The notes below the pieces were generated by a model that searched no databases, was not told where the DNA came from, and saw only the letters and a list, made by a program, of their open reading frames with translations. Source: Rhynchopus sp. YZ270_cl-10 (lineage: Eukaryota > Euglenozoa > Diplonemea > Diplonemida > Diplonemidae). From it: DNA of 64,000 bases. Made by a program: the position numbers and the translations under genes. The stretch lies in the NCBI GenBank assembly GCA_964035575.1, contig OZ037835.1, positions 1,054,001-1,118,000 of the forward strand, given 5' to 3'. Position 1 is the stretch's first letter; every line of letters begins with the position of its first letter. Below, one piece after another: positions 1 through 64,000 of this stretch.

Positions 1-257
1 GCATCCATTGACTCTGTGGTACCTCTCCTTCTTGCACCTTCCCACTCATAAACACAGCAAGCCACGTGATCGCTCTCCATTAGCTCTCCGTAAACCACCA
101 GGAGAAACGTGTCCCTGTTCGCGAGCAACAACCCCAGCTGCGGCGTGTTGGTTTTGAACTCACAGTGCAAAACCAGCCCGTCAGCGACCACACACCACCT
201 TCTGCTCCTCCTCACAATCCCGGCACACTCTTCGGGTGACTTGTGTGGATAAAATTC
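1..257 (-). CDS. Partial hypothetical protein running off the left edge
   Basis: One minus-strand frame is free of stops from the window edge back to a TAG at 258-260, about 85 codons. It reads as ordinary protein (for example ...WCVVADGLVLHCEFKTNT...LVVYGELMESDHVACCVYEWE...), with mixed hydrophobic and charged residues and no low complexity. No ATG lies upstream in frame near its beginning. The motif ACACAAG at about 240-246 on the minus strand could be a splice acceptor, so this may be an internal exon or the first coding exon of a gene continuing to the left. I recognise no domain. It is on the same strand as all other host genes here. The main doubt is that an 85-codon open stretch can arise by chance in GC-rich DNA. 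Confidence 0.4.
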
Positions 258-576
258 CTACCGGTACAGGACCACCTGAACTATGGTGTACTAAAATTGA
301 AAAACCTAAAAATAGGAGAAGTTTACTAAACCTGTCTTAAACAACCTGTACTAAACCGTGACAATACTGCAGGCTTCTGCAAAGAAAATATGGATCTTAA
401 GCGTAGCTAGGTACACTGCTTCTTTCCGATAAAAGAGGTACAAACGCAGTGAACGAAAGCACGTCGTCCACATGAAGAAAGAAGAATCCTTTGTAAGATG
501 AAAGCCTCTCGTCCTGTGCCACCTTGCAACTGAAACACCCCACCACCTCCGACGCAGCTAACACACAGCTGGGAGG
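258..576. other. Intergenic, no gene seen
   Basis: This AT-richer stretch separates the edge ORF from the ankyrin gene stop. It contains no ORF of note. It probably holds the ankyrin gene 3'UTR and the upstream region of the edge gene. Confidence 0.5.
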
Positions 577-1965
577 TCACATTCGCGAGGCACGAGAGTT
601 TGCAGCCTCAAGCTCCAAGTACAATACATCAATCAGCAACTGCACCACGTCTGTGTGCTTCTTAACAGCCGCTAAGTGCAACGCAGTGCGGTTTTCAGTG
701 TCTCGGTGATGCACATCCACCTCTGGCAAGCCCACAAGATAGTGCACAGTCTCGGTGTGCCCAAAATATGCCGCAGAGATAAGACACGTGCGGCCTTCGT
801 CGTCTGTGGCACGCACTCCCGCACCTGCTCTGACCAACATCTTCACAACGTCAAGTTCTCCTAAAGCGCTAGCATAGTGCAGAATCGAACGACCGTCGTT
901 GATTTTTGTTTCGATGTCTGCACCTGCATCAATCAGCACCTGCACCATGTCTGTTTCCTCCTCATCCAGCGCATACTCCACCGCATACTGCAACGCAGTG
1001 CGGCTGTCAGTGTCTCGGTGGTTCACATCCACCTCTGGCACGCCCACAAGATAGCGCACAGTCTCCGTGTGTCCAAAACATGCAGCAAGGATAAGACATG
1101 TGTCCCCTTGGTCGTCTGTGGCACGCACTCCCGCACCTGCTCTGACCAACATCTTCACAACGTCAAGTGCTCCTGAAGCGCAAGCAGTGTGCAAAAGCGA
1201 ACATCCGTGGTTGTCCTTTGCATCGATGTCTGCACCTGCATCAATCAGCACCTGCACCACGTCTGTTGCCTCCTTGTCCACTGCTAAGCGCAACGCAGTG
1301 CAGTTGTTACTGTGATGATTCACATCGACACCTGGCAAGCTCACAAGATAGCGCACAGTCTCGGTGTGTCCACGTTGTGCCGCAACGTACAGACACGTGC
1401 GCCCTTCATCGTCTGTGGCACGCACTCCCGCACCTGCTTCAACCAACATCTTCACAACCTCAAGTGCTCCTGAAGCGCAAGCATTGTGCAGAGGCGACCA
1501 TCCGATCTCGTCTTTCGTATGTAAGTCTGCCCCTGCATCAATCAAGACACGACACACTGCAGGGTCTGACCACATGGCCGGACAGGCACCTGCGCTGTAC
1601 TTGGAATCATGCGGGACAAACGCTACCTTGTTGCAGACGAACTTCCAATGCTGCAAGAGGACCTCCGTGCACGCAACGTGGTCTGCGTGGACACACTCAC
1701 TCAGCAGCATCCCAAAGCCCATCTGCGTTGTCTCAACATACGGAAGAAGCAGTGTGAGGCATTCATCGTGGTTCCCTCTGCATGCCTCGTGCGCAGCATC
1801 GAAGGCCACTTTCTTTCTGTGTGGGTTCAACTTCTCAAGGACCGCACGCACGGCAGTCGTGTCGCCGTTCCTGGCAGCCTCCATCAAGACCTCGTCTGCA
1901 GAAAGCTGTCTTCTCTTTCGTGGGTTCTTGTCCTGCGTGCTGTCTGCATGTCGCTTCTTCGGCAT
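577..1965 (-). CDS. Ankyrin-repeat protein
   Basis: The predicted protein has 462 residues. I start it at the ATG of MPKKRHADST rather than at the longer frame-open ATG near 2172, because a CA-rich tract ending in AG lies about 20 nt upstream, as at the other genes here, and the extension has no repeat character. The N-terminus carries basic clusters (KKRH, RKRR) that could be a nuclear signal. About residue 130 onward is made of ankyrin repeats, recognisable by GWSPLHNACASGALEVVKMLV, GRTCLYVAAQRGHTETVRYLV and ADIDAKDNHGCSLLHTACAS. Pairs of repeats recur almost identically (three copies of an AGAGVRATDD-type block), which suggests recent internal duplication. Ankyrin repeats bind other proteins, so the likely role is as a scaffold or adaptor. 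No catalytic domain is visible. The last repeat is followed by a short tail, LEAANSRASRM. Confidence 0.85.
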   Translation of the reverse strand: MPKKRHADSTQDKNPRKRRQLSADEVLMEAARNGDTTAVRAVLEKLNPHRKKVAFDAAHEACRGNHDECLTLLLPYVETTQMGFGMLLSECVHADHVACTEVLLQHWKFVCNKVAFVPHDSKYSAGACPAMWSDPAVCRVLIDAGADLHTKDEIGWSPLHNACASGALEVVKMLVEAGAGVRATDDEGRTCLYVAAQRGHTETVRYLVSLPGVDVNHHSNNCTALRLAVDKEATDVVQVLIDAGADIDAKDNHGCSLLHTACASGALDVVKMLVRAGAGVRATDDQGDTCLILAACFGHTETVRYLVGVPEVDVNHRDTDSRTALQYAVEYALDEEETDMVQVLIDAGADIETKINDGRSILHYASALGELDVVKMLVRAGAGVRATDDEGRTCLISAAYFGHTETVHYLVGLPEVDVHHRDTENRTALHLAAVKKHTDVVQLLIDVLYLELEAANSRASRM

Positions 1966-3797
1966 TGTGTGTTTGTGTGTTGTTGCTGTGTCTTTTGTGT
2001 TGGTTTCTTTTTGTGCAGAGGTTGTGGGTGACGAGAGAGGACGAAGAACACACATGGTAAGCATCCTTTTTCGTGTGTGTAATGTTACAAAAGCAGGGCA
2101 TGTTAAGATTACAGCCCTCTCGTGACAGTGCACCTTGGCACATGACCGGCTGTACCAGAGGGTGGACCCCAACCATGCAAACTCGTAAACCAGGTTAGTT
2201 TTGGCGGACTTGAGACGGACTATGGAGGACTTTCACAGTCCGCTATAGTCCGTCTCTACTCAGGTGGACTACGAAGTATGGTATATACAGCTAAAATAGT
2301 GGGACACATAGCTGCTGGCAGAGTTTCTCCTGTCTAACTTAAGACCTACTCGCAATTCCTGTTCCTCCTCCACTGGCGGGACCGGCCGTGGCGCAAGCCG
2401 CGACGGTCCCGCAGTGCCTCCCATAGGACACTGCGCTGTCTCCACCCACCCCACGCAAGGAAGAACGCCAAAGGTGCTCTCGTGCTGCAACCACAGACAA
2501 GCTGAGGTGCCAGACAAATGCACGAAAGCACCCCACAGTCGGCCACAGCTTCCCCTCTCCCATCATTTCCACAAAACCATGCAGGGAAGCGCCACACCCA
2601 AACCCCCCACACACTCACAACACTGTGCACCTCCACCTCCCTGTCCCCCACCCAACCCAACCCACAGACCTTCACCGCAACAGGGAGAACACCCAAACCC
2701 CACATCAACCTGCCACTCCCTTGGGTACTCTTCCTCCGGCAAAAGCCATCAAGAGAAACGGTTACCACCCCCCGGGGTTGCCTCCTCCTCCTCCAGAGAC
2801 TGCAGCATTGCAGCGCTGCTGCACTTCCCACACCCACCCCGCCCCACGCTGTCTCCCACCTCGCAGAAATAAAAGTCAAAAAAAAATAAAAACCCTTTTC
2901 ATCTTTTGTTTAGTTGGTACGCTACCCACGTCATACGCAAAGTATTTGTCCTAATAAAATAAATACATCCGTTCCACTCGATTAAATGTTGCCAGCTGTT
3001 TGCATGGTAGAGCACAAGGGGTGAAGGGGAAACGGTACGACTTATGGCAACCGAAGAACGCGTCTTTCATAAAGGCGTTGATTCAAAAGGGGGCAACAAT
3101 CACGAGAAGTGGGCATGGTGGTGGAGAGATTGAGAGAACAAATTTGGTCATTGCCATCAATTGGTGGCAATGACCAAATTTGTATCAATCAAGAACTTGT
3201 CCATTTTTCCGAAATGACCCCACTACAGTGGGGGTAGAGATCGGAAAATCCGAAAAAGTCCAAAAACCTCTCCAAAAAAACGGGGAAAAAACGATACTAC
3301 ATTTCCAGAATTTTGCTGTTTCCCCAGTAGTTTTTTTCTTGTGTGCGTGCGTACAGATTGTTCAGGGAGGTTGGGACCCGGAACAAGAAAAGAACTTGTG
3401 CTTCCCTAAATAATGAAAACCCCTTTCATCTTTTGTTTAGTTGGTACGCTACCCACGTCATACGCCCCAAGCACCCCAAGACGACAGTGAAAGACCACGT
3501 GGTGTCAACGAGTTCAGAGTGATGAATTGCAGAAAAAATGAGGGTTGGGTGGGGAGGTACGTTGTAATGAATAAGACGTGGGTTTTTGTGGGGATTCTTT
3601 TGCAGCACAGCGTAACAGAACACAATGTGTGGAACGTCTTGCTCAGCACAGCTCTCCTCTCGCACCAAGTAGTAGTCTGTGCCACGGTGAGCAAGACTGT
3701 GCCCCTCTTCTTCTCCGAACCAGAGGACGCAGCAGACATACTGCCAGAGACCCTCCACCTCGGGGAGGTGCTGCCCTCCCACCAACACACCACGTCG
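1966..3797. other. Intergenic region with dispersed repeats
   Basis: No host gene is seen. It holds a copy of the recurrent TGCTCTCGTGCTGCAACC repeat (2420-2720), a near-duplicate of the 2118-2180 segment found again at about 6390-6450, a twice-used motif (TTGGTACGCTACCCACGTCATACGC, at about 2915 and 3440), and an inverted copy of the GTGGGGTCA repeat (3190-3232). From about 3470 to the LRR stop at 3798 lies the probable 3'UTR of the next gene, which is nearly identical to that of the paralogue at 11044. Confidence 0.6.
2420..2720. repeat. Dispersed repeat R1, long copy
   Basis: This block is found at least eight times in the window. Long copies are here and at about 5145-5360, 44835-45120 and 53618-53825. 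Shorter copies are at about 24465-24560, 27212-27300, 37565-37660 and 43128-43195. The core includes CTCGTGCTGCAACCACAG, then ACAAGCTGAGGTGCCAGACA, then a C-rich tail. It has no convincing ORF, no terminal repeats and no A-tail that I can see. It sits between genes, often just upstream of LRR genes. It could be a decayed mobile element, a non-coding RNA gene or an intergenic regulatory module. Confidence 0.75.
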
Positions 3798-4859
3798 TCA
3801 TTGTGCGTGTCTCCGTCGCTTCTGGCTTTGCTCGGGGGATTCGTCTCTGCTTCGTTTTGGACGTGTTTCAACCACAAGCTTCCTCAGCTTCTCGTCCTTC
3901 CTCACTTCGTTGGACACAACACTGCTGCAGCCGGAAAGGTAAATACTCGTCAACGAAGTGCAGTCTGCAGCAAAATTCGTATCTCCAAAACCGTTACCAA
4001 TATGCGTTACGTTGCTGAGTGGAGATAAATCGATGGTCGTTAAACTGCTACAGCTCTCAAGGAAGCCCGCACCAACCTGCGTTACGTTACTGAGTGCAGA
4101 TAAATCGAGGTTCGTTAAGCTGATGCATTCCTCAAGGAAGTGCGCACCAACCTGCGTCAGGTTGCTGAGTGCAGATAAATGGACGTTGGTTAAGCTCTTG
4201 CATCCGAAAAGAAAGCCGCCGTCAATCATCGTCACGTTGCTGAGTGGAGATATATCCAGGGTCGTTAAACTGATGCATCTTTGAAGGAACCACGAACCAA
4301 CCTGCGTCACGTTGCTGAGTGCAGATATATCCAGGGTAGTTAACCTGCTGCAGTTGTAAAAGAAGCACTCACCAAACTGCGTCACATAGCTCAACCCAGA
4401 GAGGTCGACGCTTGTCAACGAGGTGCACTCTGCCAGGAAGTAGTCTCCAATGTGAGTCACAATGGACTCAGCACTGAGATCAAGTCTCGTCAACGAAGTG
4501 CGTGACAAGAACCTATCCGGAATGACAGTCGCAACCTCCGCCTGCAGAAGCAAACACGCCACCTCAGGATCCTCCACACTCTCCAACCTCTCGGCGGTCA
4601 GGTCTGTCTCACCCAACGCATGAAGCTCTGCAATGGCTTGGTACTTCTGCGTCTTCGTGAGGATGATTGTGTCACCAGCACTCAGCTGCGTCATGTCCGC
4701 TCCTTCTCCCAGCGCTTCGTCTCCGAAACTCATGCAAAAGCCGTCTTCAAGCAACCCCATTGCAGACGCCACCTTCCGCCGCAAGCCCTCCACTGTGTCA
4801 TCTGCACCCACCTCGACTGTGTGCTGATTCGTGTCGAAACCCTTGATGTTCAGGTCCAT
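3798..4859 (-). CDS. Ubl-like/LRR protein 1 with basic C-terminus
   Basis: The predicted protein has 353 residues starting MDLNIKGFDTNQ. The preceding AG (in ...CCACACACAG) fits a trans-splice acceptor. Residues 1-75 resemble a ubiquitin-like fold (short beta-rich start, ...VEGLRRKVASAMG..., then QLSAGDTIILT). A conserved linker follows (AIAELHALGETDLTAERL, then EDPEVACLLLQAEVA). Next come eight 25-residue leucine-rich repeats of the form FLxxCxSLTxLDLSxLSNVTxVG, close to the BspA/TpLRR style. The C-terminus ends in a bipartite-like basic stretch, RPKRSRDESPEQSQKRRR. No signal peptide is seen, so a cytosolic or nuclear protein-binding role is more likely than a surface one. It belongs to a family with at least five more members in this window. 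The ubiquitin-like call is by pattern only. Confidence 0.85.
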   Translation of the reverse strand: MDLNIKGFDTNQHTVEVGADDTVEGLRRKVASAMGLLEDGFCMSFGDEALGEGADMTQLSAGDTIILTKTQKYQAIAELHALGETDLTAERLESVEDPEVACLLLQAEVATVIPDRFLSRTSLTRLDLSAESIVTHIGDYFLAECTSLTSVDLSGLSYVTQFGECFFYNCSRLTTLDISALSNVTQVGSWFLQRCISLTTLDISPLSNVTMIDGGFLFGCKSLTNVHLSALSNLTQVGAHFLEECISLTNLDLSALSNVTQVGAGFLESCSSLTTIDLSPLSNVTHIGNGFGDTNFAADCTSLTSIYLSGCSSVVSNEVRKDEKLRKLVVETRPKRSRDESPEQSQKRRRHAQ

Positions 4860-7369
4860 GTCTTTGTTGTGGCTTTGTGTTCTGATCTCTGTGTGTGGAG
4901 GGGTGTGGAGGACAACAATCCTGCAGTAGTTTTCAACACCCCTGCCAAAAAATAAAACTATGGGAAAAGGGCCCCTCTCCCCGACCCACAACCCCCGACT
5001 TCAGATCTTTCTCCTCACCACCTCCTCTCCCTGAACCAGCGCCCTTCACAGATGTTCCCTCCTCACGAAAGCAAACCCACCTTCCCCCTGCCCCTCTCAC
5101 ACATCGTTACCTGCCCCGTTCTGCACAAGAAACCCGCACAGCCTCCACGCTGTCTCCACCCACCCCACGCAAGGAAGAACGAACGCCAAGGATGCTCTCG
5201 TGCTGCAACCACAGACAAGCTGAGGTGCCAGACAAATGCACGAAAGCACCCCACGGCCGGCCACAGCTTCCACTCTCCCATCATTTCCACAAAACGATGC
5301 AGGGAAGCGCCACACCAAAACCCCCCCACACTCACAACACACCTCCCTGCCCCCACCCAACCCAACCCACAACACTGTTCCAGGAGAACAAGGGCGATAA
5401 GTCTGAGTGTCGAAGGATACAAAGCCCGCAAGGTTGCTACGAAGTACATTAGCAAAGACACGTTGCAGATACCCCCATGCACCAACCGGGAAAGAAGTCT
5501 TTGCAAAATGGTGCATTGCCTTTCCCTCCGACTTGGGCAGAATACTGTTCCAGGAGAACAAGGGTGATAGGTCTGAGAACAGCAGCAGTCACATCGTACA
5601 CACTTCCCCAGACCACAATGTCGGCTGTATGAGTCTCGGCATGTGTACAGAGAATGGAGGCAAAGAGGGCGCACAGCCCAATGATGTAGCCGAGAAGATC
5701 AGAAGAAGACTTGAATGAGAAAAAAAGAAGTACCCCACCCCCTTCTCTATGTATTGGTCGTTTGTTGTTGGCAAATGTCTCTCGCCTTCTCAACAAAACC
5801 TGCAGTCCTTCCATTGCCAGACAATGATTCGCTAAATGGTGTTGACAATAAATTGTGGTTTTAAGAATACCATGCAAGCACTTAAATAGGCCTATGCAAC
5901 GCACAGGAGCAGAACAGAATGTTACTGTATTAGAGTTTGATTTTTTTACAAAAAACTTTTTTCCAAAACATTTTTGCAAAAAGCAAACACAAAAAAAAAG
6001 GGTAACACTTTGCTACTCCGGCGTAATTTATTCAGCAAAAATACCTGCACGATTTTAAAAAAAAAAAAAAAGACCCATCAAAAATATACCAGCCCATGAG
6101 CGAGCATCTGAGACAAACAGAAGGAGAATGCGGATAATGCTGACAATGTTCATCACAACGAACATACGCGGAATGTTCCAAGACTTAACAAAACAAAGTT
6201 ACCGTGGTGTCTTTAATTTTCGAACAAAACAAAAAAAAAAAAATAAACAACTCAAATTCGAGAACGAAAGCTCTTATACTCTCCGAACATTTTGCTTTAA
6301 CCAAAACCTTAAACGAAAGTAAGCTTTTCGTATGAACGTTCATTGCTCGAAAATTAAAGACGCCACGGTAATTGAAATACTAGAGAAGCACTCTCGTGAA
6401 CAGTGCACCTTGGTATGACCGGTGCACCGGGTGGACCCCCCCAACCATGCAGTCCTACATCCATTTCGTAGATAACATCTGACAAACAAACGTAAAAACC
6501 CATATGCAGAAGGACCACATAGAGAGAAAGGCTTAAAAGACAAACCTAAACCTCTCGTGCTTAGTCACCTTTGATATAGACGTGAGTAAAATAGTGACAG
6601 AGACCATCACTAAGCTCGCAAGAGGGGTGGAAACAGAAGACAAAAGTACAGAACGTGCCTCTCCTTGCGCACATCTCAAAGGAAATGAACAAATAAAATA
6701 AAATAAGAAATGTTTATAAGATGACCCTCAGCCTCTTGTGCTTAGTCATCTTGAAATAAAGTCTTGAAAATGCTGACGACGCTCGTAAGACCCACAGCTG
6801 CGTGTCATCGTCACATACAAGACAGAAATGAACACAATAAACAATTCTAAAACAATAAAAACACACCTGTGTGGCCCGCACCCCCGTCGCCACGTTTCTG
6901 CAAGGGGGCACGTATGCCACACAACACACGCTGCAACACTGACACATAAGATTCTTGTGACAGTGGCTCTGTGCCCTGGTGGTAAATAAAGCGCGTCATG
7001 ATGACGGTGCGCTTAGAACGGGCAGGGGACTCCACCCAACAGCCACCATGTGGTCATGGTGACATCGGGCGAACAACATGGGTAAGCAGGCGTACAAGGA
7101 CGCTTGAGGGAGGGGATGTCATTTTGCTTGTGACAACATGACGACAATAAAACAGTGAAGTTTAAAAAAAATCTCTCAGAAAACCAGTTAAGTTTTATGA
7201 GATAAGGGGGTACAGGATGCGGGATGGGGTTGTGGGGTTATGGGGTGGGTGCAGATGGCTTAGTTATTCTTTGCAAAATGCCTAATTTGAGGTCAACGAC
7301 AATAACAACAATAACAACAATAAAAAAACAATAAAAAACAGCTGGCACTTCGCAAAGCTGTGACACTGT
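4860..7369. other. Intergenic, repeat fragments, no gene recognised
   Basis: It contains a second long copy of repeat R1 (about 5145-5360) and a motif ACTGTTCCAGGAGAACAAGG repeated about 175 bp apart (5370 and 5545). It also has A-rich stretches around 5940-6070 and 6230, a copy of the 2118-2180 segment near 6390-6450, and a pair of CTCTTGTGCTTAGTCA-like segments at about 6550 and 6730. ORFs here are short, overlap on both strands and match nothing I know. Confidence 0.6.
5145..5360. repeat. Dispersed repeat R1, copy 2
   Basis: This is the same core as at 2420-2720 (CTCGTGCTGCAACCACAG and the C-rich tail), with a 4-bp duplication (GAACGAAC) before the core and a shorter tail. Confidence 0.75.
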
Positions 7370-10300
7370 TCACCAGGTGGGCTGCTCGGCTCTGTCCTCA
7401 AGACACACAGCTTCGCCTTCAATGTCCTGAGGCAGCAGTCCAGTACTGTAGAAGGCCTCGCTTTGCGTTGGTGTCCCCTTCTGTGCCTGCCTGCAGAAGA
7501 ACACCGCCACCCCCACAGCAAGCAGCAGGCACGTGCCCAGTGCTGCGATCACCACCAGCGCTGCTGTGCTCAGCAGCGGTGCGTCTGCCTCCTCTACCGG
7601 CACAGGTGTGGGCAGCAGCGCACCCGCAGGCAGGGACGTGCTTCGTGGCGGTGCTGGTGTGTGCGGCACAGGCTGCGCTGACGGTGACGCTGATGCAGAT
7701 GCGGACGATATGGGTGCAGGTGTCTCAGTGGCAGACGTCAGCGGTGCTTCTGTCGCAGGTGACCCTGTTGCTGGCAGTGATGCAGACGTTGCATTTTCTG
7801 TGTGTGGCGCAGGAGTAACAGGTGCAGGCGTCTCAGGTGCAGGCGTCTCAGGTGCAGGCGTCGGTGGCGGTTCAGTCACGGGTGCGTGAGTAACAGGTGC
7901 AGGTGTCTCAGGTGCAGACGACGGTGGCGGTTCAGTCACGGGTGCGTGAGTAACAGGTGCACTCGTCTCGGGTGCGTTGGTCTCAGGTGCATTCGTCAGT
8001 GGCACTTCGGTCACAGGTGCACCTGTCAGTGGGGATTCTGTGAGCGGTGCGTGCGTCACTGGTGCATTGGTCAATGGCGACTGTGTCTGCAGTGTTTCTG
8101 TCTGCGGTGCTTGTGTGACTGTCCCGTCTTCAGGCACCGACGATGGCAGGGCTGTCTCTGGCACTGGTGTGTAGATGGCTGGGACGTCTGTCGGCACAAC
8201 GCCGTCGCAGCTCCACCCAAACACAAGGCGTGAGAAGTCTGCTTGATAATACTCACTGCTATTCACTATGATGTGGAAGAGGCCGCTGTTCGCGAAGTCT
8301 GCAGTCATGTTTGTTGCCGGGAAGATCCCACTGTTCGCCGGCCCTGTTGCGCTGTACACCTCTTTGCCTGTGCTGTCCACCATTGCCACACGTGCCCAGT
8401 CTTCATAAAAGTTCAGCCACGCTGACACCGACAGCACACCATAACACTGCACAGTCCAGCAGTGTGTGGTCATGCCTGGGTTCGCACATATGCCACAGAG
8501 CGACGCAAGCGACCTGCTGTACGTGCCACTGTCGGCCAGGGTGAGACACTCTGACGCATTCGTGCCTGGTGCAGGCGGAATCACAGGTGCCTCCTCACAC
8601 GTCCAGTTCAAGTTAAACGATCCTGATGTGGGGTCCGCTTGGTACCGCCAGCTGTCAAGGCGCAGCACCATGTTCCCATCAGCAGGGTAGCTCGCTCGGT
8701 AGTGTCTCGCGCCTGTCAGAGTGTCAAGGTTGTAACCGTAGCTGTTCTCCAGCGTGAGGACTTGGCCCAGCGCGGCAAGATCAAGGTTGAACTCGGTGTG
8801 CAGTGTGCCCGTGCATGAGAGGTACCAACACGCTGTCTCCACCGAAAGTCGCTCATCCATGCTTACATGAAAGGCAAACGACCCGTTAGCACTGTCCCCC
8901 ACGTCTGAGCACAGCGCAACGGGCACAGCGGTGGGCGGCACACTCGTCTCTGGAGCTGCAGTTCTCGGTGGGTAAGGCAGCTCAGGGCTTGCCGCGTCAC
9001 ACGCCCAAGACATGAGGAGCACGTCGTTGTGAAAATCTGTGCTGTGCACAACATGCATCTGAAAGACACCCCCAGCAGGATACGTCTTGCTTGTGTTGAT
9101 CATCGAACCCCCCGTCCCGTTCGCAAAGAACACCTCCCGGCCAGTTCCGTCCAAGAAGGTCACATTTGTCGTGTGGAGGTGCGTCTCACTCGTGGGACGC
9201 ACCTCCAACGCCACAGCAAGCGTCCCGAGACACTGCACAGCAAAGCAGTGTGATGCAATTGCAGCGAAGCTTCGACGGTAGGTCCCGACAGGTGCCAGGG
9301 TCAGGCACTCTGCACTGTCGATGCCTGGTGCAGGTGGTGGCACTGGCGCTGCGTCGCAGGTCCAGTCAAAGGTGAAGTTCCGCTTCACTAGGGAGCCCGC
9401 CACCGAGAACAGTGTCAGCATGCCGTCAGCAGGGTAGCTCGCCACCAGGTGTTGTGGTGTCATTGTGGAAGCCCCGAGCTCCATGAGCTCGTACCCGTTC
9501 GCGTTGTGCAGCTTCAGCGCCGGCGAACGGTATCCCTCATCAAGGGACACATTGATGTGCACAGTCCCCTTGCACTGCATCGTCCAGCACTGCGCCACTT
9601 CAAACGTGCCGTGCAGCGGAGCCTCCAATGCAGCGCAAGACGATGCTGTTGGTGCAGGCGTGTCAGGTGCGCCCGTCAGAGGTGCGGATGTCCCACCGCC
9701 AATTGCAGGAAGTACAGGCACAGCAGCGTTGCACCCCCACGCAAGAGCAAGGTACGCATCGTGACCGCGGCCGCCCCACTTATACACAGAGCTCGCGACA
9801 TGCACGAATATGTTCCCGTCGCTTGCATAACGCCCGCCAGTCCTGGCTGTGCTGCTGATGTGTTCCAGTGCGGTACCGTCACTCCCCTCAACTGTGATGT
9901 TGAGGCTCGTTAGACCGAGAGTAAGCACGTCCATGTCCAGGTCAAGGACACCTCTGCACGGGATGGCGAGACAGCGCACTCTCTCACCCGCCGACAACGG
10001 CATGCCGTAAGTCCCGACAGCGCCCAGTGTGAGACACGTCGCACTGTCGACGCCAGGTGCAGGCAGGGTGACTGCACCTGCCGTGCATGTGTACTCAATC
10101 TCAAAGGCAGTTTCCGTGGCGGCCTCGTAAGTGTAGCGCAACGTCATGTCCCCGTCTGCAGGATAGCTTGCGACGTAGCGGTACGCATCACCCGTGTCGT
10201 AGAAGGAAGGGTCAGGGCTCTGCAGCGCTGCCAGCTGGTACCCCGCAGAGTTCTCGAGACTCAGCAAGGCGCCGTACCCCTGTTTCATTGTGAACTTCAC

Positions 10301-10519
10301 TTGCAATGTGCCTTTGCACGTCAACTCCCAACACGAGTTGCCCAAGATAGCACCGCTCGTATACGCAAACGGAGACGGCGGCAGTGCTGTGCAAGGTGCA
10401 ATCGGTATCTGTGTCCTTGGACGAGATGTGGGTGGTGCCATAGTCGGCGGGTCTGACGGGAGCACAACCGTTGCGGACACGGCGCACACCAGAAGCGAGG
10501 TGCACAGTGGCAGTAGCAT
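7370..10519 (-). CDS. Type I membrane glycoprotein with repeated Cys modules and Thr/Pro mucin stalk
   Basis: The predicted protein has 1049 residues. It opens with a signal peptide (MLLPLCTSLLVCAVSATVV), followed by a large ectodomain. The ectodomain is built from three tandem bimodular units. Each has a half with CWxLxCxGTL (NSCWELTCKGTL, QCWTMQCKGTV, ACWYLSCTGTL) and a half starting with ECLTLxxxGTY. Paired cysteines and the recurring ASYPADG motif suggest a beta-sandwich, perhaps CUB- or pentraxin-like, but I cannot name the family. Residues from about 785 to 970 are a Thr/Pro-rich stalk of imperfect repeats (APVTHAPVTEPPP, APETPAPVT) typical of O-glycosylated mucin stems. A single transmembrane helix (about 982-1008) and a 41-residue tail follow. 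The protein is probably displayed on the cell surface, in adhesion or recognition. The start is preceded by a CCACCCAG acceptor-like site about 40 nt upstream. Confidence 0.85.
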   Translation of the reverse strand: MLLPLCTSLLVCAVSATVVLPSDPPTMAPPTSRPRTQIPIAPCTALPPSPFAYTSGAILGNSCWELTCKGTLQVKFTMKQGYGALLSLENSAGYQLAALQSPDPSFYDTGDAYRYVASYPADGDMTLRYTYEAATETAFEIEYTCTAGAVTLPAPGVDSATCLTLGAVGTYGMPLSAGERVRCLAIPCRGVLDLDMDVLTLGLTSLNITVEGSDGTALEHISSTARTGGRYASDGNIFVHVASSVYKWGGRGHDAYLALAWGCNAAVPVLPAIGGGTSAPLTGAPDTPAPTASSCAALEAPLHGTFEVAQCWTMQCKGTVHINVSLDEGYRSPALKLHNANGYELMELGASTMTPQHLVASYPADGMLTLFSVAGSLVKRNFTFDWTCDAAPVPPPAPGIDSAECLTLAPVGTYRRSFAAIASHCFAVQCLGTLAVALEVRPTSETHLHTTNVTFLDGTGREVFFANGTGGSMINTSKTYPAGGVFQMHVVHSTDFHNDVLLMSWACDAASPELPYPPRTAAPETSVPPTAVPVALCSDVGDSANGSFAFHVSMDERLSVETACWYLSCTGTLHTEFNLDLAALGQVLTLENSYGYNLDTLTGARHYRASYPADGNMVLRLDSWRYQADPTSGSFNLNWTCEEAPVIPPAPGTNASECLTLADSGTYSRSLASLCGICANPGMTTHCWTVQCYGVLSVSAWLNFYEDWARVAMVDSTGKEVYSATGPANSGIFPATNMTADFANSGLFHIIVNSSEYYQADFSRLVFGWSCDGVVPTDVPAIYTPVPETALPSSVPEDGTVTQAPQTETLQTQSPLTNAPVTHAPLTESPLTGAPVTEVPLTNAPETNAPETSAPVTHAPVTEPPPSSAPETPAPVTHAPVTEPPPTPAPETPAPETPAPVTPAPHTENATSASLPATGSPATEAPLTSATETPAPISSASASASPSAQPVPHTPAPPRSTSLPAGALLPTPVPVEEADAPLLSTAALVVIAALGTCLLLAVGVAVFFCRQAQKGTPTQSEAFYSTGLLPQDIEGEAVCLEDRAEQPTW

Positions 10520-11043
10520 TTGGCAGGGTGGTTGTTGTTACTTTCGAGAGGTGGAAGTACCTGGGTGGTGGTTGTGAGGTGTGGACAGGGGAAGAAACAA
10601 GACATGAGTAAAAAGAACTGAACGCAATGTATTTCTTAAACCCTGGTACGCTTTACAGAGGGCAAATGTCTCACCTTCTCGACAAAAGGGGGACCCGATG
10701 GATTTTGGGCATGGGGCACCCCAAGAAGACAGTGAAAGACCACGTGGCGTCAACGAGTTCAGGAGTGATGAATTACAGAAAAAAAGGGGGTTGGGTGGGG
10801 AGGTACGTTGTAATGAATAAGACATGGGTTTTTGTGGGGATTATTTTGCAGCACACAATAAAATAACACAATGTGTGGAACGTCTTGCTCAGCACAGCTC
10901 TCCTCTCGCACCAAGTAATAGTCTGTGCCACGGTGAGCAAGATTGTGCCCCTCTTCTTCTCCGAACCAGAGGACGCAGCAGACATACTGCCAGAGACCCT
11001 CCACCTCGGGGAGGTGCTGCCCTCCCACCAACACACCACGTCG
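10520..11043. other. Intergenic/3'UTR shared with LRR1
   Basis: From about 10697 to the stop of the next gene the DNA is nearly identical to 3470-3797, the region downstream of LRR1. Stop-free stretches on both strands here are a by-product of this recent duplication and are not called as genes. Confidence 0.6.
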
Positions 11044-12024
11044 TCATTGTGCGTGTCTCTGTCGCTTCTGGCTTTGCTCGGGGGATTCGTCTCTGCTTCG
11101 TTTCGGACGTGTTTCAACCACAAGCTTCCTCAGCTTCTCGCCCTTCCTCACTTCGTTGGACACAACACTGCTGCAGCCGGAAAGGTAAATGCTCGTCAAC
11201 GAAGTGCAGCCCGCAACAATATTTGTACCTAACAAATTGCTACTAATATACGTCACGTTGCTGAGTGGTGACAAATCAAGAGTCGTTAAGCTCCTGCAGT
11301 TCGCAAGGAAGCTTTCACCAACCTGCGTCACGTTATTGAGTGGAGATATATCCAGGGTCGTTAAGCTGCTGCATCCGGAAATAAAGTTGTTCATAATCGA
11401 CGTCACATTGCTGAGTGCCGACAAATCGAGGGTTGTTAAGCTGCTGCAGTGCTGAAGAAAGCACGCACCAACCTGCATCACATTGCTGAGTGGTGATATA
11501 TCCAGGGTCGTTAAGTTGATGCAGTTCTGAAGAAAGCACGCACCAACCTCCGTCACATTGCTCAACCCAGAGAGGTCGATACTTGTCAACGAGGTGCAGA
11601 AGGCCAGGAACCTGACTCCAATGTGAGTCACAATGGACTCAGCACTGAGATCAAGTCTCGTCAACGAAGTGCTTGACAAGAAGTGATTCAGAATAACAGT
11701 CGCAACCTCCGCCTGCAGAAGCAAACACGCCACCTCAGGATCCTCCACACTCTCCAGCCTCTCGGCGGTCAAGTCTGTCTCACCCAACGCATGAAGCTCT
11801 GCAATGGCTTGGTACTTCTGCGTCTTCGTGAGGATGATTGTGTCACCAGCACTCAGCTGCGCGATGTCCTCTCCTTCCTCCTTCCCTCCGAAGCCCATGT
11901 GGAAGCTGTCCTCAGCCAACCCTGCTGCAGTCGCCACCTTCTGCCGCATCTCCTCCGTTGTGTCATCCACACCCACCTCGATCACATACAAGTTGTCTGC
12001 ACAGTCCTTGATAACTACTTCCAT
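11044..12024 (-). CDS. Ubl-like/LRR protein 2
   Basis: The predicted protein has 326 residues starting MEVVIKDCADNLYVIEVG, downstream of CCACACAACAG, a likely trans-splice acceptor. The architecture matches the other family members: a ubiquitin-like N-terminus (VGVDDTTEEMRQKVATAAGL, then QLSAGDTIILT), the AIAELHALGETDLTAERL linker, about seven 25-residue LRRs, and the C-terminal basic motif RPKRSRDESPEQSQKRQR. Its N-terminus resembles the 22-43 kb copies, while its C-terminus and 3' flank match LRR1 at 3798. The gene therefore looks like a mosaic formed by recombination or gene conversion within the family. It has one repeat fewer than LRR1. The inferred role is protein-protein binding, possibly nuclear. 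Confidence 0.85.
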   Translation of the reverse strand: MEVVIKDCADNLYVIEVGVDDTTEEMRQKVATAAGLAEDSFHMGFGGKEEGEDIAQLSAGDTIILTKTQKYQAIAELHALGETDLTAERLESVEDPEVACLLLQAEVATVILNHFLSSTSLTRLDLSAESIVTHIGVRFLAFCTSLTSIDLSGLSNVTEVGACFLQNCINLTTLDISPLSNVMQVGACFLQHCSSLTTLDLSALSNVTSIMNNFISGCSSLTTLDISPLNNVTQVGESFLANCRSLTTLDLSPLSNVTYISSNLLGTNIVAGCTSLTSIYLSGCSSVVSNEVRKGEKLRKLVVETRPKRSRDESPEQSQKRQRHAQ

Positions 12025-14085
12025 TTTTTTTGGCTTCCTTTTGTTGCTCTGTTGTGTGGTGGGGTTGGGGGAGTTGGGGCAACAACGTGCGGGCCACTTC
12101 CGTGGCTCACAACTCACTCATAAGAACACTTGAAGGGAGCACACTTGGGGGAAGGCCCTGAAGGCATGCCACCTCAGCACTGCATTGTCTGAAGTGTTTG
12201 TCGTGGAGAGCCTGTACCCTAAGAAAGCAAGCATTTGGCACAGATGAACACGCTTCTGCGCTTCCCCTACTCCCCTTGGCCTGCAGGCACTGCACTCTAG
12301 ATCCACCTAAACGAACGCATCACGAATAGATAGAACGGATGGGCACCTTGGAGGTTTTCCCAAACCCGCAAATACCCGCAAACTCATTCACCTTGGAGGT
12401 TTGCGGATTTGTGGATTTGTGGATTTGCGGATTTGCGGATTTGCGGATTTGCGGATTTGACGATTTGCGGATGGGCACCTCGGAGGATGCCGCTGACCGA
12501 TACCCGATAGGTAACGTTCGCTCCGTTTATGTCACAATAGGTGTGGCTAAAGGGAGACGCTATTATTGGGGTCTATTTTCTGCTATTTTGGGGGTCGTCG
12601 GCCACACCAACAAAATGAGAGCAACCATCTGACAGAATGCACCCCTTTTTATTGGTTTTTCGGGCATCGAATAGAGGGGCAACACAAACGACGTCAAGCA
12701 ATGTTGTGTTTTTTTTTCTGGCTTTGTCTGGAATGTATTTGAGCTGTGCTTTTTGCGGATTTTGAGGATGGACACAATGGAGATATGGGGGTGAATGGGG
12801 GGGGGGGGGGGGGGAGGGGGGAAGGTGGTAAAAAAAAGGGCGGGGGGGGAGAAATGTAATAAAAGTATCGATCAAAATATCTCCAGACCTGTGGAGGTTG
12901 GTTCTCTTGGTTTTATTTTGGATTCCAAGCAATATGCTAAGGAAATTGAACACCGTACCCCAAACTCCCTTCCTTTTTTCTATTCTGGGCCGACATGTGT
13001 GCGTTTCACCACAACCTCTCGCAAACCCGCAAACACTCTCCCTGTTGTCTTTATTGTTTGCGGGGGGTGGGGAAACAACGAAAAAAGGAAAAGTAGGAGC
13101 GCGGTTTCAATTTCCAAGAAAAGCATTATTGAAAAATTGTGGAGAAAAATGAACGCATGAGAAAATGCTGCAAATGTGTATTCTTGTCCCAAAATGCGTG
13201 AAAAAAGAGGTATTTTGTCAAAAATTCACAAATCACAACAAAATCTTAATGTACACGCTCTGTTGATTCTAAAAACGGGGTGGGGGGTAGAAAATCGTGA
13301 AATGGAAAAAAATGGGGGAGAAGATAAGCCACAAAATGTCATATCCCCGAAAGAGAAAGAAAATAGATGAAATTATTTCATCGAAACTAGATGAAAGAAA
13401 AGTATATCACCATATAAATCAAAAAAAAAAGGAGTTTATAAGAGTCTCCTCCCTGAGCTTGGTACTCTATAAACTACACACACACACGTTAGAGGGTCGG
13501 CAGTGAACCGCCTCTCTGTTTTACACACACACAGTTTCACAGCTATCTTCTGATAGGTGTTGACACCCAGTTGGAGTGCTGAGCAAGCAAAAAAAAAAAG
13601 GGGGGGAAGCTGGCCATTGGGAGTTGCTACTGTGGGGGACCAGGTGTTGTGTGGGTGGGGGGTTAAAATACACAGAACATCTCTTGAGGGTGACAGACCC
13701 ACCTGATTTCAAAAATTGGTGGAGTTTGGTATCTAACACCACCAAAAACACTGCAAAATTAGATTCGTATACTTTCAGTTCACAGAATTGAAAGTATTTG
13801 AGAGGGTCAACACATGCACCCGTTCTTTTCTTTTTTGGTTCCCCACTACAAAATTGTCAGAATCAGGTGGGGTTGACACTCAAAAGGGTTCTTGTGTTTG
13901 AACCCCAGAAATGCACAGACGACAGTCACACAAGAACGCAAAGGGGTGGAAGAAGGTGCCCCTACCAAGGACTGCATCGCAAACAAGTGAAGCACGTCGT
14001 TCCAATGTTCTACAACGTCCTACATGCTGCTTGAGCACATTTCAACAACTGTCCATACCACAGCAACGAACGGCAAAAAAAAGTT
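12025..14085. other. Intergenic with short tandem repeats and G-runs
   Basis: No gene is recognised. At about 12405-12470 there are roughly seven copies of the nonamer GCGGATTTG. At 12798-12822 there is a run of mostly G. The segment 12990-13120 recurs in inverted orientation at about 18680-18795. The remainder is A-rich, with short ORFs that match nothing. Confidence 0.6.
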
Positions 14086-14089
14086 TTAA

Positions 14090-15689
14090 CCCTATAAGAG
14101 CCAAGCCATATTTTCAAGCCACTTTTGAGTTTTGGTTTTTGGGGCTCTCCAACCGGTAAAGGGACCCCAGATGCAAATTTTTGATCGTACCTGGCCGCAA
14201 TTGAAAGATTTTGAACACGGCTTTCAATTCCATTTTTTTAAGTTTTTTTTCGAAAAAAAATGGTATCCCCAAAATGAGGTGAGCATAAAATCCACTTTTT
14301 GGTTTTTTACTAATTCGGCCGGCCGAGGAAAAACGCGTAAATTATTTCTGTCCGAAAATGGCGTTATTTGAAAGATTGATCACAAAATCTTTTCAAAGAA
14401 AAAAAAATCGAGCAAAAAGTCCTAGTAGAACCCAACTTATATGAGTGCAGCTCTGTTAGCAGCCATGTCTAAAACTGATTTCCTTAACGATTTACACTGA
14501 AACATGGCTAAAAACGTAAAAAAGGGGCGATTTTTCACAATTTGGGCATCTCCTGTGGTCGAAAGCCCCCAGAATGGGTCGGAACGACCCTGTGACCCGA
14601 AAATCCATGAAAAAAGCACCCCGAAATACGAAAAAACAGTGAAAATTCGGCTTGCTGTGTGCTCTGCATAGGTCGTGTGTGTGGGGTGTTTTTGTGGTTT
14701 TGGTGGCAACTCGCCCCAGCATCCAAATGGCAAACAGATGCACAAAGGTTTTCGATTTTTGCTTATTTTAAAAGATTTGAGTCAAATAGTTTCCCCATAA
14801 ACCAAAGGATTTTTACGAAAACAAGCAGAACCAGTATCAGATCATGATGACCCTTAGCCATAACCATGTCCTTCGGGTCGAAAGGGTGCCTCTTGGGTGG
14901 GTAGCAGTCCACAGATCCAAAGTGCAATCAGATGCGTAAAAGTTTTCGATTTTTGTTTCTTTTGAAAGATTCGTGTCAAAATCTTTGAAATATATAAAAA
15001 TATTTTAACGAAAACGAGTAGAACCTCATACAGAGCATGGGGTGTCATTGAGGAACCAGAATAGGGGGTGCTCGTCCAAAGGGCTTTGAAAAGTGGCACG
15101 ACTCCCCCCAGCATCGAAAGTATTATCCGATGCATAAAAGTTTTCGATTCTTGCTTCTTTTGAAAGATCGGTGCAAATTCTTTCCACATAAAAAAAGTGT
15201 TTTTACGAAAATGAGTAGACCCTATGTCAGAGCACGTTGTCCTACAGATTTTAGAATGTGGGGGGGTCACAGGGGTGCCCACACCCCCACCCCGCCTCCC
15301 CCCAGCATCGAAAGTAATATCCGATGCATAAAAGTTTTCGATTCTTGCTTCTTTTGAAAGATCGGCGAAAAATCTTTCGAAATATATAAAAATATGTGTT
15401 CACAAAAATGGGTAGAACCCGACTAAGGGCTTGTAGGCATTGGGTATCGCGAAAGGTACATATTTGGGGTGTGGGTGAAAAAACGTCACTTTTGGTGAAA
15501 GTAGCACCCCAGCCCCCAGCACCGAAACTAATATCAGATGCACAAAAGTTTTCGACTCTTGCTTCTTTTGAAAGATCGGTGCAAATTCTTTCCACATAAA
15601 AAAAATGTTTTTACGAAAATGAGTTGAACCTGTCTAACAGCATGGCGTCATTTCGAAAGCCATTAAAGTGGCTCTTGGCTCTTATAGGG
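14090..15689. mobile_element. piggyBac-like non-autonomous element (TTAA target, CCCTATAAGAGCCAAG ends)
   Basis: The element is bounded by the same 16-bp inverted end, CCCTATAAGAGCCAAG at the left and CTTGGCTCTTATAGGG at the right, with partial similarity continuing inward. Each end is flanked directly by TTAA (14086-14089 and 15690-15693). A TTAA target duplication with ends starting CCC is the signature of the piggyBac superfamily. The 1600-bp interior has no transposase ORF. It contains five imperfect direct repeats of about 200 bp starting near 14747, 14941, 15140, 15334 and 15548, each with TTTTCGATTCTTGCTTCTTT-like sequence preceded by a CCCCAGCATCGAAAGTA-like segment. It must have moved with a transposase supplied from elsewhere. 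Confidence 0.75.
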
Positions 15690-15693
15690 TTAA

Positions 15694-16229
15694 AAAAAAA
15701 TGTTGGGTTTGTTTGTGCGCTCAAAGCCGGGAAAACAAAAAGAAGAAAAAAAAATATGTTTTTTTCAATCCGGTTTGTTTGCCCACGCTGCTTCTAATCT
15801 CTTTAGAGTTGACAACAAGTTGTTTTATCAAAAAACACAAATAAAGATTGGGTAATATGAGGCACAGCCCTTACATAAAATACGTTCAGGGCAAACTAAC
15901 TTACTTTTCTGCGTGAGTGTCCCAAGGGTTGCAGAAACCAAGGCAGGCGGGACACGCACGCAGAAAAAAAAAGTTACCCTGCCCTAAACCATACATGAGC
16001 AATTCACAAAACAGAAGCCACAAAACAGGTGTACAAATAAAACCTATACACGGCAAAACACTTTCATGGATGGCGACGTTTAACTGAATCAAAATGAAAC
16101 ACTGCAGCAGGGAGCATAGGGAGCAACGGCACGGGGCTCTAAGTAACGGGGAGAGAGCGTGAGGCAGGGAACCTCTTCACTGGGGGGGGGTAGCTGTGCA
16201 TGTGGTCTTCCTTGTCGTTCCTGACTGCT
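15694..16229. other. Intergenic / PAP 3' region
   Basis: This AT-rich stretch has no ORF of note. It probably includes the 3'UTR of the phosphatase gene on the minus strand. Confidence 0.5.
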
Positions 16230-18332
16230 TCACTGTGCCTTAGGGAAGGGCCCGTGGTTGGGCTGCACAATCGTCCACTCGTCGAAGAGGCTTTGGTTCG
16301 AGTTGAGGAACTGTCTGAAGGTGAGGTGCGTGCGGTTTGTGGCAGAGATACGTCCGTAGCCGAACTCGGTTGTCTGCTTGCGTGTGGCGGGGATCGAGCC
16401 GCAGTCGGGGCCAGGGCAGCTTTCGTTGAACGTGTCGATGCCGGGGGGGCCACCATTGCCTGAAGTGATGTGCACGGTGACGTTCGGGCTATCGAAGTTC
16501 TTCTGAAGAGGCTCGGCGCACGACCTGCAGCTTGCGTTGCCAGGTGCCGCAGGGAAGAGAGACTCGTAGTAGTGCCAGTGTCCACCGGCGTACAGGTCGA
16601 CGCCGTACTCCTGCAGAACAGGCTGGTAGTCGACCACCATGTCCGCCGTGCTCTTCTTGTACCCCTTCTCGTGCAGGCGCTTCAGGCCCTCGGGTGACTT
16701 GCCCCATGCAGTCGCTGCTGTCTTGTTTGCGTTCCCGTACAGCTCGGCCGCAGCAGACTCGTAGTAATCAGACTTACTGTTGCACCCAGTGCAGTACAAT
16801 GGGAAGTGAGAGAAGGCAACGACCCACGGCACAGCGTCACGGTTCTTGTTCGCCTTCGCCAGGTCGTCCTTGAGCCACGCCATCTGCGCATCAAGGCAGG
16901 TCTGCCCACATGCGTCCACACCGAAGTATGCGTTCATGTCCAGTGCCACAAGGTGCACAAGGCCAAAGTCCACACTGAAGTACCTGCTGGTGTTCGACGG
17001 ATGGCTTCCGTGCACACCTGCGCTGTGATGGTTCCCGGCAGACAGCAGGTAGCCCAGAGCGGACGTGGCTGTCGACGCACCCTTCAGCTCCTCTGCTGCT
17101 GGGAGGGAGGGCAGGGGACCCCACTTCTCCCACGTCTGGTCAAGGTAGCGGGACAGCTCCAGGCCGTCGTAGTACTCGTGGTTGCCCACGTTCGGCATCC
17201 ACGGGCACTCGGCAAGCACAGGCTGGAAGCCGTTCATGTAGCCGTCACCACGACGCTCGTCCGCCTCCCCCTCGTTGTACGCATGGTCACCCATGTGCAC
17301 AATGAGGGTCGCACTGTCGTCGCGGCAGTCCTGCTGCAGCCACTCCATGTTGTTCCACTTGTAGATCCCCATGTCCCCGTAGATGTTCACGTGTGTTGCC
17401 TCCCCCGCAGCAGGGTGCGGTGCAGTGAAGGTGTGCACAGCGCTGTCTGTCGCACCTGCCGCACCACTGCGCACAGTGTACGAACACTTCTCCCGCAGCG
17501 TCAGGCCCGTCACCAGCACAAAGTGCATGTAGTACGTCCGGTCCTTCGCCGGGGTGATGTGGGTGTGCGTCACGCCTGTGAACGTCTTCCCGTTCAACTT
17601 CGCTGTGGGCGGGCCCGCAGGTGCCTCAGCCTCAAACGTCACAAACGCAAGCACAACAGACCCGTTCGCTGCAACCTGTATGTTGATCTGCTCAGGAACA
17701 CCGAGGGCAGATGTGCAGTACCCCCACGTCTCCCCTGCGTGTGTCGGTGCAGGCGGGACAGGCTGCGCACCGTTGTGGTACGTCGTGTACGCAGTCTGTG
17801 CTGTGTCCAGCTTGCACCACTCGGCAAAGTGGCACATCCCCTGCGCCGTGTTGAAGCTCACAAAGTCGCAGTTCGTCAGGTTGTACGCACACAGGTCCTG
17901 GCACTGCGACAGCGTCACCACCTGTTTGTAGTACAGCACGTTGTTCACAGCACCACTCGTCCCGTACGCAAAGCCCTGCGGCGCTGTCTCCCCAAACTGC
18001 TTCTGCTCCACCTCACAGAGGCCACTGCCCAGGCTGTCCCAGCTGGGCGGCACCACGTCCGAGGTGTTCTGCACCACCACTGCGCTGGGCTTGCAGTAGC
18101 ACCACGCCCCTTGCACGTAGGTGTTCACAACCGCACCCGGCTGTGCACAGTGGTTCCCAGCCTCGGCAGGCACGACACCTGCCTTCCAGAGTGTGGTTGC
18201 GTGCTGATCCCAGTTGTCGCAGCCGTGTGCACACGTTGCTGGTGCCACCTTCAAGTCTTCAATCACGTCAATCATGTTCCCTGCAGCTGTGCAGCACATC
18301 GCCAGCACCACTGCGGTAGCAAGGGTGCGCAT
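16230..18332 (-). CDS. Secreted purple acid phosphatase (metallophosphoesterase)
   Basis: The predicted protein has 700 residues, starting at MRTLATAVVLAMCC, a clear signal peptide. The AG of CCACAG at 18365-18366 upstream fits a trans-splice acceptor, and the longer open frame beyond it is discounted. A Cys-rich segment (about 34-110) is followed by a PAN/Apple-like segment with SQCQDLCAYNLTNCDFVSF and MCHFAEWCKL (about 135-185). Then comes a fibronectin-III-like PAP N-terminal domain (about 212-310) and the catalytic domain. The dinuclear-metal motifs are present in order: GDMG (319-322), GDHAY (348-352), GNHE (383-386), SHFP (508-511) and GGHWH (583-587), the last in place of the usual GHVH. 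Purple acid phosphatases hydrolyse phosphate monoesters with an Fe-Zn/Mn/Fe centre. Secretion suggests phosphate scavenging or lysosomal turnover. The N-terminal Cys modules are an unusual addition. Confidence 0.92.
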   Translation of the reverse strand: MRTLATAVVLAMCCTAAGNMIDVIEDLKVAPATCAHGCDNWDQHATTLWKAGVVPAEAGNHCAQPGAVVNTYVQGAWCYCKPSAVVVQNTSDVVPPSWDSLGSGLCEVEQKQFGETAPQGFAYGTSGAVNNVLYYKQVVTLSQCQDLCAYNLTNCDFVSFNTAQGMCHFAEWCKLDTAQTAYTTYHNGAQPVPPAPTHAGETWGYCTSALGVPEQINIQVAANGSVVLAFVTFEAEAPAGPPTAKLNGKTFTGVTHTHITPAKDRTYYMHFVLVTGLTLREKCSYTVRSGAAGATDSAVHTFTAPHPAAGEATHVNIYGDMGIYKWNNMEWLQQDCRDDSATLIVHMGDHAYNEGEADERRGDGYMNGFQPVLAECPWMPNVGNHEYYDGLELSRYLDQTWEKWGPLPSLPAAEELKGASTATSALGYLLSAGNHHSAGVHGSHPSNTSRYFSVDFGLVHLVALDMNAYFGVDACGQTCLDAQMAWLKDDLAKANKNRDAVPWVVAFSHFPLYCTGCNSKSDYYESAAAELYGNANKTAATAWGKSPEGLKRLHEKGYKKSTADMVVDYQPVLQEYGVDLYAGGHWHYYESLFPAAPGNASCRSCAEPLQKNFDSPNVTVHITSGNGGPPGIDTFNESCPGPDCGSIPATRKQTTEFGYGRISATNRTHLTFRQFLNSNQSLFDEWTIVQPNHGPFPKAQ

Positions 18333-19244
18333 CTTGCAGAAGCTTGTCTTGTTGTCTTGTTGTCCTGTGGTTCGTGGTTGAGGTGTGGTGTGGTGGGTGT
18401 AGGTATGTAAGAGAACGGTGCAAATGGAGGCTAGAGAAGGCAGGCCCGGTGCTCGTGGCTTTGCATATAATATGTGTAATAGAAAAGGGAAGGGAGTAGG
18501 GGTACGGTGTTCCATTTCCTTTTAGCATCGCATGTCACAACCACCGACTGCAAGCATTCTGACGAACAGATGCAATTGGCACCGGTGGTTAATTGTAATA
18601 AAGCATAAAACAAAGGCTAAACACCTCATCACATTAGGAGAGCAAGTATAGTAGCCATCTTCAATAGTGAATTGGTGCAAATTGAAACCGCACTCCAACT
18701 TTTCCTTCTTATGTTTCCCCCCCCACCCCCGCAAACAATAAAGCAATAAAAACAATAAAGACAAAAAGGAAGAAGTTATGGTGAAACGTACACACGGTGG
18801 CCGTTCGCCGAAGCCAGACTTGGCTCATCCCTCCAAAAAATAAAATGTTTCGCACTCCATCAGAAAACAGACAACCACCGAGCAAGCATTCTGACGAACA
18901 GATGCAATTGGCACCGATGGCTAATTGTAATAAAACATAAAACAAAGGTTAAGCACCTCGTCACATTAGAAAGGGCACGTCTAGTAGCCTTCTCCAATAA
19001 TGGCGAATTGGTGCAAACAAAAAAGCAACAACAACACAAACAGGGGGGAGCCCAGAAAGGGTTAGCGTAGGTGTATCTCTGCTCCGTTGCCCCTCTTTTG
19101 TACAATAAAAAAAGATGGTTTACACAAAACAACACAACCATAATAGGTGTTAAAGAGACCTTGCTTCTTAGCGCCTTGAGGACAAGGTGGACGTCGTCCT
19201 GCAGGGCCTCTGATGCATGCTGCAGGTGGCTCGCACCGTCGCGC
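18333..19244. other. Intergenic with a direct duplication
   Basis: The segments 18536-18700 and 18880-19040 are diverged direct copies about 345 bp apart. Both contain AGCATTCTGACGAACAGATG followed by CAATTGGCACCG. Between them, 18680-18795 is an inverted relative of 12990-13120. No gene is recognised. Confidence 0.6.
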
Positions 19245-21611
19245 TCATGAAGTTCTTGTTCCCAAGGAGCTCTGGGCGGAGGGGTGGTGCGTCGTTACCC
19301 GTAGGGTGCTCGAGAAGGCCTTCGGCGGGGCGGAAGCGTCACGCACCTCCTGCGATGCGTACTGCATGGCGTCTGGGTTCTGCCGCACTGCAGACGAGAA
19401 GAACGCACGGTCGGACAGCACTGCAGGCCCAGCGTACGTCAGACACTGCACATCCCTCCTGGCAAGAGGCCCTACAATGGACACATCATTCCGCACTTCG
19501 GGGTTTGCGTACTGAAGTGCCTGCGGGTGTGCAGGCAGAACACTGTGCACGATGTCGGTCTTATGGAGAAGTGCTCTGTCTGCGTACTGCAGAGAGTCCC
19601 ACTTCTGTGCCACGGCAGCACGCACAATGTCGATGTTGTTTTGCAGCTCGCTGGAGGCATACTGCAGGGAATGGCCATCGGTGGTGACCGCAAGGAGGAC
19701 AAGGCTGTGGTCGTTCTGCAGGCGAGGGGATGCGAACAGCAGAGCAGAGTTGCCCCACCCTTCGTCGGACGTTGTGACAGCAGCCTCGACCACGGCTCTG
19801 TCGTCGCGCAGGTCGGCAGAGGCATACTGAAGGTACGACCCGTCACCGCGCACACAGCTCAGAACAACGTCGCGGTCCGCCTGAAGCCGCTTGGAGACAA
19901 ACGAGATGACATGTGGTGTAGCAATAGAAAGAATAAACGCCTTGTCGTCGAGCAGATGCGTCCCAAGGAAGTGGAGACTACTCGTGGTCGTACAACCACG
20001 ACCGTTCCTGTTGGCCCAACTCATACGCCTCGATGCCTGTCTCGCAAGCGTCTCGCATTTCCGCAAACGTGGGCTCGCGTACAAAAACCCTTCGCATGAG
20101 TGCTGTACAGCGGCCAACACAATGTCGTAAGTATCCTGCAGTGCGGGTGATGCGTACTGCAGGTCAGAGCCCTGCGTCGACACCGCTGTCTTCACAAACT
20201 CGAAGTCGTCCCGCAGTGCCGGTGGTGCAAACGCAAGGTCGTTGTGCCGTGCTGCTGCTGCACGGCACAGCTCTGTGTCGCTATGCAGCGTGGCAGAAGC
20301 ATCACAGAGGTTTGCGCCCTTCTGCACTGCGAACAGCACAAACGCGTGGTTGCACCGCAACGTGGCGCTGCAGCTACAGAAGAGGCCAGCCGACCCCTCG
20401 ATAGCCAACCTCGCGACGTCTTCATCGTCTTGCCACTGATGCTTCAGGTGACGAAAGATGTGCGCATTTTTGCGTACGGCAGACACAATGAAACCTTTGT
20501 CCTGGCACAGAGTCTTACCATAATACTGTGCAACGTCTGGGCATTCAATACTGCACTGCAGAGCAAGCTCAGGATCGTCGCGGATACTGTTGCAGGCGTA
20601 GCGGAAGTCACTCTTGTGGTGGGCTATCGCCGCCATCACGACGACTCTGTCCGACTGCAAGGACTTATCCACGTAACGAAGATTTGCACAGATTTTACCC
20701 ATGCACGAGATAACAAATCTTTTGTCCTTCTTCAGGTCTTCGGACGCATACACCAGCGACCCTGCCGTGGCCACCACGAATTCGTCACCTTTCAGTTCGT
20801 CGGAGAAGACACAAAGGGTGTCGTGCCGCATGCGCACACATCGTATGGCAAGCCCACGGTCTGCACGAAGTGCTTCTGGCAGCCATGTGGGCTCCCAGGC
20901 ACCACCTACCACTGCGGCAGTGAAGATCTCGTGGTCCGCACGCACCTCCTCTGCAGCATACTGGATGGCAGAAGCGGAGCACTGCACACTGGCCAGCACG
21001 ATCACCGGGCACTTCTTCAGCTCGTCGCTCGCGTACCTAAGCATCTCCCCGTCGCGCTTCACACACTCCAACACCGTATCACGATCCGATCGGAGGTCCT
21101 CACAGCAAGCCCACGATAGACACATGCCATCCGTTGCACTGAGCACCGCCACACGGAAGTCTTTGTCGTGCCATGCGGATGGGTGCGCAGTTTCGAAGAT
21201 ATGCGGTGACGATGCGACGTGCTCAACAATGGTTGGGTGGGTTTGCACTTCGAGGGGGAGGTGTCGGAACTCTGCTTTGTCACACTGCAGGGCAGCTAAG
21301 GCGCAGGGGATGTCTCTTTGCACGCTGTCTGGCAGGTCTGTGTAGCTTCGTGTTCCGTTGCGGATGTGTTCCACGAAGACATCCATAGACACCACAACAT
21401 CGACAACAGCAGCATACGCCAAGCAGCTTGCAGCAGACACAAGCTCCTCATCGTCTCCAATGCTGACCCCGTCCACATGCAGCGCCACATGCTCCACGTC
21501 ACACCCAAACTCCTGCGCAGCGTTCTCGCGGAGCTTCCCAATGGTATCACACTCACCCACCTCAACACCCACCTCCTCTGACGTCAACGCATAGCGTAGG
21601 AACATCTCCAT
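19245..21611 (-). CDS. DUF4116-type repeat protein with ubiquitin-like N-terminus
   Basis: The predicted protein has 788 residues. The ATG lies 14 nt after a CACACAG acceptor-like site (AG at 21626-21627), which supports this start. Residues 1-75 (MEMFLRYALTSEEVGVEVGE, KLRENAAQEFGCDVEHVALH, IGDDEELVSA) look ubiquitin-like. From about residue 150 the chain is a long array of roughly 50-residue units containing L..D...V..AV...G..L.YAS..L..D (RDVVLSCVRGDGSYLQYASA, DHSLVLLAVTTDGHSLQYAS), which matches the DUF4116 pattern of protist and giant-virus genomes. The function of DUF4116 is unknown. The unit structure suggests an alpha-solenoid binding surface. No signal or membrane segment is seen. The N-terminal ubiquitin-like region plus repeat scaffold parallels the LRR family in this window. 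Confidence 0.8.
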   Translation of the reverse strand: MEMFLRYALTSEEVGVEVGECDTIGKLRENAAQEFGCDVEHVALHVDGVSIGDDEELVSAASCLAYAAVVDVVVSMDVFVEHIRNGTRSYTDLPDSVQRDIPCALAALQCDKAEFRHLPLEVQTHPTIVEHVASSPHIFETAHPSAWHDKDFRVAVLSATDGMCLSWACCEDLRSDRDTVLECVKRDGEMLRYASDELKKCPVIVLASVQCSASAIQYAAEEVRADHEIFTAAVVGGAWEPTWLPEALRADRGLAIRCVRMRHDTLCVFSDELKGDEFVVATAGSLVYASEDLKKDKRFVISCMGKICANLRYVDKSLQSDRVVVMAAIAHHKSDFRYACNSIRDDPELALQCSIECPDVAQYYGKTLCQDKGFIVSAVRKNAHIFRHLKHQWQDDEDVARLAIEGSAGLFCSCSATLRCNHAFVLFAVQKGANLCDASATLHSDTELCRAAAARHNDLAFAPPALRDDFEFVKTAVSTQGSDLQYASPALQDTYDIVLAAVQHSCEGFLYASPRLRKCETLARQASRRMSWANRNGRGCTTTSSLHFLGTHLLDDKAFILSIATPHVISFVSKRLQADRDVVLSCVRGDGSYLQYASADLRDDRAVVEAAVTTSDEGWGNSALLFASPRLQNDHSLVLLAVTTDGHSLQYASSELQNNIDIVRAAVAQKWDSLQYADRALLHKTDIVHSVLPAHPQALQYANPEVRNDVSIVGPLARRDVQCLTYAGPAVLSDRAFFSSAVRQNPDAMQYASQEVRDASAPPKAFSSTLRVTTHHPSAQSSLGTRTS

Positions 21612-22238
21612 CGTGTAGGGTAGATCTGTGTGGAGTAGGGGGGTGGGGTGGGGTGGGCATCAAGGAGGTGATGAGAGGGTTGTGTGTTGTCGTAGATTTT
21701 TCAGATAAAAGGTGAAGTTGTTGATGCAGGCACCTCCGACTGAGCCACGTACGATGCCAGCCCCGGATGAAAGTGAAAGTACCCTGCAGCAGAAGGTGTA
21801 AAGAAACCTTATAGTTTGCCCGTACCGGAAGTGAAAGAGGGTGGTACATAACCGCTTGTCAGCCGGTGGCTCAGCCTCCGCGGAAGAGTTGTGAGCGTCC
21901 AGGTACTTTCGTTCGCTTGACCCAACTCTTAGTGAAGCAATAGTAGAGAAAAGAGAGCAAAGGGGGGAGCTCTCTCTCTCTCTTGGCGTCCCATGCTGTA
22001 GCGACAGTTGGGCAAAACTGAGGGGGAAACACAAGTGTGTCGTGTGTAAGAGAGGGGAGGGATGTTCTGTTAAAAGGGGCCGTTTGTTGTTTTGTTTTGA
22101 TGACTCTTTGGCTTTGCTGTTCCTCACACGTACTTACCCAAACACCCCACCTCCCCTCCCCAAACAAAACCCTTCTTCAGGAAAAGAAATCGAAACAAAG
22201 AATGCGTGAATCCCCCAATGTCGTACCCACCCCGACCC
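21612..22238. other. Intergenic; left boundary of the LRR segmental duplications
   Basis: From about 22016 the sequence matches 24890, 27630 and 37975 onward (GTGTGTCGTGTG, GATGTTCTGTTAAAAGG, then C-rich DNA leading into the octamer array). This marks the left side of a unit repeated four times. No ORF here is credible. Confidence 0.6.
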
Positions 22239-22622
22239 TATTCCCCTATTCCCCTATTCCCCTATTCCCCTATTCCCCTATTCCCCTATTCCCCTATTCC
22301 CCTATTCCCCTATTCCCCTATTCCCCTATTCCCCTATTCCCCTATTCCCCTATTCCCCTATTCCCCTATTCCCCTATTCCCCTATTCCCCTATTCCCCTA
22401 TTCCCCTATTCCCCTATTCCCCTATTCCCCTATTCCCCTATTCCCCTATTCCCCTATTCCCCTATTCCCCTATTCCCCTATTCCCCTATTCCCCTATTCC
22501 CCTATTCCCCTATTCCCCTATTCCCCTATTCCCCTATTCCCCTATTCCCCTATTCCCCTATTCCCCTATTCCCCTATTCCCCTATTCCCCTATTCCCCTA
22601 TTCCCCTATTCCCCTATTCCCC
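22239..22622. repeat. TATTCCCC octamer array, 48 copies (locus A)
   Basis: Forty-eight uninterrupted copies of the octamer lie about 150 bp downstream of the LRR3 stop on the minus strand, probably in its 3'UTR. Read with the gene, the unit is GGGGAATA, so the transcript would carry a long G-quadruplex-prone run. Stop-free frames across it (LFPYSPIP repeats) are a by-product of the array. Confidence 0.95.
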
Positions 22623-22770
22623 CTTCTCGTGGCAAGACCGACAAACGAGAGCAAAAACGTAACAACAGTTCACAGAAGCTTCGGACCATGGTACTGCGGG
22701 TTGCCTCTGACGCATCGATGCAGATGCGGCTGACTGTGCTCTTGCCGGTTGCAAACGCACCGGCCTTCTA

Positions 22771-24181
22771 TCATTCTGAGCCTCTCCGTCGCTTGCGGCA
22801 CTGCTCGGGAGATTCGTCTCTGCTACGTTTCGGACGTGCATCAACAAGCTCCTTCAGGTTGCTTTCCTGTACTCGACTCGACACAGGGCTGCTGCAGCCG
22901 GAGAGGTGGATGCTCTTCAACGAAGTGTACTGGTCAGCAGGTAGTGGACCCATGTGCATGACGATCCCGAGTGGGGACAAGTCTAGTTCTGTGAGGCTGC
23001 TGCAGTTGGCAAGAAAGTCATCACCGATGTTATCAACCATGCACAGCGGCGTCAAGTTTAGTTCCATGAGGCTGGTGCAGTCGTTGAGAAAGCAGTCTCC
23101 TATTTGCGCAACATTTTCGAGTGGCGACAAGTCAAGCACTGTGAGGCCGCTGCAGCCGCCAAGAAAATATTCCCCTATTTCTGTAACATTGCTGAGTGGT
23201 GACAGGTCTAGCGCTGTTAGGCTCTCGCAGCCGTCAAGAAAATTTGCATCTATGTGTGTAACATTGCTGAGTGGTGTCAAGTCTAGTTCTGTGAGGCTGG
23301 TGCAGTCCGCAAGAAACCAATGATCGATGTCTGCAACATTGCTAAGTGGGGCCAAGTTTAGTTCTCTAAGGCCCCAGCAGTTGGCAAGAAAGCATTTACG
23401 TAGTTGTGTAAGATTGGCGAGCGATGTCAAGTCTAGTTCTGTGAGGCCGCTGCAGCCGAAAAGAAAGAAACAACGAACTATCGTAACCTTGCTGAGTGGT
23501 GCCAAGTTCAGCACTGTGAGGTTGTTGCAGCCGTTAAGAAAGCAGTCGCCAATGTCTGTGACATTGCTGAGTGGTGACAGGTCTAGCGTTGTGAGGCTGG
23601 TGCAGTACGTAAGAAACTTATCGGCTACTTGTGTAATCCTGCTGAGTGGCGACAGGTCTAATACTGTGAGGCCTGTGCAGCTGGTTAGAAAGTTCTCGCC
23701 AATCCGCGTCACATTGCACAACCCAGAGAGGTTGATACTTGTCAACGTTGAACACCCACCAAGAAAATAGTCACCTATTTCCGTCACACACAAAACAGCA
23801 CTCAGATCAAGTGTTGTTAACGTTGTTTCTCGCAAGAAGCCGTGCGGAATGACAGTCGCAACCTCCGCCTGCAGAAGCAAACACGCCACCTCAGGATCCT
23901 CCACACTCTCCAACCTCTCGGCGGTCAGGTCTGTCTCACCCAACGCATGAAGCTCTGCAATGGCTTGGTACTTCTGCGTCTTCTTCAGGATGATTGTGTC
24001 ACCAGCACTCAGCTGCGCGATGTCCTCTCCTTCCTCCTTCCCTCCGAATCCCATGTGGAAGCTGTCCTCAGCCAACCCTGCTGCAGTCGCCACCTTCTGC
24101 TGCATCGTCTCCGTTGTGTCATCCACACCCACCCTCGATCACGTACAAGTTGTCTGCACAGTCCTTTATGATCAGTTCCAT
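22771..24181 (-). CDS. Ubl-like/LRR protein 3, with an N-terminal frameshift
   Basis: The body encodes about thirteen 25-residue LRRs (DYFLGGCSTLTSINLSGLCN, DCFLNGCNNLTVLNLAPLSK and similar), ending in RPKRSRDESPEQCRKRRR. The N-terminus would start MELIIKDCADNLYVIE at 24179-24181. Near 24131-24136 there is one extra C relative to all paralogues (CACCCACCCTCG against CACCCACCTCG), which shifts the frame inside the ubiquitin-like region. Downstream of the shift the frame is open from VGVDDTTETMQQK to the stop. The gene may be a recent pseudogene, it may initiate internally, or the extra base may be a sequencing error. Role as for the other family members: probable protein-binding scaffold with a basic, possibly nuclear-targeting tail. 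Confidence 0.75.
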
Positions 24182-25117
24182 TTACCTTCTTTTGTGTTGC
24201 TCTGTTGTGTGGTGGGGTTGTGGGGTTGGGGCAACGACGTAGAAACCCCTTGGCAGGCAGAGCCGTGCAACGACACCGCACGAAGCCGCAAGACGCACGA
24301 TGGTAGGTGACTGCTTAGACGACCTGGGAGAAGAACACCCACCAGCTGCCACCTGCCTGAGGGCACAGACGGCACAGTGCCATGTCGCGAAAGTGAACCC
24401 ACACACTGAATAAAAACACCACCCAAGAGAGGCACCCCACACCAGCACCAGCGCACCCCACCCCATCCACCCCACGCAAGGAAGAACGCCAAAGGTGCTC
24501 TTGTGCTGCAACCACAGACAAGCTGAGGTGCCAGACAAATGCACGAAAGCACCCCACGGCTGGGCACGTCCCTGTTCCACCTCATATTCTTTGCTGATCT
24601 GTTGGTTCAGTGTAGCTACCATTCAGGCAGTCTTAACTATGCAGAAAACACTCTCAAGAAAGGCCTCTGATCTGGGGCACAGTTGATGCGCTGCAACTAC
24701 CGGGTTTTGGAGACCGTCACTCTGAAACAAATGTTAGACTTGGGTAGACCAACGTTTATTACATCAAACACGGCCAGAAGTGGCCAGAAAACTCGAGTAT
24801 GCAGGTGCACAATATATTTGCTCGATCTCCTTGGTGGAGTAGTTCACTCTTTGAATCATAATATAGACAAAATCTCAAGATGCAGTGTCAGCAAAACTGA
24901 GGGGGAAACACAAGTGTGTCGTGTGTAAGAGAGGGGAGGGATGTTCTGTTAAAAGGGGCCGTTTGTTGTTTTGTTTTGATGACTCTTTGGCTTTGCTGTT
25001 CCTCACACGTACTTACCCAAACACCCCACCTCCCCTCCCCAAATAAAACCCTTCTTCAGGAAAAGAAATCGAAACAAAGAATGCGTGAATCCCCCAATGT
25101 CGTACCCACCCCGACCC
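24182..25117. other. Spacer between duplicated LRR loci
   Basis: It contains the LRR3 upstream region, a short R1 copy (about 24465-24560) and a roughly 350-bp spacer (about 24560-24910) that recurs at about 27300-27640 and 37650-37985. No gene is recognised. Confidence 0.6.
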
Positions 25118-25141
25118 TATTCCCCTATTCCCCTATTCCCC
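25118..25141. repeat. TATTCCCC octamer array, 3 copies (locus B)
   Basis: Only three octamers occur here, in the same position relative to the LRR gene as the 48-, 72- and 104-copy arrays. This shows extreme copy-number change between near-identical loci. Confidence 0.95.
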
Positions 25142-25289
25142 CTTCTCGTGGCAAGACCGACAAACGAGAGCAAAAACGTAACAACAGTTCACAGAAGCTT
25201 CGGACCATGGTACTGCGGGTTGCCTCTGACGCATCGATGCAGATGCGGCTGACTGTGCTCTTGCCGGTTGCAAACGCACCGGCCTTCTA

Positions 25290-26699
25290 TCATTCTGAGC
25301 CTCTCCGTCGCTTGCGGCACTGCTCGGGAGATTCGTCTCTGCTACGTTTCGGACGTGCATCAACAAGCTCCTTCAGGTTGCTTTCCTGTACTCTACTCGA
25401 CACAGCGCTGCTGCAGCCGGAGAGGTGGATGCTCTTCAACGAAGTGTACAGGTCAGCAGGTAGCACACCCATGTGCATGACGATGCCGAGTGGGGATAAA
25501 TCAATCGCTGTGAGGCTGGTGCAGTTGGCAAGAAAGTCATCACCGATGTTATCAACCATGCACAGCGGCGTCAAGTCTAGTTCTGTCAGTCCGCTGCAGC
25601 CGTGAAGAAAACAGTCGCCTATGTCTGTAACATTGCTGAGTGGTGTCAGGTCTAGCGTTGTGAGGCTGGTGCAGCCGTCAAGAAACCAACGATCGATGTG
25701 TGCAAGATTGCTAAGTGACGACAAGTCTAATACTGTGAGGCCGCTGCAGCCATCAAGAAATGAAGTACCGACTTTCGTAACATGTCTAAGTGGTGCCAAG
25801 TTCAGCACTGGGAGGCTCTCGCAGCCGCCAAGAAAGCAATCACCAACTTGTGTAATCCTGCTGAGTGGCGACAAATCTAATGCTGTGAGGCCTGTGCAGT
25901 TGGCAAGAAAGCATTTACGTAGTCGTGTAAGATTGGCGAGCGATGTCAAGTCTAGTTCTGTGAGGTCGCTGCAGCCGCAAAGAAAGAAACAACGAACTAT
26001 CGTAACCCTGCTGAGTGGTGCCAAGTTCAGCACTGTGAGGCCGCTGCAGCCGTTAAGAAAGCAGTCGCCTATGTCTGTGACATTGCTGAGTGGTGACAGG
26101 TCTAGCGTTGTGAGGCTGGGGCAGTCGTGAAGAAACTTATCGGCTACTTGTGTAATCCTGCTGAGTGGCGACAGGTCTAACACTGTGAGGCCTGTGCAGG
26201 TGGTTAGAAAGTAGGCGCCAATCCGCGTCACATTGCACAACCCAGAGAGGTTGATACTTGTCAACGTTGAACACCCACCAAGAAAGTAGTCACCTATTTC
26301 CGTCACACACGAAACAGCACTCAGATCAAGTGTTGTTAACGTTGTGTATTCCAAGAAGCCGTGCGGAATGACAGTCGCAACCTCCGCCTGCAGAAGCAAA
26401 CACGCCACCTCAGGATCCTCCACACTCTCCAGCCTCTCTGCAGTGATATCGGTCTCACCCAACTTATGAAGCTCTGCAATGGCTTGGTACTTCTGCGTTT
26501 TCGTGAGGATGATTGTGTCACCAGCACTCAGCTGCGCGATGTCGTCTCCTTCCTCCTTCCCTCCGAAGCCCATGTGGAAGCTGTCCTCAGCCAACCCTGC
26601 TGCAGTCGCCACCTTCTGCCGCATCTCCTCCGTTGTGTCATCCACACCCACCTCGATCACGTACAAGTTGTCTGCACAGTCCTTGATGGTCAGTTCCAT
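25290..26699 (-). CDS. Ubl-like/LRR protein 4 (intact)
   Basis: The predicted protein has 469 residues starting MELTIKDCADNLYVIEVG, shortly after CACACAACAG, a likely trans-splice acceptor. The intact ubiquitin-like N-terminus is followed by AIAELHKLGETDITAERL, thirteen 25-residue LRRs and the C-terminal RPKRSRDESPEQCRKRRR motif. It is the only undamaged member of the four tandem copies. Repeat order differs from LRR3: a block around LSRITQVGDCFLGGCESLPV is present here and not there. This shows unit gain and loss within the LRR array. No signal peptide or membrane segment is seen. Confidence 0.88.
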   Translation of the reverse strand: MELTIKDCADNLYVIEVGVDDTTEEMRQKVATAAGLAEDSFHMGFGGKEEGDDIAQLSAGDTIILTKTQKYQAIAELHKLGETDITAERLESVEDPEVACLLLQAEVATVIPHGFLEYTTLTTLDLSAVSCVTEIGDYFLGGCSTLTSINLSGLCNVTRIGAYFLTTCTGLTVLDLSPLSRITQVADKFLHDCPSLTTLDLSPLSNVTDIGDCFLNGCSGLTVLNLAPLSRVTIVRCFFLCGCSDLTELDLTSLANLTRLRKCFLANCTGLTALDLSPLSRITQVGDCFLGGCESLPVLNLAPLRHVTKVGTSFLDGCSGLTVLDLSSLSNLAHIDRWFLDGCTSLTTLDLTPLSNVTDIGDCFLHGCSGLTELDLTPLCMVDNIGDDFLANCTSLTAIDLSPLGIVMHMGVLPADLYTSLKSIHLSGCSSAVSSRVQESNLKELVDARPKRSRDESPEQCRKRRRGSE

Positions 26700-27858
26700 T
26701 TGTCTTCTTTTGTGTTGCTCTGTTGTGTGGTGGGGTTGTGGGGTTGGGGCAACGACGTAGAAACCCCTTGGCAGGCAGAGCCGTGCAACGACACCGCACG
26801 AAGCCGTCTCAGCCAATGTTTAGCGTACACATACATGCCGCATACGTCACGAAGTATGGCAGACAGGCACACAAGCAAGCAGAGCGCTCCCACCGTCACC
26901 ACTCACAGCACGCGAGTGTCCCCATCCCCACCAGAAGCAAGAGTGTCCCCAACCAGCCCTGAGCACGACGTCCTCTCCCGACCACACACACGCTTTGGCC
27001 CACCCACAAAGCTGCTCATCATTGCACGCATCACGCAGACGCACGATGGTAGGTGACTGCTTAGACGACCTGGGAGAAGAACACCCACCAGCTGCCATCT
27101 GCCTGAGGGCACAGACGGCACAGTGCCATGTCGCGAAAGTGAACCCACACACTGAATAAAAACACCACAAGATAGGCACCCCACACCAGCACCAGCGCAC
27201 CCCATCCCACCCCACGCAAGGAAGAACGCCAAAGGTGCTCTCGTGCTGCAACCACAGACAAGCTGAGGTGCCAGACAAATGCACGAAAGCACCCCACGGC
27301 TGGGCACGTCCCTGTTCCACCTCATATTCTTTGCTGATCTGTTGGTTCAGTGTAGCTACCATTCAGGCAGTCTTCACTATGCAGAAAACACTCTCAAGAA
27401 AGGCCTCTGATCTTGGGCACAGTTGATGCGCTGCAACTACCAGGTTTTGGAGACCGTCACTCTGAAACAAATGTTAGACTTGGGTAGACCAACGTTTATT
27501 ACATCAAACACGGCCAGAAGTGGCCAGAAAACTCGAGTGTGCAGGTGCACAATATATTTGCTCGATCTCCTTGGTGCAGTAGTTCACTCTTTGAATCATA
27601 ATATAGACAAAATCTCAAGATGCAGTGTCAGCAAAACTGAGGGGGAAACACAAGTGTGTCGTGTGTAAGAGAGGGGAGGGATGTTCTGTTAAAAGGGGCC
27701 GTTTGTTGTTTTGTTTTGATGACTCTTTGGCTTTGCTGTTCTTCACACTGTACTTACCCAAACACCCCACCTCCCCTCCCCAAATAAAACCCTTCTTCAG
27801 GAAAAGAAATCGAAACAAAGAATGCGTGAATCCCCCAATGTCGTACCCACCCCGACCC
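26700..27858. other. Spacer between duplicated LRR loci, with extra upstream block
   Basis: The stretch at about 26805-27050, after the acceptor-like region, is shared with 33685-33930 and 42735-42980 and is missing from the LRR3 locus. A short R1 copy (27212-27300) and the common spacer follow. ORFs on both strands recur with the duplication but match nothing known. Confidence 0.55.
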
Positions 27859-28434
27859 TATTCCCCTATTCCCCTATTCCCCTATTCCCCTATTCCCCTA
27901 TTCCCCTATTCCCCTATTCCCCTATTCCCCTATTCCCCTATTCCCCTATTCCCCTATTCCCCTATTCCCCTATTCCCCTATTCCCCTATTCCCCTATTCC
28001 CCTATTCCCCTATTCCCCTATTCCCCTATTCCCCTATTCCCCTATTCCCCTATTCCCCTATTCCCCTATTCCCCTATTCCCCTATTCCCCTATTCCCCTA
28101 TTCCCCTATTCCCCTATTCCCCTATTCCCCTATTCCCCTATTCCCCTATTCCCCTATTCCCCTATTCCCCTATTCCCCTATTCCCCTATTCCCCTATTCC
28201 CCTATTCCCCTATTCCCCTATTCCCCTATTCCCCTATTCCCCTATTCCCCTATTCCCCTATTCCCCTATTCCCCTATTCCCCTATTCCCCTATTCCCCTA
28301 TTCCCCTATTCCCCTATTCCCCTATTCCCCTATTCCCCTATTCCCCTATTCCCCTATTCCCCTATTCCCCTATTCCCCTATTCCCCTATTCCCCTATTCC
28401 CCTATTCCCCTATTCCCCTATTCCCCTATTCCCC
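27859..28434. repeat. TATTCCCC octamer array, 72 copies (locus C)
   Basis: Seventy-two perfect octamers end in a TATCCCC variant. It occupies the same downstream position relative to its LRR gene as the other three arrays. Confidence 0.95.
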
Positions 28435-30269
28435 TATCCCCCCTTCTCGTGGCAAGACCGACAAACGAGAGCAAAAACGTAACAACACTTCACAGAAGCT
28501 TCGGACCATGGTACTGCGGGTTGCCTCTGACGCATCGATGCAGATGCGGCTGACTGTGCTCTTGCCGGTTGCAAACGCACCGGCCTTCTATCATTCTGAG
28601 CCTCTCCGTCGCTTGCGGCACTGCTCGGGAGATTCGTCTCTGCTACGTTTCGGACGTGCATCAACAAGCTCCTTCAGGTTGCTTTCCTGTACTCTACTCG
28701 ACACAGGGCTGCTGCAGCCGGAGAGGTGGATGCTCTTCAACGAAGTGTACAGGTGAGCAGGTAGTGGACCCATGTGCATGACGATGCCGAGTGGGGACAA
28801 GTCAAGCACTGTGAGGCTGCTGCAGCTGGCAAGAAAGCCACCACCGATTTTATAAACCATGCACAGCGGCGTCAAGTCTAGTTCTGTGAGGCTGGTGCAG
28901 TCGTTGAGAAAGGAGTCTCCTATTTGCGCAATATTCTCGAGTGGCGACAAGTCTAGTTCTGTGAGGCCGCTGCAGCCCTCAAGAAAGCTGCCGTCTATGT
29001 CTGTGACATTGCTAAGTGGTGTCAGGTCTAGCGTTGTGAGGCTGGTGCATCCCTCAAGAAACCAACGATCGATGTCTGTAACATTGCTGAGTGGTGCCAA
29101 GTTTAGTTCTCTAAGGCCCCAGCAGTTGGCAAGAAAGCATTCGCTTATGTGTCCAAGATTGCTGAGTGGCGACAAGTCTAATACTGTGAGGCCGCTGCAG
29201 CCATCAAGAAATGAACCATCGACTTTCGTAACATGTCTAAGTGGTGCCAAGTTCAGCACTATGAGGCCGATGCAGCCATCAAAAAACGATTCACCAACTT
29301 GTGTAATCCTGCTAAGTGGCGACAAATCTAATGCTGTGAGGCCTGTGCAGTTGGCAAGAAAGTATTCACGTAGTTGTGTAAGATTGGCGAGCGATGTCAA
29401 GTCTAGTTCTGTGAGGCCGCTGCAGCCGTAGAGAAAGAAACCACCAACTACCGTAACCTTGCTGAGTGGTGCCAAGTTCAGCACTGTGAGGCTCTTGCAC
29501 TCGTTAAGAAAGCAGTCGCCTATGTCTGTGACATTGCTGAGTGGTGTCAGGTCTAGCGTTGTGAGGCTGGTGCACTCCTCGAGAAAGCTTCCGGCTACTT
29601 GTGTAATCCTGCTGAGTGGCGACAGGTCTAATACTGTGAGGCCTCTGCAGGTGGTTAGAAAGTTCTCGCCAATCCGCGTCACATTGCACAACCCAGAGAG
29701 GTTGATACTTGTCAACGTTGAACACCCATCAAGAAAATAGTCACCTATTTCCGTCACACACAAAACAGCACTCAGATCAAGTGTTGTTAACGTTGTGTCT
29801 CCCAAGAAGCCATGCGGAATGACAGTCGCAACCTCCGCCTGCAGAAGCAAACACGCCACCTCAGGATCCTCCACACTCTCCAGCCTCTCTGCAAAAATAA
29901 ACGTTTTTAAAAATAGGATGGAGCACCCCGGTCCGAAAAGGAATGCAGCCACCCCTGGCTTCAGGCTCGCGAACCCAGTATTGCAGTAACACTGGGTCTC
30001 ACGGGCCAAAAACCGAACAAAGAAAAGGAAAATGTTTGGGTTCAGCGACAGCGCCAATGGGCTGACGCGACGCTGAACCAACTTAAAATAAAATAAAAAA
30101 ATCTTGTATCAACTTGAAAAAGAAAAGCAATGAACAGCAACAGAGCCATTTGGGCTTACGCGTCGCTAAAGTAACTGAAAAACAATGTTTTAAAAACAAG
30201 AATGTCGTTGACCAAGATTGAAATACACGAAAAAGGTAAAATACTAAGAATTGCCTCATATTCCATGGG

Positions 30270-31210
30270 CATCGTTTCTGATGTTGTAGTTTGTCTGCTG
30301 AGTGATCACGCGCCCCCCCCTACTAGGGAGGTCTTAGGTTCATGCTTCGGCTTGCACGTAAAGAACTACCATGTCGCCGAAGTTAGCGGTCCTCGTATTC
30401 CGTGAGGTCTTTCTGATGGTGTTGTTTGACTGCTGAGTGATCACGCGCCCCCCCTACTAGGGAGGTCTTGGATTCAGGCTTCGGCTTGCACGTAAAAGCT
30501 ACCATGTCGTCGAAGTTAGCGGTCCTCGTATTCCGTGAGGTCTTTCTGATGTTGTAGTTTGTCTGCTGAGTGATCACGCGCCCCCCCTACTAGGGAGGTC
30601 TTAGGTTCAGGCTTCGGCTTACACGTAAAAGCTACCATGTCGTCGAAGTTAGCGGTCCTCGTATTCCATGAGGTCTTTCAGATGTTGTTGTTTGACTGCT
30701 GAGTGATCACGCGCCCCCCCTACTAGGGAGGTCTTAGGTTCAGGCTTCGGCTTACACGTAAAAGCTACCATGTCGTCGAAGTTAGCGGTCCTCGTATTCC
30801 ATGAGGTCTTTCAGATGTTGTTGTTTGACTGCTGAGTGATCACGCGCCCCCCCTGCTAGGGAGGTCTTGGATTCAGGCTTCGGCTTGCACGTAAAAGCTA
30901 CCATGTCGTCGAAGTTAGCGGTCCTCGTATTCCGTGAGGTCTTTCTGATGTTGTAGTTTGTCTGCTGAGTGATCACGCGCCCCCCCTACTAGGGAGGTCT
31001 TAGGTTCAGGCTTCGGCTTGCACGTAAAAAGCTACCATGTCGTCGAAGTTAGCGGTCCTCGTATTCCGTGAGGTCTTTCTGATGTTGTAGTTTGTCTGCT
31101 GAGTGATCACGCGCCCCCCCTACTAGGGAGGTCTTAGGTTCAGGCTTCGGCTTGCACGTAAAAAGCTACCATGTCGTCGAAGTTAGCGGTCCTCGTATTC
31201 CATGAGGCAC
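30270..31210. repeat. 133-134 bp tandem array, seven copies
   Basis: The motif GATCACGCGCCCCCC recurs at 30304, 30438, 30572, 30705, 30838, 30971 and 31105, giving a constant 133-134 bp period. Each unit also contains AGGTTCAGGCTTCGGCTT and CGAAGTTAGCGGTCCTCG. The period is not a multiple of three, so this is not a protein repeat. The whole array lies inside the SL-bearing insert. Confidence 0.92.
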
Positions 31211-31277
31211 TTCAGATGTTGTTCTTCTTTTTCTTCTTGTTCCGAGTCTTTGCCGCAGTCCTCTGCTTTGCCCGGGG

Positions 31278-31589
31278 TCACCTCGTGGAGGTGCTCGGTA
31301 AAACCCCGGTCTTCAGCCTTTTCGCAGTGATGTCTGTCTCACCCAACGCATGAAGAGCTGCTCTGGCCTCGAACTTCATCGACTTCGTCAACACAATCTT
31401 GTCCCCAGCACTCAGCTGCGTCATGTCCGCTCCTTCGCCCATCGCTTCGCATCCGAAATTCATCACAAAGCCGTCTTCAGGCAGCTCCACTGCAGACGCC
31501 ACCTTCCGCCGCATGTCCGTAGGTGTGTCATCCTCACCCAGCTCGACCACATGCTGCACTCCGTTCCACCCTTCGATAGTCAAATCCAT
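31278..31589 (-). CDS. Retroposed ubiquitin-like N-terminal fragment of an LRR-family gene
   Basis: The ORF has 103 residues starting MDLTIEGWNGVQHVVELG. It aligns along its length with the ubiquitin-like domain and linker of the LRR family: DMRRKVASAVELPEDGFVMN, MTQLSAGDKIVLTKSMKFEA, then ALHALGETDITAKRL. It then ends in an unrelated tail, LKTGVLPSTSTR, instead of entering LRRs. It is closest in style to LRR1 (EAMGEGADMTQLSAGD) rather than to the gene it landed in. Upstream is a 24-nt 5'UTR joined to the SL sequence. The source gene is not in this window. The ORF may be a truncated copy or represent a short Ubl-only family member. Confidence 0.6.
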   Translation of the reverse strand: MDLTIEGWNGVQHVVELGEDDTPTDMRRKVASAVELPEDGFVMNFGCEAMGEGADMTQLSAGDKIVLTKSMKFEARAALHALGETDITAKRLKTGVLPSTSTR

Positions 31590-31613
31590 TTTTTTGTGTT
31601 TCCGCGGTTTGCC

Positions 31614-31652
31614 CAATGAAGTACAGAAACTGTAGCTTTAGAAATCGTTGGT
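31614..31652 (-). other. Spliced-leader exon sequence embedded in genomic DNA
   Basis: Read on the minus strand, this begins ACCAACGATTT, continues with the block CTACAGTTTCTGTACTT and ends CATTG. It agrees with the diplonemid SL exon as I recall it, apart from about three differences (one indel after GATTT, one substitution beside it and one near the 3' end). It occupies the place where the paralogous genes have their AG acceptor, so it marks an SL-to-5'UTR junction preserved in DNA. The rest of an SL RNA gene (GT donor after the exon, Sm site) is absent: the next bases are GGCAAACC, a 5'UTR. Confidence 0.75.
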
Positions 31653-31734
31653 GGGGAGCCTCTCTGCAGTGATGTCGGTCTCACCCAACTTATGAAGCTC
31701 TGCAATGGCTTCGTACTTCTGCGTCTTCGTCAGG

Positions 31735-33370
31735 GTGGTAGTCCGTTTTAACGGTCTCTGGCAGGCCGGGCCTTCTTTCTGTGGCCTTCCCAACCAAAAG
31801 ACCCCCAAAAAACACAGGTACCTGCTGCGTTTAGTGGCATTTTACCCCAGTCCCTGGAACAGATCGGCAAGCCGACCAGCCCAGGTATGCATGCCAACAC
31901 TACTGGGGGTGCACTGTTCGATAGCATAAAAGAAAAAGTCAAAAAGTCAAAAAGACAAGAAGGTCAAACAAAATAGGTACTTCGAACAGGGCTGACAGGA
32001 GGGGATTCTCACCCGAGGTTCGGTGCCTGTCAGGCTGCGATTAGTGGTTCTGGGTGATTCCCTTCTTCCTAGCCACCGTTACCGCGGTGCCCACACCGTA
32101 AGAGAATGGGGACGGTTCACGACCGTTCGTTCGCGTCAGCAAAAGTAGGGGTCGGAGTCCAGGCCCGAACCGGAAACATTAACCTCCGTTTTTCGAAACA
32201 ATAAAAAGTAAAAATGAAAAAGAAAAATCAACAGCAAGAGCAGTGTTGTTGTAAAAGAAACAGCAGCACCGTCAGCTAACATGTCCACACAATATGGCAG
32301 ACGGCCACACAAAATTCCCCTGATTTGTACAGAGAAAGTTGTAACTTCTTCCTTACAAGTAAGGGAGTACCGGTAGGGAAGGAGTTACAACAAACAGTGA
32401 ACAAACTCAAGTACCAGCCTTTCCGCGTAGCACAGACCCTACATTTGGTAGTTGGTCTGCCCTACTGCCTCTTCTGCACCGTAGCTGAATGCCACGGCGA
32501 CAACTCCTTCATCTCCAACGTACCAAAGCACGTGAAAATAGAACAAAAATAAACACATTGGAAAACAACAGAGCATGTACCTGCAGAGTGCATACACCCT
32601 GAAAGTTTAACCTCTTCCTTCTAGCACAGACGTTGGTCTGCCCTACTGCCTCTTCTGCACCGTAGCTGAATGCCACGGCGACAACTTGTACCCACCTGCG
32701 AATGAATGCTCGCAGATCCCTTCTTCTACTAACGTATAAAAAACGTAAAAACAGACCAAAAACTACAACATGCCACACTGAATTAACGACAGAGCACGCA
32801 CCTGCAGATCCACAGATGTTTCACTACGGTGTACACAGCCTGAGGTTAAACACATAACACAAGAATTCTACTACGGCAAAAAGATGAAAACTGAACTGAA
32901 CTGAACAAAACTACAACACACCACACTGAATACACAAGAGCACGTACCTGCTGATCCACAGTTGTTTCACATACAGTGTACGCACCAACAAAGCAACACA
33001 ACGTTCCCATGCGGTCAAACGACAACACAGGAACAGCAACAATATTCCGTCACCAGTAGAGACACCGGCAACGCTTCCTTCTTGTACCTGGGATCCCCTC
33101 ATCGGCATCAACACACTCCCAGTCACCGCACAGGTAACAGATCCTTGAAACCCCTCCGAAGGGGTTTGCGTAGCCTACATAAGCTGGTGATCTGCCCGAA
33201 ATTGACTGTGATGTTGTATTAATAACCAGGGTTCCCACATCGGCTTGTTCCTCCTCCGGTCCCGAGCGAATCCATCATTGGAGAGGCGGCCGCCCACGCT
33301 GACTCAGTACCATGCGAACACGGCGTCCAGGGGCCCCACTTGGCGGTTGGTCAGACGTTAATTGCCCCCT
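31735..33370. mobile_element. Non-coding insert with 18-bp target duplication, copy 1
   Basis: It interrupts LRR gene 5 between TIILTKTQK and KYEAIAEL. It is flanked by TTCTGCGTCTTCGTCAGG at 31717-31734 and 33371-33388. The 1.64-kb body has no ORF above about 110 codons. It contains a hairpin CTGACAGG...CCTGTCAG (about 31991-32033), a hairpin AAACCCCTCCGAAGGGGTTT (about 33150-33170), and degenerate tandem units with GGTCTGCCCTACTGCCTCTT and GCCACGGCGACAACT. A second copy, at the same target position, is at 40565-42419. The long variable-length target duplication points to a non-autonomous retroelement, but no A-tail is visible. The orientation is not settled. Confidence 0.7.
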
Positions 33371-33579
33371 TTCTGCGTCTTCGTCAGGATGATTGTGTCA
33401 CCAGCACTCAGCTGCGTCATGTCCTCTCCTTCCTCCTTCCCTCCGAAGCCCATGTGGAAGCTGTCCTCAGCCAACCCTGCTGCAGACGCCACCTTCTGCC
33501 GCATCTCCTCCGTTGTGTCATCCACACCCACCTCGATCACGTACAAGTTGTCTGCACAGTCCTTGATGGTCAGTTCCAT

Positions 33580-34047
33580 TTGCCTTCTTTTGTGTTGCTC
33601 TGTTGTGTGGTGGGGTTGTGGTTTTGGGGCAACGACGTAGAAACCCCTTGGCAGGCAGAGCCGTGCAACGACACCGCACGAAGCCGTCTCAGCCAATATT
33701 TAGCGTACACATGCATGCCGCATACGTCACGAAGTATGGCAGACAGGCACACAAGCAAGCAGAACGCTCCCACCGTCACCACTCACAGCACGCGAGTGTC
33801 CCCATCCCCACCAGAAGCAAGAGTGTCCCCAACCAGCCCTGAGCACGACGTCCTCTCCCGACCACACACATGATTTGGCCCACCCACAAAGCTGCTCATC
33901 GTTGCACGCATCACGCAGACGCACGATGGTAGGTGACTGCTTAGACGACCTGGGAGAAGAACACCCACCAGCTGCCACCTGCATGAGGGCACAGACGGCA
34001 CAGTGCCATGTCGCGAAAGTGAACCCACACACTGAATAAAAACACCA
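33580..34047. other. Upstream region of LRR gene 5
   Basis: It contains the CACACAACAG acceptor-like site and a block shared with 26700-27150 and 42630-43080. It ends at the insertion point of the 218-bp inverted-repeat element. Confidence 0.6.
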
Positions 34048-34265
34048 CACGACGGTGAAGTATAGTACATTACAAGTGAAGTTACTAGTAACGTTACAAG
34101 TGAAAAACCGTTACAAGTGAGTTACAAGTGGGATATATCAATTACAGGCAAAAGCAGGTGGTAACTGGTGGGTTACAAGTGGGTTACAAGTCAGTTACAT
34201 GTAACAAAAGTTACATGTAACTCACTTGTAACTCCACTTGTAACACCCGTTACTTCACCGTCGTG
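34048..34265. mobile_element. 218-bp inverted-repeat element (MITE) related to the RT element
   Basis: The ends are CACGACGGTGAAGTA and its inverse TACTTCACCGTCGTG. Inside are repeated TTACAAGTG and GTTACATGTAAC motifs. The sister locus near 43090-43100 (AACACCACCCAAGATAGG) shows the empty site, and a CA dinucleotide appears duplicated around the insert. Its left part matches the right end of the 3.26-kb element and its right part matches that element's left end. It is therefore an inverted, internally deleted relative of that element. Confidence 0.8.
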
Positions 34266-34303
34266 CACCCAAGATAGGCACCCCACCCCACCCACCCCAC
34301 CCA

Positions 34304-37300
34304 CACGACGGTGAAGTAACGGGTGTTACAAGTGGAGTTACAAGTGAGTTACATGTAACTTTTGTTACATGTAACATTACAAGTGCCACTTGTAATATAC
34401 ACGTATATTACATGTACCCATGTATATATTACACTGTACGCGCAGCAAATCCCTCATCCACACTCACGCAGAACCCATATTTCTCAAAAAAAAAAGACAC
34501 GTTTTTAACTATGTCCGTACTTCCAGCAAGCGGACTGCGCCAGACACACGGTTGTCACCACAGGCAAAGAAAGGAAAGTCGTCTGACCTCGAGGCAGATA
34601 ATCGAATCCAGAGCATGTTTGTGTCGTTCGCGGTCCTGGCCCTGTGGGAGGACAGACGCGCCCCTACCCTCAGTCTTCTCATTTTGTGGCTGGTGGGTAG
34701 GAGGGGGACCAGAAGAATGCACCGAGGTCCCAGGTCCTTGAACTGGACCAAGACACAGGCGGGCAAGCTCCGTCGGCGCAAGACGCCCTGCAAACGTCCG
34801 CCCTCTCCGGTCGCAGTCCCATGTCTTCGCAGGATAAGGGTTGCCGATGCTGTGGGAGGAGCGTGAATCCGGTCGTGTTGATAGCCCCAGGCTGTCAAAA
34901 CATAAAAAACACGGACCTAAAAGACGCGGAGGTTTTCAAGCGTCCAACGGTAGGCATAGCCCTATGTGAAGGTCACTACGAGACGATCCGGCCCACAGCG
35001 GAGGAGGGGGAAGATGTGTCGACGGCTTTGTTGAGGATCGCAGTCAGAGCGACGCTGAACCCCTTGGACCTGGATCTGCGCCCCATGTCGACCTCGAACC
35101 CCTCGGGGGAAGCTTTTGAGCTATGCTTGGGTAAGCCAGAGGAGGACTTCTGCTTCTGCCCGGTGGAGGGGTGCAAAAGGGGAATCATGGCACAGACGGA
35201 CGTGAAGTCTTTCACCCGCGATCAGCTTCTGGGGCACTTGAGACGCCACAAAGACAAGGAAGAGTAGGTGCCCGAACACATTCTGTCTTTCTTCGGCTAC
35301 AAAAGATGCGTCAGTGAGGACTGTTTTGCCCTGCTGAAGAAATCACAGAGCGCATGCAGGAGCTGTACACACCTCATGAAAAAGGTGCCCCTGCCAGGGA
35401 TCGAGGAACGCCTCACGCATGCCCTGAGGGAATGCCCACACTGGACATGATTGGCACAACCAGGTTCAAGCTGAAGGGGACTCACCAGACCTTCTCCATC
35501 GCTACACCCTTATCTTTCAGAGGGTTCTGCAGGAGATCCTGCAGCATCAGGATAAGAGGGCTTGGACCAAGTTTGCTGTGTTCTTCACCGTCCTGCACAG
35601 GGACCGTGGGGGTGGATGAGCTGGGTCACAAGATGCCAAACGGAGGTACTACAACTCCTGGAGACAGGACCTGAACTGGTGGGATGCGGGTGAGTGGTCG
35701 AATATGTGGGAGGAGCTCTGTCTGAAGTGCAAGCACGGCCGAAGTGGACGCCGGGTGACACGTTGGAGGCTCGCCAGAAACGTTCCCGCGTGAAAACGGC
35801 TGCAGGACTCCCTGGCCAAGCGCTGACCGCCCTCACCAGCGACGGCCTCGCCCCTCACGGACCGGAAACGTTGGCTAAACTGAAAGGTAAGCACCCAGCC
35901 TTTGATCCCCCTGTCGCCGCGTCCACTGGCCCCCTGAGGAACCCGTCCGGCCCGGCCGACTTCATCCCCAAGGAGGTCATAGCCGCGATCAGCAGCATGC
36001 CACGTGCCACTGCAGGAGGCCCCTCGAACCTCACCGGGTCCCTCCTTCGCACCCTTTGCAACCAGAAGCACACTCCTGGCACGCTCGCAGCCCTGTCGGC
36101 AGTGTTGTCTAGTCTGGCTCAAGGTAAAGCACACAAGGAGGTCGCGCCGTTCTTCGCAGGGGCCAAGCTGGTGGCCCTCAGGAAGGTGTCAAAAGGCAAA
36201 CCGGACGACGTGCGCCCGATTGCAGTTGGGGGTGTGATGCACCGTTTGGTTGGGAAGATCCTGGCGAACAGGCTGCGGAAGCGAGCGGCAGAAATTTTCC
36301 GCAAGGGGAACCAGGTGGGCGTGTCGACTACTTGGCGCCGAGGCAGCCACGACGATGGTTGCGCAGTACGCGAGGAGAAATGCTGGACAGGACAAGGTGA
36401 TTCTGAAGGTGGACTATCACAACGCTTTTAACACTGTTGATAGATCCACTTTCCTTGATGCGGCAGAGAAGCACATCCCTGAGATCTCACCCTGGGTGCG
36501 ATGGTGCTGCTCCGGCCGCACCTCCCTCTTCTATGGGGAAGACATCCTGCAGTCCCAGACAGGCGTGCAGCAAGGCGACCCCTTGGCCCTGTTCTGTTCT
36601 CTCTTGCGATTGCGGACATGACGGAACAGCTGAAGGCGAACAAAGCCCTTGATGGATCCATTTGGTACCTGGACGATGGATGCATCCGTGGCTCTCCTGA
36701 GGCTGTTAAGCATATGATGCGCTGGTGGTATCGAGCAAACGGGTTGGCCTGAAGGTGAACAATTCGAAGTGCGAGTTGGTGACACTCCGTGGCGACTCTG
36801 CAGCGGATTTGCGTGACAGGGGTTTTGACATCTGTGACGAGTCTGGTTCCCCTGGCTTCACCCTCCACCAGAAGAACTTCGATTTCCTGGGCGTCCCCAT
36901 CGGCACGGCGGAACACTGTAGGGAGTACATGCAGCGCAAGCATGACGAGTCGAAGCGGAACCTCGAGGCTCTTAAAGACCTCAAGGACTCACAGCATGCG
37001 TTCTACATCTTGCGCTTCTGCGAGGGGTTCTGCAAGATGGTATTCTACATGCGTGTAATATCATGTGTGGACCTAGGGGAGGACTACCTTCGGGACTTTG
37101 ACGCGGAGGTGGACAAGTGTTTGGCGGCGGTCCTGCACGATGAGCATGGGAAGATTTCGGAGCGGGCCCGCCTGCAGGCAGTGCTCCCCATCGCCATCGG
37201 AGGCTTAGGCGTCGCACTGCGGATCACTGGCCGGCAGCGGTCCTAGCGTCGCAGGCGGGGTGCCTCAAACTTGCCACGCAGTTGGACCCCTATTTTGAAT

Positions 37301-37563
37301 GGGACCAAACCAGGTGGAAGAATGCATTCGTCGTTTAAAAAAAAATTCTGTCGTACTGATCCGGGTACATGTAACTGGCTCCTCCCCGCAGACCGTACTG
37401 TGTTAAATACCACCCAGCCCCACCAAACACCACCAATTTCAGGCAGAATCAGGTGGTGGTACATGTAATATACATGTAACGTTACAAGTGGCACTTGTAA
37501 CGGTTTTTCACTTGTAACGTTACAAGTAACTTCACTTGTAATGCACTGTACTTCACCGTCGTG
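34304..37563. mobile_element. 3.26-kb element with ~110-bp inverted ends carrying a reverse transcriptase
   Basis: The left end (34304, CACGACGGTGAAGTAAC) and right end (37563, CACGACGGTGAAGTACAG on the opposite strand) are inverted. Imperfect inversion continues for roughly 110 bp through TTACAAGTG repeats to TATTACATGTACC. The interior is almost filled by a decayed reverse transcriptase on the plus strand (34821-37338). I see no DDE transposase. Comparison with 43090-43135 indicates a clean insertion in C-rich DNA, with CA apparently duplicated. Either this is an unusual inverted-end element that encodes RT, or a non-LTR retroelement landed inside an inverted-repeat element. The short A-run at 37337-37345 just after the RT stop favours considering the second. 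Confidence 0.7.
34821..37338 (+). pseudogene. Decayed reverse transcriptase ORF with zinc-finger N-terminus
   Basis: Successive plus-strand frames read as one protein. The N-terminal part (MSSQDKGCRCCGRSVNP...) includes a C2H2-like finger, CPVEGCKRG...LLGHLRRHKD. It ends at a stop at 35265-35267, and the frame resumes with ...CFALLKKSQSACRSC. The RT core follows: RPIAVGGVMHRLVGKILANR, then after a frameshift near 36330 KVDYHNAFNTVDR (motif A, catalytic Asp). Next is TGVQQGDPLA (motif B), a shift near 36590, WYLDDGCIRG (motif C, the Asp pair), a shift near 36750, and FTLHQKNFDFLGVPIGT. A further shift near 37215 leads to ADHWPAAVLASQAGCLKLAT and a stop at 37336-37338. This resembles non-LTR-type RTs of protists. 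No endonuclease or RNase H domain is evident. At least four frameshifts and one stop mean it is inactive, although the catalytic aspartates remain. Confidence 0.85.
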
Positions 37564-38210
37564 CACCCCAGCAAGAACGCCAAGGTACTCTCGTGCTGCA
37601 ACCACAGACAAGCTGAGGTGCCAGACAAATGCACGAAAGCACCCCACGGCTGGGCACGTCCCTGTTCTCCCTCATATTCTTTGCTGATCTGTTGGTTCAG
37701 TGTAGCTACCATTCAGGCAGTCTTCACTATGCAGAAAACACTCTCAAGAAAGGCCTCTGATCTGGGGCACAGTTGATGCGCTGCAACTACCAGGTTTTGG
37801 AGACCGTCACTCTGAAACAAATGTTAGACTTGGGTAGACAAACGTTTATTACATCAAACCTGGCCAGAAGTGGCCAGAAAACTCGAGTGTGCAGGTGCAC
37901 AATATATTTGCTCGATCTCCTTGGTGCAGTAGTTCACTCTTTGAATCATAATATAGACAAATCTCATGATGCAGTGTCAGCAAAACTGTGAGGGGGAAAT
38001 ACATGTGTGTCGTGTGGAAGCGAGGGGGAGGGATGTTCTGTTAAAAGGAGCCGTTTGTTGTTTTGCTTTGATGACTCTTTGGCTTTGCTGTTCTTCACAC
38101 TGTACTTACCCAAACACCCCACCTCCCCTCCCCAAACAAAACCCTTCTTCAGGAAAAGAAATCGAAACAAAGAATGCGTGAATCCCCCAATGTCGTACCC
38201 ACCCCGACCC
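37564..38210. other. Spacer between LRR loci C and D
   Basis: It starts with a short R1 copy (37565-37660), then the common spacer, then the C-rich lead into the octamer array. No gene is recognised. Confidence 0.6.
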
Positions 38211-39042
38211 TATTCCCCTATTCCCCTATTCCCCTATTCCCCTATTCCCCTATTCCCCTATTCCCCTATTCCCCTATTCCCCTATTCCCCTATTCCCCTA
38301 TTCCCCTATTCCCCTATTCCCCTATTCCCCTATTCCCCTATTCCCCTATTCCCCTATTCCCCTATTCCCCTATTCCCCTATTCCCCTATTCCCCTATTCC
38401 CCTATTCCCCTATTCCCCTATTCCCCTATTCCCCTATTCCCCTATTCCCCTATTCCCCTATTCCCCTATTCCCCTATTCCCCTATTCCCCTATTCCCCTA
38501 TTCCCCTATTCCCCTATTCCCCTATTCCCCTATTCCCCTATTCCCCTATTCCCCTATTCCCCTATTCCCCTATTCCCCTATTCCCCTATTCCCCTATTCC
38601 CCTATTCCCCTATTCCCCTATTCCCCTATTCCCCTATTCCCCTATTCCCCTATTCCCCTATTCCCCTATTCCCCTATTCCCCTATTCCCCTATTCCCCTA
38701 TTCCCCTATTCCCCTATTCCCCTATTCCCCTATTCCCCTATTCCCCTATTCCCCTATTCCCCTATTCCCCTATTCCCCTATTCCCCTATTCCCCTATTCC
38801 CCTATTCCCCTATTCCCCTATTCCCCTATTCCCCTATTCCCCTATTCCCCTATTCCCCTATTCCCCTATTCCCCTATTCCCCTATTCCCCTATTCCCCTA
38901 TTCCCCTATTCCCCTATTCCCCTATTCCCCTATTCCCCTATTCCCCTATTCCCCTATTCCCCTATTCCCCTATTCCCCTATTCCCCTATTCCCCTATTCC
39001 CCTATTCCCCTATTCCCCTATTCCCCTATTCCCCTATTCCCC
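38211..39042. repeat. TATTCCCC octamer array, 104 copies (locus D)
   Basis: This is the longest of the four arrays, with 104 perfect octamers and then a TATCCCCC variant. The arrays at loci C and D share the terminal variant and a flanking CACTTCACAG variant, in line with their recent common origin. Confidence 0.95.
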
Positions 39043-39198
39043 TATCCCCCCTTCTCGTGGCAAGACCGACAAACGAGAGCAAAAACGTAACAACACTTCA
39101 CAGAAGCTTCGGACCATGGTACTGCGGGTTGCCTCTGACGCATCGATGCAGATGCGGCTGACTGTGCTCTTGCCGGTTGCAAACGCACCGGCCTTCTA

Positions 39199-42100
39199 TC
39201 ATTCTGAGCCTCTCCGTCGCTTGCGGCACTGCTCGGGAGATTCGTCTCTGCTACGTTTCGGACGTGCATCAACAAGCTCCTTCAGGTTGCTTTCCTGTAC
39301 TCTACTCGACACAGGGCTGCTGCAGCCGGAGAGGTGGATGCTCTTCAACGAAGTGTACAGGTGAGCAGGTAGTGGACCCATGTGCATGACGATGCCGAGT
39401 GGGGACAAGTCAAGCACTGTGAGGCTGCTGCAGCTGGCAAGAAAGCCACCACCGATTTTATAAACCATGCACAGCGGCGTCAAGTCTAGTTCTGTGAGGC
39501 TGGTGCAGTCGTTGAGAAAGGAGTCTCCTATTTGCGCAATATTCTCGAGTGGCGACAAGTCTAGTTCTGTGAGGCCGCTGCAGCCCTCAAGAAAGCTGCC
39601 GTCTATGTCTGTGACATTGCTAAGTGGTGTCAGGTCTAGCGTTGTGAGGCTGGTGCATCCCTCAAGAAACCAACGATCGATGTCTGTAACATTGCTGAGT
39701 GGTGCCAAGTTTAGTTCTCTAAGGCCCCAGCAGTTGGCAAGAAAGCATTCGCTTATGTGTCCAAGATTGCTGAGTGGCGACAAGTCTAATACTGTGAGGC
39801 CGCTGCAGCCATCAAGAAATGAACCATCGACTTTCGTAACATGTCTAAGTGGTGCCAAGTCCAGCACTGTGAGGCTCTCGCAGCCGTCACAAAAGGATTC
39901 ACCAACTTGTGTAATCCTGCTGAGTGGCGACAAATCTAATGCTGTGAGGCCTGTGCAGTTGGCAAGAAAGTATTGACGTAGTCGTGTAAGATTGGCGAGC
40001 GATGTCAAGTCTAGTTCTGTGAGGCCGCTGCAGCCATTAAGAAAGCAACTACCAACTATCGTAACCATGCTGAGTGGTGCCAAGTTCAGCACTGTGAGGC
40101 CGCTGCAGCCGTTAAGAAAACAGTCGCCTATGTCTGTGACATTGCTGAGTGGTGTCAGGTCTAGCGTTGTGAGGCTGGTGCACTCCTCGAGAAAGCTTCC
40201 GGCTACTTGTGTAATCCTGCTGAGTGGCGACAGGTCTAATACTGTGAGGCCTGTGCCGGTAAGAAAGCTCTCGCCAATCCGCGTCACATTGCACAACCCA
40301 GAGAGGTTGATACTTGTCAACGTTGAACACCCATCAAGAAAATAGTCACCTATTTCCGTCACACACAAAACAGCACTCAGATCAAGTGTTGTTAACGTTG
40401 TGTCTCCCAAGAAGCCATGCGGAATGACAGTCGCAACCTCCGCCTGCAGAAGCAAACACGCCACCTCAGGATCCTCCACACTCTCCAGCCTCTCTGCAGT
40501 GATGTCGGTCTCACCCAACTTATGAAGCTCTGCAATGGCTTGGTACTTCTGCGTCTTCGTCAGGTAGGGGTCCGTTTTAGGTCTCTGGCAGGCCGGGCCT
40601 TCTTTCTGTGGCCTTCCCAACCAAAAGACCCCCAAAAAACACAGGTACCTGCTGCGTTTAATGGCACTTTACCCCAGTCCCTGGAACAGATCGGCAAGCC
40701 GACCAGCCCAGGTATGCATGCCAACACTACTGGGGGTGCACTGTTCGATAGCATAAAAGAAAAGTCAAAAAGTCAAAAAGACAAGAAGGTCAAACAAAAT
40801 AGGTACTTCGAACAGGGCTGACAGGAGGGGATTCTCACCCGAGGTTCGGTGCCTGTCAGGCTGCGATTAGTGGTTCTGGGTGATTCCCTTCTTCCTAGCC
40901 ACCGTTACCGCGTTGCCCGCACCGTAAGAGAATGGGGACGGTTCACGACCGTTCGTACGCGTCAGTAAAAGTAGGGGTCGGAGTCCAGGCCCGAACCGGA
41001 AACATTAACCTCCGTTTTTCGAAACATTAAAAAGTAAAAATGAAAAAGAAAAATCAACAGCAAGAGCAGTGTTGTTGTAAAAGAAACAGCAGCACCGTCA
41101 GCTAACATGTCCACACAATATGGCAGACGGCCACACAAAATTCCCCTGATTTGTACAGAGAAAGTTGTAACTTCTTCCTTACAAGTAAGGGAGTGCCGGC
41201 AGGGAAGGAGTTACAACAAACAGTGAACAAACTCAAGTACCAGCCTTTCCGCGTAGCACAGACCCTACATTTGGTAGTTGGTCTGCCCTACTGCCTCATC
41301 TGCACCGTAGCTGGACGCCACGGCGACAACTCCTTCATCTATCAACGTACCAAAGCACGTGAAAATAGAACAAAAATAAACACAATGGAAAAACAGCAGA
41401 GCATGGACCTGCAGATCCACAGTTGTTTCACGTACAGTGCATACACCCTGAAAGCTTAACCTCTTCCTTCTAGCACAGACGTTGGTCTGCCCTACTGCCT
41501 CTTCTGCACCGTAGCTGAGCCACGGCGACAACTCCTTCATCTATCAACGTACCAAAGCACGTGAAAATAGAACAAAAATAAACACATTGGAAAAACAGCA
41601 GAGCATGTACCTGCAGATCCACAGTTGTTTCACGTACAATGCATACACCCTGAAAGTTTAACCTCTTCCTTCTAGCACAGACGTTGGTCTGCCCTACTAC
41701 TTCTTCTGCACCGTAGCTGAATGCCACGGCGACAACTTGTACCCACCTGCGAATGAATGTTCGCAGATCCCTTCTTCTACTAACGTATAAAAACGTAAAA
41801 ACAGACCAAAAACTACAACATGCCACACTGAATTAACGACAGAGCACGCACCTGCAGATCCACAGATGTTTCACTACGGTGTACACAGCCTGAGGTTAAA
41901 CACATAACACAAGAATTCTACTACGGCAAAAAGATGAAAACTGAACTGAACTGAACAAAACTACAACACACCACACTGAATACACAAGAGCACGTACCTG
42001 CTGATCCACAGTTGTTTCACATACAGTGTACGCACCAACAAAGCAACAAAACGTTCCCATGCGGTCAAACGACAACACAGGAACAGCAACAATATTCCGT

Positions 42101-42628
42101 CACCAGTAGAGACACCGGCAACGCTTCCTTCTTGTACCTGGGATCCCCTCATCGGCATCAACACACTCCCAGTCACCGCACAGGTAACAGATCCTTGAAA
42201 CCCCTCCGAAGGGGTTTGCGTAGCCTACATAAGCTGGTGATCTGCCCGAAATTGACTGTGATGTTGTGTTAATAACCAGGGTTCCCACATCGGCTTGTTC
42301 CTCCTCCGGTCCCGAGCGAATCCATCATTGGAGAGGCGGCCGCCCACGCTGACTCAGTACCATGCGAACACGGCGTCCAGGGGCCCCACTTGGCGGTTGG
42401 TCAGACGTTAATTGCCCCCTTCTGCGTCTTCGTCAGGATGATTGTGTCACCAGCACTCAGCTGCGTCATGTCCTCTCCTTCCTCCTTCCCTCCGAAGCCC
42501 ATGTGGAAGCTGTCCTCAGCCAACCCTGCTGCAGTCGCCACCTTCTGCCGCATCTCCTCCGTTGTGTCATCCACACCCACCTCGATCACGTACAAGTTGT
42601 CTGCACAGTCCTTGATGGTCAGTTCCAT
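39199..42628 (-). pseudogene. Ubl-like/LRR gene 6, split by one insertion
   Basis: The N-terminal ubiquitin-like region (MELTIKDCADNLYVIEVG to TIILTKTQK) lies at 42420-42628. The linker, about fifteen 25-residue LRRs and the RPKRSRDESPEQCRKRRR tail lie at 39199-40564. The pieces are separated by 40565-42419, flanked by TTCTGCGTCTTCGTCAGG on both sides. Most of the body is nearly identical to LRR gene 5, including repeat order. One repeat has lost two residues (ESFLTGTGLTVLD where gene 5 has ENFLTTCRGLTVLD). The insertion is at the same base as in gene 5, so the locus was duplicated after that insertion. The open frame continues a short way into the insert (MGVFWLGRPQKEG...), which could give a truncated LRR protein. 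Confidence 0.85.
40565..42419. mobile_element. Non-coding insert with 18-bp target duplication, copy 2
   Basis: It is the same element as 31735-33370, flanked by TTCTGCGTCTTCGTCAGG at 40547-40564 and 42420-42437. It is about 0.2 kb longer, mainly because it keeps an additional tandem unit (with CACGGCGACAACTCCTTCAT) around 41330-41700. There is no ORF above about 120 codons. Confidence 0.7.
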
Positions 42629-43513
42629 TTGTCTTCTTTTGTGTTGCTCTGTTGTGTGGTGGGGTTGTGGGGTTGGGGCAACGACGTAGAAACCCCTTGG
42701 CAGGCAGAGCCGTGCAACGACACCGCACGAAGCCGTCTCAGCCAATGTTTAGCGTACACATACATGCCGCATACGTCACGAAGTATGGCAGACAGGCACA
42801 CAAGCAAGCAGAGCGCTCCCACCGTCACCACTCACAGCACGCGAGTGTCCCCATCCCCACCAGAAGCAAGAGTGTCCCCAACCAGCCCTGAGCACGACGT
42901 CCTCTCCCGACCACACACACGCTTTGGCCCACCCACAAAGCTGCTCATCATTGCACGCATCACGCAGACGCACGATGGTAGGTGACTGCTTAGACGACCT
43001 GGGAGAAGAACACCCACCAGCTGCCATCTGCCTGAGGGCACAGACGGCACAGTGCCATGTCGCGAAAGTTAACCCACCACTGAATAAAAACACCACCCAA
43101 GATAGGCACCCCACCCCACCCACCCCAGCAGGTGCTCTCGTGCTGCAACCACAGACAAGCTGAGGTGCCAGACATGCACGAAAGCACCCCATGGCTGGGC
43201 ACGTCCCTGTTCTCCCTCATATTCTTTGCTGATCTGTTGGTTCAGTGTAGCTACCATTCAGGCAGTCTTCACTATGCAGAAAACACTCTCAAGAAAGGTT
43301 ACATGCGACCACGTGTGACTTGTCACACCTGTGCGCAAAAAATTGCAAAACCCGGAATGCGAATCGCAAAAATTCGCACTGCGAATTTTTCGCACTGTTT
43401 TTTCCGATTTTTCCTGGTTTACGAATTTCGTAGCAGAATACTACCCTGGATCACCGCATTTAAACCCATTTAAACATACAATGCAACGAGGCAGAGTCGG
43501 CCTCGCCAAGGCC
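42629..43513. other. Upstream region of LRR gene 6; empty sites for both inverted-repeat elements
   Basis: Up to about 43300 this matches 33580-34047 plus 37564-37760 but lacks the 218-bp and 3.26-kb elements, so it is the natural empty-site control. After 43300 the duplication ends. A small hairpin GCAAAAATTCGCA/TGCGAATTTTTCGC occurs at about 43367-43402, and the motif GCAACGAGGC...GGCCTCGCCAAGGCCTGA at about 43482-43517 recurs at about 55205-55240. Confidence 0.6.
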
Positions 43514-43603
43514 TGAAAATATATACTCAGGCGTGCCTGAGGCGTACTCGGGATTAGTTACGTTTAAGTACGCTTCAGGCACGCCTGAGTATATTTATAT
43601 TTC
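43514..43603. repeat. Strong inverted repeat (about 35-bp arms)
   Basis: The arms contain ACTCAGGCGTGCCTGA and its inverse TCAGGCACGCCTGAGT, extended outward by A/T-rich bases and inward by GTACT/AGTAC, with a spacer of about 17 bp. It could fold into a long hairpin or be a small inverted-repeat element. No coding content. Confidence 0.8.
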
Positions 43604-43759
43604 TTACCAGCATTTTGGTCATGAACAAAAAAGTATTTCCCCCAAATTTTGTGGTTTTCGATTCAGAGGTAGCAAAATCTATTAAATGCGGGGTCGCACG
43701 ATGAAAAATGTGCCTCTGGGAAAATGGGAGATGGGCGGGGTCATATCACCCAGGGTTAC

Positions 43760-44330
43760 TGGCGAAGCCACGGTATGCAACATTTCTTAAAAATGTTGAA
43801 ATAAAATGGCACTTTTGTTGGTAACTATCGTCCAGTTCCGTAAATTTGACTTCCATATTTTGCTAAAACGAAAGTTTCTAGCGAAGCCACGGTACGCTAC
43901 ATTTTTTCTTTCGCCATGCTGCATGCTTCCTGTTCCGGTAAAATAGAAGAAAATTGTCTTCTAAAAATAGAATTCTGTGGGGGGTAGGTGAGAGGTGGCG
44001 GAGCCCCACTCCTCACCTAACCCCACCCCAGCCCCAATCCAAAACCCAAATTACCTACGTATGGACACGTATGGACACGTATGGACACGTATGGACACGT
44101 ATGGACACGTATGGACACGTATGGACACGTATGGACACGTATGGACACGTATGGACACGTATGGACACGTATGGACACGTATGGACACGTATGGACACGT
44201 ATGGACACGTATGGACACGTATGGACACGTATGGACACGTATGTATTCTACCTTTTCAAAAACAATTCACGTATGGATTTCCATACGATCACGTGGGCGT
44301 AATCCCTGGTAAAAAGAAAGACAAAGACTA
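43760..44330 (+). repeat. Dispersed element with decamer array, plus-oriented copy
   Basis: This block recurs inverted at about 62395-62900. Shared landmarks are GCGAAGCCACGGTACGCAAC (twice per copy), TTTCGCCATGCTGCATGC, ATAGAATTCTGT, the CCCCACTCCTCACCTA C-rich strip, the ACGTATGGAC decamers, CTTTTCAAAAACAATTCACG and GCGTAATCCCTGG. A third, partial copy is near 63385-63520. No ORF is conserved between copies, so it is probably a non-autonomous element. Confidence 0.8.
44057..44236. repeat. ACGTATGGAC decamer array, 18 copies
   Basis: Eighteen perfect copies occur here. The inverted relative of the element at about 62488-62514 has only two or three. The decamer is stop-free on both strands, which generates long but meaningless ORFs. 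Confidence 0.95.
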
Positions 44331-45776
44331 TGCCCCGATAGTCAAGAAGAGGCAGGGTTGCTGAAAAAGAAAAGACCCTGAAGGCACAAAAAGGCCCCGT
44401 AGTCCCCTCCTCGCCTCCTGTCGTTATCTCTCAGATCAAGACATCGATTCGAGCGGTCAACACCTTCATAGAGTTTCATGAGGAACAGACCACCCCCGGA
44501 TGCAATTTAAGGCCCAGGACCTGAGAAAGTCGCTGTTTGGAAATGACTTCTCAAACCCGCATTGCACCTTCGCAGTTGCCCCAAGGGGCCAGCGCTTGGC
44601 TAACTCTCTCGCGCTGTGTGTGTCATATCCTCTATTGCTTGTTCGTCGGTCTGTTCGGCACCCCTGCTGTCACAAGGATACTTAGGCCTGTTATAACCTC
44701 CCGCCGTGCAACCAGCCGCACATGGCCAGTCTCGAAAGAGACTGGCCTTTTAAAAATTACCATGATCGTCTTGTGCACAGAAAACACACTCAAAAAATGC
44801 ATGTTTCACGAAGCCGCAGCACTGCCTCCACCCACACACTCCGCTGTCTCCACCCACCCCACGCAAGCAAGAAAGCCAAAGGTGCTCTCGTGCTGCAACC
44901 ACAGACAAGCTGAGGTGCCAGACAAATTGCACGAAAGCACCCCCACGGCCGGCCACAGCTTCCCTTCTCCCATCATTTCCACAAAACGATGCAGGGAAGC
45001 GCCACACCCAAACCCCCCACACTCACAACACTGTGCACCTCCACCTCCCTGCCCCCACCCAACCCAACCCACAGACCTTCACCGCAACAGGGAGAACACC
45101 CAAACCCCACATCAACCTGCGACATCAGCACACTGAAGGCAGGTGATATCATCACGGCGATCCAGACTTAGCTAACATCCTGTTCACATGGGGTCTTGGG
45201 CACCATCCCCGCCCAAAAGGCCAGAACCACCGAGGGCAATTGACCCTAGTGCTAATCTGGGGCCAGGGCCCCAAGACCCCCAAGTAACAGGTACCCTTGC
45301 ACCCCTCTTTAAAACCTCCCGAACGAATCGGGGATCGGGTCCAGCACTTCACTTCAGCACTTCAGCACCACCACCACTTTCCAGGGGGATCGCGCGAAGA
45401 AGGCACGGGAGCCACATCCGTGGATGTCGTTTGCTCAGATTGCGGCATTCATTGGGGACCCAAGACCACAGTTTTCCTTCCTTCCACAGGTGCGCACACT
45501 AACCAAGGTGCCACCAACGACACCTGCCAAGAGAGGCCCTATGACGCACCAGCTCGAAGCAACGTTTATCGTTCCAACAAATTTCTCTATTACGTTGCGT
45601 ACATGTTCGGCTAAGTACGACTAGTACATGGTGGGTCCATACCACCTGGGTATCACACATGTCGGTACCTCTCTTGCCTCTAACGTCACACATAGTGCGA
45701 TGTGAAGCTGGAGAGAGAGAGCCCCACGCTTCATATCCTCAGGACATGTCAGAATGACACGTCATCACCCCACCCC
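44331..45776. other. Intergenic with R1 copy
   Basis: A long R1 copy is at about 44835-45120. The rest (44331-44820 and 45120-45776) has short ORFs on several frames that I cannot match. No gene is called. Confidence 0.5.
44835..45120. repeat. Dispersed repeat R1, copy 7
   Basis: Full core and C-rich tail as at 2420-2720, down to CCCACATCAACCTGC, where the similarity stops. Confidence 0.75.
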
Positions 45777-48700
45777 ATCATCCTTCAGCATGCAGACAAC
45801 ACTGCCTACTCCCCATCCCATCATCCTTCAGCATGCAGACAACACTGCCTACTCCCCATCCCATCATCCTTCAGCATGCAGACAACACTGCCTACTCCCC
45901 ATCCCATCATCCTTCAGCATGCAGACAACACTGTCTACTCCCCATCCCATCATCCTTCAGCATACAGACAACACTGCCTACTCCCCATCCCATCATCCTT
46001 CAGCATACAGACAACACTGCCTACTCCCCATCCCATCATCCTTCAGCATGCAGACAACACTGCCTACTCCCCATCCCATCATCCTTCAGCATACAGACAA
46101 CACTGCCTACTCCCCATCCCATCATCCTTCAGCATGCAGACAACACTGTCTACTCCCCATCCCATCATCCTTCAGCATGCAGACAACACTGTCTACTCCC
46201 CATCCCATCATCCTTCAGCATACAGACAACACTGCCTACTCCCCATCCCATCATCCTTCAGCATACAGACAACACTGCCTACTCCCCATCCCATCATCCT
46301 TCAGCATACAGACAACGCTGCCTACTCCCCATCCCATCATCCTTCAGCATGCAGACAACACTGCCTACTCCCCATCCCATCATCCTTCAGCATACAGACA
46401 ACACTGCCTACTCCCATCATCCTTCAGCATACAGACAACACTGTCTACTCCCCATCCCATCATCCTTCAGCATGCAGACAACACTGCCTACTCCCCATCC
46501 CATCATCCTTCAGCATGCAGACAACACTGCCTACTCCCCATCCCATCATCCTTCAGCATGCAGACAACACTGCCTACTCCCCATCCCATCATCCTTCAGC
46601 ATACAGACAACACTGCCTACTCCCCATCCCATCATCCTTCAGCATGCAGACAACACTGTCTACTCCCCATCCCATCATCCTTCAGCATACAGACAACACT
46701 GCCTACTCCCCATCCCATCATCCTTCAGCATACAGACAACGCTGCCTACTCCCCATCCCATCATCCTTCAGCATGCAGACAACACTGCCTACTCCCCATC
46801 CCATCATCCTTCAGCATACAGACAACACTGTCTACTCCCCATCCCATCATCCTTCAGCATACAGACAACACTGCCTACTCCCCATCCCATCATCCTTCAG
46901 CATACAGACAACACTGCCTACTCCCCATCCCATCATCCTTCAGCATGCAGACAACACTGCCTACTCCCCATCCCATCATCCTTCAGCATACAGACAACGC
47001 TGCCTACTCCCCATCCCATCATCCTTCAGCATGCAGACAACACTGTCTACTCCCCATCCCATCATCCTTCAGCATACAGACAACACTGCCTACTCCCCAT
47101 CCCATCATCCTTCAGCATACAGACAACACTGTCTACTCCCCATCCCATCATCCTTCAGCATGCAGACAACACTGTCTACTCCCCATCCCATCATCCTTCA
47201 GCATGCAGACAACACTGCCTACTCCCCATCCCATCATCCTTCAGCATACAGACAACACTGCCTACTCCCCATCCCATCATCCTTCAGCATACAGACAACA
47301 CTGCCTACTCCCCATCCCATCATCCTTCAGCATGCAGACAACACTGTCTACTCCCCATCCCATCATCCTTCAGCATACAGACAACACTGCCTACTCCCCA
47401 TCCCATCATCCTTCAGCATACAGACAACGCTGCCTACTCCCCATCCCATCATCCTTCAGCATACAGACAACACTGCCTACTCCCCATCCCATCATCCTTC
47501 AGCATACAGACAACACTGCCTACTCCCCATCCCATCATCCTTCAGCATGCAGACAACACTGTCTACTCCCCATCCCATCATCCTTCAGCATACAGACAAC
47601 ACTGCCTACTCCCCACCCCATCATCCTTCAGCATACAGACAACACTGTCTACTCCCCACCCCATCATCCTTCAGCATGCAGACAACACTGTCTACTCCCC
47701 ATCCCATCATCCTTCAGCATACAGACAACACTGCCTACTCCCCATCCCATCATCCTTCAGCATACAGACAACACTGTCTACTCCCCATCCCATCATCCTT
47801 CAGCATACAGACAACACTGCCTACTCCCCACCCCATCATCCTTCAGCATGCAGACAACACTGTCTACTCCCCATCCCATCATCCTTCAGCATGCAGACAA
47901 CACTGCCTACTCCCCATCCCATCATCCTTCAGCATACAGACAACACTGCCTACTCCCCATCCCATCATCCTTCAGCATACAGACAACACTGCCTACTCCC
48001 CATCCCATCATCCTTCAGCATGCAGACAACACTGTCTACTCCCCATCCCATCATCCTTCAGCATACAGACAACACTGCCTACTCCCCATCCCATCATCCT
48101 TCAGCATACAGACAACACTGCCTACTCCCCATCCCATCATCCTTCAGCATACAGACAACACTGCCTACTCCCCATCCCATCATCCTTCAGCATGCAGACA
48201 ACACTGTCTACTCCCCATCCCATCATCCTTCAGCATACAGACAACACTGCCTACTCCCCATCCCATCATCCTTCAGCATACAGACAACGCTGCCTACTCC
48301 CCATCCCATCATCCTTCAGCATGCAGACAACACTGCCTACTCCCCATCCCATCATCCTTCAGCATACAGACAACACTGTCTACTCCCCATCCCATCATCC
48401 TTCAGCATACAGACAACGCTGCCTACTCCCCATCCCATCATCCTTCAGCATGCAGACAACACTGCCTACTCCCCATCCCATCATCCTTCAGCATACAGAC
48501 AACACTGCCTACTCCCATCATCCTTCAGCATGCAGACAACACTGTCTACTCCCCATCCCATCATCCTTCAGCATGCAGACAACACTGACTACTCCCCATC
48601 CCATCATCCTTCAGCATAGAGACAACACTGCCTACTCCCCATCCCATCATCCTTCAGCATGCAGACAACACTGCCTACTCCCCATCCCATCATCCTTCAG

Positions 48701-51700
48701 CATACAGACAACACTGTCTACTCCCCATCCCATCATCCTTCAGCATGCAGACAACACTGTCTACTCCCCATCCCATCATCCTTCAGCATACAGACAACAC
48801 TGCCTACTCCCCACCCCATCATCCTTCAGCATACAGACAACACTGCCTACTCCCCATCCCATCATCCTTCAGCATGCAGACAACACTGCCTACTCCCCAT
48901 CCCATCATCCTTCAGCATACAGACAACACTGTCTACTCCCCATCCCATCATCCTTCAGCATGCAGACAACACTGCCTACTCCCCATCCCATCATCCTTCA
49001 GCATGCAGACAACACTGCCTACTCCCCATCCCATCATCCTTCAGCATACAGACAACACTGTCTACTCCCCATCCCATCATCCTTCAGCATACAGACAACA
49101 CTGCCTACTCCCCACCCCATCATCCTTCAGCATGCAGACAACACTGTCTACTCCCCATCCCATCATCCTTCAGCATGCAGACAACACTGCCTACTCCCCA
49201 TCCCATCATCCTTCAGCATACAGACAACACTGTCTACTCCCCATCCCATCATCCTTCAGCATGCAGACAACACTGCCTACTCCCCATCCCATCATCCTTC
49301 AGCATACAGACAACACTGCCTACTCCCATCATCCTTCAGCATGCAGACAACACTGTCTACTCCCCATCCCATCATCCTTCAGCATACAGACAACACTGTC
49401 TACTCCCCATCCCATCATCCTTCAGCATGCAGACAACACTGCCTACTCCCCATCCCATCATCCTTCAGCATGCAGACAACACTGCCTACTCCCCATCCCA
49501 TCATCCTTCAGCATACAGACAACACTGTCTACTCCCCATCCCATCATCCTTCAGCATACAGACAACGCTGCCTACTCCCCATCCCATCATCCTTCAGCAT
49601 GCAGACAACACTGCCTACTCCCCATCCCATCATCCTTCAGCATACAGACAACACTGCCTACTCCCATCATCCTTCAGCATGCAGACAACACTGTCTACTC
49701 CCCATCCCATCATCCTTCAGCATACAGACAACACTGTCTACTCCCCATCCCATCATCCTTCAGCATGCAGACAACACTGCCTACTCCCCATCCCATCATC
49801 CTTCAGCATAGAGACAACACTGCCTACTCCCCATCCCATCATCCTTCAGCATGCAGACAACACTGCCTACTCCCCATCCCATCATCCTTCAGCATACAGA
49901 CAACACTGTCTACTCCCCATCCCATCATCCTTCAGCATGCAGACAACACTGTCTACTCCCCATCCCATCATCCTTCAGCATACAGACAACACTGCCTACT
50001 CCCCACCCCATCATCCTTCAGCATACAGACAACACTGCCTACTCCCCATCCCATCATCCTTCAGCATGCAGACAACACTGCCTACTCCCCATCCCATCAT
50101 CCTTCAGCATACAGACAACACTGTCTACTCCCCATCCCATCATCCTTCAGCATGCAGACAACACTGCCTACTCCCCATCCCATCATCCTTCAGCATACAG
50201 ACAACACTGTCTACTCCCCATCCCATCATCCTTCAGCATACAGACAACACTGCCTACTCCCCACCCCATCATCCTTCAGCATGCAGACAACACTGTCTAC
50301 TCCCCATCCCATCATCCTTCAGCATGCAGACAACACTGCCTACTCCCCATCCCATCATCCTTCAGCATACAGACAACACTGTCTACTCCCCATCCCATCA
50401 TCCTTCAGCATGCAGACAACACTGCCTACTCCCCATCCCATCATCCTTCAGCATACAGACAACACTGCCTACTCCCATCATCCTTCAGCATGCAGACAAC
50501 ACTGTCTACTCCCCATCCCATCATCCTTCAGCATACAGACAACACTGTCTACTCCCCATCCCATCATCCTTCAGCATGCAGACAACACTGCCTACTCCCC
50601 ATCCCATCATCCTTCAGCATAGAGACAACACTGCCTACTCCCCATCCCATCATCCTTCAGCATGCAGACAACACTGCCTACTCCCCATCCCATCATCCTT
50701 CAGCATACAGACAACACTGTCTACTCCCCATCCCATCATCCTTCAGCATACAGACAACACTGCCTACTCCCCACCCCATCATCCTTCAGCATACAGACAA
50801 CACTGCCTACTCCCCATCCCATCATCCTTCAGCATGCAGACAACACTGCCTACTCCCCATCCCATCATCCTTCAGCATACAGACAACACTGTCTACTCCC
50901 CATCCCATCATCCTTCAGCATGCAGACAACACTGCCTACTCCCCATCCCATCATCCTTCAGCATGCAGACAACACTGCCTACTCCCCATCCCATCATCCT
51001 TCAGCATACAGACAACACTGTCTACTCCCCATCCCATCATCCTTCAGCATGCAGACAACACTGTCTACTCCCCATCCCATCATCCTTCAGCATACAGACA
51101 ACACTGCCTACTCCCCACCCCATCATCCTTCAGCATACAGACAACACTGCCTACTCCCCATCCCATCATCCTTCAGCATGCAGACAACACTGCCTACTCC
51201 CCATCCCATCATCCTTCAGCATACAGACAACACTGTCTACTCCCCATCCCATCATCCTTCAGCATGCAGACAACACTGCCTACTCCCCATCCCATCATCC
51301 TTCAGCATGCAGACAACACTGCCTACTCCCCATCCCATCATCCTTCAGCATACAGACAACACTGTCTACTCCCCATCCCATCATCCTTCAGCATACAGAC
51401 AACACTGCCTACTCCCCACCCCATCATCCTTCAGCATGCAGACAACACTGTCTACTCCCCATCCCATCATCCTTCAGCATGCAGACAACACTGCCTACTC
51501 CCCATCCCATCATCCTTCAGCATACAGACAACACTGTCTACTCCCCATCCCATCATCCTTCAGCATGCAGACAACACTGCCTACTCCCCATCCCATCATC
51601 CTTCAGCATACAGACAACACTGCCTACTCCCATCATCCTTCAGCATGCAGACAACACTGTCTACTCCCCATCCCATCATCCTTCAGCATACAGACAACAC

Positions 51701-53565
51701 TGTCTACTCCCCATCCCATCATCCTTCAGCATGCAGACAACACTGCCTACTCCCCATCCCATCATCCTTCAGCATAGAGACAACACTGCCTACTCCCCAT
51801 CCCATCATCCTTCAGCATGCAGACAACACTGCCTACTCCCCATCCCATCATCCTTCAGCATACAGACAACACTGTCTACTCCCCATCCCATCATCCTTCA
51901 GCATGCAGACAACACTGTCTACTCCCCATCCCATCATCCTTCAGCATACAGACAACACTGCCTACTCCCCACCCCATCATCCTTCAGCATACAGACAACA
52001 CTGCCTACTCCCCATCCCATCATCCTTCAGCATGCAGACAACACTGCCTACTCCCCATCCCATCATCCTTCAGCATACAGACAACACTGTCTACTCCCCA
52101 TCCCATCATCCTTCAGCATGCAGACAACACTGCCTACTCCCCATCCCATCATCCTTCAGCATGCAGACAACACTGCCTACTCCCCATCCCATCATCCTTC
52201 AGCATACAGACAACACTGTCTACTCCCCATCCCATCATCCTTCAGCATACAGACAACACTGCCTACTCCCCACCCCATCATCCTTCAGCATGCAGACAAC
52301 ACTGTCTACTCCCCATCCCATCATCCTTCAGCATGCAGACAACACTGCCTACTCCCCATCCCATCATCCTTCAGCATGCAGACAACACTGTCTACTCCCC
52401 ATCCCATCATCCTTCAGCATGCAGACAACACTGCCTACTCCCCATCCCATCATCCTTCAGCATACAGACAACACTGCCTACTCCCATCATCCTTCAGCAT
52501 GCAGACAACACTGTCTACTCCCCATCCCATCATCCTTCAGCATACAGACAACACTGTCTACTCCCCATCCCATCATCCTTCAGCATGCAGACAACACTGC
52601 CTACTCCCCATCCCATCATCCTTCAGCATAGAGACAACACTGCCTACTCCCCATCCCATCATCCTTCAGCATGCAGACAACACTGCCTACTCCCCATCCC
52701 ATCATCCTTCAGCATACAGACAACACTGTCTACTCCCCATCCCATCATCCTTCAGCATGCAGACAACACTGTCTACTCCCCATCCCATCATCCTTCAGCA
52801 TACAGACAACACTGCCTACTCCCCACCCCATCATCCTTCAGCATACAGACAACACTGCCTACTCCCCATCCCATCATCCTTCAGCATGCAGACAACACTG
52901 CCTACTCCCCATCCCATCATCCTTCAGCATACAGACAACACTGTCTACTCCCCATCCCATCATCCTTCAGCATGCAGACAACACTGCCTACTCCCCATCC
53001 CATCATCCTTCAGCATGCAGACAACACTGCCTACTCCCCATCCCATCATCCTTCAGCATACAGACAACACTGTCTACTCCCCATCCCATCATCCTTCAGC
53101 ATACAGACAACACTGCCTACTCCCCACCCCATCATCCTTCAGCATGCAGACAACACTGTCTACTCCCCATCCCATCATCCTTCAGCATGCAGACAACACT
53201 GCCTACTCCCCATCCCATCATCCTTCAGCATACAGACAACACTGTCTACTCCCCATCCCATCATCCTTCAGCATGCAGACAACACTGCCTACTCCCCATC
53301 CCATCATCCTTCAGCATACAGACAACACTGCCTACTCCCCATCCCATCATCCTTCAGCATGCAGACAACACTGTCTACTCCCCACCCCATCATCCTTCAG
53401 CATGCAGACAACACTGTCTACTCCCCATCCCATCATCCTTCAGCATACAGACAACACTGCCTACTCCCCATCCCATCATCCTTCAGCATACAGACAACAC
53501 TGCCTACTCCCCATCCCATCATCCTTCAGCATGCAGACAACACTGCCTACTCCCCACCCCATCAC
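45777..53565. repeat. 43-bp satellite array, about 180 monomers with higher-order structure
   Basis: The monomer contains CATCATCCTTCAGCAT, then GCAGACAACACTG or ACAGACAACACTG, then CCTACTCCCCATCC or TCTACTCCCCATCC. Variants recur: a 7-bp deletion giving CTACTCCCATCATCC, an ACCCC for ATCCC change, and CATAGAGAC. The CATAGAGAC variant appears five times (about 48615, 49807, 50619, 51773 and 52627), spaced 1192, 812, 1154 and 854 bp apart, which indicates duplication of multi-monomer blocks. The plus strand of the standard monomer has no stop in any frame, so ORFs of over 1000 codons appear in all three frames. I do not regard these as genes. Confidence 0.97.
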
Positions 53566-53617
53566 TTCAAAACCCAACCCCATCACGCACCTGAGTGCCG
53601 CCATCCCAGCCCTGCTG

Positions 53618-53825
53618 CAAGATGCAGTGCCTCCCATAGGACACTCCGCTGTCTGCACCCACCCCACGCAAGGAAGAACGCCAAAGGTGCTCTCGTGCTG
53701 CAACCACAGACAAGCTGAGGTGCCAGACAAATTGCACGAAAGCACCCCACGGCTGGTCACAGCTTCCACTCTCCCATCATTTCCACAAAACGATGCAGGG
53801 AAGCGCCACACCCAAACCCCCGCAC
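53618..53825. repeat. Dispersed repeat R1, copy 8
   Basis: It begins with CCTCCCATAGGACACT, as at 2420, so the left boundary of the repeat is shared between these two copies. It lies directly at the right end of the 43-bp satellite. Confidence 0.75.
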
Positions 53826-54898
53826 ACTGACAAAAAAAAGCAAAAACCCACCCCTGTCTCTACACTCACTCTTCTTCAGTCACATTCCAAAGCTAGAAAG
53901 GTGGTTCTCTTTTGGTGTGTTGTTGATATTTTGATTTGTATTCTTCTTTTTTTTTTTTTTTTTTTGTTGCTTTTTTTTTTGCTTTATTTCTGTTTTCTGT
54001 GTGGTTCCCCTATAGACACCTGATTGCCACGATGCTCCTTCCTTCACGTTTCTTTGGGGCAGGTTTATTTGAAAAATTTGGGAGGGAATCACGAAACGGG
54101 AAAGGTGGGGTGGAGGTGGGAATCCATAGGGGGGGTTGAAAAAAGAAAATCAAATATTCATAATTTCATAGACGAAAAACCACGGGGGGGTGGGGAAAAA
54201 AGACACCAAACCACCCCATAACCCCCAGAAATGTGTTGTTGTGCCGGAATTTCATAATTTACGCTTTTTCTTCGGCTTATTCATTTGGGAACCCACATCT
54301 TGTTCCTGAAGGGACCCAGGATAGGAATGGAGTGGTAGTGCGACGAAACCAAACGACTGGTGTTTTATTATTAGTGTTACAATGTCATGAGCAAGAGTTG
54401 GCAACTAAGTCGTTACAACTAGGAGTTCCACTGTAGTAGTTCCCCTTGCCCATTAGTCCGTCGTGGACAAGTTGAAGAACGTATTTCTTCTCTCCCCTAT
54501 TTCTCTGAAGTGTTCGATTTTTTAAAAAAAAGGGGGGCAGGGAGAAAAGAAACAAAGGAGGGGGGGGAAACGAAAAGAGAAAAAAAAAAGCTGATGCACG
54601 CCAACCCACAGAACGAAACGTATGACAGATCCAACACGCTTGATCTAATGCTTGATAACCCACCCCCCCCTCACCCCATGTCGATGGACATAAAATGTAT
54701 TGATGTGCAGCCACACAAATATTTTGTGAACAAAAAAGCCCCAGGAAGTATTACCTGGGGAGGGGAAAAAAAACTTTCTTTTTTGTAAGATGAAAGTAAG
54801 TCTCACTGTGTAGTCATGGTCACCCTTGAAGGAAGAAGAAAGACAGCACGAAAAAGAACATTATGACATGTAGATCACATGTGCCACATGTCATATAC

Positions 54899-55074
54899 TG
54901 ACATGTGGTACGTGTTGGTACGTGTCATTCTCTGTACAGAACACACACTTTTCTGTTTGTTGAGGCTCACCTATTCCTGAGGAGAGGGCCTTAGGGGCTT
55001 AGAACAACAAAAATCATGGAAAAGTGTGTGTTTCTGTACAGAGAATGACACGTACCAACACGTATCACGTGTCA
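54899..55074. repeat. Inverted repeat with about 54-bp arms
   Basis: The left arm 54899-54952 and right arm 55020-55074 are near-perfect inverses, sharing TTGGTACGTGTCATTCTCTG and TACAGAACACACACTTTT, around a 67-bp centre. It could be a small inverted-repeat transposable element or form a long hairpin RNA. No target duplication is clear. Confidence 0.85.
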
Positions 55075-55426
55075 TTTTGCATATCACGCTGACGTGAGGC
55101 GTTGTGCACTTCTGACTTGGTCAACCCCACCCTAGTTACTACTTTTCCTATAGTCAGACAAAAAAAATTGGCTCGAAATACAAAGTCACTCATGACACAT
55201 ACAGTGCAACGAGGCTAAGTCGGCCTCGCTAAGGCCTGATAAAAAAAGGTGCTCAGTTGGTACGCTGCCCTACGGCATACGCAACAAGAGTGCGGTAAAT
55301 ATTTTAAAAATAAAAAATGCGTTGTCCGTCACTCAAACACCACAATAGCGTTTTAATACTCTTTTTTTCTTTGAAAACTCGAGGACTCCACTTTACTTTT
55401 TTTTGTGACAGTGTTTTACGTATCAA

Positions 55427-58400
55427 TCAGATTTCTTCGTCAGAGCCTACGTCTGTTGCACGCGCCGTGCCACTTGACACCTTTTGCTTTTTCTTCGTAG
55501 CAGGAGCAGAATCGACTCTTTTGCGTTTGACCACCTTCCTGACAGTTTTCTTTGCTGGTGCTGCTGTTGGCGCTGCTGTTGGTGCTGCTGTTGGGGCGTC
55601 TGTCATAGGTTCTGCTTCACAGGCCTCTGCGTCCTTCTCCAGCTTCTGTGCGGTAGCGATCTCCCTCTTCCTTGTCTCTTCCTCCTCAATCGCCTTTGCC
55701 TCGGCCATGGTACACGGTGTGCGTTGCACGTCAATGTGGTCCACAATCGCATAGACAAGCTTGTTACGCGACACGTCGTCCGCGGTGCCAGCACTAAGGG
55801 TGATCTGTACACGAAGCTTGTCGAGTTGGCGGAACTTTTTGTTTCTCCATTTGTCGCCGTCTTCAAAGAACACTGTACCCTCCGTGCCGTAGCGTGGGAC
55901 CATGACGGTCACGCCGTTTTCGAGAACGCGGGTGACGTACGCGTCTTCGTCTGCGATCTGCTTCTTTCCATCACGGTATGAGTCGAAGACGTACCCGATG
56001 TGCAGGTTGCGTGAGTCGCGCCCTGCATGCTGTGCCAGCGTGTTACGGTAGTTCATGTTCTCGGTCAGCTCCTGCATGGTCTGTTCGTCCATGTGTTTTC
56101 TGCTCTGCTTCGTCAGCCCTATAGCCGCTGCCAGCTGTCTATGCACAATGACGTCAGCAAATCTTCGGATCGGAGAGGTGAAGTGTGTGTAGATGGGCAT
56201 GGCAAGACCGTAGTGGTGGTAGAGGTTTGTGTCAAACTCGCCGGAGGAGAAGTATTTGGCCTGCTGCATGTTGCGGGTTACGAGGATGCGCACTAAACGC
56301 GAGAAGTACGGATCGGTCTTGTCGTTGCACGCATCAAGCGAATTGGCCAGATCCAACGAAGACTTTGCGCTGATCTGCGGCATATCCTGGCACGCAAGCG
56401 CCTCGTTCAAAGGGTCCATCGCGCCTTCGTTGGGCGGAGGGTGTCGTCTCAGGCACGCCCACTTCGGAAACGAGCTTTCAATCTTCGTCGCAACCGCGAC
56501 GTTCGCGAACAACATGAACTCCTCAATCATGCTCATCGTTGGGATGTGCTCGTACTCCTGCACGTCTGTCGTGCTTTTGCTCTCCATATCCATTGTGAAC
56601 TTCATCTCCTGACTCGCCAATGTCAAGGCCCCAGCCTCCACCCGCTTCCGCTTCAAAATCTTTGACAAACTAAGCAGGCCCCTCAACCCTGTCGCGATTG
56701 CCGAATTGTCTGATGTGTCAAGAATGATGTCCTGGGCCTTGTAATAGGTCATGGCAGACTTGCTTTTGATGATCCCCTTCGTGAAGTGTGTGCTGATCAC
56801 CTCGCCATTTGTCCTCATCTTCCACACAACGGAGAAGGTGTACCGCTCTTCACCGCCGACAAGCGAGCAGAGGTTCTCTGTCAGCAGCTTGGGGAGCATG
56901 TCAATACGTCTGTCGACGAGGTACACGGAGGTGGACCGCTTTGCCGCCTCGTCGTCCAAAGGTGTGCCTTCCTTCATGAAATACGTCACATCCGCGATGT
57001 GAACACCAACCTCCAGAATCCCATTTCCCAAATCCTCGCAGTGCAGTGCGTCGTCGATGTCCTTACACCCGGGGGGGTCGACGGAGACGACCGTCTTCTC
57101 TCTGAAGTCCATCCTCGCTTCTTCTTCCGATGCCTCAATCCCCCACGTCCCCGACGGCAGGCAGTCCAACACCTTCTGCGAAAACTCGTAATGTGGTACA
57201 TCGTTCTCCAACAGAATCACCTCAGCCTCAACGTCTTTGTCACCTACCGCTCCGAGCACCTTGACACAATGTCCGTCAGGGTAGTGTGAAGTCTCCGACC
57301 ATTCGTCGATCACAACCTGAATACGCTTTCCCACCCATTGCTCCACCTGTCTTGTCTGAAGGCGAATGTACGGTACGTTCCCACGAACCGGTCGGAAGAG
57401 GATGTTTTCGAGTTGTTGCGTGCTTTTGCGGTCTGCCTCCCACATGATGGTGCCGCAGACTGGGCGACGGTTCTTTTCAATCACGGCAACGATGTGTGCG
57501 GTGGGGAAGAAGCCCTTCTGCTTTGCTTCCTCTTCGCTGTCAGTGTCCGCTGTGGGTCTGCCTTTGCCCTGGACGGATGCAGTGCGTTCGTCCTTGCGGA
57601 GCAGGCGGGACGGCTTCGTCCATTCGCGCACAGGCAGCACATTGATCGCAACAACGTCCTTGTCAAGACAGCGGTTGAGGTGCTTCTTCGACGGCACCAG
57701 GTACTCTTCGTAGACTTTCTTCTTGGAGCCACCTTCGCCAGAGACAACAACGCTGACAGTACCCTCATGCATGTTGGTGGCAGACTGGCGTAGGTTCCCC
57801 TTCTTCAACGTGCCTGCGTTGATGCGTGACTCCACCACAGGGTTTGAGACATAGGAATCGTATTTGCTGTCGTTGTGCTTCGTGCGGTCGTTTGTCTGTG
57901 GGGGAGTGCGTGTTGATAGAGCTGAGGCTCAAAAAAATACAAAAAATACAAAAAAACACAAGGGGGTGTTACTTTATAATTTGTGTGGGCTTTTTGGCCG
58001 GGAAAAATGAATCGTCCAAAAATCCCGGCATTTGCATTTGTGGCATCCGTCCATCCAGTAGTGGGGTCACTTTGCCAAAATGGACAAGTTGTTGATACAT
58101 ACGTAAATACACACAAAAATAGCCTGCAAAATATAAAATGACACACCCCCCCTATATTGACAGGTCCTTGACATGTCCCCGACAGTTGTTCGGTAACACC
58201 AAAAAAATACAAAAAATACAAAAAAATACAAAAAAATACAAAACAAACTACAATACCTCCGGGACAGCAGTCTGGATGCAGTTGAGGAGATCCTTCTCAT
58301 CTTTGAGATGTTTCTGGACGTACTCTGCAATGGACATGGAGGTGATCTGGAGCGCCACTGCCTTGTCATGGTTTGCACGGTCGTGCGTCAGGAGCACGAG

Positions 58401-58916
58401 CGCGTCCACATGCGTGGCGAGGTTGCTTTGCGCAAGATGCATCAGATACCACTTCGCCGCGGAGCGGATCATCCGATCGTTGTGATCGTTCGCAGACTCG
58501 CCCTCCTCAGGCGTCTGGCAGGCGGTGTCCACGTGGTTCTCATTGCTGAAGACGTAGAAGCGCTTCGGGTTGCCCTCCTCCTTGATCACCTTTGCAAGAC
58601 GGCCGTACACAGCACGGTTCAGGTTCTTCACCTCCGCCAGCACCGTGTCCAGAATCACAACGTTCTTCACGGCAGGGCTCTCAATAGCATCGATGTTGTG
58701 CAAGATGACGTTTGTGTCCGGAAGCAGTATCGGTGTGTCGACGGTCAGGGGCGCAGGGAACGCAGCGGTGTAATATTTCGCGCACTGTGGGCAAGTGTTC
58801 ACACCACATGGGATATCTGTACGGAGGTACACTTTCTGTACATGCTTTGCAACTTTGAAATTGCCGCCCCCCTTTCTGCTGCTGAAGAACGACTTTGAAC
58901 CGCGGATCATGGACAT
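55427..58916 (-). CDS. DIS3: DIS3/RRP44, catalytic subunit of the RNA exosome (two exons)
   Basis: Exon 1 (58916-58257) encodes 220 residues from MSMIRGSKSFFSS. The CR3 cysteines (PCGVNTCPQC) are followed by the PIN endonuclease domain, with LLPDTNV, VLAEV and NDHNDR supplying its acidic residues. Exon 2 (57895-55427) encodes 822 residues. These comprise the link YDSYVSNPVVESRINAG, two cold-shock domains, and the RNB 3'-5' exonuclease domain with DPPGCKDIDDALH (catalytic Asp cluster) and YTHFTSPIRRFADVIVHRQL. An S1 domain (VTVMVPRYGTEGTVFFEDGD) and a Lys/Arg-rich tail after TAAPTAAPTAAP complete it. The total is about 1042 residues, close to the yeast and human enzymes. The protein degrades and processes RNA in the nuclear and cytoplasmic exosome. 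Joining GAG|GTATTG to CCCCCACAG|ACA keeps frame and family similarity. An acceptor-like AG lies at 58957-58958, upstream of the start. Confidence 0.95.
57896..58256 (-). other. GT-AG intron of DIS3 containing a dispersed repeat
   Basis: The intron is 361 bp, with 5' GTATTG and 3' CTCCCCCACAG, phase 0. Stops close both exon frames inside it, and the protein is continuous across it. Runs of (A)nTAC (ATACAAAAAAT) lie at both ends (57935-57957 and 58199-58240). Between them is a copy of the GTGGGGTCA repeat family (58026-58092) and a TATTGACAGGTCC segment that also occurs at about 59828. The pattern suggests an insertion flanked by simple repeats. Confidence 0.85.
58026..58092 (+). repeat. GTGGGGTCA dispersed repeat, copy inside DIS3 intron
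   Basis: Shared blocks are GGCATTTGCATTT, ATCCGTCCATCCAGTAGT, GGGGTCACTTTGCC and AAATGGACAAGTT. Relatives are at 3190-3232 (inverted), 59929-59970, 61578-61660 and 61747-61835. Confidence 0.75.
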
Positions 58917-61577
58917 TGTGTGGTTTTGGGAGGAGGGACGTAGACCGTCCGAGCTCCTTGTGTGGTGGATGTGTTCTGTAATGTGTGAGGTTTGTAATGT
59001 ATGAAGGTATGTCAACACATTTTGACACATTTATTTTTTTTTTGAGAAGGACACCAACAGATCTCCGAAGATCAAAAACCAGGGAAAGAAAAAACGCTCC
59101 AGGAAGCGTTGGGCGGGTTCTATTCTTTCGACATCGCAAAGCTCAAACGTCGACCTCGAACAGTTCGTCCTACTCGTCTAGCTCGTAGGAGACACCCGCA
59201 GCAAAACATCAGCGCCTGGTGAAAGAACAGAATACGTACAGAACTCTCCTACTGCCGCAGAGATCAAGACAAGCAGTACAAGAGGCAGTAACCTTCCTTT
59301 TGTGAACTGATCAGCCGTGCCCCCAACGAGCCGGAGCTGGTCGCCTACGTGACGCATTTTCTGTCGACAAGAAAACATCAAGCCTAACAAAATACCTGCC
59401 GAAAAGTAGTGGATACATTGCGAAGGAGGGGCCATCATGGAAACCCCTAGGATTCTCAAGCTCCTCAAGTCCAAAAGGCAGAGACCCCGAAACAGAGCCT
59501 CGTCTTCCAACAGGAGACGTTGAAGGGCTGCTTTCGTTTTCAGCAAGGAGCATGACTACATGCAAGGAGTCCGCGCAAGGACCAGCACACCCAGCAGCGG
59601 GGACTGCGGTGGATGGAGGAGGTGGCGGATGTGGAGATGGCGACCGCGGCCTCCACCAAGGGCCAACGGTGGAGTGCTCTGCGCAAAGCTCCGGAAGTGC
59701 GCAGAGGTGTGTGGCCTGTCGGAACAGTCTCCTGTTTCCAGGAAAGGGCTTTCGTCGCGGGGATGCTGCAAGGCGAGATGGCGGAGGAGCAGACGCCTTT
59801 GTTAATGGTGTTCCGGAGGGGGGGCGATATTGACAGGTCCCTGTCAGGTCCTTGACAAAGGGGGCTCCGCTCTATAAGTGGTGGGTTATGTTTTTGCCTG
59901 GAAGGATGCAGAGTGAAAACACCAACATATGCATTTTTTGGAATCCATCCATCCAGTAGTGGGGTCAATTAAAAATATATCCGTTTCGCTTGATCAGATC
60001 TCGACCGTTTGTTGCATTGCACGCTTCCACCTGCCGACCAGGCTATTTCCTAACTCTGGGGCGTTTTTTCCAAAATTTCGAAAAAGAAATGCAAAAAAAG
60101 TGCGGCATTTTCGTGAGGTTTTTTTCCGCCCAAGAGGGCGTTTTGTTGCATTTCCGAGCCAATCCCGGCTTGTGGTGGGGCATATTCGGAAAAATGGACA
60201 AAAATTTAGTGACTTAAATTTTCGCAAAATATGAACCCATACTCGTAAACAAGGGTCATTGGAGGTACCCTAAATTGGTCAAAAATGGTAAAAATGGTAA
60301 AAATGGTAAAAATGGTAGGAATTTTGGGGGCTTTTTTCGGGGAAAAAAAGGGTGAGGGGAGTTGGGTCCAGTCATAGGGGGTATAGCATATTTTTTGGAA
60401 AATTCTTCAAAAAATCAAGGATTTTTGCTGGGCACAATGAAATTTTCAGAAAAATCCCAATTTTCGGCCAAATTTGGAGCAAATTATGGCCCACCCACCC
60501 CGATTTTGGGTCAAAAACCGACTTCATTTTTGCACAGGAGTGCCTACGATTTCGTAAACCAGAGGTCCTCTGGATGCATGCATTGATAAACACAACACTG
60601 GAAATTGCAAGGAACGGGTCTGCATGTGCGTGTTCTCTAGCCACTACAGTCACAGGGTATGCACAAAATGACCGTATTGTGGCTGAAGTTTGACTTGCGA
60701 AATTTTTTCGCGAACATCTATTTCTGAGGTTTTCTTTGGATTCTTTGGGCCATTTTATGACCTACTAATATGCGTGTTTTTGTACACAAAAGTACGTTTT
60801 TGGGTGCTTCCGAAGGGTCAAAACACCAAAATTTTGCGTTTTTTTTTGCACTTTTTGGTGCCCAAAAACCCAACTCAGGGGTCGAAATTTTCCCGAAAAA
60901 AAAAAATTTTTTTTTCGATTTTTCGATTTTTTGACCAGGCGCTGGCCCATACAAAATGCACTGGTGGTGCAGAAAATGGCCGGGGAATAAACTCTAGATG
61001 CTCAAAACCGCCTAATTCTTGCTTTTTTTGACTTTTTGGTCCCAGAAGGGTACATAGGGTGTAGTGAGCAGGCCTCAAAAACACTTGTGAAAAAAAAAAT
61101 TGGGATTTTTTTTTTTTGAGATTTTTTTCAAAAATCGACTTGTCTGTGGTAAAAATCACGAAATTTTGTGTTCGCGGAACCGCGTTTTAGACCCCCCTAG
61201 ATGCTCAAAAGTGCCAAATTTTGCTTTTAATGGCCTCAAATCGTCGAAATTAGCCCTATATAGGGGCAAAAAAAAAAATTCGAGGGTCTAGGTATGGAGA
61301 GCGAGCACCTTAGAAGGAGGATCGGACCAAAAAAGGTACCCTAACATTTCGGTTTTTTTCGGTTTTCATTTCGTTTTATTTCGGTTTTTTCGGTTTTTCT
61401 GGTACAAGGGGAAATTTCCCTTTGCGAAAAAAAAAAAAAACGAAATGGACCGAAATACACCGAATTGGACCGAACAGTTAGGGTACCTCCATTTCAGGAA
61501 AATTCGGAAAATTCCGACATTTGGAAGCAATTTTTCCCTGAAAAAACAGTGGGTTTTCAGCTCCAAAACATACCGCG

Positions 61578-61660
61578 ATTGGAATTTCCGGAATCCGCCC
61601 GCGCTGTGGTGGGGTCACTTTGCCGAAATGGCCAAATTCTTGGTTTTGGTCAAAATCCAT
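61578..61660 (+). repeat. GTGGGGTCA dispersed repeat, copy
   Basis: Contains TTTCCGGAATCCGCCC, TGTGGTGGGGTCACTTTGCC, GAAATGGCCAAATTC and TTGGTTTTGGTCAAAATCC. Nearly the same as 61747-61835, 170 bp downstream. Confidence 0.8.
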
Positions 61661-61746
61661 GTAGGGTAAAGAGCCAAGGTAAATCCCACAACCAAATTTT
61701 CTCTCCCTGATCTTGACGTCTTGAAACATGGAAATGCCCGAAAACA

Positions 61747-61835
61747 CCGGCATTTGCATTTCCGGAATCCGTGCGTTGTGTGGTGGGGTCAATTTGCCGA
61801 AATGGACAAGTTCTTGGTTTTGGTCAAAATCCGTC
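61747..61835 (+). repeat. GTGGGGTCA dispersed repeat, copy
   Basis: Contains ACCGGCATTTGCATTTCC, GTGTGGTGGGGTCAATTTGC and CGAAATGGACAAGTTC. It is the most complete member of the family in the window. Confidence 0.8.
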
Positions 61836-62394
61836 AGTGTAAGGTAAAGGGGGCAAGTGTTTGCATGTAGAAACTGGTAGGGAACAAGAAGCGCCGCAGG
61901 CGCACGGTACCCAACTTTTTTTTTTGTACCTTTTCTCCACTTTCTTTTGATTGCACGAGCCGATTGCTCTTCACGGTGGGGTCATATGTGTCCAAAAACA
62001 CTCTAAGGTATTATTCTGAAATAAGATTCAATGGTTTCTTAAGGAATCCTCATATCGTGATATCTCTGAAAACCCTCGAAAATGAACCCCGCCGGAGGCG
62101 GATTTTTTTTATACACATGTGCGCAAAAATAAACTTTTTTCTTGCTTATTTCGCACATTTGGGAGCACGGGACCCCAACATTTTTTTCCCTGGTCACTTT
62201 TTCCCAGACAGAAGTGCCCTACCTAACTTCCCCCTTAGGCGAAAAAAAAGTGCGGCAACCGGGAAAATTTGGTCGGTAAAAAAAGTGCGGCATTTCCAAA
62301 ATCTCAAATCCTAAAATCGAAACTCAGATTTAGGAAATAGCCTGCTGCCGACACACTCTTTTTTTTTTTTTTTTTTTTTTTTTTTGAAAAAATC

Positions 62395-62900
62395 AGGGCC
62401 TTCAACCATCGACAAAGCCCAGGGATTACGCTCCACGTGTGGAACGTATGGAAATCCATACGTGAATTGTTTTTGAAAAGGTGGAATCCATACGTGTCCA
62501 TACGTGTCCATACGTAGGTAATTTGGGTTTTGGATTGGGGCTGGGGTGGGGTAGGTGAGGAGTGGGGCTCCGCCCCCACCTCTCACCTACCCCCTACAGA
62601 ATTCTATTTGTAGGAGACAATTTTCTATTTTACCGGAAAAGGAGCATGCAGCATGGCGAAAGAAAAAAGTAGCGTACCGTGCGCCTGCGGCGCTAGATTG
62701 CAATACACCCTTCCCGTGACATAATAGGCAATTTTAAGCGCAATTTTTAGAAATGTTGCGTACCGTGGCTTCGCCAGAAACTTTCGTTTTAGCAAAATAT
62801 GGAAGTAAAGTTTACGGAACTGGACCATAGTTACCAACGAAAGTGCCATTTTATGTCAAGATTTTTTAAAAATGTTGCGTACCGTGGCTTCGCCAGGAAC
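62395..62900 (-). repeat. Dispersed element with decamer motif, inverted copy
   Basis: This is the reverse-oriented relative of 43760-44330, with the same order of landmarks but only two or three ACGTATGGAC units. It also has an extra GCGCCGCAGGCGCACGGTAC segment between the two GCGAAGCCACGGTACGCAAC motifs and the C-rich strip. Confidence 0.8.
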
Positions 62901-62977
62901 ATTTGGATGCCATGACTGATGATTTCTCCAGTTCTTCGAACTTTCACAACCCTTCTCAACCAACTTTGCCAGGGAGA

Positions 62978-63168
62978 GCGCGCGCGAAGCGCGCGCGGTT
63001 TTTAATTGTTTTTGCTTAGAATTGTACGTGTTGAAAATCCATACGTACTTTTTTTATTTTTGGGGGAGCTGCGTAATCCCTGACAAAGCCTGTCCACAGT
63101 TTTGTCGAAGTAAAAATAAATAAAAAAAATTGACCTCCCCGAGCCCGCGCGCGCTTCGCACGCGCGGG
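62978..63168. repeat. Pair of GC-alternating hairpins
   Basis: GCGCGCGC-GAA-GCGCGCGC at 62978-62996 (followed by GGTTTTT) and CCCGCGCGCGC-TTCG-CACGCGCGGG at 63144-63168. Both could form very stable hairpins or Z-DNA. Confidence 0.8.
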
Positions 63169-63720
63169 TGCAGCAAATCACAGGGAGAAGCTCTCAGGGG
63201 GTTTATATAGGTTTTGGTCATTTTTGAAAACTCGGTCAGCCAAAAAACTCCGCCTGTCCCACACACGTGTATTTCAACACAAGCAGCATTGGTAGCTTTG
63301 TAGCCACTGGTGATCCACAAGCCGTAGTGGGTATCACAGCTGTCTTATCAGTAAGCTCAGTACATATATAACAACAAAGGTCCCTGGCGAAGCCACGGTA
63401 CGCAACATTTCAAATATTGCGCATACCATGGCGCTATATTTACAGCCAAACTATGTTATGGGAAGGGTGGAATGCCTGCTTGCGCCGCAGGCGCACGGTA
63501 CGCTACTTTTGCCTGGCTCACTCCTCGCTGGGTTCTACGAGCTCTGTCCAAATGGTCACAGTGGATCACAGGAGAATGTTAAAGTTAAAACCCTGAACCG
63601 AGTTTCTCCCGTGGACTACCCTGCAACTCGGTCAGAGATAAAAGGATTTTGCTAAAATCCCATATTTTTTTTTTGAGATTTGTCGAACTTCGACAAAAAA
63701 AAAAACCAAAATAAAAAAGT

Positions 63721-63747
63721 TGTCGAAGTTAAGGCTTAACTTCGACA
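63721..63747. repeat. Near-perfect palindrome
   Basis: Arms of 13 bp (TGTCGAAGTTAAG and CTTAACTTCGACA) around a single G. The motif GTCGAA also occurs nearby at about 63682. Confidence 0.85.
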
Positions 63748-64000
63748 CGTTGAAGGCCCTGGAAAAAATTGATTGTTTCCAGCACACGCGGACTGTGTCA
63801 GTGTGTGATGGTATATGATTATTGCCTGAAGTACAGAAAATGGGAGTGTCGGTGGCGGAGCACAAAAGAGGTAAAATGAGAAACATACCGGGTGGGGTCT
63901 CTGATCTAATCTGTGCGACGAATATATTTCCCCTAACACGCCATGTTTGGCCAGGGCCTCTCCAGCGCGTCAGTTGCAAAAAAAAAATGCAATACCCCCC

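Follow-up and report, generated by a model that had tools for sequence, protein, structure and literature searches.

A spliced-leader-tagged cDNA copy ending in a ribozyme-headed retroelement at the insertion site of a leucine-rich repeat gene family in a diplonemid

The insert, its target and its parts

The window, which is the whole stretch of 64,000 nucleotides analysed here (C3:1054001-1118000 of the Rhynchopus sp. YZ270_cl-10 assembly, which was searched over its 152.4 Mb and 126 contigs), carries an insert of 1763 bp on the minus strand at 29894-31656. Its boundaries come from flank alignment: the flank at 28001-29893 aligns to 38609-40498 (98.3%) and the flank at 31657-32843 to 40487-41653 (90.5%), and the two alignments overlap by 12 bp. 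The overlap is the empty target site (40487-40498) in the window's own duplicated flank, and on the two sides of the insert it is present as a 12-bp target-site duplication, AGCCTCTCTGCA on the plus strand, at 29882-29893 (3' side of the insert) and 31657-31668 (5' side). The target is a second gene of a leucine-rich repeat (LRR) family, whose sequence at 31657-31732 (minus strand) is broken at ..TGCAGAGAGGCT, the insertion site of this family.

Read along the minus strand, the insert consists of CCCC, a spliced leader (SL) exon, a 5'UTR, the 5' part of a gene, a ribozyme, repeats of 133 bp and a 3' tail. The four extra C (31653-31656, minus strand) lie between target and SL, are absent from both the empty site and the SL RNA genes, and are probably non-templated. 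Such bases are often found at the 5' join of Drosophila R2 insertions, according to the passages on these joins in PMC3774820. The SL exon of 39 nt (31614-31652) is directly followed by a 5'UTR of 24 nt (31590-31613) and an ATG (31587-31589), and the open frame that starts there runs to a TGA at 31278 (31278-31589, minus strand); it is gene-derived to 31308 and consists of ribozyme sequence beyond. The spliced host mRNA part of the insert thus comprises 345 nt (39 of SL, 24 of UTR and 282 coding). The insert departs from the gene family at ..GAAGACC/GGGG, with no extra bases at the junction between gene and element.

The remainder of the insert is element sequence. Seven tandem units of about 133 bp, found by repeat comparison, occupy 30254-31222 (minus strand), and a conserved 3' tail lies at 29894-29990 (minus strand) and ends in TTTATTTT at the target duplication. 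This end is not poly(A), and both an mRNA poly(A) tail and the 3' part of the gene are absent from the insert.

Other repeats are present in the window. A tandem array of 43-bp units with strong GC skew extends from 45644 to roughly 53500-54000 (182 overlapping register matches), and an array of 8-bp repeats begins at 22076, where a large part of the 235 overlapping register matches is exact. A perfect inverted repeat of 72 nt with a spacer of 38 nt lies at 34194-34375, and a related pair of arms is found at 34048/37492.

Spliced leader, source-type gene and other SL-fused loci

The SL exon of the insert agrees at 39/39 nt with that of the organism's own SL RNA genes. It matches the exon at 31 distinct SL-core places that were compared, all on contig C1, of which 30 are followed by the intron start GTATGGAAGC and the remaining one is an SL-fused copy. 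Reversed-pattern controls for the SL searches gave 0 matches in 152 Mb. The nearest SL among the printed ones consulted is a 39-nt entry named 'Euglenozoa 14', which bears no species name in that part of the source (PMC3795323). The start of the exon is ambiguous by 1 nt, the SL RNA genes reading AACC and the insert CCCC-ACC. We take the 'Euglenozoa 14' entry to be that of Diplonema. The passages concerned in the Diplonema genome paper state an SL exon of 39 bp (PMC10161547), and by its sequence the SL of the window genome looks diplonemid, in line with what the first-pass annotation had read from the window about the host.

The 5' end of the LRR-family gene in the insert (31308-31613, minus strand) has a source-type copy at C91:116117-116424, and the G at 31307 is shared between gene and element. 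The C91 gene is identical to window positions 31307-31613 at 306/307 nt, and the next-best copy reaches 87% (among the best 40 of 1900 candidates). The C91 gene encodes a product of 303 aa with BspA-type leucine-rich repeats (Pfam LRR_5) and is uninterrupted; beyond the point where the window copy departs it reads on as GTGAAGGATCC. Just upstream of the shared part it reads ...CACAACAAG directly followed by GGCAAACC, so that an AG acceptor and the SL join coincide to the base. A pyrimidine-rich stretch precedes ...CCCATCAAGATACCACAACAAG, the sequence that leads up to the shared part and ends in this AG. Hence, the SL exon meets the gene at the AG acceptor as it would in mature RNA, and the window insert is a cDNA copy of an SL trans-spliced RNA.

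The first-pass annotation had described, on the minus strand, a 39-bp SL-like exon joined to a 24-nt 5'UTR and an ATG where paralogous genes have an AG acceptor, next to a 12-bp target duplication. All of these features were recovered on comparison with the SL RNA genes, the C91 gene and the empty site. Its view of the locus as the reverse-transcribed end of an mRNA held in part: the insert is a cDNA with its SL at the acceptor, but it is more than a simple mRNA end, as its mRNA part gives way to an HDV-like ribozyme with which a site-specific retroelement begins. Likewise, the extent it had assigned (31278-31656) has the right boundary at 31656, but the insert continues to 29894, and 31278 is just the TGA of the fused frame. 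The lack of poly(A), which it had regarded as the weak point, is real but is explained by the 3' end being an element tail.

Exact SL cores were found 734 times in the genome. The base or bases that follow are A, C or T in 33 cases, G and then A, C or T in 691, and GG in 10. The SL RNA intron start follows 654 of the 734 cores, which are the SL RNA genes, and is lacking at 80. Among these 80, the SL core is followed by something other than GT in 50 cases, forming 46 loci, and by GT with another intron start in 30, of which 11 read GTATAC; some of the 19 GT-type cores that do not read GTATAC may be changed SL RNA genes. What the first-pass annotation had named as its own refutation does not hold: the 50 cores without GT show that not every genomic copy continues into the SL RNA intron, and the exon of the SL RNA genes is no different from that of the insert.

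A sample of 27 distinct SL-fused loci was drawn from 30 of the 33 cores followed by A, C or T, together with the window's own among the 17 other non-GT sites. Between 36 and 39 contiguous SL nucleotides are kept at 23 of the 27 loci, and all 39 at 16. At nine of the 27 the SL has one or two partial SLs next to it, measuring 22, 16 or 10 nt. These nested relic SLs belong to one element family, in which the SL is followed by the partial SLs, a 5'UTR and an open frame (L041, L044, L047, L048, L049, L056, L059, L061 and L066). The 22- and 16-nt units are consistent with re-splicing at AGs within an older SL; the 10-nt unit has no AG before it. Nested relics of this kind would be a counter of retrotransposition rounds outside dinoflagellates.

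A reverse transcriptase (RT) match lies 3.3-4.3 kb downstream on the same strand at seven of the 46 SL-fused loci, among the RT matches listed. As controls, one match upstream and one on the other strand were found within 8 kb of these loci, again among the RT matches listed. The downstream matches argue that at least part of the SL tags represent 5' ends of elements that carry an RT. Two of the seven RT-associated loci are near-identical neighbours on one contig (C44:14373 and C44:36745), which lie about 22 kb apart, share identical upstream sequence and probably represent a segmental duplication.

The ribozyme and the element family

The candidate HDV-like ribozyme lies at 31242-31307 on the minus strand, and its first base is at the junction between gene and element. 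In Rfam, RF02682 scores 28.2 bits over 31240-31307 with an E value of 8.5e-4, which falls short of the gathering score of 44, and no match reaches gathering scores anywhere in the window. The ribozyme call therefore draws on the sub-threshold match, on the other copies and on a structure descriptor. The other copies score 37.0-37.7 bits in 8/8 cases, also below gathering, and the window copy is the lowest of the nine (28.2 vs at least 37.0 bits). Reading from the junction base, and with the descriptor, the pairings are P1 GGGGT/ACCCC, P2 CCGAG/CTCGG, P3 CACCTC/GAGGTG and P4 GCAG/CTGC, and the nested pseudoknot topology P1-P2-P3-P1-P4-P2 is found in the Rfam matches and by the descriptor alike. 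The outer pair of P4 has an A in place of C solely in the window copy among 11 compared, with the loss of one P4 pair; this change could be later than the insertion.

The descriptor gave three distinct starts on both strands of the window, namely 31307, its neighbour 31306, and 34434, the last in AT-rich sequence by the inverted repeat. Its chance rate was 12 starts per 4.416 Mb on one strand of Markov-1 sequence, which corresponds to about 0.35 for the two strands of the window. Over the loci, leaving aside L009-L038 and L069-L098, it gave one start away from the ribozyme copies, in L039. As judged from sequence, the predicted ribozyme would normally cut at the junction, before the first G.

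The ribozyme is found at 26 places in the genome and the 3' tail at at least 40 (the best 40 of 175 candidates), and the two were paired by coordinates. Seven ribozyme-to-tail copies measure 7359-7372 bp, and by coordinates all seven have a PF00078 (RVT_1) match at +4051 to +4069 (among the best 150 of 739 RT candidates). Sixteen ribozyme copies of 1.4-4.5 kb have no RT match among the same best 150 of 739, and three of the 26 have no tail at a plausible distance. The window copy itself contains no RT; it measures 1417 bp from ribozyme to tail end and is closest in length to a copy of 1413 bp on C29. In the long copies (C3:1032666-1040026, C62:910672-918035 and five others) the open frame around the RT spans 1455-2452 aa, in one case nearly the whole element length, and it may be open, in frame with the host gene, all the way across the ribozyme.

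The ribozyme copies have a common place of insertion. Among the 26, 13 were examined, and in 12 of them the same LRR-family site lies upstream of the ribozyme, which amounts to a shared insertion point within a multicopy gene. Ten of 11 were established by reading (the window, L003, L004, L099, L100 and L102-L106), and for two further copies on C4 the alignment spans the junction between gene and ribozyme (among the best 40 of 1900 candidates). The exception, L101 (C55:580708-580850), has its ribozyme off the LRR-family site with only an AGAGGT-like match upstream, which suggests an off-target insertion or a rearrangement. Repeated insertion at one place is indicated by two arrangements. At L102 the order is element tail, target motif, ribozyme, and at L006 (about 1780-3060) two tandem copies of another element type, which has the 3' tail in common, occupy this same site of the LRR gene. 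The duplication at L006 was read as 18-19 bp, and its element differs at the 5' end, for which Rfam gives no match.

An R2-like enzyme is likely to be encoded in the element of about 7.36 kb, since most non-LTR elements with a restriction-like endonuclease (RLE) are target-specific, as stated in the part of PMC4640811 on target choice. No PF03372 (APE) match falls inside the seven long copies among the best 150 of 246 candidates, which is only suggestive with regard to the endonuclease type. Membership in the SLACS/CZAR group (CRE clade) was considered and rejected, as the target is wrong: the LRR-family site stands upstream in those 12 copies.

Origin of the insert and its meaning

The insert is best explained, with a probability of about 0.78, as deriving from a site-specific non-LTR-type retrotransposon of the multicopy LRR gene family: a non-autonomous copy of it would have been read through together with its host gene, received an SL by trans-splicing, been left uncut by its ribozyme and been inserted at the family site of another LRR gene. 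The element would be transcribed together with the host LRR gene, and the HDV-like ribozyme that heads it would ordinarily free the element RNA from the host leader. In the present case, the transcript of an element copy in a C91-type gene would have been trans-spliced at the AG acceptor and would have escaped cutting. The partner enzyme of the 7.36-kb element, acting in trans, would then nick the family target site in another LRR gene, and target-primed reverse transcription may have run from the element tail through ribozyme and host mRNA to the capped 5' end. The whole cDNA would finally have been joined, with the 12-bp target duplication and four extra C. If the RNA is recognised by the element tail, the missing poly(A) is explained; likewise, the lowest Rfam score of nine and the lost P4 pair fit an absence of cutting. 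The R2 element self-cleaves from its co-transcript at or near its 5' junction, as the passages on R2 processing in PMC3774820 describe.

Some findings speak against this read-through. All nine Rfam-scored copies fall below the curated cut-off, the duplication at the window is 12 bp vs 18-19 bp at L006, and one of the 13 examined copies (L101) is off the family site. A donor with the element inside a C91-type gene is absent from the assembly, none of the 26 ribozyme copies being on C91, and the sole close gene copy among the best 40 of 1900 matches is the C91 gene, which is empty of the element.

R2 enzymes are capable of template jumping. A jump from a cut element RNA to a cut host leader would give the identical exact junction without any failure of the ribozyme, and is here regarded as unlikely, in that the junction bears no extra bases, the low score and lost P4 pair of the window ribozyme suit an RNA that was not cut, and two RNAs would be needed from one rare donor. 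Retroposition by any LINE of a mature SL mRNA from a C91-type gene, with the element part already present or added independently, would agree with the recurrence of SL-tagged copies in this genome, as in dinoflagellates (passages on SL retrogenes in PMC6050394). Such an ordinary processed retrogene was set aside as very improbable: poly(A) and the 3' part of the gene are both missing, the mRNA part stops at the very point where the element starts in L003 and L004, two further members of the family, and at the target duplication it is the element tail that closes the insert. The abundance of SL RNA genes (the 654 cores with intron start) offers material for an accident at the DNA level, in which recombination or an assembly error would have joined a fragment of an SL RNA gene to the LRR gene. 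The splice junction is exact, the exon stopping at the splice donor and the gene beginning right after the AG acceptor, and SL exons are fused at many loci with 36-39 contiguous nucleotides kept at 23/27; an accidental join was therefore set aside as extremely unlikely.

The proposed read-through of a ribozyme-headed element has several relatives among known systems. R2 in 28S rDNA has a 5' HDV-like ribozyme at or near the junction, inserts at a single place in a multicopy gene, is transcribed along with its host and shows variable 5' joins, according to the passages concerned in PMC3774820 and PMC11331408, and internally deleted non-autonomous copies are described for R2-type elements in PMC3414825. 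Target specificity is likewise shared with RLE elements (in the section cited above of PMC4640811). Unlike R2, the present element has as its target a protein-coding LRR gene family rather than rDNA, a host leader with an SL, and a captured copy with the whole 5' leader. For R2, the template can include host sequence that precedes the element, and pairing of this sequence with the target can influence how the 5' end is joined (the same parts of PMC3774820 and PMC11331408), whereas here the whole 345-nt leader was inserted.

The trypanosomatid L1Tc/ingi (Pr77) and SIDER/NARTc elements belong to a related host group and also combine a 5' HDV-like ribozyme with short non-autonomous partners (passages in PMC4035085 and PMC12278014). 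L1Tc/ingi carry an APE endonuclease, the Pr77 promoter and poly(A), as given in the latter; in contrast, the present element has no poly(A) and its seven long copies have no PF03372 among the matches listed (best 150 of 246). SLACS/CZAR/CRE are similar in being euglenozoan, site-specific non-LTR elements tied to SL biology (same source, in the part on these elements). These insert into SL RNA genes, while here the SL was added to the host mRNA by trans-splicing and insertion took place in an LRR gene. Similarly, in the SL-tagged retrogenes of dinoflagellates an SL in DNA marks a reverse-transcribed mRNA, and repeated rounds leave tandem relic SLs, as the relevant passages of PMC6050394 describe. 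Unlike those retrogenes, the tagged RNA here ends in a retroelement and not in poly(A), and adjacent relic SLs occur here in one element family.

SL-marked retrogenes with relic SLs, ribozyme-headed elements and elements that target SL genes are thus already known, to go by the passages cited from PMC6050394, PMC3774820, PMC4035085 and PMC12278014. In the genome paper on Diplonema (PMC10161547), SL exons of 39 bp and SLACS/R2-like proteins are described, and the passages concerned make no mention of SL-tagged copies. Among the titles and opening abstract lines of the papers listed by topic, none describes an SL-captured retroelement read-through, a diplonemid element headed by a ribozyme, or a non-LTR element whose insertions are specific to one protein-coding gene family. 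The combination of a protein-coding family as target with an uncut SL-leader transcript fixed in DNA is rated as a new form of these known systems.

A ribozyme at the head of an element removes what was transcribed upstream, and for this reason the uncut co-transcripts of such elements are normally lost. In the window the DNA preserves the 5' leader in full, with the trans-spliced exon as its mark, so that the copied RNA is legible base by base, and direct tests become possible of ribozyme failure, of the choice of template and of joining at the 5' end. The locus points to a site-specific element at home in a protein-coding gene family of a little-studied marine group. The wider proposition, for which the odds appear about even, is that diplonemids host a ribozyme-headed, site-specific retrotransposon that would have its niche not in RNA genes but at a coding site of an expanding protein family and whose expression would depend on the trans-spliced transcript of the host. 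Where its ribozyme fails, 5' ends of host genes would be duplicated, together with the SL, into other members, and the element would both live on the gene family and reshape it.
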